From the NCBI RefSeq assembly GCF_030227225.1, contig NZ_JASPHQ010000001.1:304100-368099 (forward strand): DNA of 64,000 nt. The letters are read 5' to 3'. A program made the translations under genes and the position numbers. Below the pieces are notes generated by a model. It saw nothing but the letters and a program-made list of their open reading frames with translations, searched no databases and was not told the DNA's origin. The DNA comes from Corynebacterium rhinophilum (lineage in GTDB: Bacteria; Actinomycetota; Actinomycetes; Mycobacteriales; Mycobacteriaceae). Within the stretch, counting starts at the first letter, position 1; each line of letters opens with the position of its first letter. Below, one piece after another: positions 1 through 64,000 of the stretch.

Positions 1-1
1 G

Positions 2-2188
2 GCCAAGCGCGACGCCGAGATGATGGGTCGTGTGCACCGCTGGTTGGGCCTTTCCGTGGGCGTAATCTTGGCAGAAATGCGCCCGCAAGAGCGCAAGGAA
101 GCCTATGACTGCGACATCACCTACGGCACCAATAATGAGCTGGGCTTTGATTACCTACGCGATAACATGGTGCGCACCCTTAATGATGTAGTTCAGCGCG
201 GACACAATTTCTGCATCGTGGATGAGGTGGACTCGATTCTTATCGATGAAGCCCGTACCCCACTCATCATCTCCGGCCCGGTTGATGGCTCCTCCCAGTT
301 CTACGGCGTCTTTGCCCAGCTGGCGCCGCGCATGCGCGAGGGCATCCACTACGAAGTGGACCACAAAAAGCGCACCATCGGCGTCTTGGAAGAGGGCGTG
401 GAATACGTCGAAGATCAGCTCGGCATTGATAACCTCTACGCGCCGGAGCACTCCCAGTTGGTTTCCTACCTCAATAACGCGTTGAAGGCCAAGGAGCTCT
501 TTACCCGCGATAAGGACTACATCGTTCGCAACGGCGAAGTGATGATCGTGGATGGCTTTACCGGCCGCGTTTTGGCAGGACGTCGCTATAACGAAGGCAT
601 GCACCAGGCCATTGAGGCCAAGGAGCAGGTGGAGATCAAAAACGAAAACCAGACGCTGGCGACGGTTACCCTTCAGAACTTCTTCCGTCTCTATGAAAAA
701 ATTTCCGGCATGACCGGTACCGCGGAAACGGAAGCCGCGGAGCTGCATTCCATCTATGGGCTGGATGTGGTTCCTATTCCTACCAATAAGCCGAACCAGC
801 GCACCGACCACTCGGACCGCATTTACAAGACGCAAGAGGCAAAATTTGCCGCGGTGGTTGATGATATTGCAGAGCACGTTGAAAACGGCCAGCCGGTCTT
901 GGTTGGTACCACCTCTGTGGAGCGCTCCGAATACTTGTCGCAGTTGCTTAGCAAGCGCGGCGTGCAGCACAACGTGCTCAACGCCAAGCACCACGAAGAA
1001 GAGGGCCAGATCATTGCCCGTGCGGGCCGCCCCGGCACCGTGACCGTGGCAACCAACATGGCCGGTCGTGGTACCGATATCGTGCTCGGCGGTAACCCGG
1101 AAGTCATTCTCGATGAGAAGCTGCGCGAACGCGGCCTCGACCCCTTTGAGGATGAGGAAAAGTACCAGGAGGCCTGGGAAGCCGAGATCGACGGTGAGAA
1201 AGAGCGCTCGAAGCGCTTGGGTGATGAGGTGCGCGAATCGGGCGGGCTCTATGTCTTGGGCACCGAGCGCCACGAGTCTCGCCGCATTGATAACCAGCTG
1301 CGCGGCCGTACCGGCCGTCAGGGTGACCCGGGCGAGACCCGCTTCTACCTGTCCATGCGCGATGAGTTGATGGTGCGGTTCGTCGGCCAGTCTATGGAGC
1401 ACATGATGAACCGCCTCAACGTGCCTGATGATGTCCCCATCGAGGCCAAGATGGTCTCGAACTCCATTAAGGGCGCCCAGGCGCAGGTGGAGAATCAAAA
1501 CTTCGAGATGCGCAAGAACGTGTTGAAGTACGATGAGGTGCTCAATGAGCAGCGCAAGGTGGTCTACTCCACGCGCTATTCCATCCTCGATGCCGATGAC
1601 ATCAAGGACGATATCCGCACCATGATCGATGACACGGTCTCTGCCTACGTCGCGGGTGCTACCGCCACCGGTTATGTCGAAGACTGGAACCTCGAGGAAC
1701 TCTGGAACGCCCTTGAGGCGCTCTACGGCCCCACGATGTCCCCGGAGGAACTCGTGGAAGGCTCCGAGTACGGTTCCCCAGGCGAGCTCACTGCGGAGCA
1801 GCTGCGCTATGCCCTCGTCACCGACGCGAACCAGGAGTACGACAAGCTGGAGGAAGCCGTTTCTGCCATCGGCGGCGACAAGCAGATGCGCAATACCGAG
1901 CGCATGGTGATTCTGCCGATTATTGACCAGAAGTGGCGCGAGCACCTCTATGAGATGGACTACCTCAAGGAGGGCATCGGCCTGCGCGCGATGGCGCAGC
2001 GCGACCCGCTGGTGGAATACCAGAAGGAGGGTGGCGATATGTTCAATGCCATGAATGAAGGCGTGAAGGAAGAAACCGTGCGCCAGTTGTTTATGCTGCG
2101 CAAGCAGTTCAAGCAGCAGGAAGAAAACCAAGAATCCGGCGGTGACTCGGGCTCTGGTCCTGCAGGCCAAGAAACCGTAGAGGCATAA
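2..2188 (+). CDS. secA: Preprotein translocase ATPase SecA (SecA1), 5'-truncated by window edge
   Basis: Motor ATPase that pushes unfolded preproteins through the SecYEG channel at the cytoplasmic membrane. The reading frame is open from base 2, so the N-terminus including Walker A lies outside the window. Visible family features are the [14 protein letters not shown] Walker B region, the preprotein cross-linking domain, the second nucleotide-binding fold with [12 protein letters not shown] and NMAGRGTDI, the [22 protein letters not shown] motif VI region, and the helical scaffold near the C-terminus. The tail is a short Gly/Ser/Glu-rich stretch without the Cys-rich zinc motif of many proteobacterial SecAs, as usual for actinobacterial SecA1. 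Being a full-length housekeeping type fits SecA1 better than accessory SecA2. In M. tuberculosis secA1 also lies some genes from aroA-rsgA, as I recall. Confidence 0.97.
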
Positions 2189-2204
2189 AATCTCCGCGCT
2201 CTTT

Positions 2205-2266
2205 TGCACCCCTTCCTCTTCCTCCCCGCCCTCGCGCGGTGGGGAAGCGGGAGGGGCGCTGTTAGT
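2205..2266. terminator. Possible hairpin terminator after secA
   Basis: A C-rich arm (from about 2210) can pair imperfectly with the G-rich arm ending near 2258 around a GCGC-containing loop. It lies between convergent secA and the minus-strand gene at 2268. The T-tract is poor, so this is only a candidate. Confidence 0.35.
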
Positions 2267-2267
2267 T

Positions 2268-2651
2268 TTAGAGCAGCCGAAACGAGCGTAGCCCTTGGTC
2301 CGTGGCGGAGCCGGTAAAGGCGTGACGGTGCGTGCCGATGACCGCGGAACCGAAGTATTCGCCATTAGGCCGCGCGTGCAGGCTGGTAAGGCGCAGGGTA
2401 TCGGTGTCGTAGGGGCTTTTTCGCCGGTGTACCCAAGAGCCGATATGCAGGCGGATGGAATCCGAAAAGCGCGGAGAATTAAGGTGTGCCAGCGGGCGGT
2501 AGCCGGCGGCGACCTCAAGGATAAAGACGACCGAGGCTTGGATATGGTGCTGAGCGGCTACCTCTGCCGTCGTGGGCAGACGGCCGTAATGGATGCGGTG
2601 CGGGGCGATGTATAGCTTGAGATGAGAGTAGCCGGGAATGGGCTCATACAT
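2268..2651 (-). CDS. Conserved hypothetical protein, 127 aa
   Basis: I do not recognise a named family. The product begins MYEPIPGYSHLKLYIAP and is a soluble, His/Arg/Tyr-rich protein without signal peptide or membrane segments. It is convergent with secA and its start is preceded on the minus strand by AGGAGCACTCATTTCACC, a usable ribosome-binding site although spaced a little far from the ATG. The opposite strand also has an open frame (2295-2615), but its product is a low-complexity Gly/Arg/Val sequence, so the minus-strand reading is preferred. The calling rests on codon-like composition and start context only. Confidence 0.55.
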   Translation of the reverse strand: MYEPIPGYSHLKLYIAPHRIHYGRLPTTAEVAAQHHIQASVVFILEVAAGYRPLAHLNSPRFSDSIRLHIGSWVHRRKSPYDTDTLRLTSLHARPNGEYFGSAVIGTHRHAFTGSATDQGLRSFRLL

Positions 2652-2828
2652 GGTGAAATGAGTGCTCCTGCAAAAAGGGCAGGGAGGCGAACGCGTGATA
2701 ATTATCTCATGGGGGCGCTGCGCGCGCTATTTCTGGCAGTTTCCTGTATGAGGCGGGCGAGAATATAAGCGCAGTTCGCTATACTTTCGGGAGTTACAAA
2801 GTATTCGTGTACTGAAGGATTAAAAATT

Positions 2829-3239
2829 ATGCGTGGTCTCATCATTGACTATGTCGGCGTCCTCGATGGCGCTGAAGAGGACAATCGCCGCTGGAAGGCT
2901 CTGCTGTCTGCGGCGAAGGCAAATGGTGCCGCAACCGCTATTCTGTCTAATGACCCGGGTGGTTCCGGAGCCGAGCACATTCGCGAGTGGGATTATCGCG
3001 GCAACGTTGATGCCGTGGTGTTGTCTGGAGAAATCGGGGCGGAAAAGCCGGAGGTTGCGGCCTTCCAAGCGGCTGCCGATGCCCTCGAGCTGCCCTTGAG
3101 CGATTGCGTCATGGTCGATGATTCGATCCTTAACGTGCGCGCCGCCGTCGATGCCGGAATGATCGGTTTCTTGTACACCAGCTTCGACCGCGTTTCTGTA
3201 GAAATTCAAGCCGTATTCGATATTGAAGGGGAATTTTAG
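2829..3239 (+). CDS. HAD-superfamily hydrolase-like protein
   Basis: 136-residue cytoplasmic protein with the reduced HAD fold. The start reads MRGLIIDYVGVLDG, in which the usual DxD nucleophile motif is D-Y-V: the first Asp is present but the second (general acid) Asp is Val. Motif II is ILSNDPG (Ser/Asn), motif III lysine is in GAEKPEVAAFQ, and motif IV is CVMVDDSILNVRAA. The cap domain is missing, so substrate is unpredictable. Because the general acid Asp is replaced, activity as a phosphatase is uncertain. The stop codon overlaps the GTG start of the next gene by one base, so the two are probably translationally coupled. Close relatives sit next to the same DUF6912 partner in corynebacteria, to my recollection. 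Confidence 0.75.
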   Translation: MRGLIIDYVGVLDGAEEDNRRWKALLSAAKANGAATAILSNDPGGSGAEHIREWDYRGNVDAVVLSGEIGAEKPEVAAFQAAADALELPLSDCVMVDDSILNVRAAVDAGMIGFLYTSFDRVSVEIQAVFDIEGEF

Positions 3240-3754
3240 TGGCTGAAGCCCGCGTCTATATTCCGGCGACCTATGCCATGCTGGCGGAGCTCGCAGAAAC
3301 CGGAACGCTCGCGGCGCGTTCCGGTTGGGGTTTCATGGTTACCCCGGCTCTGCGGGATTTTTATACCGCAGGCGATGAAGAAGAGATCGCCTACTCCGCC
3401 TTCCTTGAGGCCTCTATGGCCTCGCTGCGCCTGTTGACCATTGGGGACGAGGAGAAGTTCCCGCACCGGCGCGTGGTCATTTCCATCGACGTTGACGACA
3501 CTGCAGTCACCCCGCGCCCAGATATGGGTGAGCCGGTGGTAGAGCTCCAGCCAGCGCAGTTTGGCACCGATAACCTCGCCGCCATTCACGTGGATATTGA
3601 AGAATCCGAAGAGGCAACCGCCAAGGCCATCGAAGCCATCGATTCCGCGGACCTGGGCGATGAGGATGCGGAGCTCGCGGTGGGTGATGCCCTGGATAAC
3701 TTCATGGCCTTCTACCACCCAACGGAGCTGCCGTTCCTCGTGGAATTGCTCTAA
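3239..3754 (+). CDS. DUF6912-type conserved actinobacterial protein
   Basis: 171-residue soluble acidic protein, starting with GTG that overlaps the stop of the HAD-like gene (TAGTG). It begins MAEARVYIPATYAMLAELAETG, the typical N-terminus of a small family restricted to actinobacteria (annotated DUF6912). No catalytic motif, signal peptide or membrane segment is visible. The second half is rich in Glu/Asp with a helix-forming EESEEATAKAIEAIDSAD stretch. Function is unknown; the coupling to the HAD-like protein suggests a joint cytoplasmic role. It is convergent with rsgA seven bases downstream. Confidence 0.7.
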   Translation: MAEARVYIPATYAMLAELAETGTLAARSGWGFMVTPALRDFYTAGDEEEIAYSAFLEASMASLRLLTIGDEEKFPHRRVVISIDVDDTAVTPRPDMGEPVVELQPAQFGTDNLAAIHVDIEESEEATAKAIEAIDSADLGDEDAELAVGDALDNFMAFYHPTELPFLVELL

Positions 3755-3760
3755 GCCGCG

Positions 3761-4795
3761 CTAATTTTCCCACTCCACGTTGGTGCGCAGGGCTTGTAGT
3801 AGCCCGCGTACCGCATCGCGGCGGCGGGCGGTAGCGGTGCCCTCGGGAATGACCTCTGGATCATCGAGCCCGCATTCAGGATCCGCCGGTGGCCCAGCGT
3901 GCGTACAGCCGCGCGGGCACTCCTCAATAGCCGCGGCGAGGTCCTCGAAAACGCCAAGGACGGTATCCGCGTCCACATGCGCCAGCCCGAAGGAGCGAAT
4001 GCCCGGCGTATCGATGATCCAGCCGCCCTGAGATTCGGTTCCTGGAGCGTCGGTGGGCAAGGGGAGGGCCACCGATTGCGTCGAGGTATGCCGGCCCTTG
4101 CCGATGCCCGATACTTCCCCCGTTTCCCTTTCTGCATCTGGAACTAGCCGGTTGACCAGCGTGGACTTGCCCACCCCGGAATGCCCGATGAGCGCGGTAA
4201 TATGGCCATCTACCTGCGCGCGCACGGCATCTAGGCCATCCTCGACTCCGGCTTCGACTACCGTGACATCTAGGTCGGCGAATTCTTCTGCAAACGGCGT
4301 TGGATCTGCGAGATCCGTCTTGGTCAGGCACAAGATGGGGTGGAGGTTGCCCACGAACGCGGCAATCAAGGCGCGCTCGACAAAGCCGGATCGCGGGGGA
4401 GGGTCTGCCACGGCGGAAACGATCAGCAATTGATCGGCATTGGCCACCACGATGCGCTCATACGGATCCGTGTCATCGGCGGTGCGGCGCAGCACGGAGG
4501 TGCGATCCGCCAGCTTGACGATGCGCGCCAGCGTGTCCTTGGCACCAGAGGTATCACCAACCACGCCGACGCGGTCACCGACCTCGATGGCGGTGCGGCC
4601 CAGCTCGCGGGCGCGCATGGCGGTGACTTGGGGGCCATCGTCAAGCGCAACGCCCCACCGCCCGCGGTCCTTGGTGATTACCATGCCGTATTTGGCATTT
4701 TTGTGCTTGGGCCGATCCTTGGTGCGCGGGCGCGAGCCCTTGCCGGGGCGCACGCGCACATCAGATTCATCAAAGGAACCGAAACGTCTAGCCAT
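3761..4795 (-). CDS. rsgA: Ribosome small-subunit biogenesis GTPase RsgA
   Basis: Circularly permuted GTPase that acts late in 30S maturation. Starting at ATG 4795 ([15 protein letters not shown]) gives 344 residues; the longer upstream frame would run into aroA and carries no sensible sequence. An N-terminal OB-type domain is followed by the permuted G motifs: G4 in LTKTDL comes before G1 [11 protein letters not shown], then G3 [11 protein letters not shown] zinc site follows in [18 protein letters not shown] (C, C, H, C). The start overlaps the aroA stop by eight bases, so the two genes form one minus-strand unit, an arrangement also present in mycobacteria (Rv3227-Rv3228). Confidence 0.95.
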
Positions 4796-6068
4796 GTAAA
4801 TACTGTTGGTCGGGGTGTAACATCGTCTCCCACATGCGGGCGAAACCGGGCAAAGTCTTGGAGGTGGTGGAAATATCCTCAATCTGGATATCAGGGACCT
4901 TCAAACCCAGAATGGCGCCGGCAGTGGCCATGCGGTGATCGGCATAGCACGGCCAATCGCCGCCGTGAAGTTCGGCGGGTTCGATCACTAGGCCATCGTC
5001 AAGCTCGGTGACCCTGCCGCCCAGTGCATTGATATTCGCTGCGAGCGCCTGCAAACGGTCGGTTTCGTGGCCGCGCAGGTGGGCGATGCCTGTGAGTCGC
5101 GACGGCGTTTCCGCGAGCGCACACAGGGCCGCAACGGTGGGGGTAAGCTCCCCGATATCGCCCATATTGCGCTCGATGCCCTGCATCTTTCCCGCAGGGT
5201 TGCCCACTGCGGTCACGCTATTGTGCTCCTGGGTTACCATCACACCCATATCCAGCAGGATCTGCCGGATGGCATCGCCTGGCTGGGTGGTATTTGCCGG
5301 CCAATTCTTGATGGTCAAGCGCCCGCCGGTTACCGCCGCTGCGGCGAGGAATGGCGTGGCATTGGAGAGATCCGGCTCGATGAACCATTCGCGCCCGGCA
5401 ATGGGGCCGGCGTGCACCGTCCACGTCGTGCCGTCAGAATCCACGCGCACGCCCGCCTGGCGCAGCATGCCCACCGTCATTTCCACGTGCGGCATGGACG
5501 GCAGCTGGCCGCCCTCGTGGGTGAGTTGAATGCCCTGGGAAAAGCGCGCCCCGCTGAGCAGCAGGCCGGAGACGAACTGGGAAGAACCAGAAGCATCGAT
5601 GGTGACCTTGCCGCCTTCTGGTACGCCGTTGGAGGACACCGTAAAGGGCAGGCTACCTCCTTCCACATCAACGCCGAGGCTGCGCAGCGCATCCAGCGTC
5701 GTGGACATGGGGCGGTTGTAGGCTTGCTTATCGCCATCGACGCGCACCGGGCCATCCGCGAGCGCCGCGACCGGCGGCACAAAACGCATTACCGTGCCGG
5801 CCAGCCCGCAATCCACCGTGGCACCGTGCAGCTTCCCAGGCTGGACGTGGATATCGGCGCCGTCATGGGTGAAGCGAACCCCCATGGCACTGAGTGCGTC
5901 CTCCATCAACTGCGTATCGCGCGATACCAGTGGGGCGTGCAGGATGGACGGGGAATCTGCCAGCGCGGCCAGGATGAAGGCCCGATTGGTAATAGACTTC
6001 GATCCTGGCACCTGGTGTTCCCCCGTAACGGGGCTGGTAGCCAGCGGGGCGGTCCAAGGTTGAGACAT
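4788..6068 (-). CDS. aroA: 3-phosphoshikimate 1-carboxyvinyltransferase (EPSP synthase)
   Basis: Sixth step of the shikimate pathway: transfers enolpyruvyl from PEP to shikimate 3-phosphate. 426 residues from ATG 6068 (MSQPWTAPL). In-frame alternatives at 6077 and 6089 exist but would add non-family residues and run into the divergent SRAP gene. Substrate-binding motifs are present: [15 protein letters not shown] (PEP/S3P lysine and arginine), [11 protein letters not shown], the catalytic region [25 protein letters not shown], and [13 protein letters not shown] near the C-terminus. Only about 20 bp separate its start from the divergent SRAP gene at 6088, so both promoters must overlap. Followed by rsgA with 8-bp overlap. 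Confidence 0.96.
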
Positions 6069-6087
6069 AGTGTCCATAATAGAGGGC

Positions 6088-6738
6088 ATGTGCGGAAGAT
6101 TCGTTCTTTTTACTGAGTCCCTCCTCGATGAGGTGGGTAATCTCCCGGGAATCCAGGACGTCCACGCCCCACAGGGCACGCCCGGGCCGCGATATAACAT
6201 TGCCCCGACCCAGCCCATTCCCATCGTGCGCGTGCGCGAAGAACTGGCGGAAGTCGATCCCGCGCGGTGGGCGCTCTTGCCGCAGTGGAAGAAAGACCTA
6301 GATGGCCCGCCGCTTTTTAATGCCCGGGCAGAAACGGTGGCGAGCAAGCCATCTTTTCGCACCGCCTTTAAAACCCAGCGCTGCCTTATCCCCATGAACG
6401 GCTATTACGAGTGGCACAAGGATGGCTCCACCAAGACGCCGTACTACGTCCACCCAGACCAGGGACTGCTGTGGGCCGCGGGGCTCTGGGATACCGGGTT
6501 GGATCGGCTCTCTGCCACCGTCGTGACCACCGCGGCTACCGAAGAGATGGAGTGGCTGCACCACAGGTTGCCGCGATTTTTGGCGCCGGAGGAGATGCAC
6601 ACCTGGCTCGAGGGTAGCGCCGAGGAGGCCAAGGAGCTGCTAGCGCCCACGGGCCTGCGAGGGTTTGAGTACCACGCTGTGGACAAGGCCGTGGGGACTG
6701 TCTCTAATGACTATCCGGAGCTACTCATCCGCCAGTAG
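6088..6738 (+). CDS. SRAP-domain protein (HMCES/YedK family), abasic-site cross-linker
   Basis: 216-residue SRAP protein. ATG 6088 was chosen because it yields Met-Cys-Gly-Arg-Phe: after Met removal Cys2 becomes the N-terminal residue that forms a thiazolidine link with abasic sites in single-stranded DNA. An in-frame GTG/ATG region 18 bases upstream would mask this cysteine. Other family residues are RYNIAPTQP (Asn), NARAETV, GYYEW (catalytic Glu) and the LHHRLPRFL histidine motif. The role is protection of abasic sites in single-stranded DNA at replication forks. It is divergent from aroA and convergent with ybaK, overlapping the end of that gene by 18 bp. Confidence 0.93.
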
Positions 6739-7227
6739 ATCGGTAAAGTCAGCCCCGCACAAGCGCGCGAGGTCTTCTGCGTTGAGCTCAATATCTAGGC
6801 CGCGGCGGCCGCCGGAGATAAAGACAGTATCGAAAAGCACCGCGGATTCCTCGATCACCGTGGGCAGCGGGTTCTTTTGTCCGAGCGGGGAAATACCGCC
6901 ATGCACGTAGCCTGAGGATTTCTCGGCATCGTGCACCTGCGCCATGGCGGCCTTAGATACGCCAAGGGCAGCGGCGGCCTTCTTGAGGCTTAAATGGTGC
7001 GTGGTGGGAATCACGCACACCGCCAACTCGCGGCGCGGACCTTTGCCCGCGGTGAGATCAATGATGAGCGTTTTCAGCACGCGTTCGGGTTCTACGTCTA
7101 AGGCCGCCGCGGCGTGATCACCAAAGTGATCCTTGCCCGCCTCGAAGGTGGATATGGAGTGTTTGACTCCGGCATCTTCGATGACTTTCAGCGCCGGGGT
7201 AGCGGCATGCGGGGACTTTTTGGCCAT
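6721..7227 (-). CDS. ybaK: YbaK-family Cys-tRNA(Pro) deacylase
   Basis: 168-residue trans-editing protein of the YbaK/EbsC family, which hydrolyses Cys mischarged on tRNA-Pro. Family marks are the N-terminal TPALKVIEDAGVKHS, the conserved lysine in VLKTLIIDL, the region LAVCVIPTTHHLSLKKAA, and the G-rich GGISPLGQKNPLPTVIEE signature, followed by DTVFISGGRRGLDIEL. It ends 18 bp inside the convergent SRAP gene. Its start at 7227 is divergent from sigH with only 36 bp between them, so the sigH promoter overlaps the ybaK 5' region. Confidence 0.92.
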   Translation of the reverse strand: MAKKSPHAATPALKVIEDAGVKHSISTFEAGKDHFGDHAAAALDVEPERVLKTLIIDLTAGKGPRRELAVCVIPTTHHLSLKKAAAALGVSKAAMAQVHDAEKSSGYVHGGISPLGQKNPLPTVIEESAVLFDTVFISGGRRGLDIELNAEDLARLCGADFTDLLADE

Positions 7228-7250
7228 ATAGGAATTTTAGCGTGAGACGT

Positions 7251-7263
7251 TAGGATAGATTGT
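7251..7263 (+). promoter_or_regulatory. Candidate -10 box for leaderless sigH mRNA
   Basis: TAGGAT at 7251-7256 lies seven bases before the GTG start of sigH at 7264, which would put transcription at or next to the start codon. No Shine-Dalgarno sequence precedes the GTG. Inference from spacing only. Confidence 0.4.
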
Positions 7264-7866
7264 GTGGTTAAAGAAACAGTGAGCGAGAAGGAGCTGCAGC
7301 GCCGCTTTGAAAAGGAAGCGCTCCCGCTGCTCGATCAGCTCTATGGCGGCGCGCTGCGCATGACGCGAAACCCGCAAGACGCGGAAGACTTGGTGCAAGA
7401 GACCTATCTGAAGGCCTATAAGTCCTTTCATTCCTTTAAGCAGGGAACGAACCTGAAGGCATGGCTTTATCGCATCATGACCAATAACTACATCAACTCC
7501 TATCGCAAGGCGAAGCGGCGTCCTACCGAGTCTTCTGCCGATGATCTGAGTGATTTTCAGCTCTATACCACCGCAGGGCACGATTCCACCGGGTTGGAAT
7601 CCGCTGAGGTGGCAGCGCTTAAAGAGATGCCAGATAGGTCCATCTCGCAGGCCATTAATGACCTGCCGGAGGATTACCGGATGGTGGTCTACTACTCCGA
7701 TGTGGAGGGCTTAGCGTACAAGGAAATCGCCGAAATCATGGATACTCCATTGGGAACGGTGATGTCTCGCCTGCACCGTGGAAGAAAAATGCTCCGGAAG
7801 GCGTTGAAGGACGTAGCACGTGAACAAGGAATTGGATTAGAACACCCGGACATGGAGGAGAAGTAA
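7264..7866 (+). CDS. sigH: ECF RNA polymerase sigma factor SigH
   Basis: 200-residue ECF sigma factor of the SigH/SigR type, master regulator of the disulfide and heat stress response. Region 2 includes [16 protein letters not shown] and [21 protein letters not shown]; region 4 includes [17 protein letters not shown] and the helix-turn-helix [31 protein letters not shown]. The GTG start at 7264 has no ribosome-binding site but a -10 box just upstream, so a leaderless transcript is likely. Its stop overlaps the ATG of the anti-sigma factor (TAATG), indicating coupled translation and 1:1 supply of the pair. whcE downstream is a known SigH-linked gene in C. glutamicum. Confidence 0.96.
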
Positions 7867-8138
7867 TGGAAGGCGCAACCGGAAAGAACTGTGGTGCGTG
7901 TAGCTCCACTGAGGTACACAACCTATTTTGCGAGCTTCTCGATGAATCCACGACCTACGCCCGCGCTTTAGCCATCCGCGAGCACATCGCCCAATGTGAT
8001 TTTTGCCAGCAACGACTAGAGCGCGAAGAGCTCGTCCGCTCCCTCGTGCGCAATTGCTGTGCCGGCCAAGCTAAGGCACCGCAATCGCTGCGCCGCCGCA
8101 TCTCGATAGAAATTACGGAGATCGAATCCCGCTGGTAA
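7866..8138 (+). CDS. rshA: ZAS-type anti-sigma factor of SigH (RshA)
   Basis: 90-residue redox-sensing anti-sigma factor. The ZAS signature H-x3-C-x2-C is visible in REHIAQCDFCQQRL, with further cysteines at the N-terminus (NCGACSS), in NLFCELL and near the end (VRNCCAG). In the family a zinc-coordinated reduced form binds the sigma factor, and disulfide formation releases it. The one-base overlap with the sigH stop (TAATG) and the arrangement are those of C. glutamicum sigH-rshA. A short GC hairpin at 8162-8183 follows and may end the transcript weakly. Confidence 0.94.
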   Translation: MEGATGKNCGACSSTEVHNLFCELLDESTTYARALAIREHIAQCDFCQQRLEREELVRSLVRNCCAGQAKAPQSLRRRISIEITEIESRW

Positions 8139-8161
8139 AAGTGTCATTTAGAACTGAGAAC

Positions 8162-8190
8162 GCCTCGCAACAAGAGTCGAGGCATTTCGT
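8162..8190 (+). terminator. Weak hairpin after rshA
   Basis: GCCTCG (8162-8167) pairs with CGAGGC (8178-8183) around a 10-base loop, followed by ATTTCGT. The stem is short and the T-tract poor, so termination is a guess. Confidence 0.3.
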
Positions 8191-8490
8191 ACTGCTGTAT
8201 TTCCTCTTCCAGTTCAGAAGCATACATACATACCGTCAGGCGCCCTCTGCCGAAGCGGTGCTGTAGAAAAAATTTCCATAGGATCTCACTCGCAGCGGTC
8301 AACCCGCGAGTCAAACCCTACCCACACGCCCTGGGGCGTAATGCGAGTGGATAGGCAAATAGTAGGGGCCTAACACTGACGTGTCCATTTTCTGGGGTCA
8401 TGTCCAGCCCTGACTGGTAAATACGCATCCTGCGAATAGTTGAAGAACGGGTTCTGTTTTTGGGCTGGTACCTCTCTGGTGGTACCAGCG
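8191..8490. other. Intergenic stretch without a supportable gene; contains a perfect hairpin
   Basis: No reading frame here looks coding. At 8464-8489 GCTGGTACC and GGTACCAGC form a perfect 9-bp inverted repeat with an 8-base loop, followed on the plus strand by GCTAGTTTTT. It could terminate plus-strand transcription or be the end of a decayed insertion; the sequence from about 8381 (TGTCCATTTTCTGGGG) has the look of an IS terminus, but no transposase remains. Confidence 0.4.
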
Positions 8491-8940
8491 CTAGTTTTTC
8501 TGAATTCGCTGGCGGTAGTAATCACGATTGTCTTCTTGCATGTGAGCAAATTCCAGGAGTACGCCCGGCCAGATGGGATACGTATCGATAAGGTTTTCTG
8601 CGATGTTTAGCAACGGTGAAAAAGCGATCTCGCCCCATCTGATGCCTATGCCGACTCTTTCGGAGTAGGCCGTGCTATTTAAAGGGCCAAGTGCCCACTG
8701 ACTCCCTGACATCGCATTCATCCATGTGCCGTTGATAGCGAGGATGCGGGATACTTTCTCTTCATAGCTGTGTTTAGAGTTTAAGATTTCGAGTACGATC
8801 TCGAAGGGAAACTCTTTTGTGCCATCGGTGACCTGCTTGCGCTGAAGAGGCGTCAACTCTGCAAGTGTCGTGGGGACTGTTGTTGAAAGGAAGTCTTCCA
8901 GCCTATTTCCGAATTGTTGATGATATCCGTCAAGCCACAT
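8491..8940 (-). CDS. Hypothetical protein, 149 aa, accessory region
   Basis: Family not recognised. The product begins MWLDGYHQQFGNRLEDFL, is soluble, helical in prediction by eye, and contains several Trp residues (WMNAMSGSQW, IRWGEIAF, YPIWPGVLLEF). GAAAGGA nine bases upstream of the ATG is a good ribosome-binding site. Base composition is A+T-richer than the flanking core genes, suggesting transfer. It lies just downstream of a broken small membrane-protein frame on the same strand; such a pairing would fit an immunity or accessory protein, but nothing in the sequence proves that. Confidence 0.5.
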   Translation of the reverse strand: MWLDGYHQQFGNRLEDFLSTTVPTTLAELTPLQRKQVTDGTKEFPFEIVLEILNSKHSYEEKVSRILAINGTWMNAMSGSQWALGPLNSTAYSERVGIGIRWGEIAFSPLLNIAENLIDTYPIWPGVLLEFAHMQEDNRDYYRQRIQKN

Positions 8941-8955
8941 TAGGTTCCTTTCGGG

Positions 8956-9241
8956 CTATGCAGGGCGTATAACCCAAGCCCCTGAATATTGATTTAAAGT
9001 CTTGTCGAAAAGCAGGTTGCGGATATAGCCCAGTCCCCAGTTTTGCTGTCTTCTTAGACGATTGAGTGTATTCCAGCATTCACTTTTCTACAAGGAAGAT
9101 TTGGCTGTTGTGTCCTGAGGATTCAAGATTCGGCTCTGTGGGGTGCAGCAGAGACGTTGTCGAAGTGCAGAAGGCGAGAATCGCTGCCCCGAGGATAATT
9201 ATGCGCCTAAATCGGTTTCTGGTGTCAGCAAGATTTAGCAT
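8956..9241 (-). pseudogene. Frameshifted small secreted/membrane protein gene (candidate)
   Basis: Two minus-strand frames adjoin. The first starts at ATG 9241 and encodes 53 residues with a signal-anchor-like stretch (RRIIILGAAILAFCTSTTS) and ends at a TGA (9080-9082). The next frame is open from 9087 to 8956, has no start codon of its own, and encodes a coding-like tail (NWGLGYIRNLLFDKTLNQY). They overlap at an AAAA run near 9085, so a one-base slip would join them into a protein of about 95 residues. It could be a decayed gene, a sequencing error, or less likely programmed frameshifting. Confidence 0.4.
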
Positions 9242-9477
9242 GTCTCTATTCCATCAATTTGGGCGTAGTGAGGAGCGATGTTTGTGCGGGTTCCGGCTAC
9301 TACCAGTTTGCACGGTGAGTCTCGGGCTAGTCCTGCATACTCGTCGTCGTCAAGTGTCTTTCGCCTTGAGGAGGTAGTTGAGGCGAACAGCTTACGGACG
9401 ATGGGCACCCATATGTAACAGGGGCCACCATCGCCGATCGCTATACCTGCTAACGGAAGCCGGCAAAAGGAAACCAC
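9235..9477 (-). CDS. Doubtful small ORF, 80 aa
   Basis: GTG-started frame whose stop overlaps the ATG at 9241 (ACATGCTAA), a pattern seen in coupled genes. The product has Ser/Arg/Asp-rich and hydrophobic parts, no recognisable motif, and no convincing ribosome-binding site. It may be a fragment of an older accessory gene rather than a working one. Confidence 0.2.
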   Translation of the reverse strand: MVSFCRLPLAGIAIGDGGPCYIWVPIVRKLFASTTSSRRKTLDDDEYAGLARDSPCKLVVAGTRTNIAPHYAQIDGIETC

Positions 9478-9599
9478 GAAATGAGTTCAATTAGTGCACT
9501 TCGGGGAAGCTATGACCGATGTCCCGATATGGACCAGTAGTATCAACCCAAAATGAGCGCCCTGGTCGCTACTGCTCCGAGAGTCGGATTTCTAATAGA

Positions 9600-9657
9600 A
9601 AGATTAAAAACCCGGCCGTACGAGTTCTTAAGGTGAACTGGTACGAAACCGGGCTTT
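9600..9657 (-). terminator. Long imperfect hairpin terminator after bL37 gene
   Basis: Read on the minus strand, AAGCCCGGTTTCGTACC pairs with GTACGGCCGGGTT around a loop containing TTAAG, followed by TTTTTAATC. It lies just downstream of the bL37 gene and ends its transcript. Confidence 0.7.
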
Positions 9658-9674
9658 ATAATATGTGCTGTACG

Positions 9675-9749
9675 TTATGCGCCAGGACGCTTGCCGTGAT
9701 TAGCGGCCTTCTTGCGGCGATCCTTGCGCTTGCGACCACGCTTGCTCAT
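9675..9749 (-). CDS. 50S ribosomal protein bL37 (24 aa, actinobacterial)
   Basis: A 24-residue, extremely basic peptide beginning MSKRGRKRKDRRKKAAN and ending HGKRPGA. This matches the tiny actinobacterial large-subunit protein bL37 described in mycobacterial ribosome structures, which has the same MxKRGRK start and NHGKRP end. It is preceded on its strand by AAGGAGTGCGCA, a strong ribosome-binding site six bases from the ATG, and followed by a clear terminator, so it is a separate transcription unit. It is easily missed by gene finders because of length. It lies downstream of whcE on the same strand. Confidence 0.85.
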   Translation of the reverse strand: MSKRGRKRKDRRKKAANHGKRPGA

Positions 9750-9853
9750 TGCGCACTCCTTCGTTGAGGGTTTCTGAACTTTATTCAACTGTAGCGGCTA
9801 AGGGCGCCGAAACGAAAATTGGGGCGGGGGTTAGGTTCCCCGGGTCCGCGCTT

Positions 9854-10114
9854 TTAGGCGGAAACGCGGGAACGGCCGCGGCCGCGGTTGCGGCGACGCT
9901 TGAGGGCGCGGCGCTCCTCTTCAGACAGGCCGCCCCAGACGCCGGCGTCGAGGCCAGACTCGAGTGCCCAGTTGAGGCAGGAAGAAGCGACGGGGCAGCG
10001 GTTGCAGACCAGCTTGGCCTTAGCGATCTGGGTAAGGGCAGGGCCGGAGTTACCTACTGGGAAGAACAGCTCTGGGTCTTCGTCGCGGCAAACGGCTTCG
10101 TGGCGCCAATCCAT
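9854..10114 (-). CDS. whcE: WhiB-family Fe-S regulator, WhiB1/WhcE type
   Basis: 86-residue WhiB protein. Four cysteines that bind a [4Fe-4S] cluster are visible: AVCRDEDPELFFP (Cys9), CNRC (two) and SSCLNWAL. The GVWGGLSEEERRAL turn and an Arg-rich tail (KRRRNRGRGRSR) complete the family pattern. The N-terminus MDWRHEAVCRDEDPELFF is that of M. tuberculosis WhiB1; the C. glutamicum counterpart next to sigH-rshA is WhcE, which acts in oxidative and heat stress and is linked to SigH. GGAGATATCAATC precedes the ATG. A candidate SigH-type promoter lies about 160 bp upstream. Confidence 0.92.
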   Translation of the reverse strand: MDWRHEAVCRDEDPELFFPVGNSGPALTQIAKAKLVCNRCPVASSCLNWALESGLDAGVWGGLSEEERRALKRRRNRGRGRSRVSA

Positions 10115-10270
10115 GATTGATATCTCCTAACAAATTTTTGACAGCAGTAAATACGAGCGCAATCCGTGCGGGACAGGAAAGCACCTTGATTTTTAGGTGG
10201 TGTGTGAACTGGTCTGCTAGCAGTGGGGCCCGGTCTCGAGGTCGGGCCAGCGTCGCCGCCGCCTATGGTT

Positions 10271-10295
10271 CACGGTGTTGTTACCTGAAGTTTCC
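10271..10295 (-). promoter_or_regulatory. Candidate SigH-type promoter upstream of whcE
   Basis: On the minus strand GGAAAC is followed, 18 bases after GGAA, by GTGAA. The corynebacterial SigH consensus is GGAA(T/A)A with GTT at this distance, so the -10 has one mismatch. The site is about 155 bp upstream of whcE, leaving a long leader. Confidence 0.35.
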
Positions 10296-10631
10296 TCCAG
10301 GTTAAGAAGAGGTTTACGCCCTCTTTCTTTTTGCTACTAGAGAATCATGACATGTTTACCCGATCGCCGCTAGGGGTACAGGCTAAATTGTGGTTAACAT
10401 CACGTGAATAGGCGCGGTGTGGGGGCCATAAATGCCAAAATCAAATTTTAAAGAATCCTGTGAGAATCGCTGTGAGCTGCAGCTATAGGTGCTATGTGGT
10501 GAGTGTGGTGAGGGAGAGACCGTCAAATCTCCCAGTTCAGCCCTCTGCCCCCGCGCTACTGCAGGCAACATCGAGGCCCCGCCGTGGGTGGCACAGAAAA
10601 AATCCGCGCCGCATTAGTAGACTGGGGATTT
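10296..10631. other. Divergent intergenic region, no gene seen
   Basis: Between the whcE promoter region and the plus-strand membrane-protein gene. It is A+T-rich around 10,300-10,480 and no frame looks coding. The 10,584 ATG upstream of the next gene gives unlikely residues and was not used. Confidence 0.5.
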
Positions 10632-11111
10632 GTGTCTAAGCAGAACAAACGCCACGTAAATAAGCAGCAGCGAGATAAGTCGGCAGCGCCAGCGGCAGCA
10701 CCGGATAGTGCCCCGCAGTCGGTGCTTATAGGCGCAGGCATTGCCACGGTGCAATCCATCGCGGTTATTTGTTTTGGCATATTCCTCATCGTGCGCGAAG
10801 CGGTGGGCGCGGAAAATGACTCGATGGTTTCTGATTCCGGTTCGGGAAGCTTTGTGGGGCTTGGCACCGCCATCTTTATCTTCATTGTCTTTGGGTTTGT
10901 CATCGCAGGCTCCTGGGCCATGGTGAAAGGAAAGCGATGGGGAAGAGGCGCCGTGGTCCTCGTAGAGCTCATCTTGGGTGCGAGCGCGTTTCAAATGTAT
11001 AGCGGTGGATCACCGGTACTGGGGACTATCACCCTGTTAAGCGCGGTCGCGGTGCTTTATCTCTTGATGTTTAGACGCGAGTCCTCAGAGTGGGCCGCCT
11101 CGAATTTCTAA
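10632..11111 (+). CDS. Hypothetical four-helix membrane protein
   Basis: 159 residues from GTG 10632 (VSKQNKRHVNKQQRDKS). This start is preferred over ATG 10584 because the upstream 16 residues do not look conserved and the Lys/Arg-rich N-terminus is a typical cytoplasmic tail. Four hydrophobic segments follow: SVLIGAGIATVQSIAVICFG, GLGTAIFIFIVFGFVIAGSW, AVVLVELILGASAF and LGTITLLSAVAVLYLLMF. No catalytic motif. As I recall, an ortholog lies beside whcE and rhlE in other corynebacteria. Function unknown. Confidence 0.75.
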   Translation: MSKQNKRHVNKQQRDKSAAPAAAPDSAPQSVLIGAGIATVQSIAVICFGIFLIVREAVGAENDSMVSDSGSGSFVGLGTAIFIFIVFGFVIAGSWAMVKGKRWGRGAVVLVELILGASAFQMYSGGSPVLGTITLLSAVAVLYLLMFRRESSEWAASNF

Positions 11112-11161
11112 GGGCCACTCGCGTTTGGGCCACTCGCGCGGGGCCCACGAGTGGCACTCGC

Positions 11162-12400
11162 TTAGTCGCTGCTGAGGCCAACGACGGTATCGCCGCGGGT
11201 TTCCACAATGGTCTCGCCCGCCAACGTGAGGTGGACAGGACCGCAGTAATCTCCGCGGTCGACGGCAATTTCGCGCAGTACCTTACCGGTAGACCAGTCC
11301 ACGACAGCTATGCCCTTTTCGGTGGGCATCAGCATGCGCCCAGCCACTGAAATCGGGGTGCCGATGGCGCCGTCGATAACGTGATCGACGCGCAAATCAC
11401 TGGGGGTTAGGAGGTAGAGGCGCTGCCCATCAAACCACGTCATATGGTGCGGGAGATCCGCAACGGCCGGGGCGAAAGGGCTTGTGCCGGAATCGATGGC
11501 GTCGGAAGGCTTTACGGGGGTAGAAGAAAGCTTTTCGCCTTGGTTGTTATAAGACTCAATGCGGGGTTCTGGGCCAGGGATATAGACCGCGGCGGCGTCT
11601 TGGCCCACCGCGATAAGCCGAGCTCCATCGCGATCGATGGAGACATCGGCGTCCATTTCTGGTTCCCGGGAGTCCTCCGGGGTGGTGGTTTGAAACCTTA
11701 ACCAGGTGGTGTGAGGTTCCTCAGGGCACGATTCCGTCAGTGCGAGGTTCTCGGTACGCGTGAGCGCCGAAGAAATGGTGCACTCCTCGTGCGGTTGCTT
11801 CTGCGCCTCCTGCTTGGCCTCTATGTCGCCGTATTCCACGGTACGCACGAGATCTGAGCGCCATAGATCGATTCGCCCGGCAGAAACGGTCCCTGCCCGG
11901 TCATTGGATTGCACAGGTATAACGTCCGGGGAATTGATAGCGCTGCGGGTGGAGTCATATTCGCCCGTCGCGGCGTTGATGGCCACCGTATCCCCGCAGC
12001 CCACGCCCGTGCGATAGGTGGCAACCACCTTGCCCCAGGCAGTCGATAGCGAGCAGAGTTCGGCATCGCTGCGGGTATAGGTCCAGGCCGTGGAGCCATC
12101 GGCATTGGTGGCAGTGAGCACATCGCCATCGTGGCTAATGCTCAACCCGTAGGCGGAAATGGCGCGGTATTGGCCGGGTACGGGCTGGTTGGGAAGGCTG
12201 TAGGCAGTGGTGAGGGTGGAGGGGACATCGGCAAGCACAGCGGCATCGCCTTCCCCAGGAACCGCCTCTTGGTGCAGGTCCGCCTGGTGGATATTGGCGG
12301 TGGCGACCGCGCCGCCCACCGCGATGGCGCAGATAGCGCCGATGATGCCGGTGGCCTTCCAATCCGCCGCGGTTGCCCGCAAGATGGGGGCCTTAGTCAT
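11162..12400 (-). CDS. Membrane-anchored beta-propeller-like protein (Rv3212 family)
   Basis: 412 residues. One N-terminal membrane segment (ATGIIGAICAIAVGGAVATA, about residues 16-36) anchors a large extracytoplasmic part. That part shows repeated strand patterns with aspartate/tryptophan turns such as DGSTAWTYTRSDAELC, GRIDLWRSDLVRT and GIAVVDWSTGKVLREI, suggestive of a PQQ-like propeller. Paired cysteines could form disulfides outside the cell. Its ATG overlaps the rhlE stop by four bases (ATGA), the same adjacency as M. tuberculosis Rv3211-Rv3212. No enzyme activity is predicted. Confidence 0.75.
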   Translation of the reverse strand: MTKAPILRATAADWKATGIIGAICAIAVGGAVATANIHQADLHQEAVPGEGDAAVLADVPSTLTTAYSLPNQPVPGQYRAISAYGLSISHDGDVLTATNADGSTAWTYTRSDAELCSLSTAWGKVVATYRTGVGCGDTVAINAATGEYDSTRSAINSPDVIPVQSNDRAGTVSAGRIDLWRSDLVRTVEYGDIEAKQEAQKQPHEECTISSALTRTENLALTESCPEEPHTTWLRFQTTTPEDSREPEMDADVSIDRDGARLIAVGQDAAAVYIPGPEPRIESYNNQGEKLSSTPVKPSDAIDSGTSPFAPAVADLPHHMTWFDGQRLYLLTPSDLRVDHVIDGAIGTPISVAGRMLMPTEKGIAVVDWSTGKVLREIAVDRGDYCGPVHLTLAGETIVETRGDTVVGLSSD

Positions 12401-13737
12401 CGGCGCCCTCCTCGGGGCGTGCCATTACCGCGCCGAGACCCGCCCCGGGACCGCGATTGGGCTTGTCCCGCGGACCGCTTATGCGCCGGAAGTTGGCCAA
12501 TCACGCTGGTGGCAGGCCCCACCTTTTCCTGCACGCCAGCGGGGATGGACAGCGCCTGGGCAAGCTCCGGGGAGGTGGAAAACCACTGCGGCGGCGTGGC
12601 CGAATCTAGGCCTAGCTCATCGTTGATGACCTGCCATTTGGCCAGCTCATCGTAGCCCACGAGGGTAACGGCGGTGCCGGTATGCCCAGCGCGGCCAGTG
12701 CGCCCGATGCGGTGGATAAACGTCATGGGATCATCGGGAACTTGGTAGTTGATGACGTGGGTGACATCGTCGACGTCGATGCCACGCGCGGCGATATCGG
12801 TGGCGACGAGGATGTCCACCTCGCCCGAGCGGAAGGCCTGCAGGGACTTTTCCCGGGACTTTTGCCCCAAGTCACCGTGCACGGCGCCGACGCGGAAGCC
12901 GCGCTCAGCAAGGTCATCGGCCAATTGCGCCGCCGAGCGTTTGGTGCGGGTAAAGATTATGCTGCGACCCCGGCCCTGGGCCTGCAGGATATGTGCGATG
13001 ACCGGCACCTTATCCATGCGGTGGGCTTGGAAGGTGACCTTGCGGGTGGTTTCGTGCGTGACTTCATCCGCCTCCGATTCGGCCCGGATGTGTACGGGCT
13101 TATTCATGAACTGCCGCGATAAGTTCAAAATGGCGCCCGGCATGGTGGCAGAAAACAGCATTGTTTGGTGCGCATTGCCATCGAGCGCTTCCAAAATGGC
13201 CTCTATGGAGGGCAAAAAGCCCAGGTCCAGCATCTCATCGGCCTCATCGAGCACCACGATAGCGACGTGGCGCAGAACCAGATCGCCGCGCTCGTGCAGA
13301 TCGAGCAGGCGGCCTGGCGTGCCGATGACCACATCAACGCCGCGCTGGAGGAGCTTAATCTGCTCCTCGTAGGGGCGCCCGCCGTAGATGGAGGCGAGGC
13401 GGACAGGCAGGTGCGCGGCCGCGTCCTGCAGATCCGCGGTGACCTGCTGGGCGAGCTCGCGGGTGGGCACGACGATAAGTGCCCGCGGCGTCCCATCCAG
13501 TGGGGCAATATCCGCGTCATCAAAAACGCGATCGAGCAGCGGCACACCAAAGCCAAAGGTCTTGCCCATGCCGGTGCGTGCCTGGCCAATGAGGTCTTGG
13601 CCATTGAGCGCAATGGGCAGGGTTAATTCCTGGATTGCAAAGGTTCGCGCGATGCCACGGTCAGCGAGCCCATCGCAGATTTCGGCGGCGACGCCGAGTT
13701 CCGCGAAGGTCGGTGGCTGGGGTTTTATGACAGACAC
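12397..13737 (-). CDS. rhlE: DEAD-box RNA helicase (RhlE type)
   Basis: 446-residue ATP-dependent RNA helicase for RNA remodelling. Motifs in order: Q motif in FAIQELTLPIALNGQDLIGQ, motif I ARTGMGKT, Ia PTRELAQQV, Ib TPGRLLD, II VLDEADEM, III FSATMP, IV IIFTRTKRSA, V ATDIAARGIDVDDVTHVINY and VI HRIGRTGRAG. The C-terminal tail is Arg/Gly-rich (QSRSRGGSRRGNGTPRGGRR), typical for RNA contact. It precedes the propeller gene with a 4-bp overlap and is divergent from the DUF3107 gene. Confidence 0.95.
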   Translation of the reverse strand: MSVIKPQPPTFAELGVAAEICDGLADRGIARTFAIQELTLPIALNGQDLIGQARTGMGKTFGFGVPLLDRVFDDADIAPLDGTPRALIVVPTRELAQQVTADLQDAAAHLPVRLASIYGGRPYEEQIKLLQRGVDVVIGTPGRLLDLHERGDLVLRHVAIVVLDEADEMLDLGFLPSIEAILEALDGNAHQTMLFSATMPGAILNLSRQFMNKPVHIRAESEADEVTHETTRKVTFQAHRMDKVPVIAHILQAQGRGRSIIFTRTKRSAAQLADDLAERGFRVGAVHGDLGQKSREKSLQAFRSGEVDILVATDIAARGIDVDDVTHVINYQVPDDPMTFIHRIGRTGRAGHTGTAVTLVGYDELAKWQVINDELGLDSATPPQWFSTSPELAQALSIPAGVQEKVGPATSVIGQLPAHKRSAGQAQSRSRGGSRRGNGTPRGGRR

Positions 13738-13811
13738 ACCTTGATAGTAGCCGGGATGGTTATAGTGGGGCCATTGGCATGTAAAACTCTCGTTAAAGGA
13801 GGATACTTTTT

Positions 13812-14036
13812 ATGGATATCAAGTTTGGTTTTGCAGATACCCCGCGCGAGCTGATTATTAGCACCAGTGGCGAGCAGGCGGAGCTGACGCAAAAGATTAA
13901 TAGCGCCCTGGCGGAAAACTCCACGTTGGAGCTAGAAGATGACAAGGGTCGCAAGTACCTCGTGCGCACGGACCGCGTGGTGTACGTCGAGGTTGGCGCC
14001 GCTAAGAAGCAGTCCGTCGGATTCGCCGGCGCCTAA
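13812..14036 (+). CDS. DUF3107 protein
   Basis: 74-residue small protein beginning MDIKFGFADTPRELIISTSG, characteristic of the actinobacterial DUF3107 family (Rv3208A, TB9.4). The fold is probably a compact alpha/beta domain; KYLVRTDRVVYVEVG is the conserved C-terminal strand pair. AAAGGAGG seven bases before the ATG is a near-perfect ribosome-binding site, suggesting high expression. Function unknown. Confidence 0.85.
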   Translation: MDIKFGFADTPRELIISTSGEQAELTQKINSALAENSTLELEDDKGRKYLVRTDRVVYVEVGAAKKQSVGFAGA

Positions 14037-14096
14037 GCTTGGGGCTTTCTGAAGGTTTGCTAATTCAGTTTTTGAATAGGCAACCGGGTACCCTCA

Positions 14097-15056
14097 ATGC
14101 CTATGGAAAGTAGGCAGAATCGCAAGGCTCACCAGAGCCATGGGCGAATCCCGGATCACCCGAACCCGGTGGTCCGGTTCGCCCGCCGCTACGGCTGGTG
14201 GCGTGTAGTGGCTATCCCCGTGATGGTGCTGCTTACCATCTGGGTGATTGTGGATATCGCGTCCGGCTCTTCGACCGATGATAACGGCGATGCATCCAGC
14301 GCGGAGACCACCGCAGCCGCCACCCCTACCCACGAGGATCTCACCGGCCCCGACCCCGCGAATGCGGAGGCGGTAGAGCGCGAGATTAGTGAGATGCCCC
14401 CAGGAAGTGACTTCACCAAAAAAGGAAAGGGCACGTTCCACGCAATCGGCCGCCCCGGCGCCGTAGCCGGCGAGGGTGGCGAGAAGAAGGTGCGCTACTC
14501 CATCGAGGTGGAAGATGGGCTCAATACCGCTCCCTACGGCGGTGATGATGCCTTTGCCGCAATGGTGGAGGCAACCCTTGCGGATCCACGCGGGTGGACT
14601 GCCCAAGGTGATTTCGAATTCGAGCACGTTGCCTCCGCTGATAATCCCGATACCCGCATCCAGCTGACCTCATTAGGTACGGCCGCGGAGCGGTGTGGCG
14701 AGAAGATCGAAACGGAAACCTCTTGCCACACAAAGTTCACCGGCGAATCCACCACCATCATTAATGAAGCGCGGTGGGTGCGCGGGGCCACACCCTTTGA
14801 GGGCGATTTGGGCAATTACCGCCAGTACGTCATCAACCACGAATTGGGCCACGCCATTGGCTATGCCTCCCACCAGCAGTGCGGCGGCGAGGGCAAATTG
14901 GCCCCGGTAATGATGCAGCAGACGCTGAGTTTGAACAATAAAAAATTGCATGACCGCAATCCCAAGGAGGTCTATCCTGATGAGGATGTGACCTGCGAGC
15001 CTAACCCGTGGCCATATCCCAATCCGGAGCAAAAGGATCCCCACCAACCCCAATAA
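14097..15056 (+). CDS. DUF3152 membrane-anchored metalloprotease-like protein
   Basis: 319 residues with one membrane helix (VVAIPVMVLLTIWVIVDIA, about residues 38-56) after a basic cytoplasmic N-terminus, an Asp/Ser/Ala/Thr linker, and an extracytoplasmic DUF3152 domain. The domain contains NHELGHAIGYASHQQC, an HExxH-like zinc motif (H-E-L-G-H) plus a third His, so a metallopeptidase activity is plausible. The family is syntenic with Rv3207c. Alternative start: the first Met pair is MPMES; the second Met (14103) is equally possible. Substrate unknown. Confidence 0.8.
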   Translation: MPMESRQNRKAHQSHGRIPDHPNPVVRFARRYGWWRVVAIPVMVLLTIWVIVDIASGSSTDDNGDASSAETTAAATPTHEDLTGPDPANAEAVEREISEMPPGSDFTKKGKGTFHAIGRPGAVAGEGGEKKVRYSIEVEDGLNTAPYGGDDAFAAMVEATLADPRGWTAQGDFEFEHVASADNPDTRIQLTSLGTAAERCGEKIETETSCHTKFTGESTTIINEARWVRGATPFEGDLGNYRQYVINHELGHAIGYASHQQCGGEGKLAPVMMQQTLSLNNKKLHDRNPKEVYPDEDVTCEPNPWPYPNPEQKDPHQPQ

Positions 15057-15066
15057 GGAGTACTGG

Positions 15067-15855
15067 ATGCCGCTTCCCCCAGAGCATGTTTTAAGCGCCT
15101 TCCACGCAGAAACCGGTGCGACAGGGTCGCGCCGGGCCCAAGGCGATCAGCTGGGCCCAGTATGGGATAACGGCATCAAGGTGGGCGATGTGGTCTACTC
15201 CCAGGCCGGCCCCTTCGCGGCGTGGTCTGCCAAGGTGCGCGAAAAGCTCAGCGTACCGGGCGCGCGGGTATCGCGGCCGGTTCTCGCGAGCGACGGGCGC
15301 CATACCGCGGCCGGGTGGAAGGCGACGCAGTTCCTTCCCGGCGAGGTCACCGGGCGTATCGATGAAGCGGCGCAGACGGCCTTGCGCTTGGACGATGCCA
15401 TGGCTAATGCACCAGCACCTCCGGGTACGCACCGCGATGATGCCTTCGCCCGCGCGGAGCGCACCGCCTGGGCGGAGACGGGGGAGGCCTACGATAAGGC
15501 CGCGCTTGCCGGTGTCCCCATGGTCACCGCCCATACCGCCCTGCTGACCACCACGGTCTTTTATGGCGCGCACCCACCGGGAATCGTGGATCTCGTGCCG
15601 AGTCAATCCGCGCGCCCAGCCGGGTGGAGCGCTGCGCTCGTGATCGTGGATGGGTTGATCGCGCAAGTGGTAGATGATGATATCTGCCAGCGGTTTGGTC
15701 ACGTGCCGGGTATGCAGGAGCTTTTGCTGCGGGCTGTGTCCTACCGCCGGCATATCAATGATTTGAATCCGCGGTCACGCTCGAATTTGCGTTCTAATAT
15801 TGAGCGGGTGGAACAGTTTCTTGTGTCTAGGGCATCTGCGATACTGGGGCGGTGA
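15067..15855 (+). CDS. TIGR02569-family conserved actinobacterial protein
   Basis: 262 residues, beginning MPLPPEHVLSAFHAETG; the family is actinobacterial and of unknown function, with distant similarity to aminoglycoside/choline-kinase-like folds. GRHTAAGWKATQFLPGEVTGRIDE and the later AALVIVDGLIAQVVDDDICQRFGH are its conserved blocks. AAGGAG ten bases before ATG is the ribosome-binding site. Its end overlaps the GTG start of adnA by four bases, so it is translationally coupled with adnAB; a role with the AdnAB machine or with DNA damage is inference from this coupling. Confidence 0.75.
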   Translation: MPLPPEHVLSAFHAETGATGSRRAQGDQLGPVWDNGIKVGDVVYSQAGPFAAWSAKVREKLSVPGARVSRPVLASDGRHTAAGWKATQFLPGEVTGRIDEAAQTALRLDDAMANAPAPPGTHRDDAFARAERTAWAETGEAYDKAALAGVPMVTAHTALLTTTVFYGAHPPGIVDLVPSQSARPAGWSAALVIVDGLIAQVVDDDICQRFGHVPGMQELLLRAVSYRRHINDLNPRSRSNLRSNIERVEQFLVSRASAILGR

Positions 15856-18800
15856 CTTACAATCCCCATTCCACCGCCCGCGCGGGAGTGGTCCTACCGC
15901 CGTCGCCAGAGGTACGACTCATCGCCCGCACCCCGTCCGCACACGCTCGTTCCTGGCCCGTTGAGCTGCCGGAAACCGGTACCTGGAAGGTAACCGGCAC
16001 CGCCGGAACCGGCGTATCCAGTTTTCTTATCGATACCGTCATTCATGCCCTCGACCGCGCCCAGGAGACGGGGGCAGATCCCTCCGGCATCCTCGTTGTT
16101 GCCGCCTCCAAGGAATCCGGCGCCCGCCTGCGCCGTGAGCTTTCAGAGCGCCTCGAAGATTATGCGGCGCAATCCTCCATGGTCCGCTCCATCCACTCCT
16201 TGGCCTTTGCCCTCCTGCGCAGTGCAAGCGACGAGGAATTGCGCCTTATCACCGGCGCGGAACAAGATGCCGTTATCCGGGAATTGCTCGAAGGCCACGC
16301 TGAATCCGGCCACGGCGAATGGCCGGAGGAAGTTCGCCCCGCCCTAGAGTATGTAGGCTTTGCCCGCCAATTGCGCGATTTTCTTTTGCGCTCCATCGAA
16401 CGTGGCTTAAGCCCCGCGGATTTGGAGAGCCTCGGGGCTAAGTACGGCCGTGGAATGTGGGTTGCCGCCGGTATGTTCCTGCGCGAATACGAACGCGTCC
16501 AAGCACTTTCCGGTGCGCATTCTTATTCCGCGGCCGAGCTAGTCAACCAAGTCTTGCTGCGCCCAGAACTTACGAATTCACACCCGTGGCACACCATCGT
16601 GGTTGATGACGCCCAGCTATTGGATCCCACCGCGGGCAAGCTCATCTCCCGCTTGGCCCCCGATGCACAATTGCTGGTCATCGGCGGTGATGCGGACCAA
16701 TCCGTCTTTGCCTTCCGCGGTGCTAATTCGCAATTCCTTGAAGAATTTCCCGCGGAACACTCCGTGGAGCTTTCGCAGCCGCACCGCAACGGATCCCCGG
16801 CCTGCGTTTCCATCGTGGATTCTGAGGGCCGCCTGCGCGATGTGGTGGCCGATACCGTGCGTCGCCGCCATTTGGACGATGGCGTGCAGTGGCGCGATAT
16901 CGCCGTCATCGTCCGCTCGACGGCGGATATAGGCCAGATGCGCCGCACCTTGCTGGCCGCCGGCGTACCCGTACACATCAGCCCGACCGACGTGATTTTG
17001 GCAGAACAACGCCTAGTATCTGCCATGCTCCTCGCCCTGCGCGCCTTGGAAGAAGACCTCAGCAATGTGGAGCTCGAGGAATTGCTGACCGGTCCAGTGG
17101 GAGGGGCGGATCCCGTCACCCTGCGCCGCCTGATTCGCGGTCTGCGCCGGTGGGCGCCCGATGCGCGCGGCATGGATAGCCTGCGCGAGCTCTTGCAGGG
17201 CGAGCTGCCGGACTTCAATGGCCAACTCACCGAACGCGAATTTTCCATCCTAGAGCGCGTGCGCGCAGTACTTTCCGCGGGCAGGCAGGCCGTGCAAGCC
17301 CAGGCTTCTGTGGAAGAAATCCTGTGGGAGGTATGGAGCGCTACCGAGCTGGATATGCGCCTGCAGGCATCCGCCTTGCGCGGCGGCGCCACCGGCTCGC
17401 AGGCGGATCGTGACCTCGATGCCATGATGGCGCTTTTTGATGCTGCCGGTGATTACTCCGAGCGCCGACCCGGCTCCTCGCTGCAGTCCTTTTTAACTCA
17501 CATCACCGAACAAGAACTGCCCACCGGCGTGCGCGACCGCCGTACCGCCATCCCGCAGGCCGTGGAGATCATCACCGCCCACGGCGCCGTCGGCCGCGAA
17601 TGGGATACCGTCATCGTCGTAGGAGCACAAGAAGGCGCGTGGCCCTCGCTGGGGGAGACCGGGTCCATTTTTGGCCAAGAAGATCTCATCGATCTCCTGG
17701 ACCGCGATATTGAGCCTGATACCCCTGTTAGCCACATTGCCTCCCGTCTGGCCGAAGAGCGCCGGCTCTTCCACGTCGCCACCACGCGCCACCGGAACCG
17801 GTTACTCATCGCTGCGGTGGAAAATCCCAACGAGGATGCCTTTGCAGAACCTTCCCGCTTCATCGCGGAATTTACCGGGCGCGGGGTAGATGTGCCCGGG
17901 ACAATGGCGCGCCGGGAAGCCAGCCGCGCCTTGCGCGCCACCCAATTCCCCCGCGAGCTGGGCTTGGACGTTCCCGAGCCGGCACCGGTGTCCCTGCGCG
18001 ATGGACTCGAGGTCGATCCCCTCGACGTGGCGGTACTGTCCGTTCCTTCCTTTGTGGCGCAATTGCGCCGCGTGGTCACGAATCCAGATTCTGGCGAGGC
18101 GGAGCGGCGCCAAGCGGCCCGGCAGCTGGCGCGCTTAGCGCAGGCGGAAATCCCAGGCGCCCATCCAGACCAGTGGTTTTCCGCGCGCTCTGTGGCATCG
18201 CATACGCAGCTGCGCGGTAGCAAGAGCCTATCGCCATCCCGGGTCGAAGCCCTGCTCAACTGCCCGCTCAAGGCGATTGTGGGAAACTTGGCCGAAGATT
18301 CCAGCGGCGCCGAGCACCTTTTGCGCGGCACCATGGCACACGCCTTCTTGGAGGCCATCGGCCGCGGCATGGATGCGGAAAAGGCCCGCCTGCTCGTCAT
18401 GGAAGCCTATGAGCTCATCCTGGATGTTCCGCAGTGGCAACTACAGAGCAAGTTGGAAGAATTCTCCCGCCTGCTGGAGCGCACGCAGCAATGGGCACAG
18501 CAATCCGAGGTCAAAAATGAACTCGCCGGGGTAGAAGTACCCGTCTACGTCGAGGTCGCCCCGGATATCCGGGTTGGCGGCTTCATGGACCGCTTGATGC
18601 AGGATGGAGACGGAAATTACCTGGTCGTGGATCTCAAGACCGGTAAATCTGCAGCGACGCAGGCAGAGGCGGAAGAAAACCGCCAGCTAATGACCTACCA
18701 ATTGGCCTTGTCCCGGGGAAGCTTTGACGGGCAGCGCGTGCGCGATGGCGAAGGGATGCCGCGCGCAGGCGGAGTTCTTGTCTATCCCGGAAAAGATTCC

Positions 18801-18995
18801 AGCAAAATCACCACGCGCACACAAAGCCAGCTCACCGCAGAGGCGCTGGAAGAATTTTCCGCACTTTTGCCACCACTGGCAGCGGAACTGCGTGGTCCGC
18901 AACTTACCGCGCGCACCAATAAAGATTGCGATAAGTGCCCCATTCGTACCATCTGCCCGGTGCAGGAGGAAGGAAAGATGACCATCCATGCCTAA
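15852..18995 (+). CDS. adnA: AdnA subunit of AdnAB helicase-nuclease
   Basis: 1047-residue UvrD-like plus PD-(D/E)xK protein, partner of AdnB in resection of DNA double-strand breaks. The N-terminal motor is degenerate: the Walker A position reads GTAGTGVSS (residues 49-57) with Val55 (codon 16014-16016) where the catalytic Lys should be, and motif II is VVDDAQLLD, with Asp in place of the usual Glu. Motif III (GGDADQSVFAFRGAN) and motif VI (RRLFHVATTRHRN) are kept. The C-terminal nuclease has DLKTGK (Asp927, Lys929) and an iron-sulfur cage of Cys804 and Cys1026, Cys1029, Cys1035. Starts at GTG overlapping the TIGR02569 gene and overlaps adnB by 8 bp. Confidence 0.93.
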   Translation: MTYNPHSTARAGVVLPPSPEVRLIARTPSAHARSWPVELPETGTWKVTGTAGTGVSSFLIDTVIHALDRAQETGADPSGILVVAASKESGARLRRELSERLEDYAAQSSMVRSIHSLAFALLRSASDEELRLITGAEQDAVIRELLEGHAESGHGEWPEEVRPALEYVGFARQLRDFLLRSIERGLSPADLESLGAKYGRGMWVAAGMFLREYERVQALSGAHSYSAAELVNQVLLRPELTNSHPWHTIVVDDAQLLDPTAGKLISRLAPDAQLLVIGGDADQSVFAFRGANSQFLEEFPAEHSVELSQPHRNGSPACVSIVDSEGRLRDVVADTVRRRHLDDGVQWRDIAVIVRSTADIGQMRRTLLAAGVPVHISPTDVILAEQRLVSAMLLALRALEEDLSNVELEELLTGPVGGADPVTLRRLIRGLRRWAPDARGMDSLRELLQGELPDFNGQLTEREFSILERVRAVLSAGRQAVQAQASVEEILWEVWSATELDMRLQASALRGGATGSQADRDLDAMMALFDAAGDYSERRPGSSLQSFLTHITEQELPTGVRDRRTAIPQAVEIITAHGAVGREWDTVIVVGAQEGAWPSLGETGSIFGQEDLIDLLDRDIEPDTPVSHIASRLAEERRLFHVATTRHRNRLLIAAVENPNEDAFAEPSRFIAEFTGRGVDVPGTMARREASRALRATQFPRELGLDVPEPAPVSLRDGLEVDPLDVAVLSVPSFVAQLRRVVTNPDSGEAERRQAARQLARLAQAEIPGAHPDQWFSARSVASHTQLRGSKSLSPSRVEALLNCPLKAIVGNLAEDSSGAEHLLRGTMAHAFLEAIGRGMDAEKARLLVMEAYELILDVPQWQLQSKLEEFSRLLERTQQWAQQSEVKNELAGVEVPVYVEVAPDIRVGGFMDRLMQDGDGNYLVVDLKTGKSAATQAEAEENRQLMTYQLALSRGSFDGQRVRDGEGMPRAGGVLVYPGKDSSKITTRTQSQLTAEALEEFSALLPPLAAELRGPQLTARTNKDCDKCPIRTICPVQEEGKMTIHA

Positions 18996-21900
18996 GCAGA
19001 ATTTTTCCCCGGAAGAAATAGCCCAAGCACTGGGCAAGGATTACCCACCTACTGAGGAACAAGCCCACGTCATCGAGGGTCCTTTTGGCCCCAAGCTCGT
19101 GGTGGCCGGCGCGGGTGCAGGTAAGACGGAAACCATGGCCTCCCGCGTGGTCTATTTGGTGGCCAATGGCTACGTGCGCCCAGAAGAAGTACTGGGGCTA
19201 ACCTTTACGCGCAAGGCGGCCCAGCAACTAGAACAGCGCATTCGCCGCCAACTGATTCAGCTGCGCGATTCCGGCCTCATCGTCCCCGGTAGCCCTGCCG
19301 CAGAGGCGCTTAACAATATCGCACCCACCGTGGCCACCTATGACTCGTATGCCGGCGAGCTCGTGCGCGAATACGGCCTTTTGGTCCCGGTCGAGCCCTC
19401 GGCGCGAATTATCACGGAGGCGGAGCGCTTTGCCATTGCCTATGACGTGGTGAAAAATTACGGCGGTAAATTATCGGATGAAAAGACCTTGGGTTCCATC
19501 ACGGAAACCCTGCTCAAGATCACTTCCGATATGGACAATTCCTTGAAGGATCCGGATGATATTGCCGAGTTCGCACGGGATTTCCGCGCTGATATTGACA
19601 ACCTGGAAAAGGCGCCGAGGACGAAGGGCGAGTATTCCAAGAAACTGCAGGACCACATCAATGTCCAGGATCTGCGCGTGCAGTACGTGCCATTGATCGA
19701 GGAACTCAAGCGCGCGCAGGCAGAACAGCAGGTCATCACTTTTGGCGAGCAGATGTCTGTGGCAGCGCGCCTCGCGCAATCGCACCCAGCGGTGGGCAAG
19801 CAACAGGCGCAGCGCTACCGCGTGGTCATGCTGGATGAATATCAGGACACGTCTTATGCCCAGCGAGTATTATTGCGCAGCCTTTTTGGCGGGGAGCAGA
19901 AAGACATTTCCGTGACAGCGGTGGGCGATCCCATGCAGGCCATCTATGGCTGGCGTGGGGCTACCTCAGAAAACCTCACCGCATTCGTGGAGGATTTCCC
20001 GCAAGCAGATGGCGCCCCTGCTCCCAAGGATCAGCTGACTACCTCGTGGCGCAACCCGTCGGGTGCCTTGGAGCTGGCTAACTCGGTGGCGGCCGGGGCC
20101 TTTGCGGGCGGCCCGCGCCCCGTCGATGAGCTGCATGCGGCCCCGCACAAGGGAGAAGGCGAGATTGAGCTGGGCTATTTCGCCAGCGAGGACGAGGAAC
20201 ACGATTTTATTGCCCAGAAAGTAAGGCAGCAGTGGGAAGCGCGCGAGGGAGATGGTTTTCGCGCAGCGGTATTGGTGCGCACCAACCGGCAAACCGCAGC
20301 CATTGCAGCTGCCCTGGATGCCGTCGATGTGCCCAATGAAATCAATGGTCTAGGTGGATTGCTGTGGCAACCGGAAATCCAGGACCTCGTAGCGCTGGCA
20401 ACCATGTTGGTGCGGCCGGAAGATGCTCAAGCGGCCCTCCGCATTTTCGCCGGGCCCATTTGCGGGCTGGGCATGGGCGATATCCAAGCCCTTGCCGCGC
20501 GGCAAAACAACTTGGCGGGGGCGAAGCAAGAGCGCCTGCAATGGGAAGAGGGCATGGATCCAGAGGAGTATCTGCGCGCCCAATTGGCGCAGCTTACGGC
20601 CGAGGGCCCAGATCAGACGGTGGGGCTTGCCGATGCCCTGGCAGACCTCGGCGAGCGCGATCGCTATACTCCGGAGGGCTTAGCGCGCATGGAAGAGGTA
20701 TCTGCCAAGCTGCGCTACCTGCGCACTTACTCGCTGTCCAAGCCTTTAAGCGATCTCTTCGCTGACATCGAGGCCATCTTCAATATCCGTACCGAGGTTC
20801 TTGCCCGCGGCAGCGCCGGGGGAGCCACCCACCTGGATAAATTCGCCGATATCGTCGCCGGATTCCATGGGGATTCCCTGTATGCGCTCCTAGATTATTT
20901 GGAGCTCGCTCGCGAACATGAAGATGGCCTTGGGCTTGGGGAAGTTCCTGCTTCCACGGATCGCGTACAAATCATGACCGTGCATAAAGCCAAGGGCCTG
21001 GAGTGGGAGCACGTCTATGTCGTGCGCGCGGATTCTTCAAGCTATAAGGCACAGGCAGAGACCTTTTTGTCCAAGATTGAAAAGGTACCCGGTGAAGATG
21101 ACTACATTGAGGTATCACCAGATGCGGTCACTCGCTCCGAATTCGAAAAGGCCTGCAAGGCATTCTTGGATGATGACCGCGCGCATAATGCGGAGGAAGC
21201 GGCTCGCCTGTTTTATGTGGCCTTGACCAGAACCGAGTCCACGTTGACTGTTACCGGCTCCGGTACTAATAACCGGTCGGGCAAGGCCAAGAAGGGCCCG
21301 TATGAGTACCTCGAAAGGCTAAAAGAATCTTTCCCCCAGTACGTGGGGGAGTGGACTGTGCCCGAAGAGCCGGTGGAAACGTCGGCTAATGCGGCAGAAA
21401 GCGGGCTCTTCCCCGCCCTTGAAGCCGATCCGGATTCCCTGGCTGGCGCGGATGCGGTGTTAGCGGCCATGGAGGACCTTCCTGAGTTAAGCCACGGCGA
21501 GACCTTCGAGTTGTGGGAACAGGATGCGGGCGCGCTCATTGAGGAATACAAGTCTCTGCAACAACCGGTAGTGGATGTGGAACTTCCCAGCGAGCTTACC
21601 GCCTCTGACATGGTGGCCTTGGGCAGTGATCCGCTACAGTTTGCGCGCCGGCAACGCCGCCCGGTGCCGTTTAAGCCCAATTCTTATGCCAAGCGGGGCA
21701 CCGCCTTCCACGCATGGCTGGAAGAGCGCTTTGGCAGCCCCGCGCTGCTAGGAGAAGAGGAATTGCCGGGCATCGATGAGCCGGAGGACTTCGACCTGGA
21801 AGAACTCAAGGAATCCTTCCTGAACTCCGAATGGGCGGAGCGCCAGCCGGACTTTGTGGAGGCGCCGTTCGAAATCACCATCGGCAGCGCTGTGGTGCGC

Positions 21901-22167
21901 GGGCGAATGGATGCCGTCTTCCGCTTGGCAGATGGCGCGTGGATGGTGGTGGACTGGAAGACTGGCCGGCCACCGAAGGGGGCGGCTATGGAAGCGGCGA
22001 AGATCCAGTTGGCGGTCTATGCCGAAGCCTGGCGGCGCATCCACGGCGGCGATAAAATCCGCGCCGCTTTCCATTACGTTCACGATGGTTATACTTTTGA
22101 GCCAGATACTTTAGCCCAAGGTGAGGAGCTGCGTAGCCTGCTTGAATCGTCAGTAGCAGGCCACTAG
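18988..22167 (+). CDS. adnB: AdnB subunit of AdnAB helicase-nuclease
   Basis: 1059-residue UvrD-family motor with C-terminal nuclease, expected to be the main translocase of AdnAB. The ATPase is intact: VVAGAGAGKTETMASR (Lys46), Ia LTFTRKAAQQLEQRI, II MLDEYQDTSYAQ, III GDPMQAIYGWRGA, IV SWRNPSGA, V MTVHKAKGLEWEHVYV and VI ARLFYVALTRTES. The nuclease domain near residues 950-1000 has RGRMDAVFRLADGAWMVVDWKTGRPP. Unlike AdnA, no four-cysteine cage is evident. ATG overlaps adnA by 8 bp. The contrast between this intact motor and the degenerate AdnA motor suggests a one-engine complex. Confidence 0.94.
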   Translation: MPKQNFSPEEIAQALGKDYPPTEEQAHVIEGPFGPKLVVAGAGAGKTETMASRVVYLVANGYVRPEEVLGLTFTRKAAQQLEQRIRRQLIQLRDSGLIVPGSPAAEALNNIAPTVATYDSYAGELVREYGLLVPVEPSARIITEAERFAIAYDVVKNYGGKLSDEKTLGSITETLLKITSDMDNSLKDPDDIAEFARDFRADIDNLEKAPRTKGEYSKKLQDHINVQDLRVQYVPLIEELKRAQAEQQVITFGEQMSVAARLAQSHPAVGKQQAQRYRVVMLDEYQDTSYAQRVLLRSLFGGEQKDISVTAVGDPMQAIYGWRGATSENLTAFVEDFPQADGAPAPKDQLTTSWRNPSGALELANSVAAGAFAGGPRPVDELHAAPHKGEGEIELGYFASEDEEHDFIAQKVRQQWEAREGDGFRAAVLVRTNRQTAAIAAALDAVDVPNEINGLGGLLWQPEIQDLVALATMLVRPEDAQAALRIFAGPICGLGMGDIQALAARQNNLAGAKQERLQWEEGMDPEEYLRAQLAQLTAEGPDQTVGLADALADLGERDRYTPEGLARMEEVSAKLRYLRTYSLSKPLSDLFADIEAIFNIRTEVLARGSAGGATHLDKFADIVAGFHGDSLYALLDYLELAREHEDGLGLGEVPASTDRVQIMTVHKAKGLEWEHVYVVRADSSSYKAQAETFLSKIEKVPGEDDYIEVSPDAVTRSEFEKACKAFLDDDRAHNAEEAARLFYVALTRTESTLTVTGSGTNNRSGKAKKGPYEYLERLKESFPQYVGEWTVPEEPVETSANAAESGLFPALEADPDSLAGADAVLAAMEDLPELSHGETFELWEQDAGALIEEYKSLQQPVVDVELPSELTASDMVALGSDPLQFARRQRRPVPFKPNSYAKRGTAFHAWLEERFGSPALLGEEELPGIDEPEDFDLEELKESFLNSEWAERQPDFVEAPFEITIGSAVVRGRMDAVFRLADGAWMVVDWKTGRPPKGAAMEAAKIQLAVYAEAWRRIHGGDKIRAAFHYVHDGYTFEPDTLAQGEELRSLLESSVAGH

Positions 22168-22266
22168 GGCTAAGGTATGGGGACGGAATGCGGACGATGA
22201 ATGGATAGTTGCGTCCCCGTATAACCGGCGGAATGAAAAATCGATCCAGAAAAGAAGGCTGGGCCA

Positions 22267-23385
22267 GTGGCCAGAAAACGTGCGAAGGTGTTCAAAGGGC
22301 GTATTAAACAGCGCTTTTTGCCCCAAGTCGAGTTGTCCTCGCAACCTGATCACGCGCTCCTTGATGTCATCACTGTGCCCAAGGATCAAAATGCCAGCCC
22401 GTGGCGCCAGTTGGCCAAACGCGCGCTGTGGGCATTTGGCATACTCATCTTCGTCACCGTCGTGGTGTACTTGGACGGCGAGGGCTATAGCGAGGACATG
22501 TCGCTTTTGGATTCCTCCTACTATGCCGCCGTCACGCTGACCACAGTGGGGTATGGCGATATCGTTCCCGTTACGGAGCAATCGCGGTTTATTAACCTCG
22601 TACTTATCACCCCGGCCCGCCTCGTCTTCCTTGTGCTGTTGGTTGGTGCGACGCTCTCCGTGCTGACGGACAAGGCCCGCCGCACCTTTGAAATCCAGAA
22701 CTGGAGAAAACAATTGCGTAACCACACCGTCGTTATTGGCTATGGAACGAAGGGCGCCGGGGCAGTCGCCGCGCTCTTGGCAGATGACGTACCCACCTCC
22801 CAGATCGTGGTCATCGATAATAACCGCGCGTCGCTGGCGCATGCGGAGCACCACGGCCTGGTCACCATCTTTGGTTCGGGAACCAAGCAGGACGTGCTTA
22901 AGGTGGCCGGGGTGGAGCACGCGAGCTCCATAGTGGTCACCCCGTCCTCGGACGATACCGCGGTGCTGTGCTGCCTATCGGTGCGCGAGCTTGCCCCCAA
23001 GGCCAAGATTGTGGCCTCGGTGCGCGAGTCCGAAAACCGCCACCTTCTGCGCCAATCTGGTGCCGATTCCGTGGTGACGTCCGCAGAGACCGCCGGCCGC
23101 CTGCTGGGGCTTGCCACCGTGACCCCCACCGTGGTGGAAATGATGGAAGACCTGCTTTCTCCTAATGAGGGCTTTTCGGTATCTGAGCGCGCCGTGCGCG
23201 AGTTCGAGGTCGGGTCCAACCCGCGCCACCTGGCGGATATCGTGCTCGCGGTGCTGCGCAATAACGAACTCCACCGCGTCGATACTGCTGATGCCTCCGC
23301 ACTGAAACCGGGCGACCGCCTGCTGTATATCAAGCACGATCTGGAACAACCCGTGGAAGTGCAAGATGATGACGAGGAGGATTAA
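22267..23385 (+). CDS. cglK: Potassium channel with RCK domain, CglK type
   Basis: 372-residue two-helix K+ channel. TM1 is about residues 52-70, followed by the pore with selectivity filter TVGYGD and TM2 (LVFLVLLVGATLSVL); the cytoplasmic RCK/TrkA-N domain begins VVIGYGTKGAGAVAALL with the NAD-binding Rossmann pattern. It corresponds to C. glutamicum CglK, needed for pH homeostasis at low pH, where an independently translated RCK domain is reported. An in-frame GTG at 22660 (residue 132) just before the RCK domain could serve this here, though its ribosome-binding site is weak. Start is GTG 22267 with no strong upstream signal. Followed at once by nudC. Confidence 0.9.
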   Translation: MARKRAKVFKGRIKQRFLPQVELSSQPDHALLDVITVPKDQNASPWRQLAKRALWAFGILIFVTVVVYLDGEGYSEDMSLLDSSYYAAVTLTTVGYGDIVPVTEQSRFINLVLITPARLVFLVLLVGATLSVLTDKARRTFEIQNWRKQLRNHTVVIGYGTKGAGAVAALLADDVPTSQIVVIDNNRASLAHAEHHGLVTIFGSGTKQDVLKVAGVEHASSIVVTPSSDDTAVLCCLSVRELAPKAKIVASVRESENRHLLRQSGADSVVTSAETAGRLLGLATVTPTVVEMMEDLLSPNEGFSVSERAVREFEVGSNPRHLADIVLAVLRNNELHRVDTADASALKPGDRLLYIKHDLEQPVEVQDDDEED

Positions 23386-24117
23386 TTGTATTTGCCCGTA
23401 ACGCACACGGGACTAGTGCCCGCCACCGCGAGTGGGGACGCGGCGTTGGTGGAGGAATTGCCGGAAGGTGTGGGAACTCCGGAGATGGTGGACATCGGCA
23501 CGCTGCACGTTTTTGCCTGCCCGGAAGCAATTGCACGGGGGATAGGGCAGCTGCAACCTGCGACCTTTTTCGCCGATAATTCCCTTATCATGCAGGCGAT
23601 TGCCTTGATCCGCAACAGGTTGGAGCAACGCTTCGATCCACGCACAGGCCAACCGTTGGACTATCCAACGCCGGGTATCGTTGGCCGCGATCCGCAGGAT
23701 TCGCGCCGCATGGTATTCCCGCGCTTGGACCCCGCGGTCATTGGCCTTATTGAGCTCAAGGGCGAGGAGAAGATTTTGCTGGCGCGCAATCGCGGGCGCA
23801 ATAACTTCTTTTCTTTGATTGCTGGATACGTGGAGCCGGGCGAGACCATTGAGGACGCCTTTGCCCGCGAAACCATGGAGGAAACTGGGCGGCGCATTGA
23901 GAATCTTCGTTACTGGGGATCCCAGCCGTGGCCGCCGAGTGGCTCGCTTATGCTGGGCTTTCACGCAGAGACATCGGATGTCCAGGCCACCTGCCATACT
24001 GATGGGGAACTGGAAGAAATTCGTTGGGTGACCCGCGCCGAGCTGCCTAAGCTTCCGCTGGCCACCGCGGGTTCTATCGCACACACGATGATTATGGAGT
24101 GGTATCACGGTGAGTAA
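23386..24117 (+). CDS. nudC: NAD(H) pyrophosphatase / mRNA decapping Nudix hydrolase NudC
   Basis: 243 residues. Hydrolyses NADH to NMNH and AMP, and in the family removes NAD caps from RNA. The Nudix box is GYVEPGETIEDAFARETMEE followed by TG (consensus G-x5-E-x7-REUxEExGU) and the family mark SQPWPPSGSLM follows. The zinc cysteines of E. coli NudC are absent, as in mycobacterial homologs I recall. The start is TTG 23386, directly after the cglK stop; the GACGAGGAGG sequence five bases upstream supports it. Overlaps uvrD2 by 8 bp. Confidence 0.9.
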   Translation: MYLPVTHTGLVPATASGDAALVEELPEGVGTPEMVDIGTLHVFACPEAIARGIGQLQPATFFADNSLIMQAIALIRNRLEQRFDPRTGQPLDYPTPGIVGRDPQDSRRMVFPRLDPAVIGLIELKGEEKILLARNRGRNNFFSLIAGYVEPGETIEDAFARETMEETGRRIENLRYWGSQPWPPSGSLMLGFHAETSDVQATCHTDGELEEIRWVTRAELPKLPLATAGSIAHTMIMEWYHGE

Positions 24118-26164
24118 GCCGGATTTGTCCCTGCTGGATGAGGATCAGCGCCGCGCGGCCACCGCCCCGCGCGGACCGGTGTGCATTTTGGCGGGCGCGG
24201 GCACCGGTAAGACCCGCACCATTACCTATCGCATCGCCAACATGGTGGATCAAGGGTTCGTAAACCCCCAGCGAGTTTTGGCCGTGACCTTTACCGCGCG
24301 TGCGGCGGGAGAAATGCGGGATCGCCTGCGCATGATGGGTGTTGCTGGCGTGCAGGCCCAAACCTTTCACGCGGCCGCGCGGCGGCAGCTGAAGTATTTC
24401 TGGCCGCAGGTCGCAGGCGATCTGCCATGGACGCTTTTGGATAATAAATTCCCGTTGGTAGCCCGCGCGGTGCGCTCGGTGGGGCTGGATAATTCCAAAG
24501 ACATGATCCGTGACGTGCTGGCGGAAATCGAATGGGCGAAATCCGCACTGGTCAGCGCGGAGGACTATGAGAGCGTCATCGCGGAAACGGATCGCACCGC
24601 CCCGGCTGATGCCGCCAAGGTGGCCGAGGCCTTCCGGCGTTACGAAAAGGCCAAAGCCACGCCGGATATGATGCATCTGGACTTCGATGACCTGCTCATG
24701 CACATCGCGGGCGCCATCGAAAACGTCCCAGCCATTGCGGAGACCTTCCGCGAGCAATACCGCACCTTCGTCGTTGACGAGTACCAGGACGTCACGCCCC
24801 TGCAGCAGCGCGTGCTGAACGCCTGGCTGGGTGATCGCGATGATCTCACCGTGGTGGGCGATGCCAACCAGACCATCTATTCCTTCAATGGCGCATCTCC
24901 GGAGTACCTGCTGAATTTTTCGCGCAGCTATCCGGACGGGACCATCGTCAAGCTGCAGCGCGACTATCGTTCCACGCCGCAGGTAACGGATTTGGCGAAC
25001 CGGGTCATCGGCAAGGCTACGGGGCGCGCGGCGGGCACCCGCTTGGAGCTGCAGGGCATGCGCGAGCCCGGGCCGGAGCCGACGTTCAAGGCCTACGAGT
25101 CCGAGGAAAATGAGGCGCAGGAGGTGGCTGGGCAGGTGCTGACACTGCTCAATCAGGGTGTGCCGGCTTCAGAAATTGCCATCTTGTACCGCATTAACGC
25201 CCAGTCGGAACAGTTCGAGCAGGCGCTTGCCGATGCCGGAGTGGTCTACCAAGTCCGCGGCGGTGAAGGTTTCTTCCGCCGCCCGGAGATTCTGGAGGCC
25301 ATTCGCGTGCTCATCGCCGCCACGCGCCGCGATGATTTGCCGGAGGACCCCGTGGCGATTGCGCGGGCCGCCTTCGTGGAGCTTGGGCTCAGCGCCACCG
25401 AACCGCAGGGTGCGCAGGCCCGCGAGCGGTGGCAATCGCTGAACGCGCTGGTGGGCTTGATCGAAAAGATCGTGGAATCCACCCCGGGTATCGATCTCAA
25501 TGGGGTGCTGGGTGAGCTGCGGCGCCGCTCCACCGATAAGCAAGCCCCCGCCATGGAGGGCGTGACCCTCGCTACGGTGCACGCGGCGAAGGGCTTGGAA
25601 TGGGACGCCGTCTTCCTCGTCGGGCTGAGCGAAAAACTCATGCCCATCAACCACGCCATTAAGGCGGGCGATGAGCAGATTGAGGAAGAACGCCGCCTGT
25701 TTTATGTAGGCATTACCCGCGCCCGCGAGCACCTGGCCCTGTCGTGGGCATTGGCGAAGACCGCCGGTTCGCGAGCCTCCCGGGAACGCACCCGGTTCCT
25801 CGACGGCATCGCGCCCGGCGTGGAATCTTCTGCAGGGAGTGGCCGCTCCCGCCGCCCGAAACGCTGCCGCGTATGCAGCGGGGTTTTAGAGACCCCGGCG
25901 GAAAAGGTCATTGGCCGGCATGAAGACTGTGAGGGCAATGGCGATGACGAGGTCTTTTCCGCCCTGCGCTCGTGGCGCGCGCAGGTGGCCCGTGAGGAAA
26001 AGGTTCCGGCCTATGTCATCTTTACGGATGCCACGCTGCAAGCCATCTCGGAAGAGCTGCCGGCAGATGAGGCGGAGCTGCTGTCCATTTCCGGAATAGG
26101 GCCCAATAAGTTGGAGCGCTACGGCGAGCAAATCCTGGAGGTCATTCGCTCTGTGCGGCTGTAG
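24110..26164 (+). CDS. uvrD2: UvrD2 DNA helicase with HRDC domain
   Basis: 684-residue SF1 helicase. Walker A ILAGAGTGKT (Lys34), Ia VTFTARAAGEMRDRL, II VVDEYQDVTPLQQ, III GDANQTIYSFNGA, V TVHAAKGLEWDAVFLVG and VI RRLFYVGITRAREHLAL are intact. A zinc-finger segment joins the motor to a C-terminal HRDC domain (last ~80 residues). Mycobacterial UvrD2 has a tetracysteine here; in this protein it reads CRVC then HEDC, so one ligand is His rather than Cys. GTG start at 24110 overlaps nudC. It is essential in mycobacteria. Ends 23 bp inside the convergent gene at 26142. Confidence 0.94.
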   Translation: MSKPDLSLLDEDQRRAATAPRGPVCILAGAGTGKTRTITYRIANMVDQGFVNPQRVLAVTFTARAAGEMRDRLRMMGVAGVQAQTFHAAARRQLKYFWPQVAGDLPWTLLDNKFPLVARAVRSVGLDNSKDMIRDVLAEIEWAKSALVSAEDYESVIAETDRTAPADAAKVAEAFRRYEKAKATPDMMHLDFDDLLMHIAGAIENVPAIAETFREQYRTFVVDEYQDVTPLQQRVLNAWLGDRDDLTVVGDANQTIYSFNGASPEYLLNFSRSYPDGTIVKLQRDYRSTPQVTDLANRVIGKATGRAAGTRLELQGMREPGPEPTFKAYESEENEAQEVAGQVLTLLNQGVPASEIAILYRINAQSEQFEQALADAGVVYQVRGGEGFFRRPEILEAIRVLIAATRRDDLPEDPVAIARAAFVELGLSATEPQGAQARERWQSLNALVGLIEKIVESTPGIDLNGVLGELRRRSTDKQAPAMEGVTLATVHAAKGLEWDAVFLVGLSEKLMPINHAIKAGDEQIEEERRLFYVGITRAREHLALSWALAKTAGSRASRERTRFLDGIAPGVESSAGSGRSRRPKRCRVCSGVLETPAEKVIGRHEDCEGNGDDEVFSALRSWRAQVAREEKVPAYVIFTDATLQAISEELPADEAELLSISGIGPNKLERYGEQILEVIRSVRL

Positions 26165-27038
26165 CCAGGTTGACCTTGCCGCCGAAGCACACCGGGCATC
26201 GCGGATGGGCGATCGCCGTGCGTTGCTGGTGGCGGCCGTAGACGTCTACCTCCCATTGCTGCCCAGGCCGTGGGAAGGCCGTGGGCGCGCCTGGTGGTAA
26301 GGGGCGCTTGCTTAAGCGGCGAATCACCACCTGTGCTTGGGCCGCTACAGCATCGATGACTAGTTTTTCTGGCTGCCTGCGCACGCTGGTGAGCTGGGAG
26401 GCAATGGTGCTCCACTGTGGATCCGCATCCACGCGGAATAAGTGAATGCACAGTGGGCAGGGGCCTTGCCCTTTTACGCGCAGGGGCCCGATGATGCCGC
26501 GGTTATCCAGTAAAGAAATGGGCAGCCAGGTCGTCGGCGTGCCGGCAAGCGCATTGGCGCAATCGATGGGGCAGTGGAGCTGGTCGATGCCAAGGACCGT
26601 AAAAAGCCCATCGAGGTCGTGGATATAGGAAAAGATATTGTCCTCATCCAGGGGGATGCGCACCGTGTATCCATCTGCCGTCAAACGGGCGCGTAGCTCC
26701 ACAGCGAGCGGGGACTCACCCAGCATGATGATGGTTTCAGGCTTCTTGGGATGCGGTGGCAGGGGCCAGAGGATGCCATAGGCTAGGGCATCATCGATAA
26801 GGCTGCTGGCGGCAGCGCGATCCAAGCCGGCCGCTTCCAACCGCGCCGCCAAGTCGGAAGAGTCGACCGGCTGATGGGCGGTGGCAAAAGCACGCGCTAT
26901 ACCCGGCGCATTGCCCGTTTCCGCCACCGCCACCCGGGTGGCATCCATCCCAAATTGCACCACGGAATCCTCGCGGCAAAATACGCCACACCCTGGCGCC
27001 AACGTCACAAGTTGAGTCGTGCCTTGTGAGGCAGTCAT
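26142..27038 (-). CDS. E1/cyclodehydratase-like protein with two CxxC pairs (Rv3196-like)
   Basis: 298 residues from ATG 27038 (MTASQGTTQLVTLAPGCG); the longer frame upstream overlaps the YgjP-like gene and has no sense. The N-terminal half has a helical region resembling the leader-binding part of cyclodehydratases, and a Rossmann-like motif IIMLGESPLAVELRARL sits at about residue 110. Two CxxC pairs, PCPLCIH and CPVCFGG, can hold a structural zinc as in E1/ThiF-like cyclodehydratases of thiazole/oxazole peptides. No precursor peptide or partner dehydrogenase is near, and homologs are conserved by position in mycobacteria, so it is probably not a peptide-toxin maker. Its substrate is unknown. 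Confidence 0.65.
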   Translation of the reverse strand: MTASQGTTQLVTLAPGCGVFCREDSVVQFGMDATRVAVAETGNAPGIARAFATAHQPVDSSDLAARLEAAGLDRAAASSLIDDALAYGILWPLPPHPKKPETIIMLGESPLAVELRARLTADGYTVRIPLDEDNIFSYIHDLDGLFTVLGIDQLHCPIDCANALAGTPTTWLPISLLDNRGIIGPLRVKGQGPCPLCIHLFRVDADPQWSTIASQLTSVRRQPEKLVIDAVAAQAQVVIRRLSKRPLPPGAPTAFPRPGQQWEVDVYGRHQQRTAIAHPRCPVCFGGKVNLATAAQSE

Positions 27039-27109
27039 TGCTTCCCCCGAATCCCCTCGATCACCCCAAATACGGCTTAGCGCCGCATGTGGGTCTATTG
27101 CACCACAGG

Positions 27110-27123
27110 TACAATGGCCTGTC
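27110..27123 (+). promoter_or_regulatory. Candidate -10 box for leaderless YgjP-like gene
   Basis: TACAAT (27110-27115) lies eight bases before the ATG at 27124 without a ribosome-binding site, which fits a leaderless transcript. A -35 was not clear. Confidence 0.4.
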
Positions 27124-27645
27124 ATGTCGAGCACGCAACCACCAGGAAGTAACCACCCTGAGGTCAAGGTTATCCGTTCTGCGCGGCGGCGAAAGTCGGT
27201 GCAGGCGCGCATGGTGGCCGGGGTATTGGAAGTGCGCATTCCTGCCTGGATGTCCGCCCGTGAGGAAAACGAGGCGGTACAGGACATGCTCGCGCGCTTA
27301 GAAAAGAAAACCGGTGGTGCGGCGAAGACCGATGCGGCGCTCCTCCAGCGCGCCGAACAGCTCAACGCGCAGTACCTGGAAGGGCGTGCTTGGATTGGCT
27401 CTATCCGTTGGGTGAGCAATCAAAATACGCGGTGGGGTAGTTGTACTACCTCCACCGCGGATATCCGGCTGAGCAACCGGCTACAGCAGGTGCCGGATTA
27501 TGTTTTGGATTCGGTCATCATCCATGAGCTGACCCATACCTTCATCCCGCGCCATGGGCGCGATTTCTGGCAGTGGGCCGATAGAGCACCCCACGCCGAG
27601 CGGGCCAAGGGCTACCTCGAGGCCTACCAGCGCTGGGGCGGTTAG
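27124..27645 (+). CDS. YgjP-like (DUF45, M48-type) zinc metallopeptidase
   Basis: 173 residues from ATG 27124 (MSSTQPPGSNHPEVKV). The zinc-binding motif is HELTHTFIPRHGRDFW: HExxH with the third ligand His in RHG. Upstream conserved blocks are RRRKSVQARMVAGVLEVRIP and NQNTRWGSCTTSTADIRLSNRLQQ, typical of the YgjP-like family. Soluble with no signal peptide. The longer ATG-to-stop frame from 27019 overlaps the minus-strand gene and was rejected. Substrate unknown. Confidence 0.85.
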   Translation: MSSTQPPGSNHPEVKVIRSARRRKSVQARMVAGVLEVRIPAWMSAREENEAVQDMLARLEKKTGGAAKTDAALLQRAEQLNAQYLEGRAWIGSIRWVSNQNTRWGSCTTSTADIRLSNRLQQVPDYVLDSVIIHELTHTFIPRHGRDFWQWADRAPHAERAKGYLEAYQRWGG

Positions 27646-27651
27646 CGCGAG

Positions 27652-29097
27652 CTACTTATCCTCGCTGCCGTTGTCCTTATCGGTGCTCTCGTCGCTGTCG
27701 GCACCGTCGTCGCTGCCCTTGGAATCCTGGTCCTCTGCAGAATCTTTGTGCTCTTCGGAATTCTTTTCGGAGTCCTCGCCGTTTTTGAGCATCTCCTCGA
27801 GCTTTGCAAATTCTTCCTCGAAGCCCTCATCCGTCTCGTCATCCAAGAGGGAATCGATGAAGGCGGCCGGGTTATCGAGGTGCTCTGCGGTGGGCAGGAA
27901 GTCTGGGTGGTCCCAGGCCTTATCGCGCTTCTCTGCACCCACGGCAACGGTGGCGCGGCGCCACAGCTCGGCGGCCTCGGTCACCTTGGGGGCGTTGAGC
28001 TCGATGCCCACGACCTTGCTGAAAGCCTGCTCGGCAGACCCGCCGGTGCTGCGGCGGTGCGCCCACGCTTCAGTGAGCTTGGAGGTGGAGGGAATGCGAT
28101 CGCCCAAGGCCTCGCTTACGACGTGCTCGGCCCAGCCCTCAACCAAGGCCAGCAGGGTTTCTAGCCTTGAGGCGGCAGCGGTGTTCTTGGAGGTAATGCG
28201 CGGGGAGAGGTCCATTCCCTGCAGCTTGCTCATTGCCTCTTGAATGGCCTGCGGATCACCGGATTCTAGGTTGAGCTCGCGGGCAAGCTCTTCAATGTGG
28301 GAGGTATCAATGACCAAACCGATGGCGTATTCCTCCACGGAGGAGACGATGCGCTCTACCAACCACGGCACGTGCTTGAACAAGCGCTGGCGGGCGGCCT
28401 CGCGCGCGGCAATGTACACAAGTACTTCTTGGCCAGGAACGTTGAGCTCGCGCGCGACTTTCTGAATGGTATGCGGCAAAAGCGCCACCGTATTGGCCGG
28501 GGCGATGGGCAGGCCAAAGTCGGAGCCGGTTAGTGCCTGGCTGGCCAGATCGCCCAAGGCGTGGCCTAGCTGCATGCCGAAATTCATGCTAGACATTTGG
28601 CCCATCATTTTGGTCATTGGACCCATCATTTCGCGGGCCTCTTCCGGCATGGACTCCAGCTGGGCATCGTTCATGTGCTGGGCCACCGGGGTGACCATGC
28701 GCTCCCAAGCGGGCATGGTTTCTTCCAACCACTGCTTGGAATCCCATGCCTGCGTGGCGCCGGAAGCGGTGGGGAGAATGGAGGCATCGTCAAGCCACAG
28801 CTCCGCCAAGCGCACCGATTCCTCTACTGCCTTGGAATCTTCCGCGCTGATGCTCTTTGACTTGGGGATCTGCTGCAGGGCGATGCGCTTGGCCATGTCG
28901 TAATTGACCGGCCCGGAGTTCTGGGGCGAGTTCATGGACGAACCCATGCCGGATAGCATCTGACCGAACTGGTTCAGCATGTCTCCGAGGCCGCCACCAT
29001 TACCGCCGCCGAATGCGCCGAACGGGTTCTGGTCACGACGGCCGTCATTATCGTCGTCATCGTTATTTGGGAAAGAAAAACCGAATCCGTTGCTCAT
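27652..29097 (-). CDS. DUF2342 protein (zinc-metalloprotease-like, Rv3195 type)
   Basis: 481 residues from ATG 29097 (MSNGFGFSFPNNDDDD). N-terminus: Asp/Asn/Gly-rich low complexity. Core: DUF2342 domain, with GMQLGHALGDLASQALTGSDFGLP and the LLPHTIQKVARELNVPGQEVLVYIAAREAARQRLF region, then LETLLALVEGWAEHV. In the family the ...EAAxxRLF helix plus a later EGWAEH are considered metal site elements; here the first reads R-E-A-A-R rather than HExxH. The C-terminus is an acidic Asp/Ser/Glu/Lys tail of about 50 residues. Divergent from the PDZ gene, 93 bp away. Confidence 0.82.
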   Translation of the reverse strand: MSNGFGFSFPNNDDDDNDGRRDQNPFGAFGGGNGGGLGDMLNQFGQMLSGMGSSMNSPQNSGPVNYDMAKRIALQQIPKSKSISAEDSKAVEESVRLAELWLDDASILPTASGATQAWDSKQWLEETMPAWERMVTPVAQHMNDAQLESMPEEAREMMGPMTKMMGQMSSMNFGMQLGHALGDLASQALTGSDFGLPIAPANTVALLPHTIQKVARELNVPGQEVLVYIAAREAARQRLFKHVPWLVERIVSSVEEYAIGLVIDTSHIEELARELNLESGDPQAIQEAMSKLQGMDLSPRITSKNTAAASRLETLLALVEGWAEHVVSEALGDRIPSTSKLTEAWAHRRSTGGSAEQAFSKVVGIELNAPKVTEAAELWRRATVAVGAEKRDKAWDHPDFLPTAEHLDNPAAFIDSLLDDETDEGFEEEFAKLEEMLKNGEDSEKNSEEHKDSAEDQDSKGSDDGADSDESTDKDNGSEDK

Positions 29098-29190
29098 GCG
29101 CTCCAATCTACCGGCACCGTGCGGAAAGTTTCCATGATCACAGCAACGCTGACAGCGAACAGTACGCCAAAGGTTGTAGGCTATTGCTTC

Positions 29191-30255
29191 GTGAATTCTC
29201 CTGCTAGCCGTCGCGTCCGCACCATCGCCTGGGGTGCCATCCCCGTTGTGCTTACCGGTGCGTTGGTATCGCTTGACCATATCCCGGGCACCGATGTCTC
29301 GCTGACCGTTCCCTATGCCGCCGAAGGCCCTGGCCCTACCGTGGATACGCTGGGCGAGGTTGATGGCACCCAAGTCGTTGATGTGCAGGCGCCAAAGACC
29401 TATGAGCCCAGTGGGCACCTCAATATGACCACCGTGTCCGTGCGCACCAATATGACCTTGGCGCAGGCGCTGGGGCGCTGGGCGCTTACCGATGACACTT
29501 TGGTGCCCATCGATACCGTCATTCCGCAGAATATGACCGATGAAGAGGTCCAAGAATCCAATAAGCAGGCCTTTACCCAATCTGAATCCGCAGCTACCAT
29601 TGCGGCGATGGACTATTTGCACCTGCCGGTCAAAATCACCGTGGCGGAGGTCATCGAGGACGGCGCCGCCGCGGAACACCTTAAAAAGGACGATGTCATC
29701 ACCGCCGTCGATGGCACCGAGGTCACCGAGCCGAGCGAGGTCCAAGACATCATCAAGGACAAAAGCCCTGGCGATAAGGTAAAAATCAGCGTTACTCGCG
29801 GGGACAAAGACGTCAGCGAAGAGATTGAATTGGGCGAAAACCCGCACGATAAGGGCAAGGCGCTGCTGGGAGTAGCCATGCTATCGCAGCCCAAGGACGA
29901 TATTTCGGTGAACTATAACCTGCAGGATATCGGCGGGCCGTCAGCGGGCATGATGTTTACCCTGGCGGTCATCGACAAGCTCAGCGATGAAGACTTAACC
30001 GGTGGCACCTTCGTAGCCGGCACCGGTACCATTCAGGCCGATAGCAAGGTTGGGCCAATTGGTGGCATCGAGCATAAAATCGCCGCCGCGCACGATGCTG
30101 GCGCCGAGCTCTTCTTGGCGCCCAAGGACAACTGTTCTGCAGCGGCCGACAGCGACCACGGCGATATGACCATTGCGCAGGTAGAAAACCTCGACGATGC
30201 CGTGGCGGCTATGAAGGACTTTGCAGCGGGCAAAGACGTCAAGGAATGCAGCTAA
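29191..30255 (+). CDS. PDZ-domain Lon-like membrane protease (YlbL/Rv3194c family)
   Basis: 354 residues from GTG 29191 (VNSPASRRVRTIAWGAIP). N-terminal membrane anchor (about residues 9-28), a middle domain, a PDZ domain near residues 145-205 (VAEVIEDGAAAEHLKKDDVI, AVDGTEVTEPSEV), and a C-terminal Lon-type S16 domain with catalytic Ser in GGPSAGMMFTLAVID and Lys in GPIGGIEHKI. The family consists of extracytoplasmic serine-lysine proteases lacking the ATPase. The longer frame from 29119 has no plausible signal sequence at its start, and TAGGCT 29176-29181 could give a leaderless transcript beginning near the GTG. Confidence 0.9.
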   Translation: MNSPASRRVRTIAWGAIPVVLTGALVSLDHIPGTDVSLTVPYAAEGPGPTVDTLGEVDGTQVVDVQAPKTYEPSGHLNMTTVSVRTNMTLAQALGRWALTDDTLVPIDTVIPQNMTDEEVQESNKQAFTQSESAATIAAMDYLHLPVKITVAEVIEDGAAAEHLKKDDVITAVDGTEVTEPSEVQDIIKDKSPGDKVKISVTRGDKDVSEEIELGENPHDKGKALLGVAMLSQPKDDISVNYNLQDIGGPSAGMMFTLAVIDKLSDEDLTGGTFVAGTGTIQADSKVGPIGGIEHKIAAAHDAGAELFLAPKDNCSAAADSDHGDMTIAQVENLDDAVAAMKDFAAGKDVKECS

Positions 30256-30277
30256 TAAAACCTAATAAGGCCGAGGC

Positions 30278-30946
30278 CTAGTCCTTTACTAGGCCCAATT
30301 CCTTGATCTTTTCCTCCGGGTCCACTTGGTCAGAAGAAATCATCTGTTGCATGACCAAGCCTTCCTTATTATCCACCACGGTGATAACCGCGGTGGTGCC
30401 CAACGTAGACCAGCCGACGACGCGATCGCCATCGTCCTCGATGGCATGGGAGCTGCGCAACTCCGTAAGGACTTGGGTGGTCTGGGAGGCCTTGGAGTGG
30501 GACTTAAAGAATTGGAATTGCCCCACCTTAGGGCCGGAGCAATTGTAGGAAGAATCCCCGCCGGTGGAATCGCAGCGCTCAAACTGGGCGAATAGGTCCT
30601 TGGGTGCCAGCGACTTATAAACGTCATAGACCTTGGCCACCGACTTATCCAGCTCACTGCTAGCGCTCGGCTCGCGGGTGGTGCTTTCTTCGGAAGCCTC
30701 GTCCTCATCCTTGTCTGCAGATTCTGACTCCGTGGAGGACGCGGTGGAGGATTCGGTGCTCGATGCCGCGGACTCCTCGTCGTTCTCAGAGGCTGTGGTG
30801 GTGGCCGCAGAGGTGGTCTCTACGGGGGCATCGTCAGGCGCATCGGCACCGGAGGAACAACTTGCCGCAGCCACGCTGAGCCCTAGTAGCGCCGCCGCGG
30901 TAGCGGTACGGGCAGAAGAACGGCGGGAGAAGGAAAGGCGTCGCAC
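30278..30946 (-). CDS. Secreted Ser/Glu/Thr-rich putative lipoprotein
   Basis: 222 residues from GTG 30946, selected because AGGAG sits nine bases upstream; the longer ATG frame at 30982 adds residues MAIKPATKEFYT and is less likely. Signal-like region SSARTATAAALLGLSVAAASCSS ends at a Cys in an atypical lipobox (AAASC), so lipid attachment is likely but not certain. A low-complexity Ala/Ser/Thr/Glu spacer (about residues 45-100) follows, then a folded domain with two cysteines (FERCDS, SYNCSG). No enzyme motif. Convergent with the PDZ gene and downstream of the PPA1309 gene on the same strand. Confidence 0.7.
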   Translation of the reverse strand: MRRLSFSRRSSARTATAAALLGLSVAAASCSSGADAPDDAPVETTSAATTTASENDEESAASSTESSTASSTESESADKDEDEASEESTTREPSASSELDKSVAKVYDVYKSLAPKDLFAQFERCDSTGGDSSYNCSGPKVGQFQFFKSHSKASQTTQVLTELRSSHAIEDDGDRVVGWSTLGTTAVITVVDNKEGLVMQQMISSDQVDPEEKIKELGLVKD

Positions 30947-30982
30947 TGTATAGAACTCCTTGGTTGCGGGCTTAATTGCCAC

Positions 30983-31525
30983 TTAGTCTAGTTCATCCGG
31001 ATCCTGGTTGAGGCCATAGCGCAAAGCGGCGATCACGCCAGGGGCCACCTGCGGGCCGCCGCGGAGCTGAATATCGTCCTCAGCAAAGGGACCTGCTGCC
31101 TCTAGCTCTTCTTCGGTGGGCCGCAGCTGCAGCAAGGTGGTCTCAATTCCTTCCTCGCGCAGGGCACCCGAATACAGGCGCGCCGGGCGAGGGGAGGGGT
31201 CCTCGCTGGAGGTATCCCGGAATTTGATCTCCTGGGCCAAGATGGCGCCTGCGACCTCGCGCGGCCAGGCCAAGCGGGAGACGTAATCAGCCAATTCCTC
31301 GGAGCCTGGCTCGATGTTTTCCGGGACGTTGTCTTGCACGATAAGGGTCAGCGGGGACGCGGTTTCCTCATCCATGGCCGCTAGCTGGTCCGCCACTAGG
31401 TGGGTGGGAACAAGCGCGAAGATGGTGGGGCGGGCGTCCCAACCTTCAGCGTGGACGAAATCCACGGCCTCCGTCATAGCGCGGTTTAAAGCTGGCTGTG
31501 ATAATTCGGGGGAACTCATAGGCAT
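30983..31525 (-). CDS. PPA1309-family conserved actinobacterial protein
   Basis: 180-residue soluble protein. The sequence SSPELSQPALNRAMTEAVDFVHAEGWD, the LVPTHLVADQLAA block and the C-terminal APGVIAALRYGLNQDPDELD are hallmarks of the PPA1309 family, known only as conserved in actinobacteria. Two starts are possible (MPMSS: 31525 or the second Met). It lies on the minus strand upstream of the lipoprotein gene, with a 36-bp gap, and is divergent from UPF0182 with 84 bp between the start codons. Confidence 0.75.
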   Translation of the reverse strand: MPMSSPELSQPALNRAMTEAVDFVHAEGWDARPTIFALVPTHLVADQLAAMDEETASPLTLIVQDNVPENIEPGSEELADYVSRLAWPREVAGAILAQEIKFRDTSSEDPSPRPARLYSGALREEGIETTLLQLRPTEEELEAAGPFAEDDIQLRGGPQVAPGVIAALRYGLNQDPDELD

Positions 31526-31609
31526 CCTTATTCGTTATCTGGGTATTGATTCCTTAAACTGGGAAAAGTCTACATGTTTAATATTCGCACTATTTGATTG
31601 GAGCTGGCG

Positions 31610-34600
31610 TTGTCCCTAGGGTCATCCACACCAGCCGCCCCATTGAAGCGGCCTCCTAAGGTCGCGGCAATTATTGCGGCCATCATTGCCGTCCTCTTAT
31701 TCTTCGGCCCCATGCTCGTGGGCATGTACACGGATTGGAGGTGGTTTGGCTCCATTGATTACCGCAGCGTATTTACCACTGCGATTATTGCGCGCATAGT
31801 CCTCTTTATCATCTTCGGACTCGTTGCAGCCGCAGTGGTGTGGGCAGCCGGGTTCTTTGCCTGGCGCGGACGCCCCGATTCCCTGGATGTGGGGGATCTG
31901 AATTCGCCGGTCTATCAGTACCGCCAGTCCATTGAGAAATCCATGGGCGTGCTTTTCGAGGTCATCCCGGCCATCGTGGGTGTAATCGCAGGCTTTATTG
32001 GCCAATCCCACTGGCGCGATGTGATGCTATTCCTCAACGGCCAGGACTTTGGCGTACAGGACCCCCAATTCCACCACGACTTGGGCTTTTATGCCTTTAG
32101 CCTGCCCGTGCTGCAGATGGTGGTTAACACCCTGTCCATCCTGCTCGTGCTCGCCTTCCTCATTGCCCTATTCGGCCACTACATCTTGGGCGGAATCCGC
32201 ATTGGCAATAAGGCCGCGGGCGTGCGCGGTTCCATCTCCCGCGCGGCGCGCCTGCAGCTTGCCATTACGGCCGGGCTGTGGATGGTGGCCCAGGTCGCCG
32301 GCTACTGGCTGGAGCGCTACGGGCTGCTGTATTCGGAGCACGACCTGTTTACCGGTGGTTCCTACACGGATATCCACGCCTACCTGCCCGCCAAGATCAT
32401 TTTGATGATCATCGGCGTCTTCGTCGCTATTGCGCTCTTTATGGCCATCGTCATCAAGGACCTGCGCATCCCTGGCCTCGCCGTCGTGCTCATGCTCGCG
32501 TCCTCCCTGATCATCGGTCAGGCATGGCCGCTGCTGATGGAGCGCTTCTCGGTGCAGCCAAACCGCCAGGCCAAGGAAAACGAGTCCATCGCCCGCAACA
32601 TTGAGGCTACGCGGTATGCCTATGGGCTTACAGATGACCACGTGACCTACAAGGAAAACTGGGGCGGCGATAACGTATCGGATGACAAGGTTGCCTCCGA
32701 TAACGCCACCATCAATAACCTGCGCCTGCTGGATCCAGAGATTTTGTCGCCGACGTTTACCCAGATGCAGCAGCTGAAGAACTTCTACGGTTTCCCAGAA
32801 ACGCTGTCCATGGATCGCTACGAAATCGATGGCAAGATGCGCGACTTCGTCGTTGCGGCGCGCGAGTTGGACCCGAATGAGCTGCGCGAAAACCAGTCCG
32901 ACTGGATCAACCGCCACACTGTGTATACCCACGGCAATGGTTTCGTGGCCGCGCAGGCCAATACCGTCGACGAGGTTGCCCGCGATGCCGGTTCCGCCCG
33001 CGGTGGTTACCCCATCTTCACCGTCTCTGACCTACAGACCCAGGCCGGCGAGTCCGAGGGTGAGGGCGAGACCCAAGATGCCGAGAAGTCCTTGGGCATC
33101 AAGGTAGACCAGCCACGCATTTACTACGGCCCGGTCATCGCTAGTGCCGCAGATAACTTGGACTACGCCATTACCGGTACCACCGGCGAGAACCCAGTGG
33201 AGTACGACACCGATAGCACCAACTACACCTATGACGGTGAGGGCGGCGTTGAGATTGGCAATCTCTTTGACCGCACCATGTATGCCGCCAAGTACCGCGA
33301 GCTGAACTTCCTGCTTTCGGACCGCGTGGGCAGCGAATCCAAGCTGCTTTATGACCGCGACCCCCGCGAGCGCGTGGAGAAGGTTGCCCCATGGCTGACC
33401 ACCGATTCCGCTACCTACCCGGCCGTTATTGATGGTCATCTGAAGTGGATCGTCGATGGTTACACCACCCTGGACTCCCTGCCGTACTCGCAGCGCGCTT
33501 CGCTTTCCGATGCCACCCAGGACGCCCTCAACCCCGATGGCACAACCCAGCGCTTGGTCAATGACCGGGTGGGCTATATCCGCAACTCCGTGAAGGCGAC
33601 CGTGGATGCCTATGACGGCAGCGTGGACCTCTACGAGTTCGACAAGGAAGACCCCGTTCTCAAGGCCTGGGAAGGTGTCTTCCCGGATGTGGTGAAGCCG
33701 GAATCCGAGATCTCCGATGAGCTGCGCGAGCACTTCCGCTACCCAGAGGACATGTTCAAGGTGCAGCGTGACCTCTTGGCCCGCTACCACGTTGATGACC
33801 CGAACGTCTTCTTCAATAACGACGCCTTCTGGTCCGTACCGAATGACCCGACCGCAGAGGAATCCCGTGACCTGAACCAGCCGCCGTACTACGTGATGGC
33901 TGCCGATCCGGAAACCGGCGACCCGAGCTTCCAGCTGACCACCTCGTACCGTGGTCTGAACCGTGAGTTCCTGTCCGCACACATGGCGGTATCTTCCGAT
34001 CCGGATACCTACGGCGATATCACCGTGCGCGTGCTGCCAACCAATACGCAGACCCAGGGTCCGAAGCAGGCACAGGACGCCATGATGTCTTCTGACCAGG
34101 TTGCCCGCGACCGCACCCTGTGGGAAGGCACCAACGATCTGCACAACGGTAACCTGCTGGCCTTGCCGGTCGGCGGCGGCGAGATCCTCTACCTCGAGCC
34201 GATTTACTCGCAGCGCAAGGATCAGGCATCCGCCTTCCCGAAGCTGCTGCGTGTGCTCGTGTCCTACAAGGGCCGCGTGGGCTACGCACCGACTATCGGT
34301 GATGCCCTTGAGCAGGTGGGAATCGACGCCAAGTCCGCCCAGGACATCGAAGAGATCGAGGGCGACTCCGGCGACGACGATGCCGATAAGGACAGCTCTT
34401 CTGCGGACAAGAAGGACGAGAAGAAGGAATCTACTGAGGAATCCGCTCCGGCTTCGGCCCCTCGTTCCTCCGATGAAGCAGGCGCTATCGAGGACATCAA
34501 CAAGGCCCTGAAGGGCCTGGAGGATGCCCGCAATGGCTCCTTTGAAGAGTACGGCCGCGCCCTAGATGAGTTGGATAAGGCCGTCGAGTCCTACCAGAAG

Positions 34601-34612
34601 TCCGAAGGCTAA
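31610..34612 (+). CDS. UPF0182 large integral membrane protein (Rv3193c-like)
   Basis: 1000 residues from TTG 31610 (MSLGSSTPAAPLKRPP), picked because GGAG lies six bases upstream. The N-terminal third has about seven membrane helices (e.g. VAAIIAAIIAVLLFFGPMLVG and AIIARIVLFIIFGLVAAAVV). A large, probably extracytoplasmic domain follows with conserved EATRYAYGLTD and PRIYYGP motifs. The C-terminal 60-80 residues are an acidic/Lys-rich low-complexity tail followed by a helical stretch. The family is universal in actinobacteria and of unknown biochemical role. A strong terminator follows at 34648. Confidence 0.92.
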   Translation: MSLGSSTPAAPLKRPPKVAAIIAAIIAVLLFFGPMLVGMYTDWRWFGSIDYRSVFTTAIIARIVLFIIFGLVAAAVVWAAGFFAWRGRPDSLDVGDLNSPVYQYRQSIEKSMGVLFEVIPAIVGVIAGFIGQSHWRDVMLFLNGQDFGVQDPQFHHDLGFYAFSLPVLQMVVNTLSILLVLAFLIALFGHYILGGIRIGNKAAGVRGSISRAARLQLAITAGLWMVAQVAGYWLERYGLLYSEHDLFTGGSYTDIHAYLPAKIILMIIGVFVAIALFMAIVIKDLRIPGLAVVLMLASSLIIGQAWPLLMERFSVQPNRQAKENESIARNIEATRYAYGLTDDHVTYKENWGGDNVSDDKVASDNATINNLRLLDPEILSPTFTQMQQLKNFYGFPETLSMDRYEIDGKMRDFVVAARELDPNELRENQSDWINRHTVYTHGNGFVAAQANTVDEVARDAGSARGGYPIFTVSDLQTQAGESEGEGETQDAEKSLGIKVDQPRIYYGPVIASAADNLDYAITGTTGENPVEYDTDSTNYTYDGEGGVEIGNLFDRTMYAAKYRELNFLLSDRVGSESKLLYDRDPRERVEKVAPWLTTDSATYPAVIDGHLKWIVDGYTTLDSLPYSQRASLSDATQDALNPDGTTQRLVNDRVGYIRNSVKATVDAYDGSVDLYEFDKEDPVLKAWEGVFPDVVKPESEISDELREHFRYPEDMFKVQRDLLARYHVDDPNVFFNNDAFWSVPNDPTAEESRDLNQPPYYVMAADPETGDPSFQLTTSYRGLNREFLSAHMAVSSDPDTYGDITVRVLPTNTQTQGPKQAQDAMMSSDQVARDRTLWEGTNDLHNGNLLALPVGGGEILYLEPIYSQRKDQASAFPKLLRVLVSYKGRVGYAPTIGDALEQVGIDAKSAQDIEEIEGDSGDDDADKDSSSADKKDEKKESTEESAPASAPRSSDEAGAIEDINKALKGLEDARNGSFEEYGRALDELDKAVESYQKSEG

Positions 34613-34647
34613 AACCTCCAACTTCTTACACTCGAAACTCAGGAAAT

Positions 34648-34684
34648 AAGGCACCTACCCAGGGGATTTGGGTAGGTGCCTTCC
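34648..34684 (+). terminator. Rho-independent terminator after UPF0182 gene
   Basis: AAGGCACCTACCCA and TGGGTAGGTGCCTT form a perfect 14-bp stem with a short loop, followed by CCTGTCTG. The T-tract is within the stem end. It ends the UPF0182 transcript. Confidence 0.75.
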
Positions 34685-34774
34685 TGTCTGTATAGTTACA
34701 GAAGTCGCCGGGACAGAGCGAATACATTAAGTATTAATGAACTGTTCAAGCGCAGATGATGGAAGTCATCTCGA

Positions 34775-34851
34775 CGCGGGGTGGAGCAGCTCGGTAGCTC
34801 GCTGGGCTCATAACCCAGAGGTCGTAGGTTCGAATCCTGCCCCCGCTACCA
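34775..34851 (+). tRNA. Initiator tRNA-fMet (CAU)
   Basis: 77-base cloverleaf with anticodon CAU, anticodon stem GGGCTCATAACCC (three G-C pairs of initiators), an unpaired first base in the acceptor stem (C1 opposite T72), T-loop GGTTCGAATCC and encoded CCA. These features mark the initiator rather than the elongator tRNA-Met. No second tRNA gene was seen in the window. Confidence 0.93.
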
Positions 34852-34859
34852 ACTTCCAG

Positions 34860-34896
34860 GCCCTGACCAGATTAAGTTCTGGTCAGGGCTTTTATT
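34860..34896 (+). terminator. Terminator after tRNA-fMet
   Basis: GCCCTGACCAGA and TCTGGTCAGGGC form a 12-bp perfect stem (loop TTAAGT), followed by TTTTATTTAT. A textbook intrinsic terminator. Confidence 0.9.
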
Positions 34897-34901
34897 TATG
34901 C

Positions 34902-35523
34902 CTTGTGGAGCTGAATGCGGCCTAGACGACAGGGTTAAACGAGAAAACGTGTTGTTTTGTGTTGTGTCATCGGCTGGGCACCTTTTGTCATTTCATGGGT
35001 CCTTTTCTGATTCCTATGAAGTGTGAGTATTCGGTTGGGAAACCGTTGCCAAAGAAGGCTGGTGGACCGAGGGCGGGTCTGCAGATTCCTCAGAAGCTAC
35101 CGAAACTACATCAGCCGTTTTGGCGGGCTACAGGTACATGTGGGACCGATGCATATGATTTGGATCTCGCGACTGGATTTGGGAATTAAAATGAGAGTAA
35201 AAGTGCGGTAACTTCCTACCAGAAACTCCCAAATTGTAATGTTGCAGTCTCCAGTAGTGATAGATCGCACTTATATTGAAAATAAATTATTTATTCTGGA
35301 GTTTCGTGAGAAGCGCGAGTGAAAATACTAATGGATTGAGATAAAAGTATGAAAGTATGCATCCACTGGGCGGGTTCGCTATAGTTATAGCCGTAAACAT
35401 GTTCGCCGATGGGTGCTATTTATAAATTGTGTATATCGATGCCAATGACACTCTTAATACGAGCAGTTATCTATCGGACGGCTAGAAAAGCAACTCATTT
35501 TTTGATTGAAAGGGAACGCAAAT
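34902..35523. other. A+T-rich stretch after tRNA-fMet, no convincing gene
   Basis: About 620 bases with lower G+C than the flanking core. An open frame at 34959-35189 encodes a Lys/Pro/Leu-rich 76-residue product with no ribosome-binding site and no recognised family; it may be a remnant. The last part (35,380-35,520) is probably the promoter and leader of the SGNH hydrolase gene. Confidence 0.5.
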
Positions 35524-36363
35524 ATGCGCCTTGTGAGCAAATACATTGCTGCAGCTTGCGGAGCAGTCATGCTCGCTACAGGTCTTTCCGGTGTCGCGTC
35601 AGCCGCACCGACCGGTAATCTCGTTACGCTCGGAGACTCCTACTCCGCCAACCCTGACCAAGTCCGAAATACCTTCCGCGGGGTTCCTGGCGCAACCGAT
35701 AATTACCCCCAGCGCGAGGGGTGCCTTCAGGCGCCTAATAACTGGCCGCGGAAGCTAGCCGCAAAGACGAATCGACCACTGGCTGATTGGTCCTGCACCG
35801 CTCAGACGTCCAATACCATGAATCAACGCTTGGACCGGGCTATTGCCAATGGCGACATCCGCAATGACTCCACCGTCGTCATCGCTGTAGGAATGAATGA
35901 CTACGGTCCGTATAACTTCGATGTGTTGAAGAGGTCTCCGGATGTCCCGAAAAACGTCCACGATAACTATGTGAACCGTCTGCGGGAAGCTGGCGATAAG
36001 ATTCACCGCGCAGCACCGGGAGCAAAGATCGTTGTATCGGGCGCACTACCTACCGTGGATCGTGAACACGCAACGCTCTGCGCGGTCAATGTGATCCCGA
36101 ACCGCCCGGGCGGTATTTACGTCCCAATCCTGCGGGATGTCGAAAATTGGAACCGTGATAACCAAATTGAGGCAGCTAATTCAATTGGGGCAACCTACGT
36201 TGACATGATTGATGGCGCTCGCGGCCATGATACGTGTGCTCCAGATGCCGAGCGTTGGGTCGCCGGCTTGATTGATACCACGACGCCGAACTACAACATG
36301 AGTATTCATCCGTCGGATGCAGGCTCCGAGTACATTGCTAACACTCTTTTGGCTCACGTATAA
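35524..36363 (+). CDS. Secreted SGNH/GDSL-family hydrolase
   Basis: 279 residues from ATG 35524 after GAAAGGGAACGC. A signal peptide (YIAAACGAVMLATGLSGVAS, cleavage probably near ASAAP) leads to an esterase/lipase domain. Block I is LVTLGDSYSANP with catalytic Ser; the Asn of block III is in VIAVGMNDYG; the catalytic His is in SIHPSDAGSEY. The usual Asp three residues before His is replaced (NYNMSIH), as in SGNH esterases that use a Ser-His dyad. Four or more cysteines (GCLQ, WSCTA, TLCAV, DTCAP) would form disulfides. It acts outside the cell on ester or lipid substrates, unidentified. Base composition is A+T-richer than core genes. Confidence 0.88.
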   Translation: MRLVSKYIAAACGAVMLATGLSGVASAAPTGNLVTLGDSYSANPDQVRNTFRGVPGATDNYPQREGCLQAPNNWPRKLAAKTNRPLADWSCTAQTSNTMNQRLDRAIANGDIRNDSTVVIAVGMNDYGPYNFDVLKRSPDVPKNVHDNYVNRLREAGDKIHRAAPGAKIVVSGALPTVDREHATLCAVNVIPNRPGGIYVPILRDVENWNRDNQIEAANSIGATYVDMIDGARGHDTCAPDAERWVAGLIDTTTPNYNMSIHPSDAGSEYIANTLLAHV

Positions 36364-36425
36364 GTATTCGAAGCTCCTTTAATTGGAGGCAGTGGTTTCC
36401 AACTCAGCTTTTGTCTCCAATTTTT

Positions 36426-36470
36426 AGACCTTCACCAGTGGAAAGCACGGGTGAAGGTCTTTTTATATTT
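36426..36470 (+). terminator. Terminator after SGNH hydrolase gene
   Basis: AGACCTTCACC and GGTGAAGGTCT pair perfectly (11 bp), followed by TTTTTATATTTT. Confidence 0.88.
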
Positions 36471-36520
36471 TCGATCTAAGCCCGCCGCGAATTGTAGGCG
36501 TGCATGGGGGTGCGGCGTAG

Positions 36521-37333
36521 CTAGATATTAGCGCCAGAGGGGACAACGAGTGGGCCTCCTGTAACCGGATCTTCAATAACTAAGGCGTTTAAGTTGAATG
36601 CGGTGAGAAGTAATTGAGGAGAAATGATCTCCTTGGGGGTCCCAGTTATAAGAATCTTACCTTGGTTCATTGCAATCAAATGGTCGCTATATCGAATAGC
36701 CAAGTTGAGGTCATGCAAAACCATAACGATGCTGCGCCCCAGCTTAGTTCGCAGCGAACGAATGAGCTCGAGAATTTCGATGGACGTCGCCAAATCTAAG
36801 TATGTTGTGGGCTCGTCGAGGAACATAATCTCTGTGTCTTGAGCTAGAACCATGGAAATCCACACTCGTTGGCGTTGGCCACCGGAAAGCTCATTAATGG
36901 AGCGTTCAGCAAATTGCAGGGAGCCGGTTTGTGTGAGCGCGGAATAAACCTCCTGCTCATCCGATGCTGACCATTGGCGCAGCCATGATTGATGTGGATG
37001 GCGCCCGCGAGCGACAAGATCGGATACAAGTAAACCCTCTGGCGCAATGGGAGCCTGTGGCAGCACACTAATTTTTGTGGCCACATCCTTTCGGCGAAGC
37101 TCAGTGATATCGCGCTCACCTAACATTACGGTGCCACTTTCTATGGGTAACAGCCTTGCGAGGCTGCGTAAGAGGGTTGATTTTCCGCACCCGTTGGGAC
37201 CAACAATCGTAGTAACTTTGCCTTTGGGGAGCTCTACATCAATATTTTCAAGGATCGGAGTGTTGCGCGCGTATCCTACAGTGAGGTTTGATGCCGTAAT
37301 TGCTGTGCGCGAAGTGATTAATGGGTCAGACAT
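36521..37333 (-). CDS. Iron-siderophore ABC transporter ATPase (FecE/FhuC type)
   Basis: 270-residue ABC ATPase of the ferric-siderophore class. Walker A VGPNGCGKSTLLRSLARL, signature LSGGQRQRVWISM, Walker B IMFLDEPTTYLDLATS and the D/H loop SIVMVLHDLNLA are intact. It is the last gene of the three-gene minus-strand unit; its ATG overlaps the stop of the upstream permease. It couples ATP hydrolysis to import of an iron-siderophore across the membrane with the two permeases, receiving substrate from the divergent lipoprotein at 40054. Confidence 0.94.
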   Translation of the reverse strand: MSDPLITSRTAITASNLTVGYARNTPILENIDVELPKGKVTTIVGPNGCGKSTLLRSLARLLPIESGTVMLGERDITELRRKDVATKISVLPQAPIAPEGLLVSDLVARGRHPHQSWLRQWSASDEQEVYSALTQTGSLQFAERSINELSGGQRQRVWISMVLAQDTEIMFLDEPTTYLDLATSIEILELIRSLRTKLGRSIVMVLHDLNLAIRYSDHLIAMNQGKILITGTPKEIISPQLLLTAFNLNALVIEDPVTGGPLVVPSGANI

Positions 37334-38424
37334 TAAACTGATTGGACCTTCCGATTTTGCTGGACGAGTAAATAGAGTAAAAACAGGCCCCCAATTATCG
37401 AAGTAACGATTCCAACAGGAAGCTCGATCCCCAACAGAGCATGAATGACGACGTCTGCGCCGAGTAAAAGAATCGCTCCAGTAAAGGCGGAGGCTAGCAG
37501 CGGTGGTGTTGCGGTACGGCAGATACGAAGTGCTAATTGGGGAGCGACAAAGGCTACAAAGCCAATGGGGCCTGCTGCGGAGACCGCAACGGCAGTTAAT
37601 GCTACGGCGAGTATAAGTACGGAGAATTGCACCGCATTGACACGAGAACCGAGTGCCTGTGCCATGTCTGTGCCGAGCGCCGTGGGCAGTAGTTGGTAAC
37701 TAACCCATCCGAGCAATGGCGCAGACATTATTATTGCAATGGCTACTGGAAAAGTAGTCGTCCAATTTGCTCGTTCTAGTGAGCCAGTCAGCCAAAATTG
37801 AGCGACGGAGGCATCGTGCAATTGGGCACGAATCATGGCGAAGCTGATGTAACCAGACAACAGCGAGGTAATGATTATGCCCGAGAGCACGAGCCTGAAT
37901 GGGTTTGCGTCTCCTTTCCAGGAAAGAATCCACACGACGACGCTTGTACTGACTGCTCCGATAAAAGCGGCCAATGGGACTCCGATGCCGGCCAACCAGC
38001 CTATGATGCCGGTACCCGAGCCGAAGACGATAACCGTAACCGCCATTGCTGAGGCGCCGGCGGTTATGCCTAAAATGTCAGGACTGGCGAGCGGATTTCT
38101 GGTTACCGATTGTGTTAAAGCTCCAGCGAGACCAAGAGCACAACCTACTGTAAGCGCAGTGAGAGCACGCGGCATTCGCCATTCGAAGACTACTAGTTTC
38201 TCCAGTCGAGTGCCTTGGCCGCTGACAATAACTTCCAGTATTCGGCCGAAAGAGATCGGATAATCTCCCAGCATGATAGAAAAAGGCACAAGAAGTAGAG
38301 CCAGTATAGCCAGAATGAAAGTGGTAGATAATTGCCACGGGCGCCAAACAACTGAGAGTTCTAATAGTTTTGTGCCAATGCGGAAGGCAGGGCGGCCGGG
38401 GACGGAATTGCGGTCACTACTCAT
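37333..38424 (-). CDS. FecCD-type siderophore ABC permease (second subunit)
   Basis: 363-residue permease with about nine to ten helices. Family pieces: FEWRMPRALTALTVGCALGL near residue 80, GALTQSVTRNPLASPDILGI, and the C-terminal GPIGFVAFVAPQLALRICR and LGIELPVGIVTSIIGGLFLLYLL. The start ATG overlaps the upstream permease stop by four bases (ATGA) and the ATPase gene overlaps its end, consistent with one operon. The N-terminal 30 residues are a non-conserved basic extension (MSSDRNSVPGRPAFRIG). Confidence 0.93.
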   Translation of the reverse strand: MSSDRNSVPGRPAFRIGTKLLELSVVWRPWQLSTTFILAILALLLVPFSIMLGDYPISFGRILEVIVSGQGTRLEKLVVFEWRMPRALTALTVGCALGLAGALTQSVTRNPLASPDILGITAGASAMAVTVIVFGSGTGIIGWLAGIGVPLAAFIGAVSTSVVVWILSWKGDANPFRLVLSGIIITSLLSGYISFAMIRAQLHDASVAQFWLTGSLERANWTTTFPVAIAIIMSAPLLGWVSYQLLPTALGTDMAQALGSRVNAVQFSVLILAVALTAVAVSAAGPIGFVAFVAPQLALRICRTATPPLLASAFTGAILLLGADVVIHALLGIELPVGIVTSIIGGLFLLYLLVQQNRKVQSV

Positions 38425-39488
38425 AGCGCTACCCCCTTCCGGTGGAAGACGAGCACGAAGAATAAAGGGGCGCCGATAAAAGCGACGACGATTCCTACCG
38501 GTAACTCGCCTGGACGTGCGATGATTCGGCCAATGACATCAGCAAGTACCATCAACGTGGCACCTAATAGGGCGGAATACGGCAAAATCCACCGATAGTC
38601 AGGACCTGTGATGGCACGAACCAAATGCGGCACTATCAAGCCAATGAACCCAACTGGTCCTGCCATAGCGGTCGCAGCCCCCGCAAGCAAAGAGATTAGG
38701 ACCATACCGAAGAGGCGAGCCCGATCGGTTCGAACACCGAGACATTGAGCTACATCGTCTCCTAGGTTAAGTAAGTTTAGAGCTGGGGCTGAAGCAAAGG
38801 CTAAGACGATGCCCAAGACTGCGAATGGAAGTACTCCCCAAAAGACATCTAGACCTCGACCCGCTACCGAACCTACGGTCCAAAAACGCATACGGTCCAG
38901 GTTGGCTTCTTCTGCCAGAATGAGGCCTGTAGTGATCGAATTCAACACGGCAGACAAGGCTGCGCCACTAAGTGTAAGAGTGAGCGGACTAGCATTGCCT
39001 CCATTGATGCGTCCCAGGCCGAAGACAATGATGGTTGCACTTACCGCGCCCAAGAAGGCAGCCACAGTTGTTGCAAACATACTGATCGATCCAAAGACTG
39101 CGAAAGTGGAAACTACTGCTAAGGCGGCACCAGCGTTGACCCCAAGAATGCCTGGATCGGCGAGCGGGTTTCGGGTGTGGCCTTGAATTAAAGCGCCAGC
39201 TACTCCGAGAGAAGCGCCCACTACGATTGCGATCAAGGTCCTCGGCACACGGAGCTCGAAGAGTACGCGCTGTTCAAAGTTTAGAGCAGTTGCACGGTGC
39301 GAAGGAACTTCTCTGAGAGCAGATATGACATCGGTTAGCGGAATACTTCTAGCTCCGACAGCGATACTCAAACAAACTCCGAGGACGAGCAGCACCAAAC
39401 ACAGTATGAGTCCCGCAACGCGTCGCGAATAGGTGCGGCTTCGAGGTAGTTGGGTGCCGTTAATGCTGAAACTGGAATGAATATCCAT
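38421..39488 (-). CDS. FecCD-type siderophore ABC permease (first subunit)
   Basis: 355 residues from ATG 39488 (MDIHSSFSINGTQL). The upstream extension of the frame to 39653 encodes unlikely residues, so the later start is used. Family marks: FELRVPRTLIAIVVGASLGVAG, IQGHTRNPLADPGILGVNAG, AGPVGFIGLIVPHLVRAI and RIIARPGELPVGIVVAFIGAPLFF. It heads the minus-strand ABC operon, with a DtxR-like box about 260-280 bp upstream, so the transcript probably carries a long leader. Confidence 0.93.
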   Translation of the reverse strand: MDIHSSFSINGTQLPRSRTYSRRVAGLILCLVLLVLGVCLSIAVGARSIPLTDVISALREVPSHRATALNFEQRVLFELRVPRTLIAIVVGASLGVAGALIQGHTRNPLADPGILGVNAGAALAVVSTFAVFGSISMFATTVAAFLGAVSATIIVFGLGRINGGNASPLTLTLSGAALSAVLNSITTGLILAEEANLDRMRFWTVGSVAGRGLDVFWGVLPFAVLGIVLAFASAPALNLLNLGDDVAQCLGVRTDRARLFGMVLISLLAGAATAMAGPVGFIGLIVPHLVRAITGPDYRWILPYSALLGATLMVLADVIGRIIARPGELPVGIVVAFIGAPLFFVLVFHRKGVAL

Positions 39489-39750
39489 AGTGGTCAGTAG
39501 GAAAATCCTGTTCTGTGCGGTGAGACCTGTGTTGTTTAGAACCGGACCGGCTTGTCTAGGAGTCAGGTCCATAAAACGAAGAGGCGATAGTTTCAGGCGA
39601 TTGGCTTGCTGTTGAAGTCCTCCCGTTTCTTCAAAGAAAACACTTGTTCCCATTTGTGTCCCACGCTGAGCTAGCGACTGAATTTTCGCAGTTGAACGTC
39701 ATTGACAACTTGCGAAGTGTTAGGTGAGACACAAATATATGTGCCGCAAG

Positions 39751-39769
39751 TTAGGTTAGTCAACCCTAA
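39751..39769. promoter_or_regulatory. DtxR-type iron operator
   Basis: TTAGGTTAGTCAACCCTAA matches the 19-bp DtxR consensus TTAGGTTAGCCTAACCTAA at 16 of 19 positions by my count. It would repress under high iron; it is placed in the divergent region and probably serves the permease side. Confidence 0.75.
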
Positions 39770-39951
39770 TGTTATTGACATATTGAATGCTGGGCATTTT
39801 AGGAATGGAGAAGTGGTCATAGAAGAGCTTTTTGCCCTTGGATTGCAGATGGGAAAGAAGTTCAATCTCTACGGGGATGGTTTTCCGTCTAGACAAGGCT
39901 GGTTAATGGAATTTTGTACCGATTTGCAGCGGAGCACTATTGCAATGTGGT

Positions 39952-39970
39952 GTAGGTAAAGCTAACCTAA
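39952..39970. promoter_or_regulatory. DtxR-type iron operator before siderophore-binding lipoprotein
   Basis: GTAGGTAAAGCTAACCTAA matches the DtxR consensus at 15 of 19 positions by my count. It lies about 85 bp upstream of the lipoprotein start at 40054. Confidence 0.65.
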
Positions 39971-40053
39971 CCTAAAAGTTGCCTGTGGGTCTTTGGGAAA
40001 TCCAGTGGAAGACGTTGAGGACAACTTCAGGAAACCGACTTTAAGGAAAAAGG

Positions 40054-41034
40054 ATGTCAGTAAAGAGGAGAGCGCGGTCAACTATCGCAGCCGCAATCTG
40101 TGCCGGATTGGTTTTGTCAGGATGCTCGTCGAACGATTCAACCGATGAAGCGGCAACTTCCAAAGTTGCAGAAGACGTGACCATTGAGCATGCACGGGGT
40201 ACGGATACGTATCCGGCCAATCCACAAAATGTGGTTGCCGTGGGGCCGGCTGTTGATAACCTGCTGGAACTTGGAATTAAACCAGCAGCCGTCGTGCAGA
40301 ATGCAAAAGATAAGAACTCACCCTGGCGCGAGGGGAAGCTCGATGGTGTCAAGGTGATCGATCAGGCAGATTTCAAAACTCTGCCACAAGAACAAATTGC
40401 GGCAATCGAACCTGACTTCATCGTTGGTGACTATTGGACAATATCTGAAGATAATTACAAAGAATTGTCAGCCATCGCACCGACCCTCGGCGGCATCTCC
40501 AATAAAGGGGAGGGGATTGGCTGGGAGGCACAGCTAGAAGCTTTGGGCAAGATATTCAATAAGGAGTCCGAAGCGAAGAAAGCCATTGATGAGGATCAGA
40601 AGCGTTTCGCTGATGTGAAGGAAAAACTGCCAAACCTCTCTGGTAAAACCGGCATTGTTTCTCAATTCGCCCAGGGATCCTTTGGTGCCGTTGCAGACCC
40701 TGAGGATCCGGGTGCATCCTTCATCTACGACCTGGGTATGAAGTTTCCGGATAAGCTGACTGACGGATCGGTCCCAGTTGATAAAGGCCGCGTCACGCTT
40801 TCTCCGGAAAACGTATCTTACCTGGCCGCTGATTTTATGGTCATTTATAACCGCACCGGCTCAATCGAAGAAGTTGAAAATACTCCGGGATACAAAGATT
40901 TGCCGCAGGTAAAATCCGGTGCGACTCTCGCTGGTGATGAGGCGGTCGTCGCTGGACTCAACACCCCAACGAGCCTGAGCCGAGCTTGGGTCCTGGACAA
41001 GACGATGCCGACGCTGGAAAAGGTTGGAAAGTAG
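40054..41034 (+). CDS. Siderophore-binding lipoprotein of ABC importer (FecB-like)
   Basis: 326-residue lipoprotein. Signal peptide AAAICAGLVLSGC ends with a lipobox (LSGC), followed by a Ser/Asp-rich linker and a two-lobed class III substrate-binding fold (NPQNVVAVGPAVDNLLELGI, AAIEPDFIVGDYW, SPENVSYLAADFMVIYN). AAGGAAAAAGG lies about six bases before the ATG. It delivers iron-siderophore to the FecCD-type permeases encoded divergently. A hairpin terminator follows at 41099. Confidence 0.93.
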   Translation: MSVKRRARSTIAAAICAGLVLSGCSSNDSTDEAATSKVAEDVTIEHARGTDTYPANPQNVVAVGPAVDNLLELGIKPAAVVQNAKDKNSPWREGKLDGVKVIDQADFKTLPQEQIAAIEPDFIVGDYWTISEDNYKELSAIAPTLGGISNKGEGIGWEAQLEALGKIFNKESEAKKAIDEDQKRFADVKEKLPNLSGKTGIVSQFAQGSFGAVADPEDPGASFIYDLGMKFPDKLTDGSVPVDKGRVTLSPENVSYLAADFMVIYNRTGSIEEVENTPGYKDLPQVKSGATLAGDEAVVAGLNTPTSLSRAWVLDKTMPTLEKVGK

Positions 41035-41098
41035 TCAAGGTTTGCTCAACTCCGACGCCTGCTAGATGGGGCTCAGATCGTTGCAGCAGGTAGTCGTC

Positions 41099-41130
41099 AA
41101 CGCCTTTCGATTTATCGGAAGGCGTTCTCT
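41099..41130 (+). terminator. Terminator after siderophore-binding lipoprotein
   Basis: AACGCCTTTCGA pairs with TCGGAAGGCGTT (one G-T pair) around TTTA, followed by CTCTCT. The T-tract is short. Confidence 0.6.
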
Positions 41131-41381
41131 CTAAAAGACTGTATCCAAGGCAGTGGTGCGTCCGTTCTTGCCTTTCCGGCAACGAAAACCGACGTCAGGC
41201 TTTCCGCATATTCACCCATCGGCGCAGCACGATGGCCGCGTTAAAAGGTCTCTAGGTGAGCTGGAAATGCTTGGTGTTGGGAAAGGTGTTCAAAGCGTTA
41301 GTAACAACTTAATAAGAAAATTTAGGCCATCGAACAAAGTGAATTAAAAGCCATCAAAACCGAGAGGGGAATGGTCTCAAA
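41131..41381. other. Gap before SIP-methyltransferase gene, no gene seen
   Basis: No coding frame supported. The last 90 bases (around 41,290-41,360) are A+T-rich and may hold the promoter of the downstream gene; no DtxR-like box was recognised by eye. Confidence 0.4.
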
Positions 41382-43238
41382 ATGCCAAGGAACAGCCGGA
41401 GCAGGGAAATTTATCCAATTTCTTACCGGGAATTATACGTGGAAGATATCGAAGATATATCGCCATCCATGCGGCGAATTACGTTCAGCGGGGAACAGCT
41501 CCAGGAGCATGAACGCGATGGCATTTCCGTTCCTTCATTGTTAAGCCATGGTTTTGATGACGACGTTCGGCTCATCTTCCCAGATCCGGAAACTGGAGAG
41601 CGGCCGCACCCAATCGCCCAAAACGATGGCAACCTCCTGTGGCCAGAAACTGTTAAAAATCTCTTCCGCACATACACGGTTCGCTACTTTGACGCTGTTA
41701 ACGGGCGGTTAGCAATTGATTTCGCTCGCCATGGCGTGGGCTTGGCTGAAAACTGGTCACAGAATGTCCGGATCGGTGACGCTATTTTTGTGGCAGGTCC
41801 AAAGTCGTGTGCGCAGTTACCCACGCATACCGATTGGCTTTTCTTGGCGGGAGACGAGACCGCGCTCCCAGCCATCGGCCGCTGCCTGGAATCACTTCCG
41901 ACAGGGCATGATGTGGTTGCGGTGATAGAGGTTCCGACGAGCGCTGATATTCAAGACTTAGACATTCCAGATTCAGTTCACGTCCACTGGGCGATACGTG
42001 ACCAGGGCGACGACTTCATAGCAAAGACTAGTGCGCTTTTTGAAGAGACTGCTGATTCACGATTGCCTAGTGGTGAAGCATACGTATGGGCGGCGGGGGA
42101 GGCGTCCCGGCTGAAAACACTGCGGCGTTTGTTCAAAGCTTCCGGAATTGCCCCTGAGCATCAGGAAATTACAGGCTACTGGCGGCGTACTAGCCGGAAA
42201 GACGGCAAAGAAAGTGCGACGAACAGTAGTAATAGTGTTTTGCACAATATCCATGATTTGGGTGAGTTGAATTCAGCCTTTGCGCTTCGCACTGCCGTAC
42301 GTTTAGGGCTCTTTCAAGAGATCGATGCGGGTGCCAAAACAGTTCCTGCCCTTGCTGCTGCGACAGAACTTCACGAGGAGGCGTTGCGGAGGTTTATCCG
42401 CTACCTAGCTGCTCTTGAACTCGTCGAAGTCAGCGAGTCCACCTTCACCTTGACCGCAATGGGACTGGAACTGGCGGACCCGGATTCAAAGGTGGTGCGT
42501 TGGCTAAGCGGGCCTGCGCATCTTGAGGCGATGGCACTGATGCGCCTTGAACACAGCCTTCGTACCGGTGAGGCGGCTCCGCAAGGCGAGAGGGGATTGC
42601 CGTGGTCAGAATATCTTGGCCAGGACCCGCAACTGGCAGCCGAACGCTTTGAGCAAAAGAATGTGAGCGCTGGGTGGACTGCTCCTTCCGCGGCAAAGGA
42701 ACTGCAGCATTATCTCGATGAAAGGGCTCGCGTCCTTATCGTTGGGCAGGGCAGTGCAGTATATGCAGATGAAATTCTCCGGCGATGTGAGCATGCTCAG
42801 AGCAGGGTTATCACCGATGCTTCCTCGGAAGCAGTGCTACGGGAAATCGCAGGAGCTTCTCGTGAACGGTGCGAAACGAGTGGCGATGGAACTGGCTTTA
42901 ATCCCACTGATGCGGACTATGCGTGGGCAACTGATGTAGTCTTCATTGATCCCTGGAGTGTCTTTGGCAACGCAGAGGTGACTGCCCAATTAGACCGCGC
43001 CGCTCACGGAGATGCGTTCCATCGGGCTTATATCCTTTCCGAGGTTCTGGAGGAAACCGGGGGCGATGAGCATTCCTATGAAGAGGACTTGGTGAGGCTT
43101 TCCATGTTCGGCACGAAGGTGCCGACACAAGAAGATGTCAGCGCTGTTGTCGCTGATAGCGGCGCTCTAATTTCTTCTGCCACGGCTGTTGGCTGGGGTA
43201 AACACCTTTTCGTCCTGGAGGCAGAACCGAATTCCTAA
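41382..43238 (+). CDS. Siderophore-interacting protein fused to methyltransferase-like domain
   Basis: 618 residues. Residues ~1-275 are a siderophore-interacting FAD/NAD(P)H reductase: N-terminal FAD barrel with MRRITFSGEQLQEH, FRTYTVRYFD (flavin-binding RxYTVR), DFARHGVGLAENW, the GDETALPAIGRCLESLP segment and the C-terminal TGYWRRT. From about residue 285 a second domain starts: a winged-helix dimerisation part (ALRTAVRLGLFQEIDAG, LHEEALRRFIRYLAALELVE) followed by a Rossmann-like region (VLIVGQGSAVYADEIL) resembling small-molecule O-methyltransferases but with a degraded SAM motif. The first domain would reduce Fe(III)-siderophore; the second's role is unknown. Confidence 0.85.
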   Translation: MPRNSRSREIYPISYRELYVEDIEDISPSMRRITFSGEQLQEHERDGISVPSLLSHGFDDDVRLIFPDPETGERPHPIAQNDGNLLWPETVKNLFRTYTVRYFDAVNGRLAIDFARHGVGLAENWSQNVRIGDAIFVAGPKSCAQLPTHTDWLFLAGDETALPAIGRCLESLPTGHDVVAVIEVPTSADIQDLDIPDSVHVHWAIRDQGDDFIAKTSALFEETADSRLPSGEAYVWAAGEASRLKTLRRLFKASGIAPEHQEITGYWRRTSRKDGKESATNSSNSVLHNIHDLGELNSAFALRTAVRLGLFQEIDAGAKTVPALAAATELHEEALRRFIRYLAALELVEVSESTFTLTAMGLELADPDSKVVRWLSGPAHLEAMALMRLEHSLRTGEAAPQGERGLPWSEYLGQDPQLAAERFEQKNVSAGWTAPSAAKELQHYLDERARVLIVGQGSAVYADEILRRCEHAQSRVITDASSEAVLREIAGASRERCETSGDGTGFNPTDADYAWATDVVFIDPWSVFGNAEVTAQLDRAAHGDAFHRAYILSEVLEETGGDEHSYEEDLVRLSMFGTKVPTQEDVSAVVADSGALISSATAVGWGKHLFVLEAEPNS

Positions 43239-43278
43239 AGAGGAGCCTCGGTGGGACAAACGCCTCGAGCTTCACCAT

Positions 43279-44640
43279 TTATTTCCGGACTACGGTTCCA
43301 CGCGGGAGCCGGGTGGCCGTTACAGCCATAAGTGTGGTGAACACGGTGAAGTAGGCGAAGGTCGTCCAGCCGACCCCGTGGGTAAGGGTCATCAGCACCG
43401 TGCAGACTGACACACCGAGTGCGCTGCCAAGTTGGGTCGCTATGCGGCCTGCAGCGCTGGCATGGACGACTTCATCTTTGGTTAAGCCGTGGTAGGTCGC
43501 GGACATCGTGAGCACCGTAAGGGCTCCGATGCCGCCGCCGCGCACGAATAGCCCGCAGCCTTGAAGGATGAGCCAGCCTGCCGCCTGGCCGGTGGGAAAA
43601 GCGAAAGGTAGCGTTCCGATAATAGTGGCGACAATGCACACGTAGACAGTCTTCCGCGTACCCCATCGGGCGATGAATTTTTTCGATGCCGAGCGGCTGA
43701 AATAGGCGCCCACGCTTTGTAGGGCCAGCAGAAGTCCCGCATGCAGTGCGGTGTAGGCGTAGTTGCTCTGGTAGTGCAACGGAATGAGAAACAGTCCGCC
43801 ATAAAACACGGTGCTTGCAATGGCCAGTGTTGCCCACGCTGAGGAAAAGGAAGCGTGGGTAAATAAGCGGACATCGATAAGCGGCGAAGGCGCCCGGAGC
43901 GCATGTAGCACAAAATATCCAATCAGCCCCGCGCTGGCGATGAGGAGAATTCCGCTTGCCCAGGAGCTCATGTGCCCGATGGTGGTAAAGCCATAGACCG
44001 CCGTGAGCAAACCGGGGGCGAGCAAGAGGTATCCCGTGCGGTCAAGCTGGGCTGTAGGGTCTGCTGGGGTTCGTTCTAGATAGTGCACGGCAAGGGCAAT
44101 CGCGGTGATGCCGATGGGAACGTTGATGAGGAAGATGGCGCGCCAGCCGATGGCATCGACAAGCAGCCCGCCCAGTAGTGGGGCAATAGCGGGTGCGATA
44201 ACCGCCGGTAGCCCGATTGCGGTGATAGCGCGTGTGGCCTGGTCCTTCCCGGCATTAGTGACAATGAGCGTCTGCATCACCGCCACCGAGAAGCCCGCCG
44301 CGAATCCCTGCAGGATGCGGAAGGCGATAAGCATGTCTATATGTGTAGAGACCGCGCACAGGATTGAAGCGACGGTGAAGACTGCCAGCGCGGTAATCCA
44401 GAGATTTTTGGCGCCGAAGCGGCGCGTTGCCCAGCCGCTGAGTGGAATGGCCATAGTAGAGGCCAACTCGTAGCCGGTGATGACCCATTGGGCGAGAACT
44501 ATCGGTGCGTTGAAAGCCTCGCCAATGGAATGAATAGCGACGTTGACGATGCTGATATCTAGCAGCGGCAAAATTGAGCCGAAGACTAGGGCGATGACGA
44601 CCCGCCTAGTCTGGGGGTCGAGTTTTTCTTCTTCCTGCAT
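43279..44640 (-). CDS. MFS multidrug efflux transporter (DHA2 type)
   Basis: 453-residue major facilitator. Motif A is GWATRRFGAKNLW; the first helix has the DHA2 motif LLDISIVNVAIHSIGEAF; RILQGFAAGFSVAVMQTLI and motif C GLPAVIAPAIAPLLGGLL define a drug-proton antiporter. Twelve or more helices are visible. Drugs or host bile/fatty acids are typical substrates but unknown here. It lies 86 bp downstream of a marR gene on the same strand; a GC palindrome at 44661-44676 sits just upstream of its start. Confidence 0.9.
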   Translation of the reverse strand: MQEEEKLDPQTRRVVIALVFGSILPLLDISIVNVAIHSIGEAFNAPIVLAQWVITGYELASTMAIPLSGWATRRFGAKNLWITALAVFTVASILCAVSTHIDMLIAFRILQGFAAGFSVAVMQTLIVTNAGKDQATRAITAIGLPAVIAPAIAPLLGGLLVDAIGWRAIFLINVPIGITAIALAVHYLERTPADPTAQLDRTGYLLLAPGLLTAVYGFTTIGHMSSWASGILLIASAGLIGYFVLHALRAPSPLIDVRLFTHASFSSAWATLAIASTVFYGGLFLIPLHYQSNYAYTALHAGLLLALQSVGAYFSRSASKKFIARWGTRKTVYVCIVATIIGTLPFAFPTGQAAGWLILQGCGLFVRGGGIGALTVLTMSATYHGLTKDEVVHASAAGRIATQLGSALGVSVCTVLMTLTHGVGWTTFAYFTVFTTLMAVTATRLPRGTVVRK

Positions 44641-44660
44641 GAGGGGTTCCCTTCGGAGTG

Positions 44661-44676
44661 TGTGCGCGTGCGCACA
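44661..44676. promoter_or_regulatory. Palindromic site upstream of MFS gene
   Basis: TGTGCGC-GT-GCGCACA: two 7-base arms around a 2-base centre, 21 bp before the MFS start. It shares the CGCGTG core style with the palindromes upstream of marR and may be a second MarR site. Inference. Confidence 0.35.
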
Positions 44677-44726
44677 TGGCGTGGTGAGGTGTGGTCATGA
44701 TGGAGATAGTGATGGAGGTGTGTGGG

Positions 44727-45170
44727 TTAAGGGGTGAATGGTCCGTCGTGGGTGAGGGCGGTGAGCATTTCCGCGAATTGTTGTTGCGCGGGCTCCGGCC
44801 AGCGGGCGAGGAATTCTTCCAATTTTTGGGTCAGGCGTGAGCGCATTACGGCGACGTTGTCTTGGCCCAGTGGGGTTAGCGACAGTTGTATCCACCGCGC
44901 GTCGCGGGGATCGGTAGCGCGCGTGATGAGCCCGGCTTTTTCTAAGACCGAGGCGTGGCGGGATACCACCGAGCGGTCTAAGCCGATAACGGTGGCGAGC
45001 TCTTTTGGGGTGGAGGGACCACAGCGGTCTAGGCCGCTGAGTACCAAATACGTAGATTCATTGATTTCTTCACCGAGCCCCTGGGTGAGGTAGGCGTACA
45101 TGCGTCGGCGGAGGCTGCGCTGGGAAAGGAGTCCCAGTGCGTCGGCGACTTGTTTGCTTGGAGTGTCCAT
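44727..45170 (-). CDS. MarR-family transcriptional regulator
   Basis: 147 residues from ATG 45170 (MDTPSKQVADALGLL). The winged helix-turn-helix is PKELATVIGLDRSVVSRHASVLEKAG with the wing TRATDPRDARWIQLSLTPLG, the classic MarR DxRxxR-like wing. ATG 45185 is possible too, but the -10 box TATTCT ending seven bases before ATG 45170 supports a leaderless start there. The gene is upstream of the MFS gene on the same strand, so they likely form an autoregulated efflux unit. Confidence 0.9.
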   Translation of the reverse strand: MDTPSKQVADALGLLSQRSLRRRMYAYLTQGLGEEINESTYLVLSGLDRCGPSTPKELATVIGLDRSVVSRHASVLEKAGLITRATDPRDARWIQLSLTPLGQDNVAVMRSRLTQKLEEFLARWPEPAQQQFAEMLTALTHDGPFTP

Positions 45171-45176
45171 GCCAGC

Positions 45177-45217
45177 AGAATACATGCAGAGTACACGCGT
45201 GTCTAGTGCACGCGTGC
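45177..45217 (-). promoter_or_regulatory. marR promoter with two perfect palindromes (probable autoregulatory operators)
   Basis: On the minus strand TAGACA (45200-45205) and TATTCT (45177-45182) are 17 bp apart, a good sigma-A promoter. Two perfect 10-bp palindromes, ACACGCGTGT (45193-45202) and GCACGCGTGC (45208-45217), overlap and flank the -35, with a 15-bp repeat spacing. A further half-site TGCACGC lies at 45222-45228. Confidence 0.7.
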
Positions 45218-45270
45218 CTATTGCACGCTAATTTTGGCGAGATGATCGCGGTGGAGAGCGGAAAGCGTAT

Positions 45271-45327
45271 AAAACAACCGCGTTTGTCCATTTTTCGGCC
45301 CGATTTTTGGCGAAACGCGGTTGTTTT
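45271..45327. repeat. Perfect 15-bp inverted repeat in intergenic region
   Basis: AAAACAACCGCGTTT (45271-45285) and AAACGCGGTTGTTTT (45313-45327) are exact reverse complements around a 27-base loop. Either strand would form a stem ending in T residues. It lies between the divergent marR and the repeat-protein gene, where neither needs a terminator. Confidence 0.75.
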
Positions 45328-45488
45328 GGACAGCCTGACGCTCAGCCGTACCTCTATCTGCTGGGATGGGCACTTAAATCGCGCAAAAGAGCCTTCCGGT
45401 TTTCCAATACCGGTTCCCCGTGCATGCACCTTAACTTTCTGGAACGCTAGGATAGGAAAGAATAGATCTAGTTAAGGAGTACAAAGCA

Positions 45489-46100
45489 ATGGCTAAAGAA
45501 ACTGCACGCGCCCTTGGGCACGAAGTAGACGTGGACCGCGAGAAGTTTACTTACCTGGCATCGACTGATGCCGAGGGCAACAAGATTGAATCCGGCAAGG
45601 TTGCTGCAGCGGGAGCCGGTGTCGCGGGAGCCGCAGCTGCTGCCGGTGCCGCTGCAGCGGCGAACGCGGATGAGCAGAACGATTCCGTGACCCAGAGTGA
45701 TTACGAGCCGAAGAACCACGTCGTTACTGGTGCTGAGGAAGAACACGTCGCCGCCGCGTCCGAGCAACCGGACCTGCAGGAACAGCTGGATGAGGACAAC
45801 GCGGACTATGAGCCCTCACAGCATGTGGTGGGCGAGGCCGAGGAAGAACACATCGGCACCGCACCAGAGCAGCCGCAAGAGGATGTGGCAGATGATGAAC
45901 GCGATGACTTCGATGACTTGAAGGACAAGGTCACCGAGGCCGGCAATGTCGTTGAAGAAGCCATCAACCGCGCTAAGGACTTCGTGGAAGACAAAGCACA
46001 GGAATACCAGGACGGATCCGGCAAGAAGGGCGGTTTCTTTGACCGCGTGAAAGACGTTGTGCGCGAGGCTCGCGATAACCTCGATGAGAAGCATAAGTAG
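45489..46100 (+). CDS. Acidic Ala-rich protein with internal repeats, unknown function
   Basis: 203 residues, no signal peptide. Segments: an N-terminal part, an Ala/Gly run (residues ~38-58), two direct repeats DYEPKNHVVTGAEEEHV (71-87) and DYEPSQHVVGEAEEEHI (106-122), then an amphipathic helical C-terminus rich in Lys/Glu/Asp (DDLKDKVTEAGNVVEEAI). The make-up recalls hydrophilic stress/LEA-like proteins, but no family is recognised. AAGGAG is nine bases before the ATG; TAGGAT at 45448-45453 may be its -10. Followed by a strong terminator. Confidence 0.75.
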   Translation: MAKETARALGHEVDVDREKFTYLASTDAEGNKIESGKVAAAGAGVAGAAAAAGAAAAANADEQNDSVTQSDYEPKNHVVTGAEEEHVAAASEQPDLQEQLDEDNADYEPSQHVVGEAEEEHIGTAPEQPQEDVADDERDDFDDLKDKVTEAGNVVEEAINRAKDFVEDKAQEYQDGSGKKGGFFDRVKDVVREARDNLDEKHK

Positions 46101-46111
46101 TTAACTACGCG

Positions 46112-46154
46112 TAGGCCGCTGCTTTTCCGGTAGGGGGAGGGGCAGCGGCCTTTT
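46112..46154 (+). terminator. Terminator after repeat-protein gene
   Basis: GGCCGCTGC (46114-46122) and GCAGCGGCC (46142-46150) form a 9-bp stem, followed by TTTTGTGC. It may also serve the convergent DUF1990 gene. Confidence 0.8.
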
Positions 46155-46165
46155 GTGCTGTCGTG

Positions 46166-46606
46166 CTAGTCCAGCGCGTGCAGGTAGAACCGGCGGATGA
46201 GGAGGTGGCGGGGGATATCGACAAGCGGGCGCAAGAAGGGCAGGAAGGGCTCGGAGGTGGCATCGATAAGCAGCAGCGTCCGCCCATCGCGCAGGCGCTC
46301 TAGGGTAAAGGTTTCCTCGCCGCGCTCGAGGTGTCCGGGCAAGGTGCCGTAGGTAAAGCCGCAGCGGCCATCGTCGGCGAAGGTCTCGACCACGCGGCAG
46401 CGGAAATCAAACGGGCCAAGGCCCATGGTGACCTCGGCGCCTTCTTGTACGACTGGGTGGGTGGGGCTCACGCGGAATAGGCCGCTGCGCTGGATGCCCC
46501 AGCGAAAGAGCCGGTGGGCTGCGGTATCGAAATCGGCGTCGATGACCCTGCTCATGTGCAGCTGCGGAAATCCGGCGGTATCGGAATAAGAAAGCGGCTC
46601 TGGCAT
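46166..46606 (-). CDS. DUF1990 family protein
   Basis: 146-residue soluble protein. The LFRWGIQRSGLFRVSP block, FRCRVVETFADDGRCGFTYG and the TLPGHLERGEETFTLERL region are typical of the DUF1990 family found mainly in actinobacteria and plants, possibly with a lipocalin/START-like fold. No catalytic motif known. Convergent with the repeat-protein gene, with a terminator between them. Confidence 0.85.
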   Translation of the reverse strand: MPEPLSYSDTAGFPQLHMSRVIDADFDTAAHRLFRWGIQRSGLFRVSPTHPVVQEGAEVTMGLGPFDFRCRVVETFADDGRCGFTYGTLPGHLERGEETFTLERLRDGRTLLLIDATSEPFLPFLRPLVDIPRHLLIRRFYLHALD

Positions 46607-46816
46607 CTTAAGTCTCAGCGCTAATCTGTGGGGACCTCATGGGGTGAAGAATAGGGCATCGAAAAGTTTTTGGGTACGGATTAATAGTGTGATCACCCCC
46701 GAAACCTGAAAGAACGGTAACGGCTTGGAAACAGTCACAGGACTGAGCTGCTTTCACACGAGATTCATGTCAGGATTTAGCTAGCACGATCTTGACAACT
46801 GAAAGAAGGTACTTTG

Positions 46817-47908
46817 ATGCTTCGCATTCCGCACCTAAAGAAAGTCCTGGTGGGCTCGGCTTTCGCTGGTGCGTTTTTCTTGGGCTCCCCGGCAGCAGGC
46901 GCCCAAGAATTGCCCCAACCGGATATTGACTCGGCAGGGTTAATCAACCACGTGCGCGAAGGTCTCGCGGACTTTGGCATTGAGACCCCAGAGGTGGATA
47001 AGCAGGTCACCGATACCGTAGATTCCGCGGTGCAGAACGCGCACGATACGGTGGCGAATAAGGTCCAGCAGGGGGCTCAGTATGCGGAGCCGGCCACGAC
47101 CCCGAATCCCTTCGGGCTGCTGGAACAAGCTACCCAGGTAGAGCAAAAGCCACTGGGTAATAATCCCAACTACCAGTGGAAAAATGATGGATTTTCCAAG
47201 GTAGCCGCAGGCAAGCCCGATGCAGATTTTGTTCTGCACCGCGTGCCGGGGTCCTTGTTCGATGCCCCGCGCATTCCTGAGGAATCCGATGTTGCCATGA
47301 ACCAAGGCAAGTCCCTCTATGGCCCTGGAACTCCCATCTACATCAATGGTGACACCATGTGCACCTTGAGCGTTGCCGGTCATGACGATGCTGGCCGCAA
47401 GGTGGGGCTGACCGCGGGGCACTGCGGCAATGAGGGCGATGCCATTATTTCGGCCGATTCCGATCACATTGGCCCGACGGGCACCATCGTGTCCAAGAAC
47501 GACGAGCTAGATTATTCGGTTATCGAATTCGGCTCTAACGCAGAGGTCACCCGCACCTACAACGGGGTTACCGTTAACTCCCTGGGCGGGACCGTAAACC
47601 CGGGTGAGACCGTGTGCAAGCAGGGTGTTGCCACCGGCAAGACCTGCGGTATGACCTATCAGCAGGCACAAAGCATCCATGTCAACCAGGTCTGTGCCAT
47701 GATGGGCGATTCCGGTGCGCCATTGCTCGCCGGTGACCGCCTCGTCGGTTCCATCTCCGGCGGCTTCCTGCCGGTGAACTTCCCGTGTCGCACCCCGCTG
47801 CAAGGTGCGGTTCACAACCCCACCGCCGCTACCAACATGGACACCGTGTTGGCGGATATGAACCGCCGCGGTGGCGTTGGCGCAGGGTTTACCCTGCCCG
47901 AAGCATAA
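46817..47908 (+). CDS. Secreted trypsin-like (S1) serine protease
   Basis: 363 residues from ATG 46817 (GAAAGAAGG upstream). Signal peptide: KKVLVGSAFAGAFFLGSPAAG, cleavage probably near GAQ. After a helical pro-region of ~100 residues (EGLADFGIETPEVDKQVTD) comes a chymotrypsin fold with the complete triad: His in GLTAGHCGNEGD, Asp in NDELDYSVIEFG and Ser in MMGDSGAPLLAGDRLVG. Paired cysteines flank (TMCTLS/GHCG, TVCKQG/KTCGM). The substrate is unknown; such enzymes act at the corynebacterial surface. Followed by a terminator at 47922. Confidence 0.93.
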   Translation: MLRIPHLKKVLVGSAFAGAFFLGSPAAGAQELPQPDIDSAGLINHVREGLADFGIETPEVDKQVTDTVDSAVQNAHDTVANKVQQGAQYAEPATTPNPFGLLEQATQVEQKPLGNNPNYQWKNDGFSKVAAGKPDADFVLHRVPGSLFDAPRIPEESDVAMNQGKSLYGPGTPIYINGDTMCTLSVAGHDDAGRKVGLTAGHCGNEGDAIISADSDHIGPTGTIVSKNDELDYSVIEFGSNAEVTRTYNGVTVNSLGGTVNPGETVCKQGVATGKTCGMTYQQAQSIHVNQVCAMMGDSGAPLLAGDRLVGSISGGFLPVNFPCRTPLQGAVHNPTAATNMDTVLADMNRRGGVGAGFTLPEA

Positions 47909-47921
47909 GCGCGAAGCAGAC

Positions 47922-47962
47922 AGCGCCCCGTTCAGCCTTGAGAGCCGCACGGGGCGCTTTTT
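47922..47962 (+). terminator. Terminator after serine protease gene
   Basis: AGCGCCCCG and CGGGGCGCT pair (9 bp), followed by TTTTTC. Confidence 0.85.
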
Positions 47963-48053
47963 CATGCGCAATTTCTATGGGCATATAACGCGCATGCGTC
48001 CCGCCAAAGTGGGGGAAGCGCAGGATAGCCTTGCCTGCGTAATCGCTATAAAC

Positions 48054-48072
48054 TGAGGTGAGACTTACCTAT
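48054..48072. promoter_or_regulatory. DtxR-type iron operator upstream of feoA
   Basis: TGAGGTGAGACTTACCTAT agrees with the DtxR consensus at 14 of 19 positions by my count. It is about 75 bp upstream of feoA, close to a TATAAA-like element at 48047-48052, so it probably overlaps the promoter. Confidence 0.6.
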
Positions 48073-48144
48073 TGTCTGTTTAGGAATAGTCAATATCTGC
48101 TGTGGCTAACGCTTCCGCAGCGAAATTTGAACCGAGGTTTCCCC

Positions 48145-48429
48145 ATGCACCAAACCCATTCCACCCCACCAGAAACCGGTCCCATGCGCGCGGATCAGGC
48201 ACCCGCCGATGCCGTGGTGGAACTGTCCGCTGATTGCCTGCACAACGCGATAGAGACCCAACCAGCACTGGCCGTACGGCTGCGCGAGCTGGGCTTTCGC
48301 CCAGGCACCCGCGTGCAGATTGGCCGCACCGTCGCCGGCGGTGCGCGCGTGGTCACCGTGGGCACGGCCCGCTACGCGGTGGATGCGCACACGCTGCGCC
48401 AACTCGAAGTCATTCCGCTGGAGGCATAA
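48145..48429 (+). CDS. feoA: FeoA, ferrous iron transport protein A
   Basis: 94 residues from ATG 48145 (MHQTHSTPPETGPM); the longer frame from 48058 is unlikely. The SH3-like FeoA domain includes LAVRLRELGFRPGTRVQIGRTV and GGARVVTVGTARYAVD. It is a small cytoplasmic partner of FeoB, three bases upstream of the feoB start. A DtxR-like box lies upstream. Confidence 0.92.
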   Translation: MHQTHSTPPETGPMRADQAPADAVVELSADCLHNAIETQPALAVRLRELGFRPGTRVQIGRTVAGGARVVTVGTARYAVDAHTLRQLEVIPLEA

Positions 48430-48432
48430 GCC

Positions 48433-50370
48433 ATGGCACATAACTCCACGGCCCCAGCAAGCTGCCACAGTACCTCTAGTATGCGGATAGCGGCGGAAGG
48501 CACGCCAGTCCTGGCACTGGTGGGCGCGCCCAACTCCGGAAAATCCACCCTCTTTAACGCCTTGACCGGCGCGAAGGTCCAGACTGGCAACTGGCCGGGC
48601 ACCTCCGTCGAGGTCAGCCGCGGGCTCTGGAATGCGCAGCCAGAGGCTTTCGACATCATCGACCTGCCCGGCGCCTATTCCCTGGACCCCATGAGCCCGG
48701 ACGAGGCCTTTACCAAGCAGATGCTCATTGACTGCCCAGCGGACGAGCGCCCCGATGTCGTCGTGGTCCTCGTGGACGCAACGGCCCCGGCCCGCGGGCT
48801 CAACCTGGCGCTGCAAATCGCCGCCGAGCCGTACCGCGTCATCCTCGGCGTGACCAAGGAAGATATGGCCGAGCAGCAGGGCATTAGCATCGATACTGAT
48901 GCGCTCTCCCGCGCTACCGGCATGCCAGTGGTCAGCGTTAATGGACGGCGCCGGCGCAACCTCGACGGGTTGGAAACCACCGTGGCGCAGGCCATGCGCG
49001 CCGAGCCAACCATCATCCGCCAGGATTCCGGCCTGGACCAGCGCTTTGCGGATCTCGATGCCGCCGAAAAAGCCGCGGTCCACCGCGTAGAGGTAGGTGA
49101 GACCCTCCCCCAACGCGTCGACCGCGTGGTGCTGCACCCGGTGGTGGGCCCACTGCTCTTCCTCGCGGTGATGTGGGCGGTCTTCTTCATCACCACCACG
49201 GTGGCAGGGCCCATGCAGGACGGGCTCGAGGACCTTATTACCGGTCCGGTCTCGGACGCGGCCCGCGCCGGGCTGGAAGCCATTGGCCTCGACCATTGGC
49301 TGATTACGGGCCTGCTTGTCGATGGCCTCATTGGCGGCGTCGGCATGGTCCTGACCTTCGCCCCGCTGCTGGCGCTGATGTTTCTGTGCCTGGCCGTGCT
49401 GGAGGATTCCGGCTACATGGCCCGCGCGGCGGTGGTCACCGATAGGGTGATGCGCTCGATTGGCCTGCCCGGCAAGGCCTTTATCCCCATCGTGGTGGGC
49501 TATGGCTGCAACGTGCCAGCGATTTCGGCCACGCGCGTGCTTGGCGATGTCCGCCACCGCATCCTTACCTGCCTGCTCATCCCGTTTACTTCGTGCTCGG
49601 CGCGGCTCATCGTCTTTATGATGCTGGCGCAGGTCTTCTTCCCCGATCACGCCGGATCGGCCGTCTTTGGCATGTACGTCTTATCCATCGCCTTGGTGGT
49701 TGCCGTGGGCCTGACGCTGCGGAAAACGGTCTGGCGCGCCATGCCGTCCGAGGCGCTCGTAATTGACCTTCCTTCGTATCAGCTGCCCACGCTCAAACTA
49801 TCGGTCTCGGTTATGTGGGTGCGCTTGAAGGGATTTCTTCACACCGCAGGCGGCATCATCGTGGCCACGGTGGTGGTCATTTGGCTGCTCATGTCCATCC
49901 CAGTTACCGGTGGGCATTCCTTTGACGAGGAAGCCGTCCCGCCGGAGGACTCGGCGTATGGCGCGGTTTCAAAGGCGATATCCCCGGCCTTCGCGCCGGC
50001 AGGCTTCGATTCATGGTCCCTGACCGGCCCGCTGGTTACCGGCTTCGTGGCGAAGGAAACGCTGATTTCCACCTGGGCGCAGACCTACGCCGTCGATGAC
50101 GTCACGGATGCTGATCCTGAGGAGCAGGCCGAGTCTTCGCTGGCCGATCACATCCGCAGCGATTTCGATGCCGCCTCCGGTGGGCACGGGCTGGCCGCGG
50201 TGTGGGCGTATATGGTCTTTCTCTTGGCCTATACCCCGTGCGTGGCTACGGTGGCCGCGCAGCGGCGCGAAATCGGCTGGAAGTGGACGCTCATCGGCTT
50301 TGTACTGCAGCTCGTCACGGCTTGGGTCTTGGCAGTCGGCGTCTTCCAGGTGCTGAGGTTATTCCTATGA
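48433..50370 (+). CDS. feoB: FeoB, ferrous iron transporter with GTPase domain
   Basis: 645 residues. The N-terminal G domain has G1 ALVGAPNSGKSTLFNALTG, G2 near GNWPGTSVEV and G3 DLPGAYSL. The G4 position reads TKED rather than the usual NxxD, a variant worth noting but common enough. The membrane part has the Gate domains with GVGMVLTFAPLLALMFLCLAVL, GYGCNVPAISATRVL and VTGFVAKETLIST. Imports Fe2+ under low oxygen or acidic conditions. ATG 48433, coupled to feoA; ends with an ATGA overlap with feoC. Confidence 0.95.
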   Translation: MAHNSTAPASCHSTSSMRIAAEGTPVLALVGAPNSGKSTLFNALTGAKVQTGNWPGTSVEVSRGLWNAQPEAFDIIDLPGAYSLDPMSPDEAFTKQMLIDCPADERPDVVVVLVDATAPARGLNLALQIAAEPYRVILGVTKEDMAEQQGISIDTDALSRATGMPVVSVNGRRRRNLDGLETTVAQAMRAEPTIIRQDSGLDQRFADLDAAEKAAVHRVEVGETLPQRVDRVVLHPVVGPLLFLAVMWAVFFITTTVAGPMQDGLEDLITGPVSDAARAGLEAIGLDHWLITGLLVDGLIGGVGMVLTFAPLLALMFLCLAVLEDSGYMARAAVVTDRVMRSIGLPGKAFIPIVVGYGCNVPAISATRVLGDVRHRILTCLLIPFTSCSARLIVFMMLAQVFFPDHAGSAVFGMYVLSIALVVAVGLTLRKTVWRAMPSEALVIDLPSYQLPTLKLSVSVMWVRLKGFLHTAGGIIVATVVVIWLLMSIPVTGGHSFDEEAVPPEDSAYGAVSKAISPAFAPAGFDSWSLTGPLVTGFVAKETLISTWAQTYAVDDVTDADPEEQAESSLADHIRSDFDAASGGHGLAAVWAYMVFLLAYTPCVATVAAQRREIGWKWTLIGFVLQLVTAWVLAVGVFQVLRLFL

Positions 50371-50627
50371 GCCCTACAGACAAGGTAAAAGAAGCGATCC
50401 GCGGCGGTCACTCCACCCCCGCGGATATCGCCCGCGCGACGGGATTAGGGCAGGGGACGGTGGAAGTAATCCTCGCACATTTGGAGCACAGCGCGCAGCT
50501 CGTGCGCGAATCGCTGTCCTCGTGCCCCACGGGCGGTTGCGGAAGCTGCTCGCACAGTGACGGCTGCTCCGGCGCCGAGGGCGGGCGCCGTGAACCGGTC
50601 CTATTGAAGCTTTCGGCCCGCCCTTAA
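50367..50627 (+). CDS. feoC: FeoC-like small winged-helix protein with Cys cluster
   Basis: 86 residues from ATG 50367, overlapping the feoB stop (ATGA). The N-terminal half is a small winged helix ([35 protein letters not shown]), then a Cys-rich loop [15 protein letters not shown] typical of FeoC proteins that may bind an iron-sulfur cluster. In its family FeoC interacts with FeoB and may regulate it. Ends four bases inside the convergent hisN. Confidence 0.85.
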
Positions 50628-51406
50628 TCCTGCAGCATCTGCAAAGCGGCCTTGTGCAGGCGGCCATTGGAGGCAATGGCTGATCCGCCGTGCGGGCCAG
50701 GATTGCCGGAAAGATCCGTAAACGTGCCGCCTGCCTCGGTCACCAGCAGGGAAGGGGCGGCGAGATCCCAGAGGGAGACCTCCGGCTCGGTGGCGATATC
50801 GACGGCGCCTTCTGCCACGAGGCAGTAGGACCAGAAATCGCCGTAGCCGCGCAGGCGCCACGTCTTATCCGTGAGGTTGAGGAATTTATCGCGCAACCCT
50901 CGCTCGGACCAGCCGGTCAACGAGCTCATGGCTAGGGAAGCATCCCCAAGTTTTTCGATCTGGGAGACGTGCAGGCGCTTTGGCTCGCCGCCAAAGACAC
51001 GGTAGGCACCGGCGCCCTTAGCCGCATACCAGCGCCGGCGCAGGGCAGGGGCGGAGACCACGGAGACGACCGGTTCGCCGTCCTCGAGCAGGGAAATAAG
51101 CGTGGCCCATACCGGCACGCCGCGCACGAAGTTCTTTGTGCCATCGATGGGATCGATGACCCACTGGCGGCCTTCGTAGCAGGCCTGGCCGCCGAATTCT
51201 TCGCCTAAAACCTCATCGCGCGGGCGGGAGCGCTTCAGCGAATCGCGGATGTGCTTCTCGCAGTTCAGATCCGCATCCGACACCGGGGTCAGGTCCGGCT
51301 TTTCCTTCACGGAAAGGTCGGTGGCTTCGAAACGGTGCATCGTGACCACATCGGCGTGACCGGCTAACTCGAGCGCGAGACCTAAGTCTTCTTTGAATTT
51401 ACCCAC
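50624..51406 (-). CDS. hisN: Histidinol-phosphate phosphatase of IMPase family
   Basis: 260 residues. Inositol-monophosphatase-fold phosphatase for the L-histidinol-phosphate step of histidine synthesis, as established for C. glutamicum HisN. Metal-binding motifs: [38 protein letters not shown] and [17 protein letters not shown]. It is convergent with feoC by 4 bp and overlaps impA by 8 bp on the minus strand. Assignment over other IMPase paralogs rests on the genomic context (adjacent impA, prfB). Confidence 0.88.
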
Positions 51407-52226
51407 GGAGCCATTCCTCCATTTGTTGAACTACTTGTTTATTTCCGGCCAAGCACCACTCGACGCCACCGGCTTCTATCTTGCGGGCCGCACCACCGGC
51501 GGCCTCAATGAGAGCCTTGCCGGGGAACCAATCCCAATCTGCTACCGAGTGCTGCATCCAAGCGCCCCACGTACCTTCTGCCACGGAGGCCAAGTCCACC
51601 GAACCGGCACCAAGCATACGGACTGTAGCAAAGTTTTCGGTTACCCGCTGCCATGCAGCACGAATTTCTGGATCCGCGAGCGACGTGGGGTGCAGGTAGG
51701 ACGAGAGCGAGATCTCCTCCGCGGGCTTATCTGCCAGCTTGGCGACGTCCTTGCCATCCAGCGAGGTGGGGTAGTCGCGCCCGCCAAACCAGGTATAGCC
51801 CATGGCGGGGCGGTGGACGGCGCCGAGGGCGACCCCGGAGGCATCGGTAAGCGCGAGCGCTGAGCACCAATAATCGGAGCCGGAGGTGAAATTATAGGTG
51901 CCATCGACCGGATCGATGACCCAATTGCGCCCGGACTGGGACTCGCGGGCGGTGCCTTCTTCCCCCACCAAGCCGTCCTCGGGGCGCACGGCCTCTAGCA
52001 CGCCGGCGACGAAGCGCTCGGCGGCGCGGTCAGCATCCGTGACCACATCAGAAATAGAGGTTTTCTGCTCAACCGAGACGCCCATCTCGCGCAAGCGCCA
52101 AGCCAAGCGTCCGGCGTTATACACAAGCGCCTGCGCCAAATGGGCATCCCCATCGTCTGCATGCGCGACAATAAACGTTTTGATGACCGCATCGATCATC
52201 TCCTGCAAGCTTGGCTTTTGATCCAT
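51399..52226 (-). CDS. impA: Inositol monophosphatase family protein
   Basis: 275 residues from ATG 52226 ([14 protein letters not shown]). The start is preferred because GACAAT on the minus strand ends seven bases upstream, fitting a leaderless transcript; ATG 52235 or GTG further up are alternatives. Motifs: [43 protein letters not shown] and [17 protein letters not shown]. Dephosphorylates inositol phosphate or related sugar phosphates; in corynebacteria inositol supplies mycothiol and phosphatidylinositol, so such a role is plausible. Confidence 0.85.
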
Positions 52227-52295
52227 GCACACCATTGTCACCCTAAATCCCACCAATGGCTAATTCTGTGGGGTAGGTGGGTAAGATTGGGCCCT

Positions 52296-53399
52296 ATGCG
52301 TCCCGAAGTAATCACACGGCTCAAGCAATTGGACACCACCCTGACCACTATTGAAAAGGTCATGGATCCGGAAGCCTTGGCTGCGCGCATTCGGGAATTA
52401 GAAGCCCAAGCTGGGGATCCCTCGCTGTGGGATGACCCCGAGCACGCACAGAAGGTCACCTCTGAGCTATCAAGCGCGCTAGCAAAGGTCCGCAAACTGG
52501 AGTCTTTGCGCGGGCGCTTAGATGATATGCCGGTGATGTACGAGCTCGCGGAGGAAGAAGGCACCGTCTCCGTTGCCGATGAAGACCTCGCTGAGCTGGA
52601 AAGCGCCATCGAATCCCTCGAGGTAACCACCATGCTCTCCGGGGAATATGACCCGCGCGAGGCCGTGATCAATATTCGCTCCGGAGCCGGCGGGGTAGAC
52701 GCTGCCGATTGGGCGGAGATGCTCATGCGCATGTACACCCGCTGGGCTGGAAAGCACGACCATAAGGTGGATATTTACGATATTTCCTATGCCGAAGAAG
52801 CGGGCATTAAATCCGCCACCTTTGTAGTGCATGGGGAATACATGTACGGCCAACTTTCCGTGGAACAGGGCGCGCACCGCCTCGTGCGCCTTTCGCCCTT
52901 TGATAACCAGGGCCGGCGCCAAACCTCCTTTGCAGAGGTTGAGGTCCTTCCCGTGGTGGAGCAAACGGACCACATCGACGTGCCAGATAACGAGGTGCGC
53001 GTGGATGTGTACCGTTCCTCTGGCCCCGGTGGACAGTCAGTCAATACCACCGATTCCGCGGTGCGCCTGACCCATATCCCCACCGGCATCGTGGTCACCT
53101 GCCAGAACGAGAAGTCGCAGATCCAAAACAAGGCTTCTGCCATGCGGGTTTTGCAGGCAAAGCTTCTGGAACGCAAGCGCCAGGAGGAGCGGGCGGAGCT
53201 CGATGCGCTCGGCGCCGGCGGCAATGCCTCCTGGGGCAACCAGATGCGCTCTTATGTTTTGCACCCGTACCAAATGGTCAAAGACCTGCGCACCAATTTT
53301 GAAATGGGCGATCCCTCCAAGGTGCTCGATGGGGACATCGATGGTTTCTTGGAAGCCGGCATCCGGTGGCGGATACAACAAGAGCGCGGCGAGGATTAA
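52296..53399 (+). CDS. prfB: Peptide chain release factor 2
   Basis: 367 residues. Recognises UGA/UAA with the SPF motif ([10 protein letters not shown]) and triggers peptide release with GGQ in [16 protein letters not shown]. No programmed frameshift: the frame is continuous, as in actinobacteria. ATG 52296 is preceded by TAAGAT (52282-52287) at leaderless spacing; the longer upstream frame would overlap impA. Same neighbourhood as C. glutamicum prfB-ftsE-ftsX, but separated from ftsE here by abgT. Confidence 0.96.
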
Positions 53400-53420
53400 A
53401 CTCAACCGCGCTCTGCAGGC

Positions 53421-55043
53421 TTAAGCCGGGTAGTGCATCGGGGCGCCCGGCCCGAGCGGGATACCCAGCAGGTACCACACGATAAAGAAGATGAACCAGC
53501 CAACAATCATGGCGATGGAATACGGCAGCGCCAGTGACATCAGCGTGCCAACGCCCGCCGGCTTGTAGTAGCGCTGCAGGAAGGTCAGTGCCAAGGCGAA
53601 GTACGGCGACATCGGGGTGATGATATTTGTCGGCGAGTCACCGATACGGAAGAGCATCTGGGAAACCTCCGGGGAGATGCCCACGTACATCATCATCGGG
53701 ACGATCACCGGCGCCATCAGTGCCCACTGCGCGGAACCTGAGGTAATGAACAGGTTGAGAACTGCCACCATGGCCACGAGCGCGGCGAACATCAAGATGG
53801 GCGGCAGCGACCAAGCCTGCAGCAGCTCAGAGCCCTTAATCGCGGTCCAGACACCGAGGTTGGACCACTGGAACCACGCCAAGAACTGGGCGACGGCGAA
53901 AAAGAGCACCAGCATGGGAACCAAGGTCTTAATGCCTTTAGCCATGAAATCTGGCACGTCCGAGGCGGACTTTAGCGTGCCGGCGTAGATGCCGTAGACG
54001 ATGCCGCAGACCAAAAAGGCCAGGGCAATGGGAACCGCAATCGCGCTAATCAGCGGCGATTCCATGAAGCTATCTTCTTGGCTAGCGAGCGGGGAGCCCG
54101 GGATGAAGAGCAGGGCGAAGAATCCCGCGAGGAAGATAAGTAACGCGATACCAGAGGCGGCCAAGCCCTTTTGCTCCTCCGGCTTTACCCGCAGCTCTTC
54201 TTCTTCCTCGAAATCAACGTCGCTTTCCTCGCCGTCCTCGTCTGCGTCGTTATCGGCACCGGCGGCCTGGGAGAAGGAGACTTCCTCGTAATTAATCTTG
54301 TCGTGGTTGACCAGATCGCGGGCCTTTTTCACCATGAACCATTCCGTAACGGCGGTGATGATAAGGGACAGCACGATGGCGGATGGGATGACAAAGAAGA
54401 TATTGGCCAGCGGGCTGACTTCATAAGCCTCATCCACAAACTGTGCGGCAGGAGTGGAAATACCGGCCAGCAGGAGGTCAGTGATGTTGAGGATCAGCGA
54501 GGCGTTGAAGCCTGCCGAGGACGCTGCAAAGGCCACCATGGCACCCACGATGGGGGAGCGGCCCACCGAGTGGAAGGCCATCGCGCCCAGCGGGATGAGG
54601 ATGACATAAATGGCATCCGAAGCCACGGAACCAGTCACGCCGGCCAGCGCGACGATGAAGGTAAGGAACTTTGGGCTGACCTTGGTCACCATGGCGCGCA
54701 CGAGCGCGGACAAGAGCCCAGACTGCTCGGCGACGGCCACACCCAGCATCACGGCAAGGATGACGCCCAATGGTGGGAAGCTCGTGAAATTTTCCACCGC
54801 ATCCGTGACCATGCGCGAGATATTTTCGGTGGTCAGGAGGGATTCAACCTCGATGGTATCGCCGGATTTGGGATCCTCGGCGCTCATGCCAATCAGATGG
54901 CCAATCCAAGAGGTAATGGCGACGTTTATCGCGAGGATGACGAAGAGCCAGAAAGGATCGGGGAGTTTATTGCCGATCTTTTCTACGGTGCCTAAAAAGC
55001 CGCTAGCTTTCTCCGGTTTTTCTTTGGTTTTAGTCTCGGCCAT
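53421..55043 (-). CDS. abgT: AbgT-family transporter
   Basis: 540 residues with about eleven helices. Family blocks: NKLPDPFWLFVILAINVAIT, the SGLLSALVRAMVTKVSPK helix hairpin, GSVASDAIYVILIPLGAMAF, AASSAGFNASLILNITD and PVIVPMMMYVGISPEVSQ. AbgT proteins import p-aminobenzoyl-glutamate or export sulfonamides/other folate analogs. A cytoplasmic acidic loop of about 25 residues (DNDADEDGEESDVDFEEEEE) is unusual. It is inserted between prfB and ftsE on the opposite strand, with a Ser/Cys-poor, basic N-terminus. Confidence 0.9.
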   Translation of the reverse strand: MAETKTKEKPEKASGFLGTVEKIGNKLPDPFWLFVILAINVAITSWIGHLIGMSAEDPKSGDTIEVESLLTTENISRMVTDAVENFTSFPPLGVILAVMLGVAVAEQSGLLSALVRAMVTKVSPKFLTFIVALAGVTGSVASDAIYVILIPLGAMAFHSVGRSPIVGAMVAFAASSAGFNASLILNITDLLLAGISTPAAQFVDEAYEVSPLANIFFVIPSAIVLSLIITAVTEWFMVKKARDLVNHDKINYEEVSFSQAAGADNDADEDGEESDVDFEEEEELRVKPEEQKGLAASGIALLIFLAGFFALLFIPGSPLASQEDSFMESPLISAIAVPIALAFLVCGIVYGIYAGTLKSASDVPDFMAKGIKTLVPMLVLFFAVAQFLAWFQWSNLGVWTAIKGSELLQAWSLPPILMFAALVAMVAVLNLFITSGSAQWALMAPVIVPMMMYVGISPEVSQMLFRIGDSPTNIITPMSPYFALALTFLQRYYKPAGVGTLMSLALPYSIAMIVGWFIFFIVWYLLGIPLGPGAPMHYPA

Positions 55044-55151
55044 AGTATCGGCACTTTCTGTCGATCGGGTCGGGCATCATTGCGCACCAGATTTTGTGTT
55101 CTAGACTACACTACTAAATAGCGTTCACAGGTTGCTGTCAACTTTGGTTGC

Positions 55152-55163
55152 TACAGTGGCGGG
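55152..55163 (+). promoter_or_regulatory. Candidate -10 box for leaderless ftsE
   Basis: TACAGT (55152-55157) lies six bases before GTG 55164, and no ribosome-binding site intervenes. Confidence 0.35.
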
Positions 55164-55862
55164 GTGATTACTTTCAATAACGTGACTAAGGTGTATTCCG
55201 CCCAGTCCCGCCCCGCGCTCGATGGGGTGTCTTTTGAGATTGCGGACGGTGAGTTTGCCTTCCTCATCGGCCCTTCAGGGTCCGGAAAGTCCACCTTTCT
55301 AGAGCTCATGGTGCGCTATAGCAATGTGACCTCAGGCGATATTTACTTCGGCGATTTTCACGTCAACGAGCTAAGCGGCAAGGATATCAACGCCCTGCGC
55401 CAATCCATTGGTTACGTATTCCAGGATTTTCGGCTGCTGCCCAAGCTGAACGTGTACCAGAATGTGGCGTTTGCCCTGGAGGTCATCGGCAAGAGCAAGC
55501 ACCGCATCTCCACCGCGGTGCCGCAGGTACTGGAGATGGTGGGCCTAGAAAACCGTCATCACGCGATGCCACACGAGCTTTCCGGCGGTGAGCAGCAGCG
55601 CGTGGCCATCGCACGCGCCTTGGTTAATCGCCCGAAGCTGCTGCTTGCCGATGAACCCACGGGCAACCTCGATCCCGCCACCGCCGACGGGATCATGGAC
55701 TTGCTGCTGCGCATCAACAAACGTGGCACCACCGTCGTGATGTCTACGCACAATTCCCGCGCCGTGGATAAGGCGAAGAGGCGCGTGCTGGAATTGCGCG
55801 ATGGCACGCTCGTTCGCGATGAACACAACGCCGCCTATTCGGCGCAGGAGGAGCAGGCATGA
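55164..55862 (+). CDS. ftsE: Cell division ATP-binding protein FtsE
   Basis: 232 residues. ABC ATPase of the FtsEX complex that controls peptidoglycan hydrolases at division. Walker [16 protein letters not shown], signature [15 protein letters not shown], Walker [15 protein letters not shown] and [14 protein letters not shown] start 55164. Overlaps ftsX by four bases (ATGA), ensuring coupled synthesis. Confidence 0.97.
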
Positions 55863-56761
55863 AGCTAGGATTCATCTTCCGCGAGGCCAGCAAGGGCTTG
55901 GGTCGCAACCTGACGATGACCATCGCGATGATCATTACCACGGCCATTTCTGTCGGCGCCGTGGTTGCCGGCATTATGGTCACCAACCTCACCAAGGATA
56001 CGAAGGAAATCTACTTGGACCGAGTGGAGGTTATGGTGCAGCTCAACGAGGATATTTCCGCCACGGATCCAAACTGCACCACTCCTGCCTGCGCGGATTT
56101 AAAGGAACAGCTGGAATCCGATAGTTCTGTAGAGTCCGTGGAATTTCGCAACCGGGAGGCCTCCTACGAGCGCTTCCGCGAGCTATTCCAGGACACCGAC
56201 CCGGTGATGGTGGAACAAACCTCGCCGGATGCGCTTCCCGCAGCGTTGCACGTGCGCCTCGTTGACCCGGAGGAAGCCTCCGCCATCGATGCCGTGCGGG
56301 ATAACCCGGCGGTAGAAGAGGTCGTGGATCAGCAAGAGGAGGTGCGTGAAGCGGCAAGCAACCTCGATTCCATCCGCGCCGCCACCTTCATCGTGGCCAT
56401 CGTGATGTCCATTGCAGCTATCTTCTTGGTGGCCAATATGGTGCAAATCGCCGCCTTCCACCGCACCCGTGAGACCGAAATCATGCGCATGGTGGGCGCC
56501 TCGCGCTGGATGACGCAGGCGCCATTCGTGGTAGAAGCCGTGCTCGCCTCCCTTATCGGTGTGGTTCTTGGCGGCGCTGGGCTGCTCGTGGCGAAATCCC
56601 AAGTGATCGATCCTGCGCTACAGGGCCTGTATGAATCGCAGTTGCTGGCACCGATGAAGTCCAGCGATCTGTGGATTGCACTGCCGCTGGTGGGGCTGCT
56701 CGCTTTGGCGGTTACCGCTGCCACCGCGCAGATTACCCTGCGTTCTTATGTCCGCCGCTAA
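55859..56761 (+). CDS. ftsX: Cell division protein FtsX
   Basis: 300-residue permease-like partner of FtsE. TM1 near residues 20-42 ([20 protein letters not shown]), a large extracytoplasmic loop that in the family contacts cell-wall hydrolases (with a Cys pair NCTTPAC), then three further helices ([60 protein letters not shown]). Confidence 0.95.
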
Positions 56762-56766
56762 GCCGT

Positions 56767-56796
56767 TTGCCGGGTGTGGTAAACGAGCAGTACACT
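56767..56796 (+). promoter_or_regulatory. Promoter of smpB
   Basis: TTGCCG (56767-56772) and TACACT (56791-56796) with 18-bp spacing; transcription would begin just before ATG 56806. Confidence 0.5.
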
Positions 56797-56805
56797 GAGG
56801 CAATT

Positions 56806-57309
56806 ATGGCTAAAAAGGGCAAGAAGAATAAGAAGGCGGCTTCCGGGGACGCTACGCTTGCGACCAACCGCCGGGCCCGGCACGACTATAAGATCCTCGA
56901 AGAATTCGAGTGTGGCATCGTCCTGCTCGGCACGGAGATCAAATCCCTCCGGGAGGGCAAAATCTCGCTCAATGATGCCTTCGCCACCATTGATAATGGC
57001 GAGGTGTACCTGCGGAATTTACACATTCCGGAGTATTCGATGGGGTCCTGGACCAACCACAGCCCGCGGCGCACCCGCAAGCTCTTGCTGCACCGCCGGG
57101 AGATCGACAAGCTTTACGGGCAGGTGCGCAATGGCAATAAAACCCTGGTGCCGCTCAAGGTGTACCTCAAAAATGGGTACGCGAAGTTGTCGCTGGCGCT
57201 CGCGCAAGGTAAGCAGGATTATGACAAGCGCGAAGACATCAAGCGGCGCGACCAGAACCGCGAAATCACCCGCGAGCTCGGCCGCCGCGTGAAGGGGATT
57301 AATGCTTAA
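56806..57309 (+). CDS. smpB: SsrA-binding protein SmpB
   Basis: 167 residues from ATG 56806 (MAKKGKKNKKAASGD). OB-fold RNA-binding protein that delivers tmRNA to stalled ribosomes. Signatures: ATNRRARHDYKILEEFECGI, LLGTEIKSLREGKISLNDAF and the C-terminal basic tail KREDIKRRDQNREITRELGR that enters the decoding centre. ssrA itself lies 424 bp downstream. The frame continues upstream to 56671 but the extension overlaps ftsX. Confidence 0.97.
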   Translation: MAKKGKKNKKAASGDATLATNRRARHDYKILEEFECGIVLLGTEIKSLREGKISLNDAFATIDNGEVYLRNLHIPEYSMGSWTNHSPRRTRKLLLHRREIDKLYGQVRNGNKTLVPLKVYLKNGYAKLSLALAQGKQDYDKREDIKRRDQNREITRELGRRVKGINA

Positions 57310-57667
57310 AACGGTAAAGGTTCACGATGCTGTCAAGGGTGAAGACTCCATTTCCGGGACGGGCGTTTTGGTAGACCGCCTGTGGCCGCGGGGCATCGCC
57401 AAGGCGGACCTGGACTATGACGAGTGGTTCAAGGACGTGGCCCCCAGCCCCGAGCTGCGCAAGTGGTGGAGCCATGACGCGGATTCCTTCGAGGAGTTTT
57501 CGCGCCGCTACCGCGCCGAGCTCGATGATCGCGAATCCGAAGAGCTCACCCAGTTGCTCTCCTTGGCAAAAGAGGGGGACCTGACGCTGCTCTTTGGCGC
57601 CGCCGACCGCAAGATTAACCACGCGGTGGTCTTAAAAGAGTGGCTGGAAGAGCACTTGGAGAAATAG
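57302..57667 (+). CDS. DUF488 family protein
   Basis: 121 residues, overlapping the smpB stop by 8 bp. Contains the family mark GVLVDRLWPRGIAKADLDYD and WWSHDADSFEEFSRRYRAEL, then LLFGAADRKINHAVVLKEWL. DUF488 proteins are small and of unknown function, often linked to metabolism of modified nucleotides or stress, without proof. Overlap implies co-translation with smpB. Confidence 0.88.
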   Translation: MLKTVKVHDAVKGEDSISGTGVLVDRLWPRGIAKADLDYDEWFKDVAPSPELRKWWSHDADSFEEFSRRYRAELDDRESEELTQLLSLAKEGDLTLLFGAADRKINHAVVLKEWLEEHLEK

Positions 57668-57733
57668 AAGCGTCTGCGGTAGTGTTGGAACAACCGTAGG
57701 GAATGATGCACTATCCCGTCCCTACAGTGCTAT

Positions 57734-58115
57734 GGGGTTGATTTGGTTTCGACTTCGTACACTGCGCCAGGGGAAGCGTGCCGGTGAAGGCTACCGACCA
57801 CCGTTTAAGCGTCGTAGCAAACAAATAAACGCAGAGAAGAACTCTCAGCGTGACTACGCCCTCGCTGCCTAATTACAGCGACGCGTGTCTGTCAGCCTAG
57901 GTTTCGTTCCTGACCTAGAACCTGGCATCGACTAAGGAACTTGCCGTCTGGCTGTGTCATCAGGGCCAGATGGGACTCTTACTGGTGACTGGGCCCATCA
58001 TCCGGTACGAGTTCGCCCGAACCGGAGGGCCGAGCAGAGATCATGTGCGAACTGCGCACGGAGAAGCCCTGGCAAGGTGACGAAGGACCCGGGTTCAAGT
58101 CCCGGCAACTCCACC
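57734..58115 (+). ncRNA. ssrA: tmRNA (ssrA)
   Basis: Starts GGGGTTGATTTGGTTTCGAC and ends in CAACTCCACC, pairing as tRNA-like acceptor. The final A of the CCA is not encoded (ACCG). The tag frame is 57831-57872: GCA resume codon, then peptide AEKNSQRDYALAA and TAA. The T-arm GGGTTCAAGTCCC is intact. It rescues stalled ribosomes together with smpB located 424 bp upstream. The 3' end doubles as an element integration site (see repeats). Confidence 0.96.
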
Positions 58116-58124
58116 GAGAGCCCC
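58091..58124 (+). repeat. Left attachment-like repeat: 3' end of tmRNA
   Basis: 34 bases covering the tmRNA T-arm, acceptor 3' strand and GAGAGCCCC. A copy with 31 of 34 identities lies at 58910-58943, exactly 819 bp downstream. This is the pattern left by site-specific integration at ssrA. Confidence 0.75.
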
Positions 58125-58157
58125 TCACCTGCATTTGCAGGTGAGGGGCTATTTTTA
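58119..58157 (+). terminator. Terminator after tmRNA
   Basis: AGCCCCTCACCTGC and GCAGGTGAGGGGCT form a 14-bp stem, followed by ATTTTTATT. Confidence 0.88.
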
Positions 58158-58288
58158 TTCCGTATCAGTCATCGTGACTACTTGATCGGGGTACCAGATG
58201 AAAAACTTGTTAAACTCACGAACGTGAACACTTCCACGTTGTGTCAGCAGAGATAGGTTGCACGACCTCGACTAAGAGAAGGTGAAGC

Positions 58289-58612
58289 ATGGAACCTTAC
58301 GTAGGAATAGTGGTATTCGAGCTGTCTCGTGTCGGGACGCAAAAGAGCTATTTCCGTGAAGATTTTTATATCGTCTATGCAGATACGGACGAAGCTGCCT
58401 CGGAGCGTGTACAGGCGTTGGCGCATGCACAAGAAGACGAAGGAGACGCCGAACATGGCTCAGTAAAGGTTCGTCACATCGTAGATATTGCCCCTGCCTT
58501 GTATGGGACTGTGGAAAAGGACATTGACTTGTACTCTCGGCATTTCGCTTCACTCGAAGACTATAAGCGGTTCGAAATGAAGCTTGGAGGGACTAACCCC
58601 CTGAAAGATTAA
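58289..58612 (+). CDS. DUF4288-like small protein, element cargo
   Basis: 107 residues beginning MEPYVGIVVFELSRVG, with YFREDFYIVYADTDEAASERVQALAH. It resembles the DUF4288 type by pattern, but I cannot check this. Soluble, no signal. GAAGGTGAAGC upstream of ATG is a fair ribosome-binding site. It is the only intact gene between the duplicated tmRNA ends and has lower G+C than its neighbours, so it is probable foreign cargo. Confidence 0.65.
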   Translation: MEPYVGIVVFELSRVGTQKSYFREDFYIVYADTDEAASERVQALAHAQEDEGDAEHGSVKVRHIVDIAPALYGTVEKDIDLYSRHFASLEDYKRFEMKLGGTNPLKD

Positions 58613-58631
58613 ATCAAGCTCAACGTCGAGG

Positions 58632-58775
58632 TTAGGCAGCTTTCTTAGCGAGTAGTGCTGGCTCCATTGCTTCGGCGATTGCTTCTAGGACGGGGAAGGG
58701 GGGGGAATAGTTGACTTTTAGGCTAGTGCCATAGTCGACGGCTTGTACCCAATTGGATACTAAGCGTCCTTTACG
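58632..58775 (-). pseudogene. Transposase C-terminal fragment
   Basis: Minus-strand frame of 47 residues without a start codon, bounded upstream by an in-frame stop (58776-58778). It ends SLKVNYSPPFPVLEAIAEAM and then EPALLAKKAA. The Lys/Ala tail and its location beside inverted TGTCCCAGATT ends suggest the 3' remnant of an insertion sequence, though I cannot name the family. Confidence 0.45.
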
Positions 58776-58779
58776 TTAG

Positions 58780-58835
58780 TGAAATGTCCCAGATTCTCCC
58801 ATCTATCCACACGGAACAAAATCTGGGACACTTCA
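58780..58835. repeat. Inverted repeat pair with IS-terminus look
   Basis: TGAAATGTCCCAGATT (58780-58795) and AATCTGGGACACTTCA (58820-58835) are inverted copies matching at 15 of 16 positions, 24 bases apart. They could be the two ends of an element deleted internally, or a MITE-like remnant. Confidence 0.55.
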
Positions 58836-58909
58836 GTACTAGGCTCAACTCTCGCCGCCCTGGTGTCCAGGTAAGTGACAGTTCGGCCAGTAACGTCCAT
58901 GGCTTAGAC

Positions 58910-58943
58910 GGGTTCAGTTCCCGGAAACTCCACCGAGAGCCCC
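58910..58943 (+). repeat. Right attachment-like repeat: partial copy of tmRNA 3' end
   Basis: Duplicate of the tmRNA end (31 of 34 bases). The mismatches lie in the T-loop part (GGGTTCAGTT) and one acceptor base (GGAAACT), showing it is no longer functional. Sequence immediately upstream also weakly resembles the tmRNA T-stem. Confidence 0.75.
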
Positions 58944-58973
58944 AGCTGGATTCAGTTCTAGCTGGGGTTTTCT
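58936..58973 (+). terminator. Hairpin terminator after the right repeat
   Basis: AGCCCCAGCT and AGCTGGGGTTT pair around GGATTCAGTTCT, followed by TTCTT. Probably the original terminator region of ssrA displaced by the insertion. Confidence 0.75.
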
Positions 58974-59008
58974 TATGAGAGTCCCCGCGCGCGGCTAGGG
59001 TAGTGGCC

Positions 59009-59776
59009 ATGCAGCGAGTATTTGATTCCCACCTCCACATCATCGATTTTTCCCACCCCATTCAGGAAAATCAGGGCTATACGCCGCCGGAGTTTTTGGT
59101 TCCGGCCTATGACGTATGGCGCGAGAAGCTGCGCGGTGAGGGTTTTGATATCACCGCCGGCGCGGTCGTCTCCGGTTCCTTTCAGGGGTTTGACCAGGGG
59201 TATCTGGCAGAAGCCCTGGGGGAATTGGATAGCTTCGTAGGCGTGACACAGCTGCCTGCCGATGTCCCCGATGCCGAAATCCGCCGGTTGGATGGCTTGG
59301 GCGTGCGGGCGGTGCGCTTTAACTTGCGGCGCGGTGGCAGCGCAGCACGGGAGGACCTGGAGGAGCTCGCCTGGCGGATCTATGACCTGGCAGGTTGGCA
59401 CGTGGAGCTTTATGTCGACGCGGCTACGCTGGGCGATATGGCCCCAGTGCTCAAGAAGCTGCCGGCCGTGAGCATCGACCACCTGGGCCTGAGCGCGCAG
59501 GGAGTAGACGGCCTCTTAGAACTTGTCGATGCCGGGGTAAAGGTCAAGGCCACCGGATTCGGGCGCGTAGACCTCGATCCGGGAGAGGTGGTGCGCCGCA
59601 TTGTCGACGTTGATCCAACGGCGCTCATGGCGGGTACCGATTTGCCCTCGCAGCGGACGAGCCGGGTGTTTTCGGTGGACGATTTCCGGCTCATCGGGGA
59701 GGCGGCGGGGGTACATGCTGATGACGTTTTCTTCGCCAATGCAGCGCGTTTCTATGGGCTGGACGCTGTACTTTAG
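59009..59776 (+). CDS. Amidohydrolase-family metal-dependent hydrolase
   Basis: 255 residues from ATG 59009 (MQRVFDSHLHIIDFSHP); GTG 59003 is an alternative. A TAGGGT (58996-59001) -10 box seven bases upstream of the ATG supports a leaderless start. TIM-barrel metal ligands: DSHLHI (HxH), the strand-end SIDHLGLS and GTDLPSQRTS. Belongs to the amidohydrolase-2-like group (decarboxylase/lactonase types). Substrate not predictable. A DtxR-like box follows its end, belonging to the next gene. Confidence 0.85.
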   Translation: MQRVFDSHLHIIDFSHPIQENQGYTPPEFLVPAYDVWREKLRGEGFDITAGAVVSGSFQGFDQGYLAEALGELDSFVGVTQLPADVPDAEIRRLDGLGVRAVRFNLRRGGSAAREDLEELAWRIYDLAGWHVELYVDAATLGDMAPVLKKLPAVSIDHLGLSAQGVDGLLELVDAGVKVKATGFGRVDLDPGEVVRRIVDVDPTALMAGTDLPSQRTSRVFSVDDFRLIGEAAGVHADDVFFANAARFYGLDAVL

Positions 59777-59797
59777 GAAAGGTTACCCTCAACCTTG

Positions 59798-59816
59798 ATT
59801 GGTTAGGGTGACTTAA
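59798..59816. promoter_or_regulatory. DtxR-type iron operator before second siderophore lipoprotein
   Basis: ATTGGTTAGGGTGACTTAA agrees with the DtxR consensus at 13 of 19 positions by my count, including the GGTTAG half. It is about 45 bp upstream of the lipoprotein start. Confidence 0.55.
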
Positions 59817-59861
59817 GATAAGTTAATGGGGCATTTGTTTCTCGTCTATAAGGAAAGCACA

Positions 59862-60854
59862 ATGAAGAAAATTCATCGCGCTCTTTTGTCTGTCGTGGCT
59901 GTCGCCTCCTTGGCACTTACCGCATGTAGCACTGCGGAAGAAGAGGACCAGGGTTCGAATAAGGGGACATCGGAAAGCGCACTGCAGATCGAAGATAATA
60001 ACGGCACCCACGAGCTGGACGTACCGTTCGAGCGCGTCGCGGTAACGGATAACCGCGCCTTCGAAATCCTAGCGGATTGGGACGTCAATATTGTCGCTGC
60101 CCCGCTTGGCATCGTCCCGGATACCCTCTCGGACAAGATCAATGAAGACACGATCGAGGCCAACCTGGGTATGCACCGCGAGCCCGACCTGGAAGCACTG
60201 GTTGCCGCAGAGCCGGACATCGTCATCAACGGTCAGCGCTTCACCCAGCACCAGGCCGATATTGAGGCTTTGATGGAAGATACCCCGGTTCTCGACTTCT
60301 CCCCGCGCGACGATAAGGACATGGCGGAAGAGCTCATCCGCCAGACCGAAGCACTGGGCAAGATCTTCGACCACGAAGATGAAGCAAAGAAGCTCGTTGA
60401 TGACTTCAAGAAGGCCCTGGACCGCGCTAAGGACGCCTACGATTCTGAGAAGACCGTCATGGCCGTCAACACCTCCGGTGGCGACATCAACTACATCGCC
60501 CCAGGTAAGGGCCGCTTCTTTGGACCATTCTTTGACCTGCTGGGCATGAAGCCTTCCCTCGAGGTGGAAAACGCCAGCGATGACCACGAGGGCGATGACA
60601 TCTCCGTCGAGGCAATTGCTGATTCCAACCCTGACTACATCCTCATCATGGACCGCGATGGTGCCGTGGCCAAGGATGAAGCAGGCTACACCCCAGGTAA
60701 GAAGCTGGTAGAGGATTCCGCGGCACTCAAGAACGTGACTGCCGTTAAGGAAGGCAAGATCGTTTCCGCTCCGCAGGATACCTACACCAATGAAAACATC
60801 ATTACCTTCACGGAGACGCTCAACGCGATGGCAGACGCGTTTGAAAAGAACTAG
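59862..60854 (+). CDS. Siderophore-binding lipoprotein, YclQ/CeuE-like
   Basis: 330 residues from ATG 59862 (MKKIHRALLSVVAVASLALTAC); AAGGAAAGC upstream. The lipobox is LTAC. The mature part has an acidic linker, then the class III binding fold: LDVPFERVAVTDNRAFEILAD, ALVAAEPDIVINGQRFTQHQ, DFSPRDDKDMAEELIR. Separate from the lipoprotein at 40054 by sequence, so a different siderophore is likely. Followed by a hairpin terminator before the permease genes. Confidence 0.92.
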   Translation: MKKIHRALLSVVAVASLALTACSTAEEEDQGSNKGTSESALQIEDNNGTHELDVPFERVAVTDNRAFEILADWDVNIVAAPLGIVPDTLSDKINEDTIEANLGMHREPDLEALVAAEPDIVINGQRFTQHQADIEALMEDTPVLDFSPRDDKDMAEELIRQTEALGKIFDHEDEAKKLVDDFKKALDRAKDAYDSEKTVMAVNTSGGDINYIAPGKGRFFGPFFDLLGMKPSLEVENASDDHEGDDISVEAIADSNPDYILIMDRDGAVAKDEAGYTPGKKLVEDSAALKNVTAVKEGKIVSAPQDTYTNENIITFTETLNAMADAFEKN

Positions 60855-60872
60855 CCACCACTAAAAACCGGA

Positions 60873-60904
60873 AACCGGAGGGATTTTGTGCCCTCCGGTT
60901 TTCA
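60873..60904 (+). terminator. Hairpin between lipoprotein and permease genes (partial terminator)
   Basis: AACCGGAGGG and CCCTCCGGTT form a perfect 10-bp stem (loop ATTTTGTG), followed by TTC. Only 18 bp separate it from the permease start, so it may act as an attenuator favouring the lipoprotein. Confidence 0.7.
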
Positions 60905-60922
60905 GGTGCGTAAAGGATAGTT

Positions 60923-61888
60923 ATGGAAACCACCACCCGCACAAAGGTCTGGGATTGGAAGCTGGGCCTTGGCATACTCATCGTCGCCGCGTTGCTCGTT
61001 ACCTCTTTGTTGACCGGGCAGTACGACGTTTTTGGCGCTGATGATGGCGCCGCCATGTTCGGCATTACCCGCTTACCGCGCACCATTGCCTTGGTGCTTG
61101 CCGGCGCGGCCATGGCCGTCAGCGGCCTGGTCATGCAGCTGCTTACCCAAAACCGCTTCGTTGAACCATCTACCACCGGCACCACGGAGTGGGCCGGACT
61201 GGGCCTGCTCTTCGTCATGGTCGTCGCACCCACGTCCTCGATTCTGGTGAAGATGATAGGTGCGGTGATCTTTTCCTTCCTGGGTACGGTGGTATTCTTC
61301 CTCTTCCTGCGCCGGGTGACCCTGCGCTCTTCGCTCATCGTGCCGATCATCGGCATCATGTTGGGCGCCGTGGTTTCTGCAATTTCGACGTTTTTCGCCC
61401 TGATGACCGATATGCTCCAGCAATTGGGAATCTGGTTCATGGGCTCATTTACCGCTGTATACAAGGGCCAATACGAGGTTTTGTGGATCGTCCTCTTGGT
61501 GCTGGTGGCGGTGTATATCTTCGCCGACCGCCTTACGGTCGTTGGCTTGGGCGAGGACGTGGCTACCAACGTCGGGCTGAACTATAATCGCATGTTGTTG
61601 CTGGGAACTGGTCTTATCGCCATTGCTACGGGCGTGGTCACCGTCGTTGTGGGGTCCCTGCCATTCTTGGGTCTTATCGTGCCCAATATTGTCTCCATGA
61701 TGCGCGGCGACGACCTGCGTTCCAACGTTCCCTGGGTCTGCCTGCTGGGCATCGGCATCGTCACGGTGTGTGACCTGGTGGGGCGCGTCATCATCGCCCC
61801 ATTCGAGATGCCGGTTTCGGTCATCCTTGGCGTCATCGGCGCCATCGTCTTCATCATCATGATTGTGAGGTCGACCCGTGCTAACTAA
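60923..61888 (+). CDS. Siderophore ABC permease, YclN/CeuB type
   Basis: 321 residues, about nine helices. Family marks: FGITRLPRTIALVLAGAAMAV, LVMQLLTQNRFVEPSTTGTTE, GSLPFLGLIVPNIVSMMRGDD and FEMPVSVILGVIGAIVFIIM. Shorter than FecCD permeases upstream and of the separate CeuB/YclN group for catecholate or petrobactin-type siderophores. AAGGATAG before ATG. Its end overlaps the next gene by 11 bp. Confidence 0.92.
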   Translation: METTTRTKVWDWKLGLGILIVAALLVTSLLTGQYDVFGADDGAAMFGITRLPRTIALVLAGAAMAVSGLVMQLLTQNRFVEPSTTGTTEWAGLGLLFVMVVAPTSSILVKMIGAVIFSFLGTVVFFLFLRRVTLRSSLIVPIIGIMLGAVVSAISTFFALMTDMLQQLGIWFMGSFTAVYKGQYEVLWIVLLVLVAVYIFADRLTVVGLGEDVATNVGLNYNRMLLLGTGLIAIATGVVTVVVGSLPFLGLIVPNIVSMMRGDDLRSNVPWVCLLGIGIVTVCDLVGRVIIAPFEMPVSVILGVIGAIVFIIMIVRSTRAN

Positions 61889-62867
61889 GATGTCCGCCCC
61901 GCCCAAGAAGTACTGGATCACCCTGGCCTGCGTATGGATCCTGGCTGCATCTTTGGCTTTTGCATACCTGGCCTATGGCAACCCGATGGAATTTGGTACG
62001 CGCAAGTTTTGGCTCATCGCCCAGCGCCGCGCCGATGCCCTCATCGCCATGGCGATCGTCGCTGTGTGCCAAGCCATGGCTACGGTGTCTTTTCATACCG
62101 TGACGAATAACCGCATCTTGACTCCATCCATCATGGGCTTTGAGTCGCTGTACGTTGCCATCAATACCGCGACCATTTTCTTCCTGGGGGCTAGTGGGCT
62201 TAACGATGCCCGCACCGTACCCACCTTCCTCATGCAAATGGCCGTCATGGTGGGGCTATCCCTGGTGCTCTATTCGTGGCTGCTGACTAATAGGAAGCAG
62301 AATATGCATGCGATGCTGCTGGTCGGCGTGGTCATCGGCGGTGGCTTAGGCTCGCTATCGACCTTCATGCAGCGCATGCTTACCCCTAGCGAGTTCGACG
62401 TGCTGACCGCGCGCCTTTTTGGTTCCGTCAATAACGCCGAATCCGAGTACTATCCCATCGCCATTCCAATCGTGGCCATCGCCACCACGCTTTTGGTGCT
62501 CAATGCGCGCAAGCTCAACGTGATTTCCTTGGGCGCCGATGTCAGCACCAACCTGGGCGTGAACCACAAACCACACGCAATTTACACGCTGGTGTTGGTC
62601 TCGCTGCTGATGGCGACGACCACCGCGCTGGTAGGTCCCATGACCTTCCTGGGCTTTTTGGTAGCTACGCTGGCCTATCAATTCGCCGATACCTACGATC
62701 ACCGCTACATCTTCCCGATGGCGGTGGGCTTAGCATTCCTCGTGCTCATTGCGGCCTATTTCCTCATGCAGCACGTATTTTCCGCCCAAGGCGTGGTGTC
62801 CATCATCATTGAGCTGGTAGGTGGCTCCGTGTTCCTGTTTGTCATTATGCGAAAGGGCCGACTGTGA
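61878..62867 (+). CDS. Siderophore ABC permease, YclO/CeuC type
   Basis: 329 residues from GTG 61878 (VLTKMSAPPKKYW), with GAGG eight bases upstream; ATG 61890 is an alternative. Helices begin with ITLACVWILAASLAFAYLAYG; family blocks FGTRKFWLIAQRRADALIAM, TPSIMGFESLYVAINTATIF, LVGPMTFLGFLVATLAYQF. The GTGA overlap with the ATPase gene completes the operon. Confidence 0.92.
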   Translation: MLTKMSAPPKKYWITLACVWILAASLAFAYLAYGNPMEFGTRKFWLIAQRRADALIAMAIVAVCQAMATVSFHTVTNNRILTPSIMGFESLYVAINTATIFFLGASGLNDARTVPTFLMQMAVMVGLSLVLYSWLLTNRKQNMHAMLLVGVVIGGGLGSLSTFMQRMLTPSEFDVLTARLFGSVNNAESEYYPIAIPIVAIATTLLVLNARKLNVISLGADVSTNLGVNHKPHAIYTLVLVSLLMATTTALVGPMTFLGFLVATLAYQFADTYDHRYIFPMAVGLAFLVLIAAYFLMQHVFSAQGVVSIIIELVGGSVFLFVIMRKGRL

Positions 62868-63619
62868 TCGAATTAAAGAACGTTTCTAAAACCTATTCCG
62901 CCGAGACCGCTATTGGTCCGCTCAACCTGACCATTCCGCAGGGAGGCATCACCGCACTGGTGGGGCCGAATGGTGCGGGTAAGTCCACAATGCTCACCAT
63001 GATCGGGCGCCTGCTCGACATGGATGAAGGCAGCATCGAAATCGCCGGCTATGACATCCAATACAGCAAGTCCGCCGACCTAGCGAAAATCGTGTCCATC
63101 TTGCGGCAGGAAAACCACTTCGTCACGAAACTCACCGTGCGCCAGCTCGTGGGCTTTGGCCGCTTTCCCTATACCAAGGGGCGGCTTAATAAACACGATG
63201 AAGAGGTCATTTCTAAGTACATTCACTTCCTGCACTTGGAAGAATTGCAGCACCGCTACCTTGACCAGCTTTCCGGTGGCCAGCGCCAGCGCGCGTACGT
63301 GGCCATGGTGCTGTGCCAGGAAACCGATTACGTGTTGCTGGATGAGCCGCTGAATAACCTGGACATTTCGCACTCGGTGGACATGATGCGTCACCTGCGC
63401 GAGGCCGCCCAGGAGTTGGGGCGCACGGTCATCGTGGTTCTGCACGACATCAACTTTGCCGCCCGCTACGCGGACTATATCTGTGCTTGCAAGGACGGGC
63501 AGATCGTCGAATTCGGCCCGGCCGAGGACATCATGCGCGACGATATCTTGACGCCCATCTTCAATACTCCGGTGCGCGTTATCGATGGGCCTGATGGAAA
63601 GATCGCGTGCTATCACTAA
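62864..63619 (+). CDS. Siderophore ABC ATPase, YclP/CeuD type
   Basis: 251 residues. Walker A VGPNGAGKSTMLTMIGRL, signature LSGGQRQRAYVAMVL, Walker B YVLLDEPLNNLDISHS and VIVVLHDINFAARYADYI. GTG start overlapping the permease stop. Energises the import system with the lipoprotein at 59862. The rRNA operon starts right after it. Confidence 0.94.
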   Translation: MIELKNVSKTYSAETAIGPLNLTIPQGGITALVGPNGAGKSTMLTMIGRLLDMDEGSIEIAGYDIQYSKSADLAKIVSILRQENHFVTKLTVRQLVGFGRFPYTKGRLNKHDEEVISKYIHFLHLEELQHRYLDQLSGGQRQRAYVAMVLCQETDYVLLDEPLNNLDISHSVDMMRHLREAAQELGRTVIVVLHDINFAARYADYICACKDGQIVEFGPAEDIMRDDILTPIFNTPVRVIDGPDGKIACYH

Positions 63620-63641
63620 AAACCAACGTTGGCCTGCGAGT

Positions 63642-63770
63642 TTGCGTTGTGTTGTGGGGTGGTATAAATTTTAGCGAGTCGCCGAGAGGTAGCCGGTTGG
63701 TTACTTTTTAGTGACTTTTTGTACTGACTTGGCTCAAGGATTTGACTTGGTTCAGGTTGTTGGGTAAGTT
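63642..63770 (+). promoter_or_regulatory. Tandem rRNA operon promoters, exactly 100 bp apart
   Basis: P1: TTGCGT (63642-63647), 17-bp spacer, TAAATT (63665-63670). P2: TTGACT (63742-63747), 17-bp spacer, TAAGTT (63765-63770). Both are followed by GCGAG(T/C)CGCCGA starting at 63674 and 63774, so the unit was duplicated. Confidence 0.7.
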
Positions 63771-63779
63771 AGTGCGAGC

Positions 63780-64000
63780 CGCCGATGAGAGGTTAACGTT
63801 TGGTTAATTTTCTTGTGGTGTGTGGATGTTGTTTGAGAACTCAATAGTGTGCCAATGTACTTATTTTTTATTTTTGTGTGCATGGTTGTGTGTTGATTGG
63901 TCTGTTGGCTGGCAAGCCTAATGGTGGTTTGTTGGTTGGTGTGTGCCGGTAAGGTATGTGAAGCATGTACCTTTTTGAATACTGTTTAGTGTTTCGGCTG
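63780..64000 (+). other. rRNA operon leader (16S gene begins beyond window)
   Basis: T/G-rich leader with TTGTTTGAGAACTCAATAG, the anti-termination/processing motif found upstream of 16S genes in actinobacteria. The 16S rRNA itself is not reached before position 64000. No protein-coding frame seen. Confidence 0.65.

Follow-up and report, generated by a model that had tools for sequence, protein, structure and literature searches.

The bacterial machines that resect DNA breaks vary in motor number: RecBCD has two motors and AddAB has one, and AdnAB has a second motor-like subunit, AdnA. The ATP-binding subdomain of mycobacterial AdnA has recognizable Walker A and B motifs, and its hydrolysis of ATP has gone undetected, as stated in the excerpted text of a 2026 paper (PMC13309787) that cites Unciuleac and Shuman (2010) on this point, terms the N-terminal ATP-binding region of AdnA functionally enigmatic, and describes binding of dUTPase by the N-terminal 85 residues of M. 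tuberculosis AdnA. The Chi-binding proteins AddB and RecC are without most or all helicase motifs, and a second-site ATP in AddB modulates Chi recognition, according to the excerpt of PMC4824097, as of which the Chi response of AdnAB was unknown; the excerpt of PMC5030088 holds nothing further on AdnA. Among the titles of the matches listed from the open-licence literature, no paper on the motifs of corynebacterial AdnA was found.

The genes analyzed here lie in a stretch of 64,000 nucleotides (the window) of Corynebacterium rhinophilum, whose genome (G000) is a draft of 2.47 Mb in 92 contigs; their features are collected in Table 1. The nearest solved chains to the adnA product are AdnA of 7sjr, 6ppj, and 9np6 (phmmer, E ~1e-143), and those nearest to the adnB product are AdnB of 6ppu, 6ppr, and 7sjr. 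The subunits are thus orthologous to those of mycobacterial AdnAB (M. smegmatis; 6ppj, 6ppr, 6ppu, 7sjr, 9np6), with identical domain order: AdnA has an N-terminal UvrD-like domain and a C-terminal RecB-like nuclease domain (Pfam), AdnB has the same trio of Pfam domains (UvrD-helicase, UvrD_C, PDDEXK_1), and adnA lies directly upstream of adnB, which it overlaps. The window AdnA shares 99% identity with its counterpart in an uncultured Corynebacterium (L277) and 80% with the C. tuberculostearicum protein (L262).

Table 1. Features of the adnAB locus and of the genes that follow it, in window positions.
Feature	Residues	Positions	Strand	Remarks
adnA		15852..18995	+	intact ORF, 1047 aa
AdnA UvrD-like motor domain	~37-680		+	Pfam UvrD-helicase, UvrD_C
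AdnA P-loop (motif I) GTAGTGVSS	49-57	15996..16022	+	glycines present, no Lys
AdnA codon 55, GTA (Val)	55	16014..16016	+	Lys in SF1 motors
AdnA motif II VVDDAQ	250-255	16599..16616	+	Asp253 replaces the catalytic Glu; common to mycobacteria
AdnA motif III GGDADQSVFAFRGA	278-291	16683..16724	+	kept
AdnA motif IV Arg312	312	16785..16787	+	kept
AdnA motif V ITAHGAVGREWDTV	574-587	17571..17612	+	position 580 is Val, canonically Lys
AdnA motif VI EERRLFHVATTRHRNRL	635-651	17754..17804	+	arginine-finger position R646 kept
AdnA C-terminal PD-(D/E)XK nuclease	~790-1040		+	Pfam PDDEXK_1
AdnA C804	804	18261-18263	+	fourth Cys beside C1026, C1029, C1035
AdnA nuclease motif VVDLKTGK	925-932	18624..18647	+	D927 and K929 kept
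AdnA C1026, C1029, C1035	1026, 1029, 1035	18927..18956	+	conservation counted in Lys-less sequences
adnB		18988..22167	+	SF1 motor complete, plus nuclease; shares 8 bases with the end of adnA
AdnB Walker A GAGAGKT	41-47	19108..19128	+	K46 kept
AdnB motif II DEYQD	283-287	19834..19848	+	
Ion-channel/TrkA_N gene, after adnB		22267-23385		
NUDIX gene, next in order		23386-24117		
Third UvrD-type gene		24110-26164		HRDC domain; intact GAGTGKT and DEYQD

The motifs of both subunits are as an earlier note had read them from this DNA: every coordinate checked for the AdnA P-loop and its Val codon is right, motif II of AdnA does depart from DExxQ, and AdnB does keep its Walker A and motif II. Compared with the SF1A helicases UvrD, PcrA, and Rep, the window AdnA lacks the Walker A Lys (Val55 in its place), the Glu of motif II (Asp253), and the motif V Lys. 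Compared with M. smegmatis AdnAB the differences are smaller, in that the M. smegmatis AdnA likewise has a VDDAQ motif II and a partner AdnB with a full motor; its P-loop, GGPGTGKSS, retains a Lys and a Pro where the window AdnA has Val and Ala. The predicted fold of AdnA resembles the UvrD/PcrA, AdnA, and AddB structures, and an overall fold of the AddB/RecC kind is thereby predicted as well; unlike AddB and RecC, however, AdnA has not lost most or all of its helicase motifs but keeps most motif residues, with motifs III, IV, and VI largely retained, and in contrast to the second-site ATP of AddB an AdnA of this sequence would be without such binding. The cysteines C804, C1026, C1029, and C1035 fit what we take to be the four-Cys Fe-S pattern of AdnA/AddB type around the nuclease (a predicted cluster); all four are present in the window AdnA and conserved in AdnA sequences that lack the P-loop Lys.

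The extent of the Lys loss was determined in a genus set of 201 genomes, sampled evenly from a larger collection, every one of which (201/201) has an AdnA match. Loci were fetched for 200 of the 201 (G113, whose contig begins inside the gene, was left out), and 197 AdnA sequences are readable at alignment column 55, with L037, L153, and L178 having no residue there. Matches to paralogues (L002, L003) and second pieces of genomes already counted (L232, L233) were dropped, and for L179 (G001) the upstream piece alone was used. At that locus a frameshift or an assembly error divides AdnA between open frames of 700 and 624 aa that overlap; in L187 (G138) the AdnA ORF has 682 residues, 365 fewer than in the window, and a natural deletion was considered and rejected there, the junction falling on the only N of the locus, which makes an assembly fault the probable cause. 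Because they probably duplicate members of the genus set, the 29 named sequences (28 Corynebacterium, plus L266 with the title Mycobacteriaceae bacterium) do not enter the group counts; L325 is likewise excluded, and the 51 sequences from other genera of the family comprise 21 named and 30 further loci, in which the same species may occur twice.

Column 55 is Val in 138 of the 197 sequences, Leu in 9, Thr in 2, Ile in 1, Lys in 43, and Arg in 4, so that 150 of 197 have neither Lys nor Arg in the P-loop (Lys-less below). The Lys-less codons are GTG (89), GTC (23), GTA (19), GTT (7), and CTG (4), and more rarely CTA (2), TTG (2), ACG (2), CTC (1), and ATT (1). The named sequences, L266 included, divide into 23 Lys-less and 6 with Lys; C. 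striatum, C. tuberculostearicum, C. silvaticum, and a metagenome genome titled C. glucuronolyticum are among the former, and C. jeikeium and C. glyciniphilum among the latter. Arg replaces the P-loop Lys in two lineages (L176; and L191, L192, L194). The change is not a single-strain one, because it recurs in a genome of the same species (G153, AdnA 99% identical) and in G105 and G006 (97-98%). A sequencing error or local mutation at codon 55, which alignment with other corynebacteria could have exposed, is ruled out by the 150 sequences and their several distinct codons; loss of the Lys is lineage-wide in the genus, and the proposal that corynebacteria as such had lost this catalytic residue has to be narrowed by the 43 sequences with Lys and 4 with Arg. 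The Fe-S cysteines, nearly always present in Lys-less sequences and in other families, are partly lost in Corynebacterium AdnA bearing Lys or Arg: column 1029 there reads C 30, S 7, T 7, I 1, N 1, and one gap, C1026 is Asp in 3, C804 is Tyr in 2, and C1035 is Ser in 2 and Gly in 2.

The change in motif II has a different and wider distribution. Asp253 is found in 51/51 sequences from other genera of the family, in 29/29 Pseudonocardiaceae, and in 47/47 Corynebacterium sequences with Lys or Arg, and the Lys-less sequences have Asp in 141/150, Glu in 6, and Asn in 3. In the six with Glu (L029, L030, L031, L033, L059, L107) motif II reads DEAQ, the canonical letter being back without a P-loop Lys. 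The motif V Lys is present in none of 275 readable Mycobacteriales sequences, and the P-loop Lys is kept in the same 51/51 and 29/29 that have Asp253. In AdnA at class level the P-loop Lys is present in 26/27, the motif II Glu in 24/27, and the motif V Lys in 24/27; orthology at this distance is backed by an AdnB match that starts within 400 bases of the AdnA end on the same strand in 20/20 class-level loci. In four of these 20 (L343, L349, L350, L360), which form a group with support 100, motif II has Asp and the Lys of motif V is missing; L349 has in addition Arg instead of the P-loop Lys. Across 66 representative sequences the Glu and the motif V Lys co-occur without exception (34 with both, 32 with neither), and the tree of these sequences, in which 9 class-level loci were swapped for longer fetches from the same genomes, requires two changes for the Glu and two for the motif V Lys; its class-level root is weak (support 44), and L357, a long branch carrying Glu, is placed on the Asp side of it.

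Since Asp253 is order-wide and class-level sequences mostly have Glu, loss of the Glu, as traced in these alignments, long predates Corynebacterium. Joint loss of both catalytic residues within Corynebacterium is thus ruled out, Asp253 being present in M. smegmatis and other Mycobacteriales as well, and the motif II change, which the earlier note had counted as part of a corynebacterial loss, does not belong to it. The same note had supposed that a lesser ATPase of mycobacterial AdnA was lost in corynebacteria; this loses its starting point in that, in the excerpt of PMC13309787, hydrolysis is undetected for the mycobacterial domain itself. In one genome of the comparison (G206, genus code g7, a single contig, 99% complete; L364, L368) AdnAB is seemingly absent: AdnA is represented only by an N-terminal match of 126 residues, in a reading frame that contains one TGA, and AdnB by no match above the level of a UvrD-like gene; both genes are present in G235, of the same genus.

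The Lys loss was placed on a main AdnA tree of 257 sequences from which column 55 was excluded. All 150 Lys-less sequences fall in one clade of 154 with support 100, and a smaller IQ-TREE tree concurs on this clade. The other four members are two unreadable sequences and two with Lys, L134 and L188, on long branches. Constraining L134 and L188 to lie outside carries a penalty of 43.9 log units (AU p = 0.033, with the long branches), and in the AdnB tree they sit at an unresolved spot within the same clade (support 85). Lys within the clade therefore means two regains or additional losses; the shortest account of the sequences is a single Lys loss and two regains, and the long branches allow more losses. 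The Lys of L134 and L188 is not the sign of a restored motor, because both proteins still lack the Glu of motif II and the Lys of motif V.

Few other residues changed with the Lys. When Lys-less sequences were compared with those bearing Lys or Arg (L134 and L188 excluded from the latter), only P51A and K55V of 931 AdnA columns differ at 90% or more; at 85%, as at 80%, P43G and N226S join them. Under a stricter filter column 55 is the sole difference at 85%; the figures of the plainer filter are those reported. Column 55 defines the groups, and the independent evidence comes only from P43G, P51A, and N226S, the first two of which lie within 12 residues of position 55. No Lys or Arg became newly fixed at 85% or more alongside the Lys loss in any of the 931 columns; R632, adjoining motif VI, differs at the 70% level. 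Within the Lys-less clade column 55 requires 6 parsimony changes over a tree length of 45.6, against a column median of 18.5 across residues 20-690; a quarter of motor columns change less, and the constancy of Val55, for which only Leu, Ile, and Thr are otherwise seen, resembles that of many other conserved valines of the motor domain.

Many other motor residues are retained in Lys-less sequences. Gly54 is present in 150/150, motif III has R289 in 150/150, D280 in 136/150, and Q283 in 138/150, and the motif IV Arg312 is found in 143/150 (3 gapped); R355 is present in 150/150, H577 in 147/147 readable, and R646 of motif VI in 146/150 (3 gapped, 1 Ser). The nuclease residues D927 and K929 are each present in 144/150 (5 gapped, 1 other). 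A dead site would not strictly require all the conservation seen in the arginine finger, motif III, and the motif IV Arg. Faster change in the pocket after the Lys loss was not seen (84/15568 versus 20/4195 steps, Fisher p = 0.72, a test of low power with only 20 events on the Lys side); a steady rate fits an earlier non-catalytic state and equally a still-working pocket. The pocket is not simply rotting, because six Lys-less sequences have Glu253.

AdnB shows no corresponding decay. K46 is present in 144/144 readable AdnB of genomes with a Lys-less AdnA and in 47/47 of those with Lys or Arg in AdnA, and the AdnB catalytic residues examined show zero variation in any readable sequence; motifs V and VI and the nuclease are readable only in 113 to 115 Lys-less and 47 Lys- or Arg-bearing Corynebacterium sequences and in no outgroup sequence, many loci ending earlier. 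Changes in AdnB that might compensate for the AdnA Lys were sought and set aside: L471A, Q508N, and E874D differ at 85% and one column at 90%, and no mechanism was found for them.

The computed residues with their distribution, the order in which the trees place the steps, and the intact residues of AdnB and the nuclease are, in our judgment, likely to reflect an AdnA motor that is a pseudo-motor decayed in two steps, leaving AdnB to drive AdnAB alone. The first step, no later than the base of the Mycobacteriales, would have turned the motif II Glu into Asp and at the same time removed the Lys of motif V; AdnA would probably have lost ATP hydrolysis then, with AdnB left as the only engine. The P-loop Lys was probably retained at that stage for nucleotide binding without hydrolysis, as is suggested by its being kept after the loss of the Glu and the motif V Lys. 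In the second step, inside Corynebacterium, the P-loop Lys would have changed to Val, most simply once and along with P51A, and a small aliphatic residue would have been held at position 55 since. Neither normal ATP binding nor hydrolysis would be expected of a Lys-less AdnA, and we infer for it a scaffold role: AdnB alone would unwind the break, and the AdnA motor fold would serve as a structural and DNA-channel element with a working nuclease and Fe-S region.

A simpler possibility, which seems to us rather improbable, is that the P-loop Lys, functionless once hydrolysis was lost, merely drifted away in Corynebacterium and that Val has no role. The prior absence of hydrolysis-related residues, the unchanged pocket rate, the Lys of L134 and L188 within the clade, and the somewhat looser D280 and Q283 of motif III in Lys-less sequences all comport with such erosion; yet K55 did not drift freely in the other Mycobacteriales, where it persists throughout despite the loss of the Glu, position 55 has changed so seldom and only to Leu, Ile, or Thr, and P51A changed alongside K55V. 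These same constraints could instead reflect a protein partner such as dUTPase, if the P-loop region of AdnA were a nucleotide-independent binding surface. This is unlikely in our estimation, although the smallest dUTPase-interacting AdnA fragment, the N-terminal 85 aa, includes the P-loop region (in the excerpt of PMC13309787) and P43G and P51A, two of the three columns other than 55 that pass the 80% threshold, lie close to position 55; the dUTPase contact is known from mycobacteria only, and such a surface is compatible with a two-step pseudo-motor rather than exclusive of it. Also doubtful is a bolder extension, in which Corynebacterium AdnA would have ended its passage from motor to a pseudo-helicase independent of nucleotide, converging on AddB and RecC: the pocket would be plugged by a selected aliphatic residue and the motor locked in one state, retained residues of the ssDNA track would read or gate DNA for AdnB, and the Lys-bearing relatives would represent an ATP-binding, non-hydrolyzing intermediate. 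That AdnA is still a second motor, binding or hydrolyzing ATP by means of a basic residue at another position, for which WNK kinases offer a precedent, is highly improbable: motifs III, IV (Arg), and VI (Arg) do remain conserved and R632 by motif VI does differ between the groups, but at the 85% level no basic residue was gained, and AdnA further lacks the Glu of motif II and the Lys of motif V.

A single-motor AdnAB, as the earlier note had proposed, is the natural reading, because AdnA lacks the Walker A Lys, the AdnB motor is full, and the Lys loss is lineage-wide; it is probably right for the window genome, and its cause is older and not special to Corynebacterium. The single-motor state probably predates the genus, because hydrolysis is undetected for the mycobacterial AdnA domain, and what the Lys-less lineage lost additionally is, judging from the P-loop, probably nucleotide binding. 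What is special to Corynebacterium is the second step, the loss of the P-loop Lys. The order of events would thus be that the catalytic Glu and the motif V Lys went together and the P-loop Lys later, in most Corynebacterium. The genus thereby offers a natural comparison between Lys-bearing and Lys-less AdnAB with identical AdnB catalytic residues, which makes directly testable whether nucleotide binding by AdnA has any importance.
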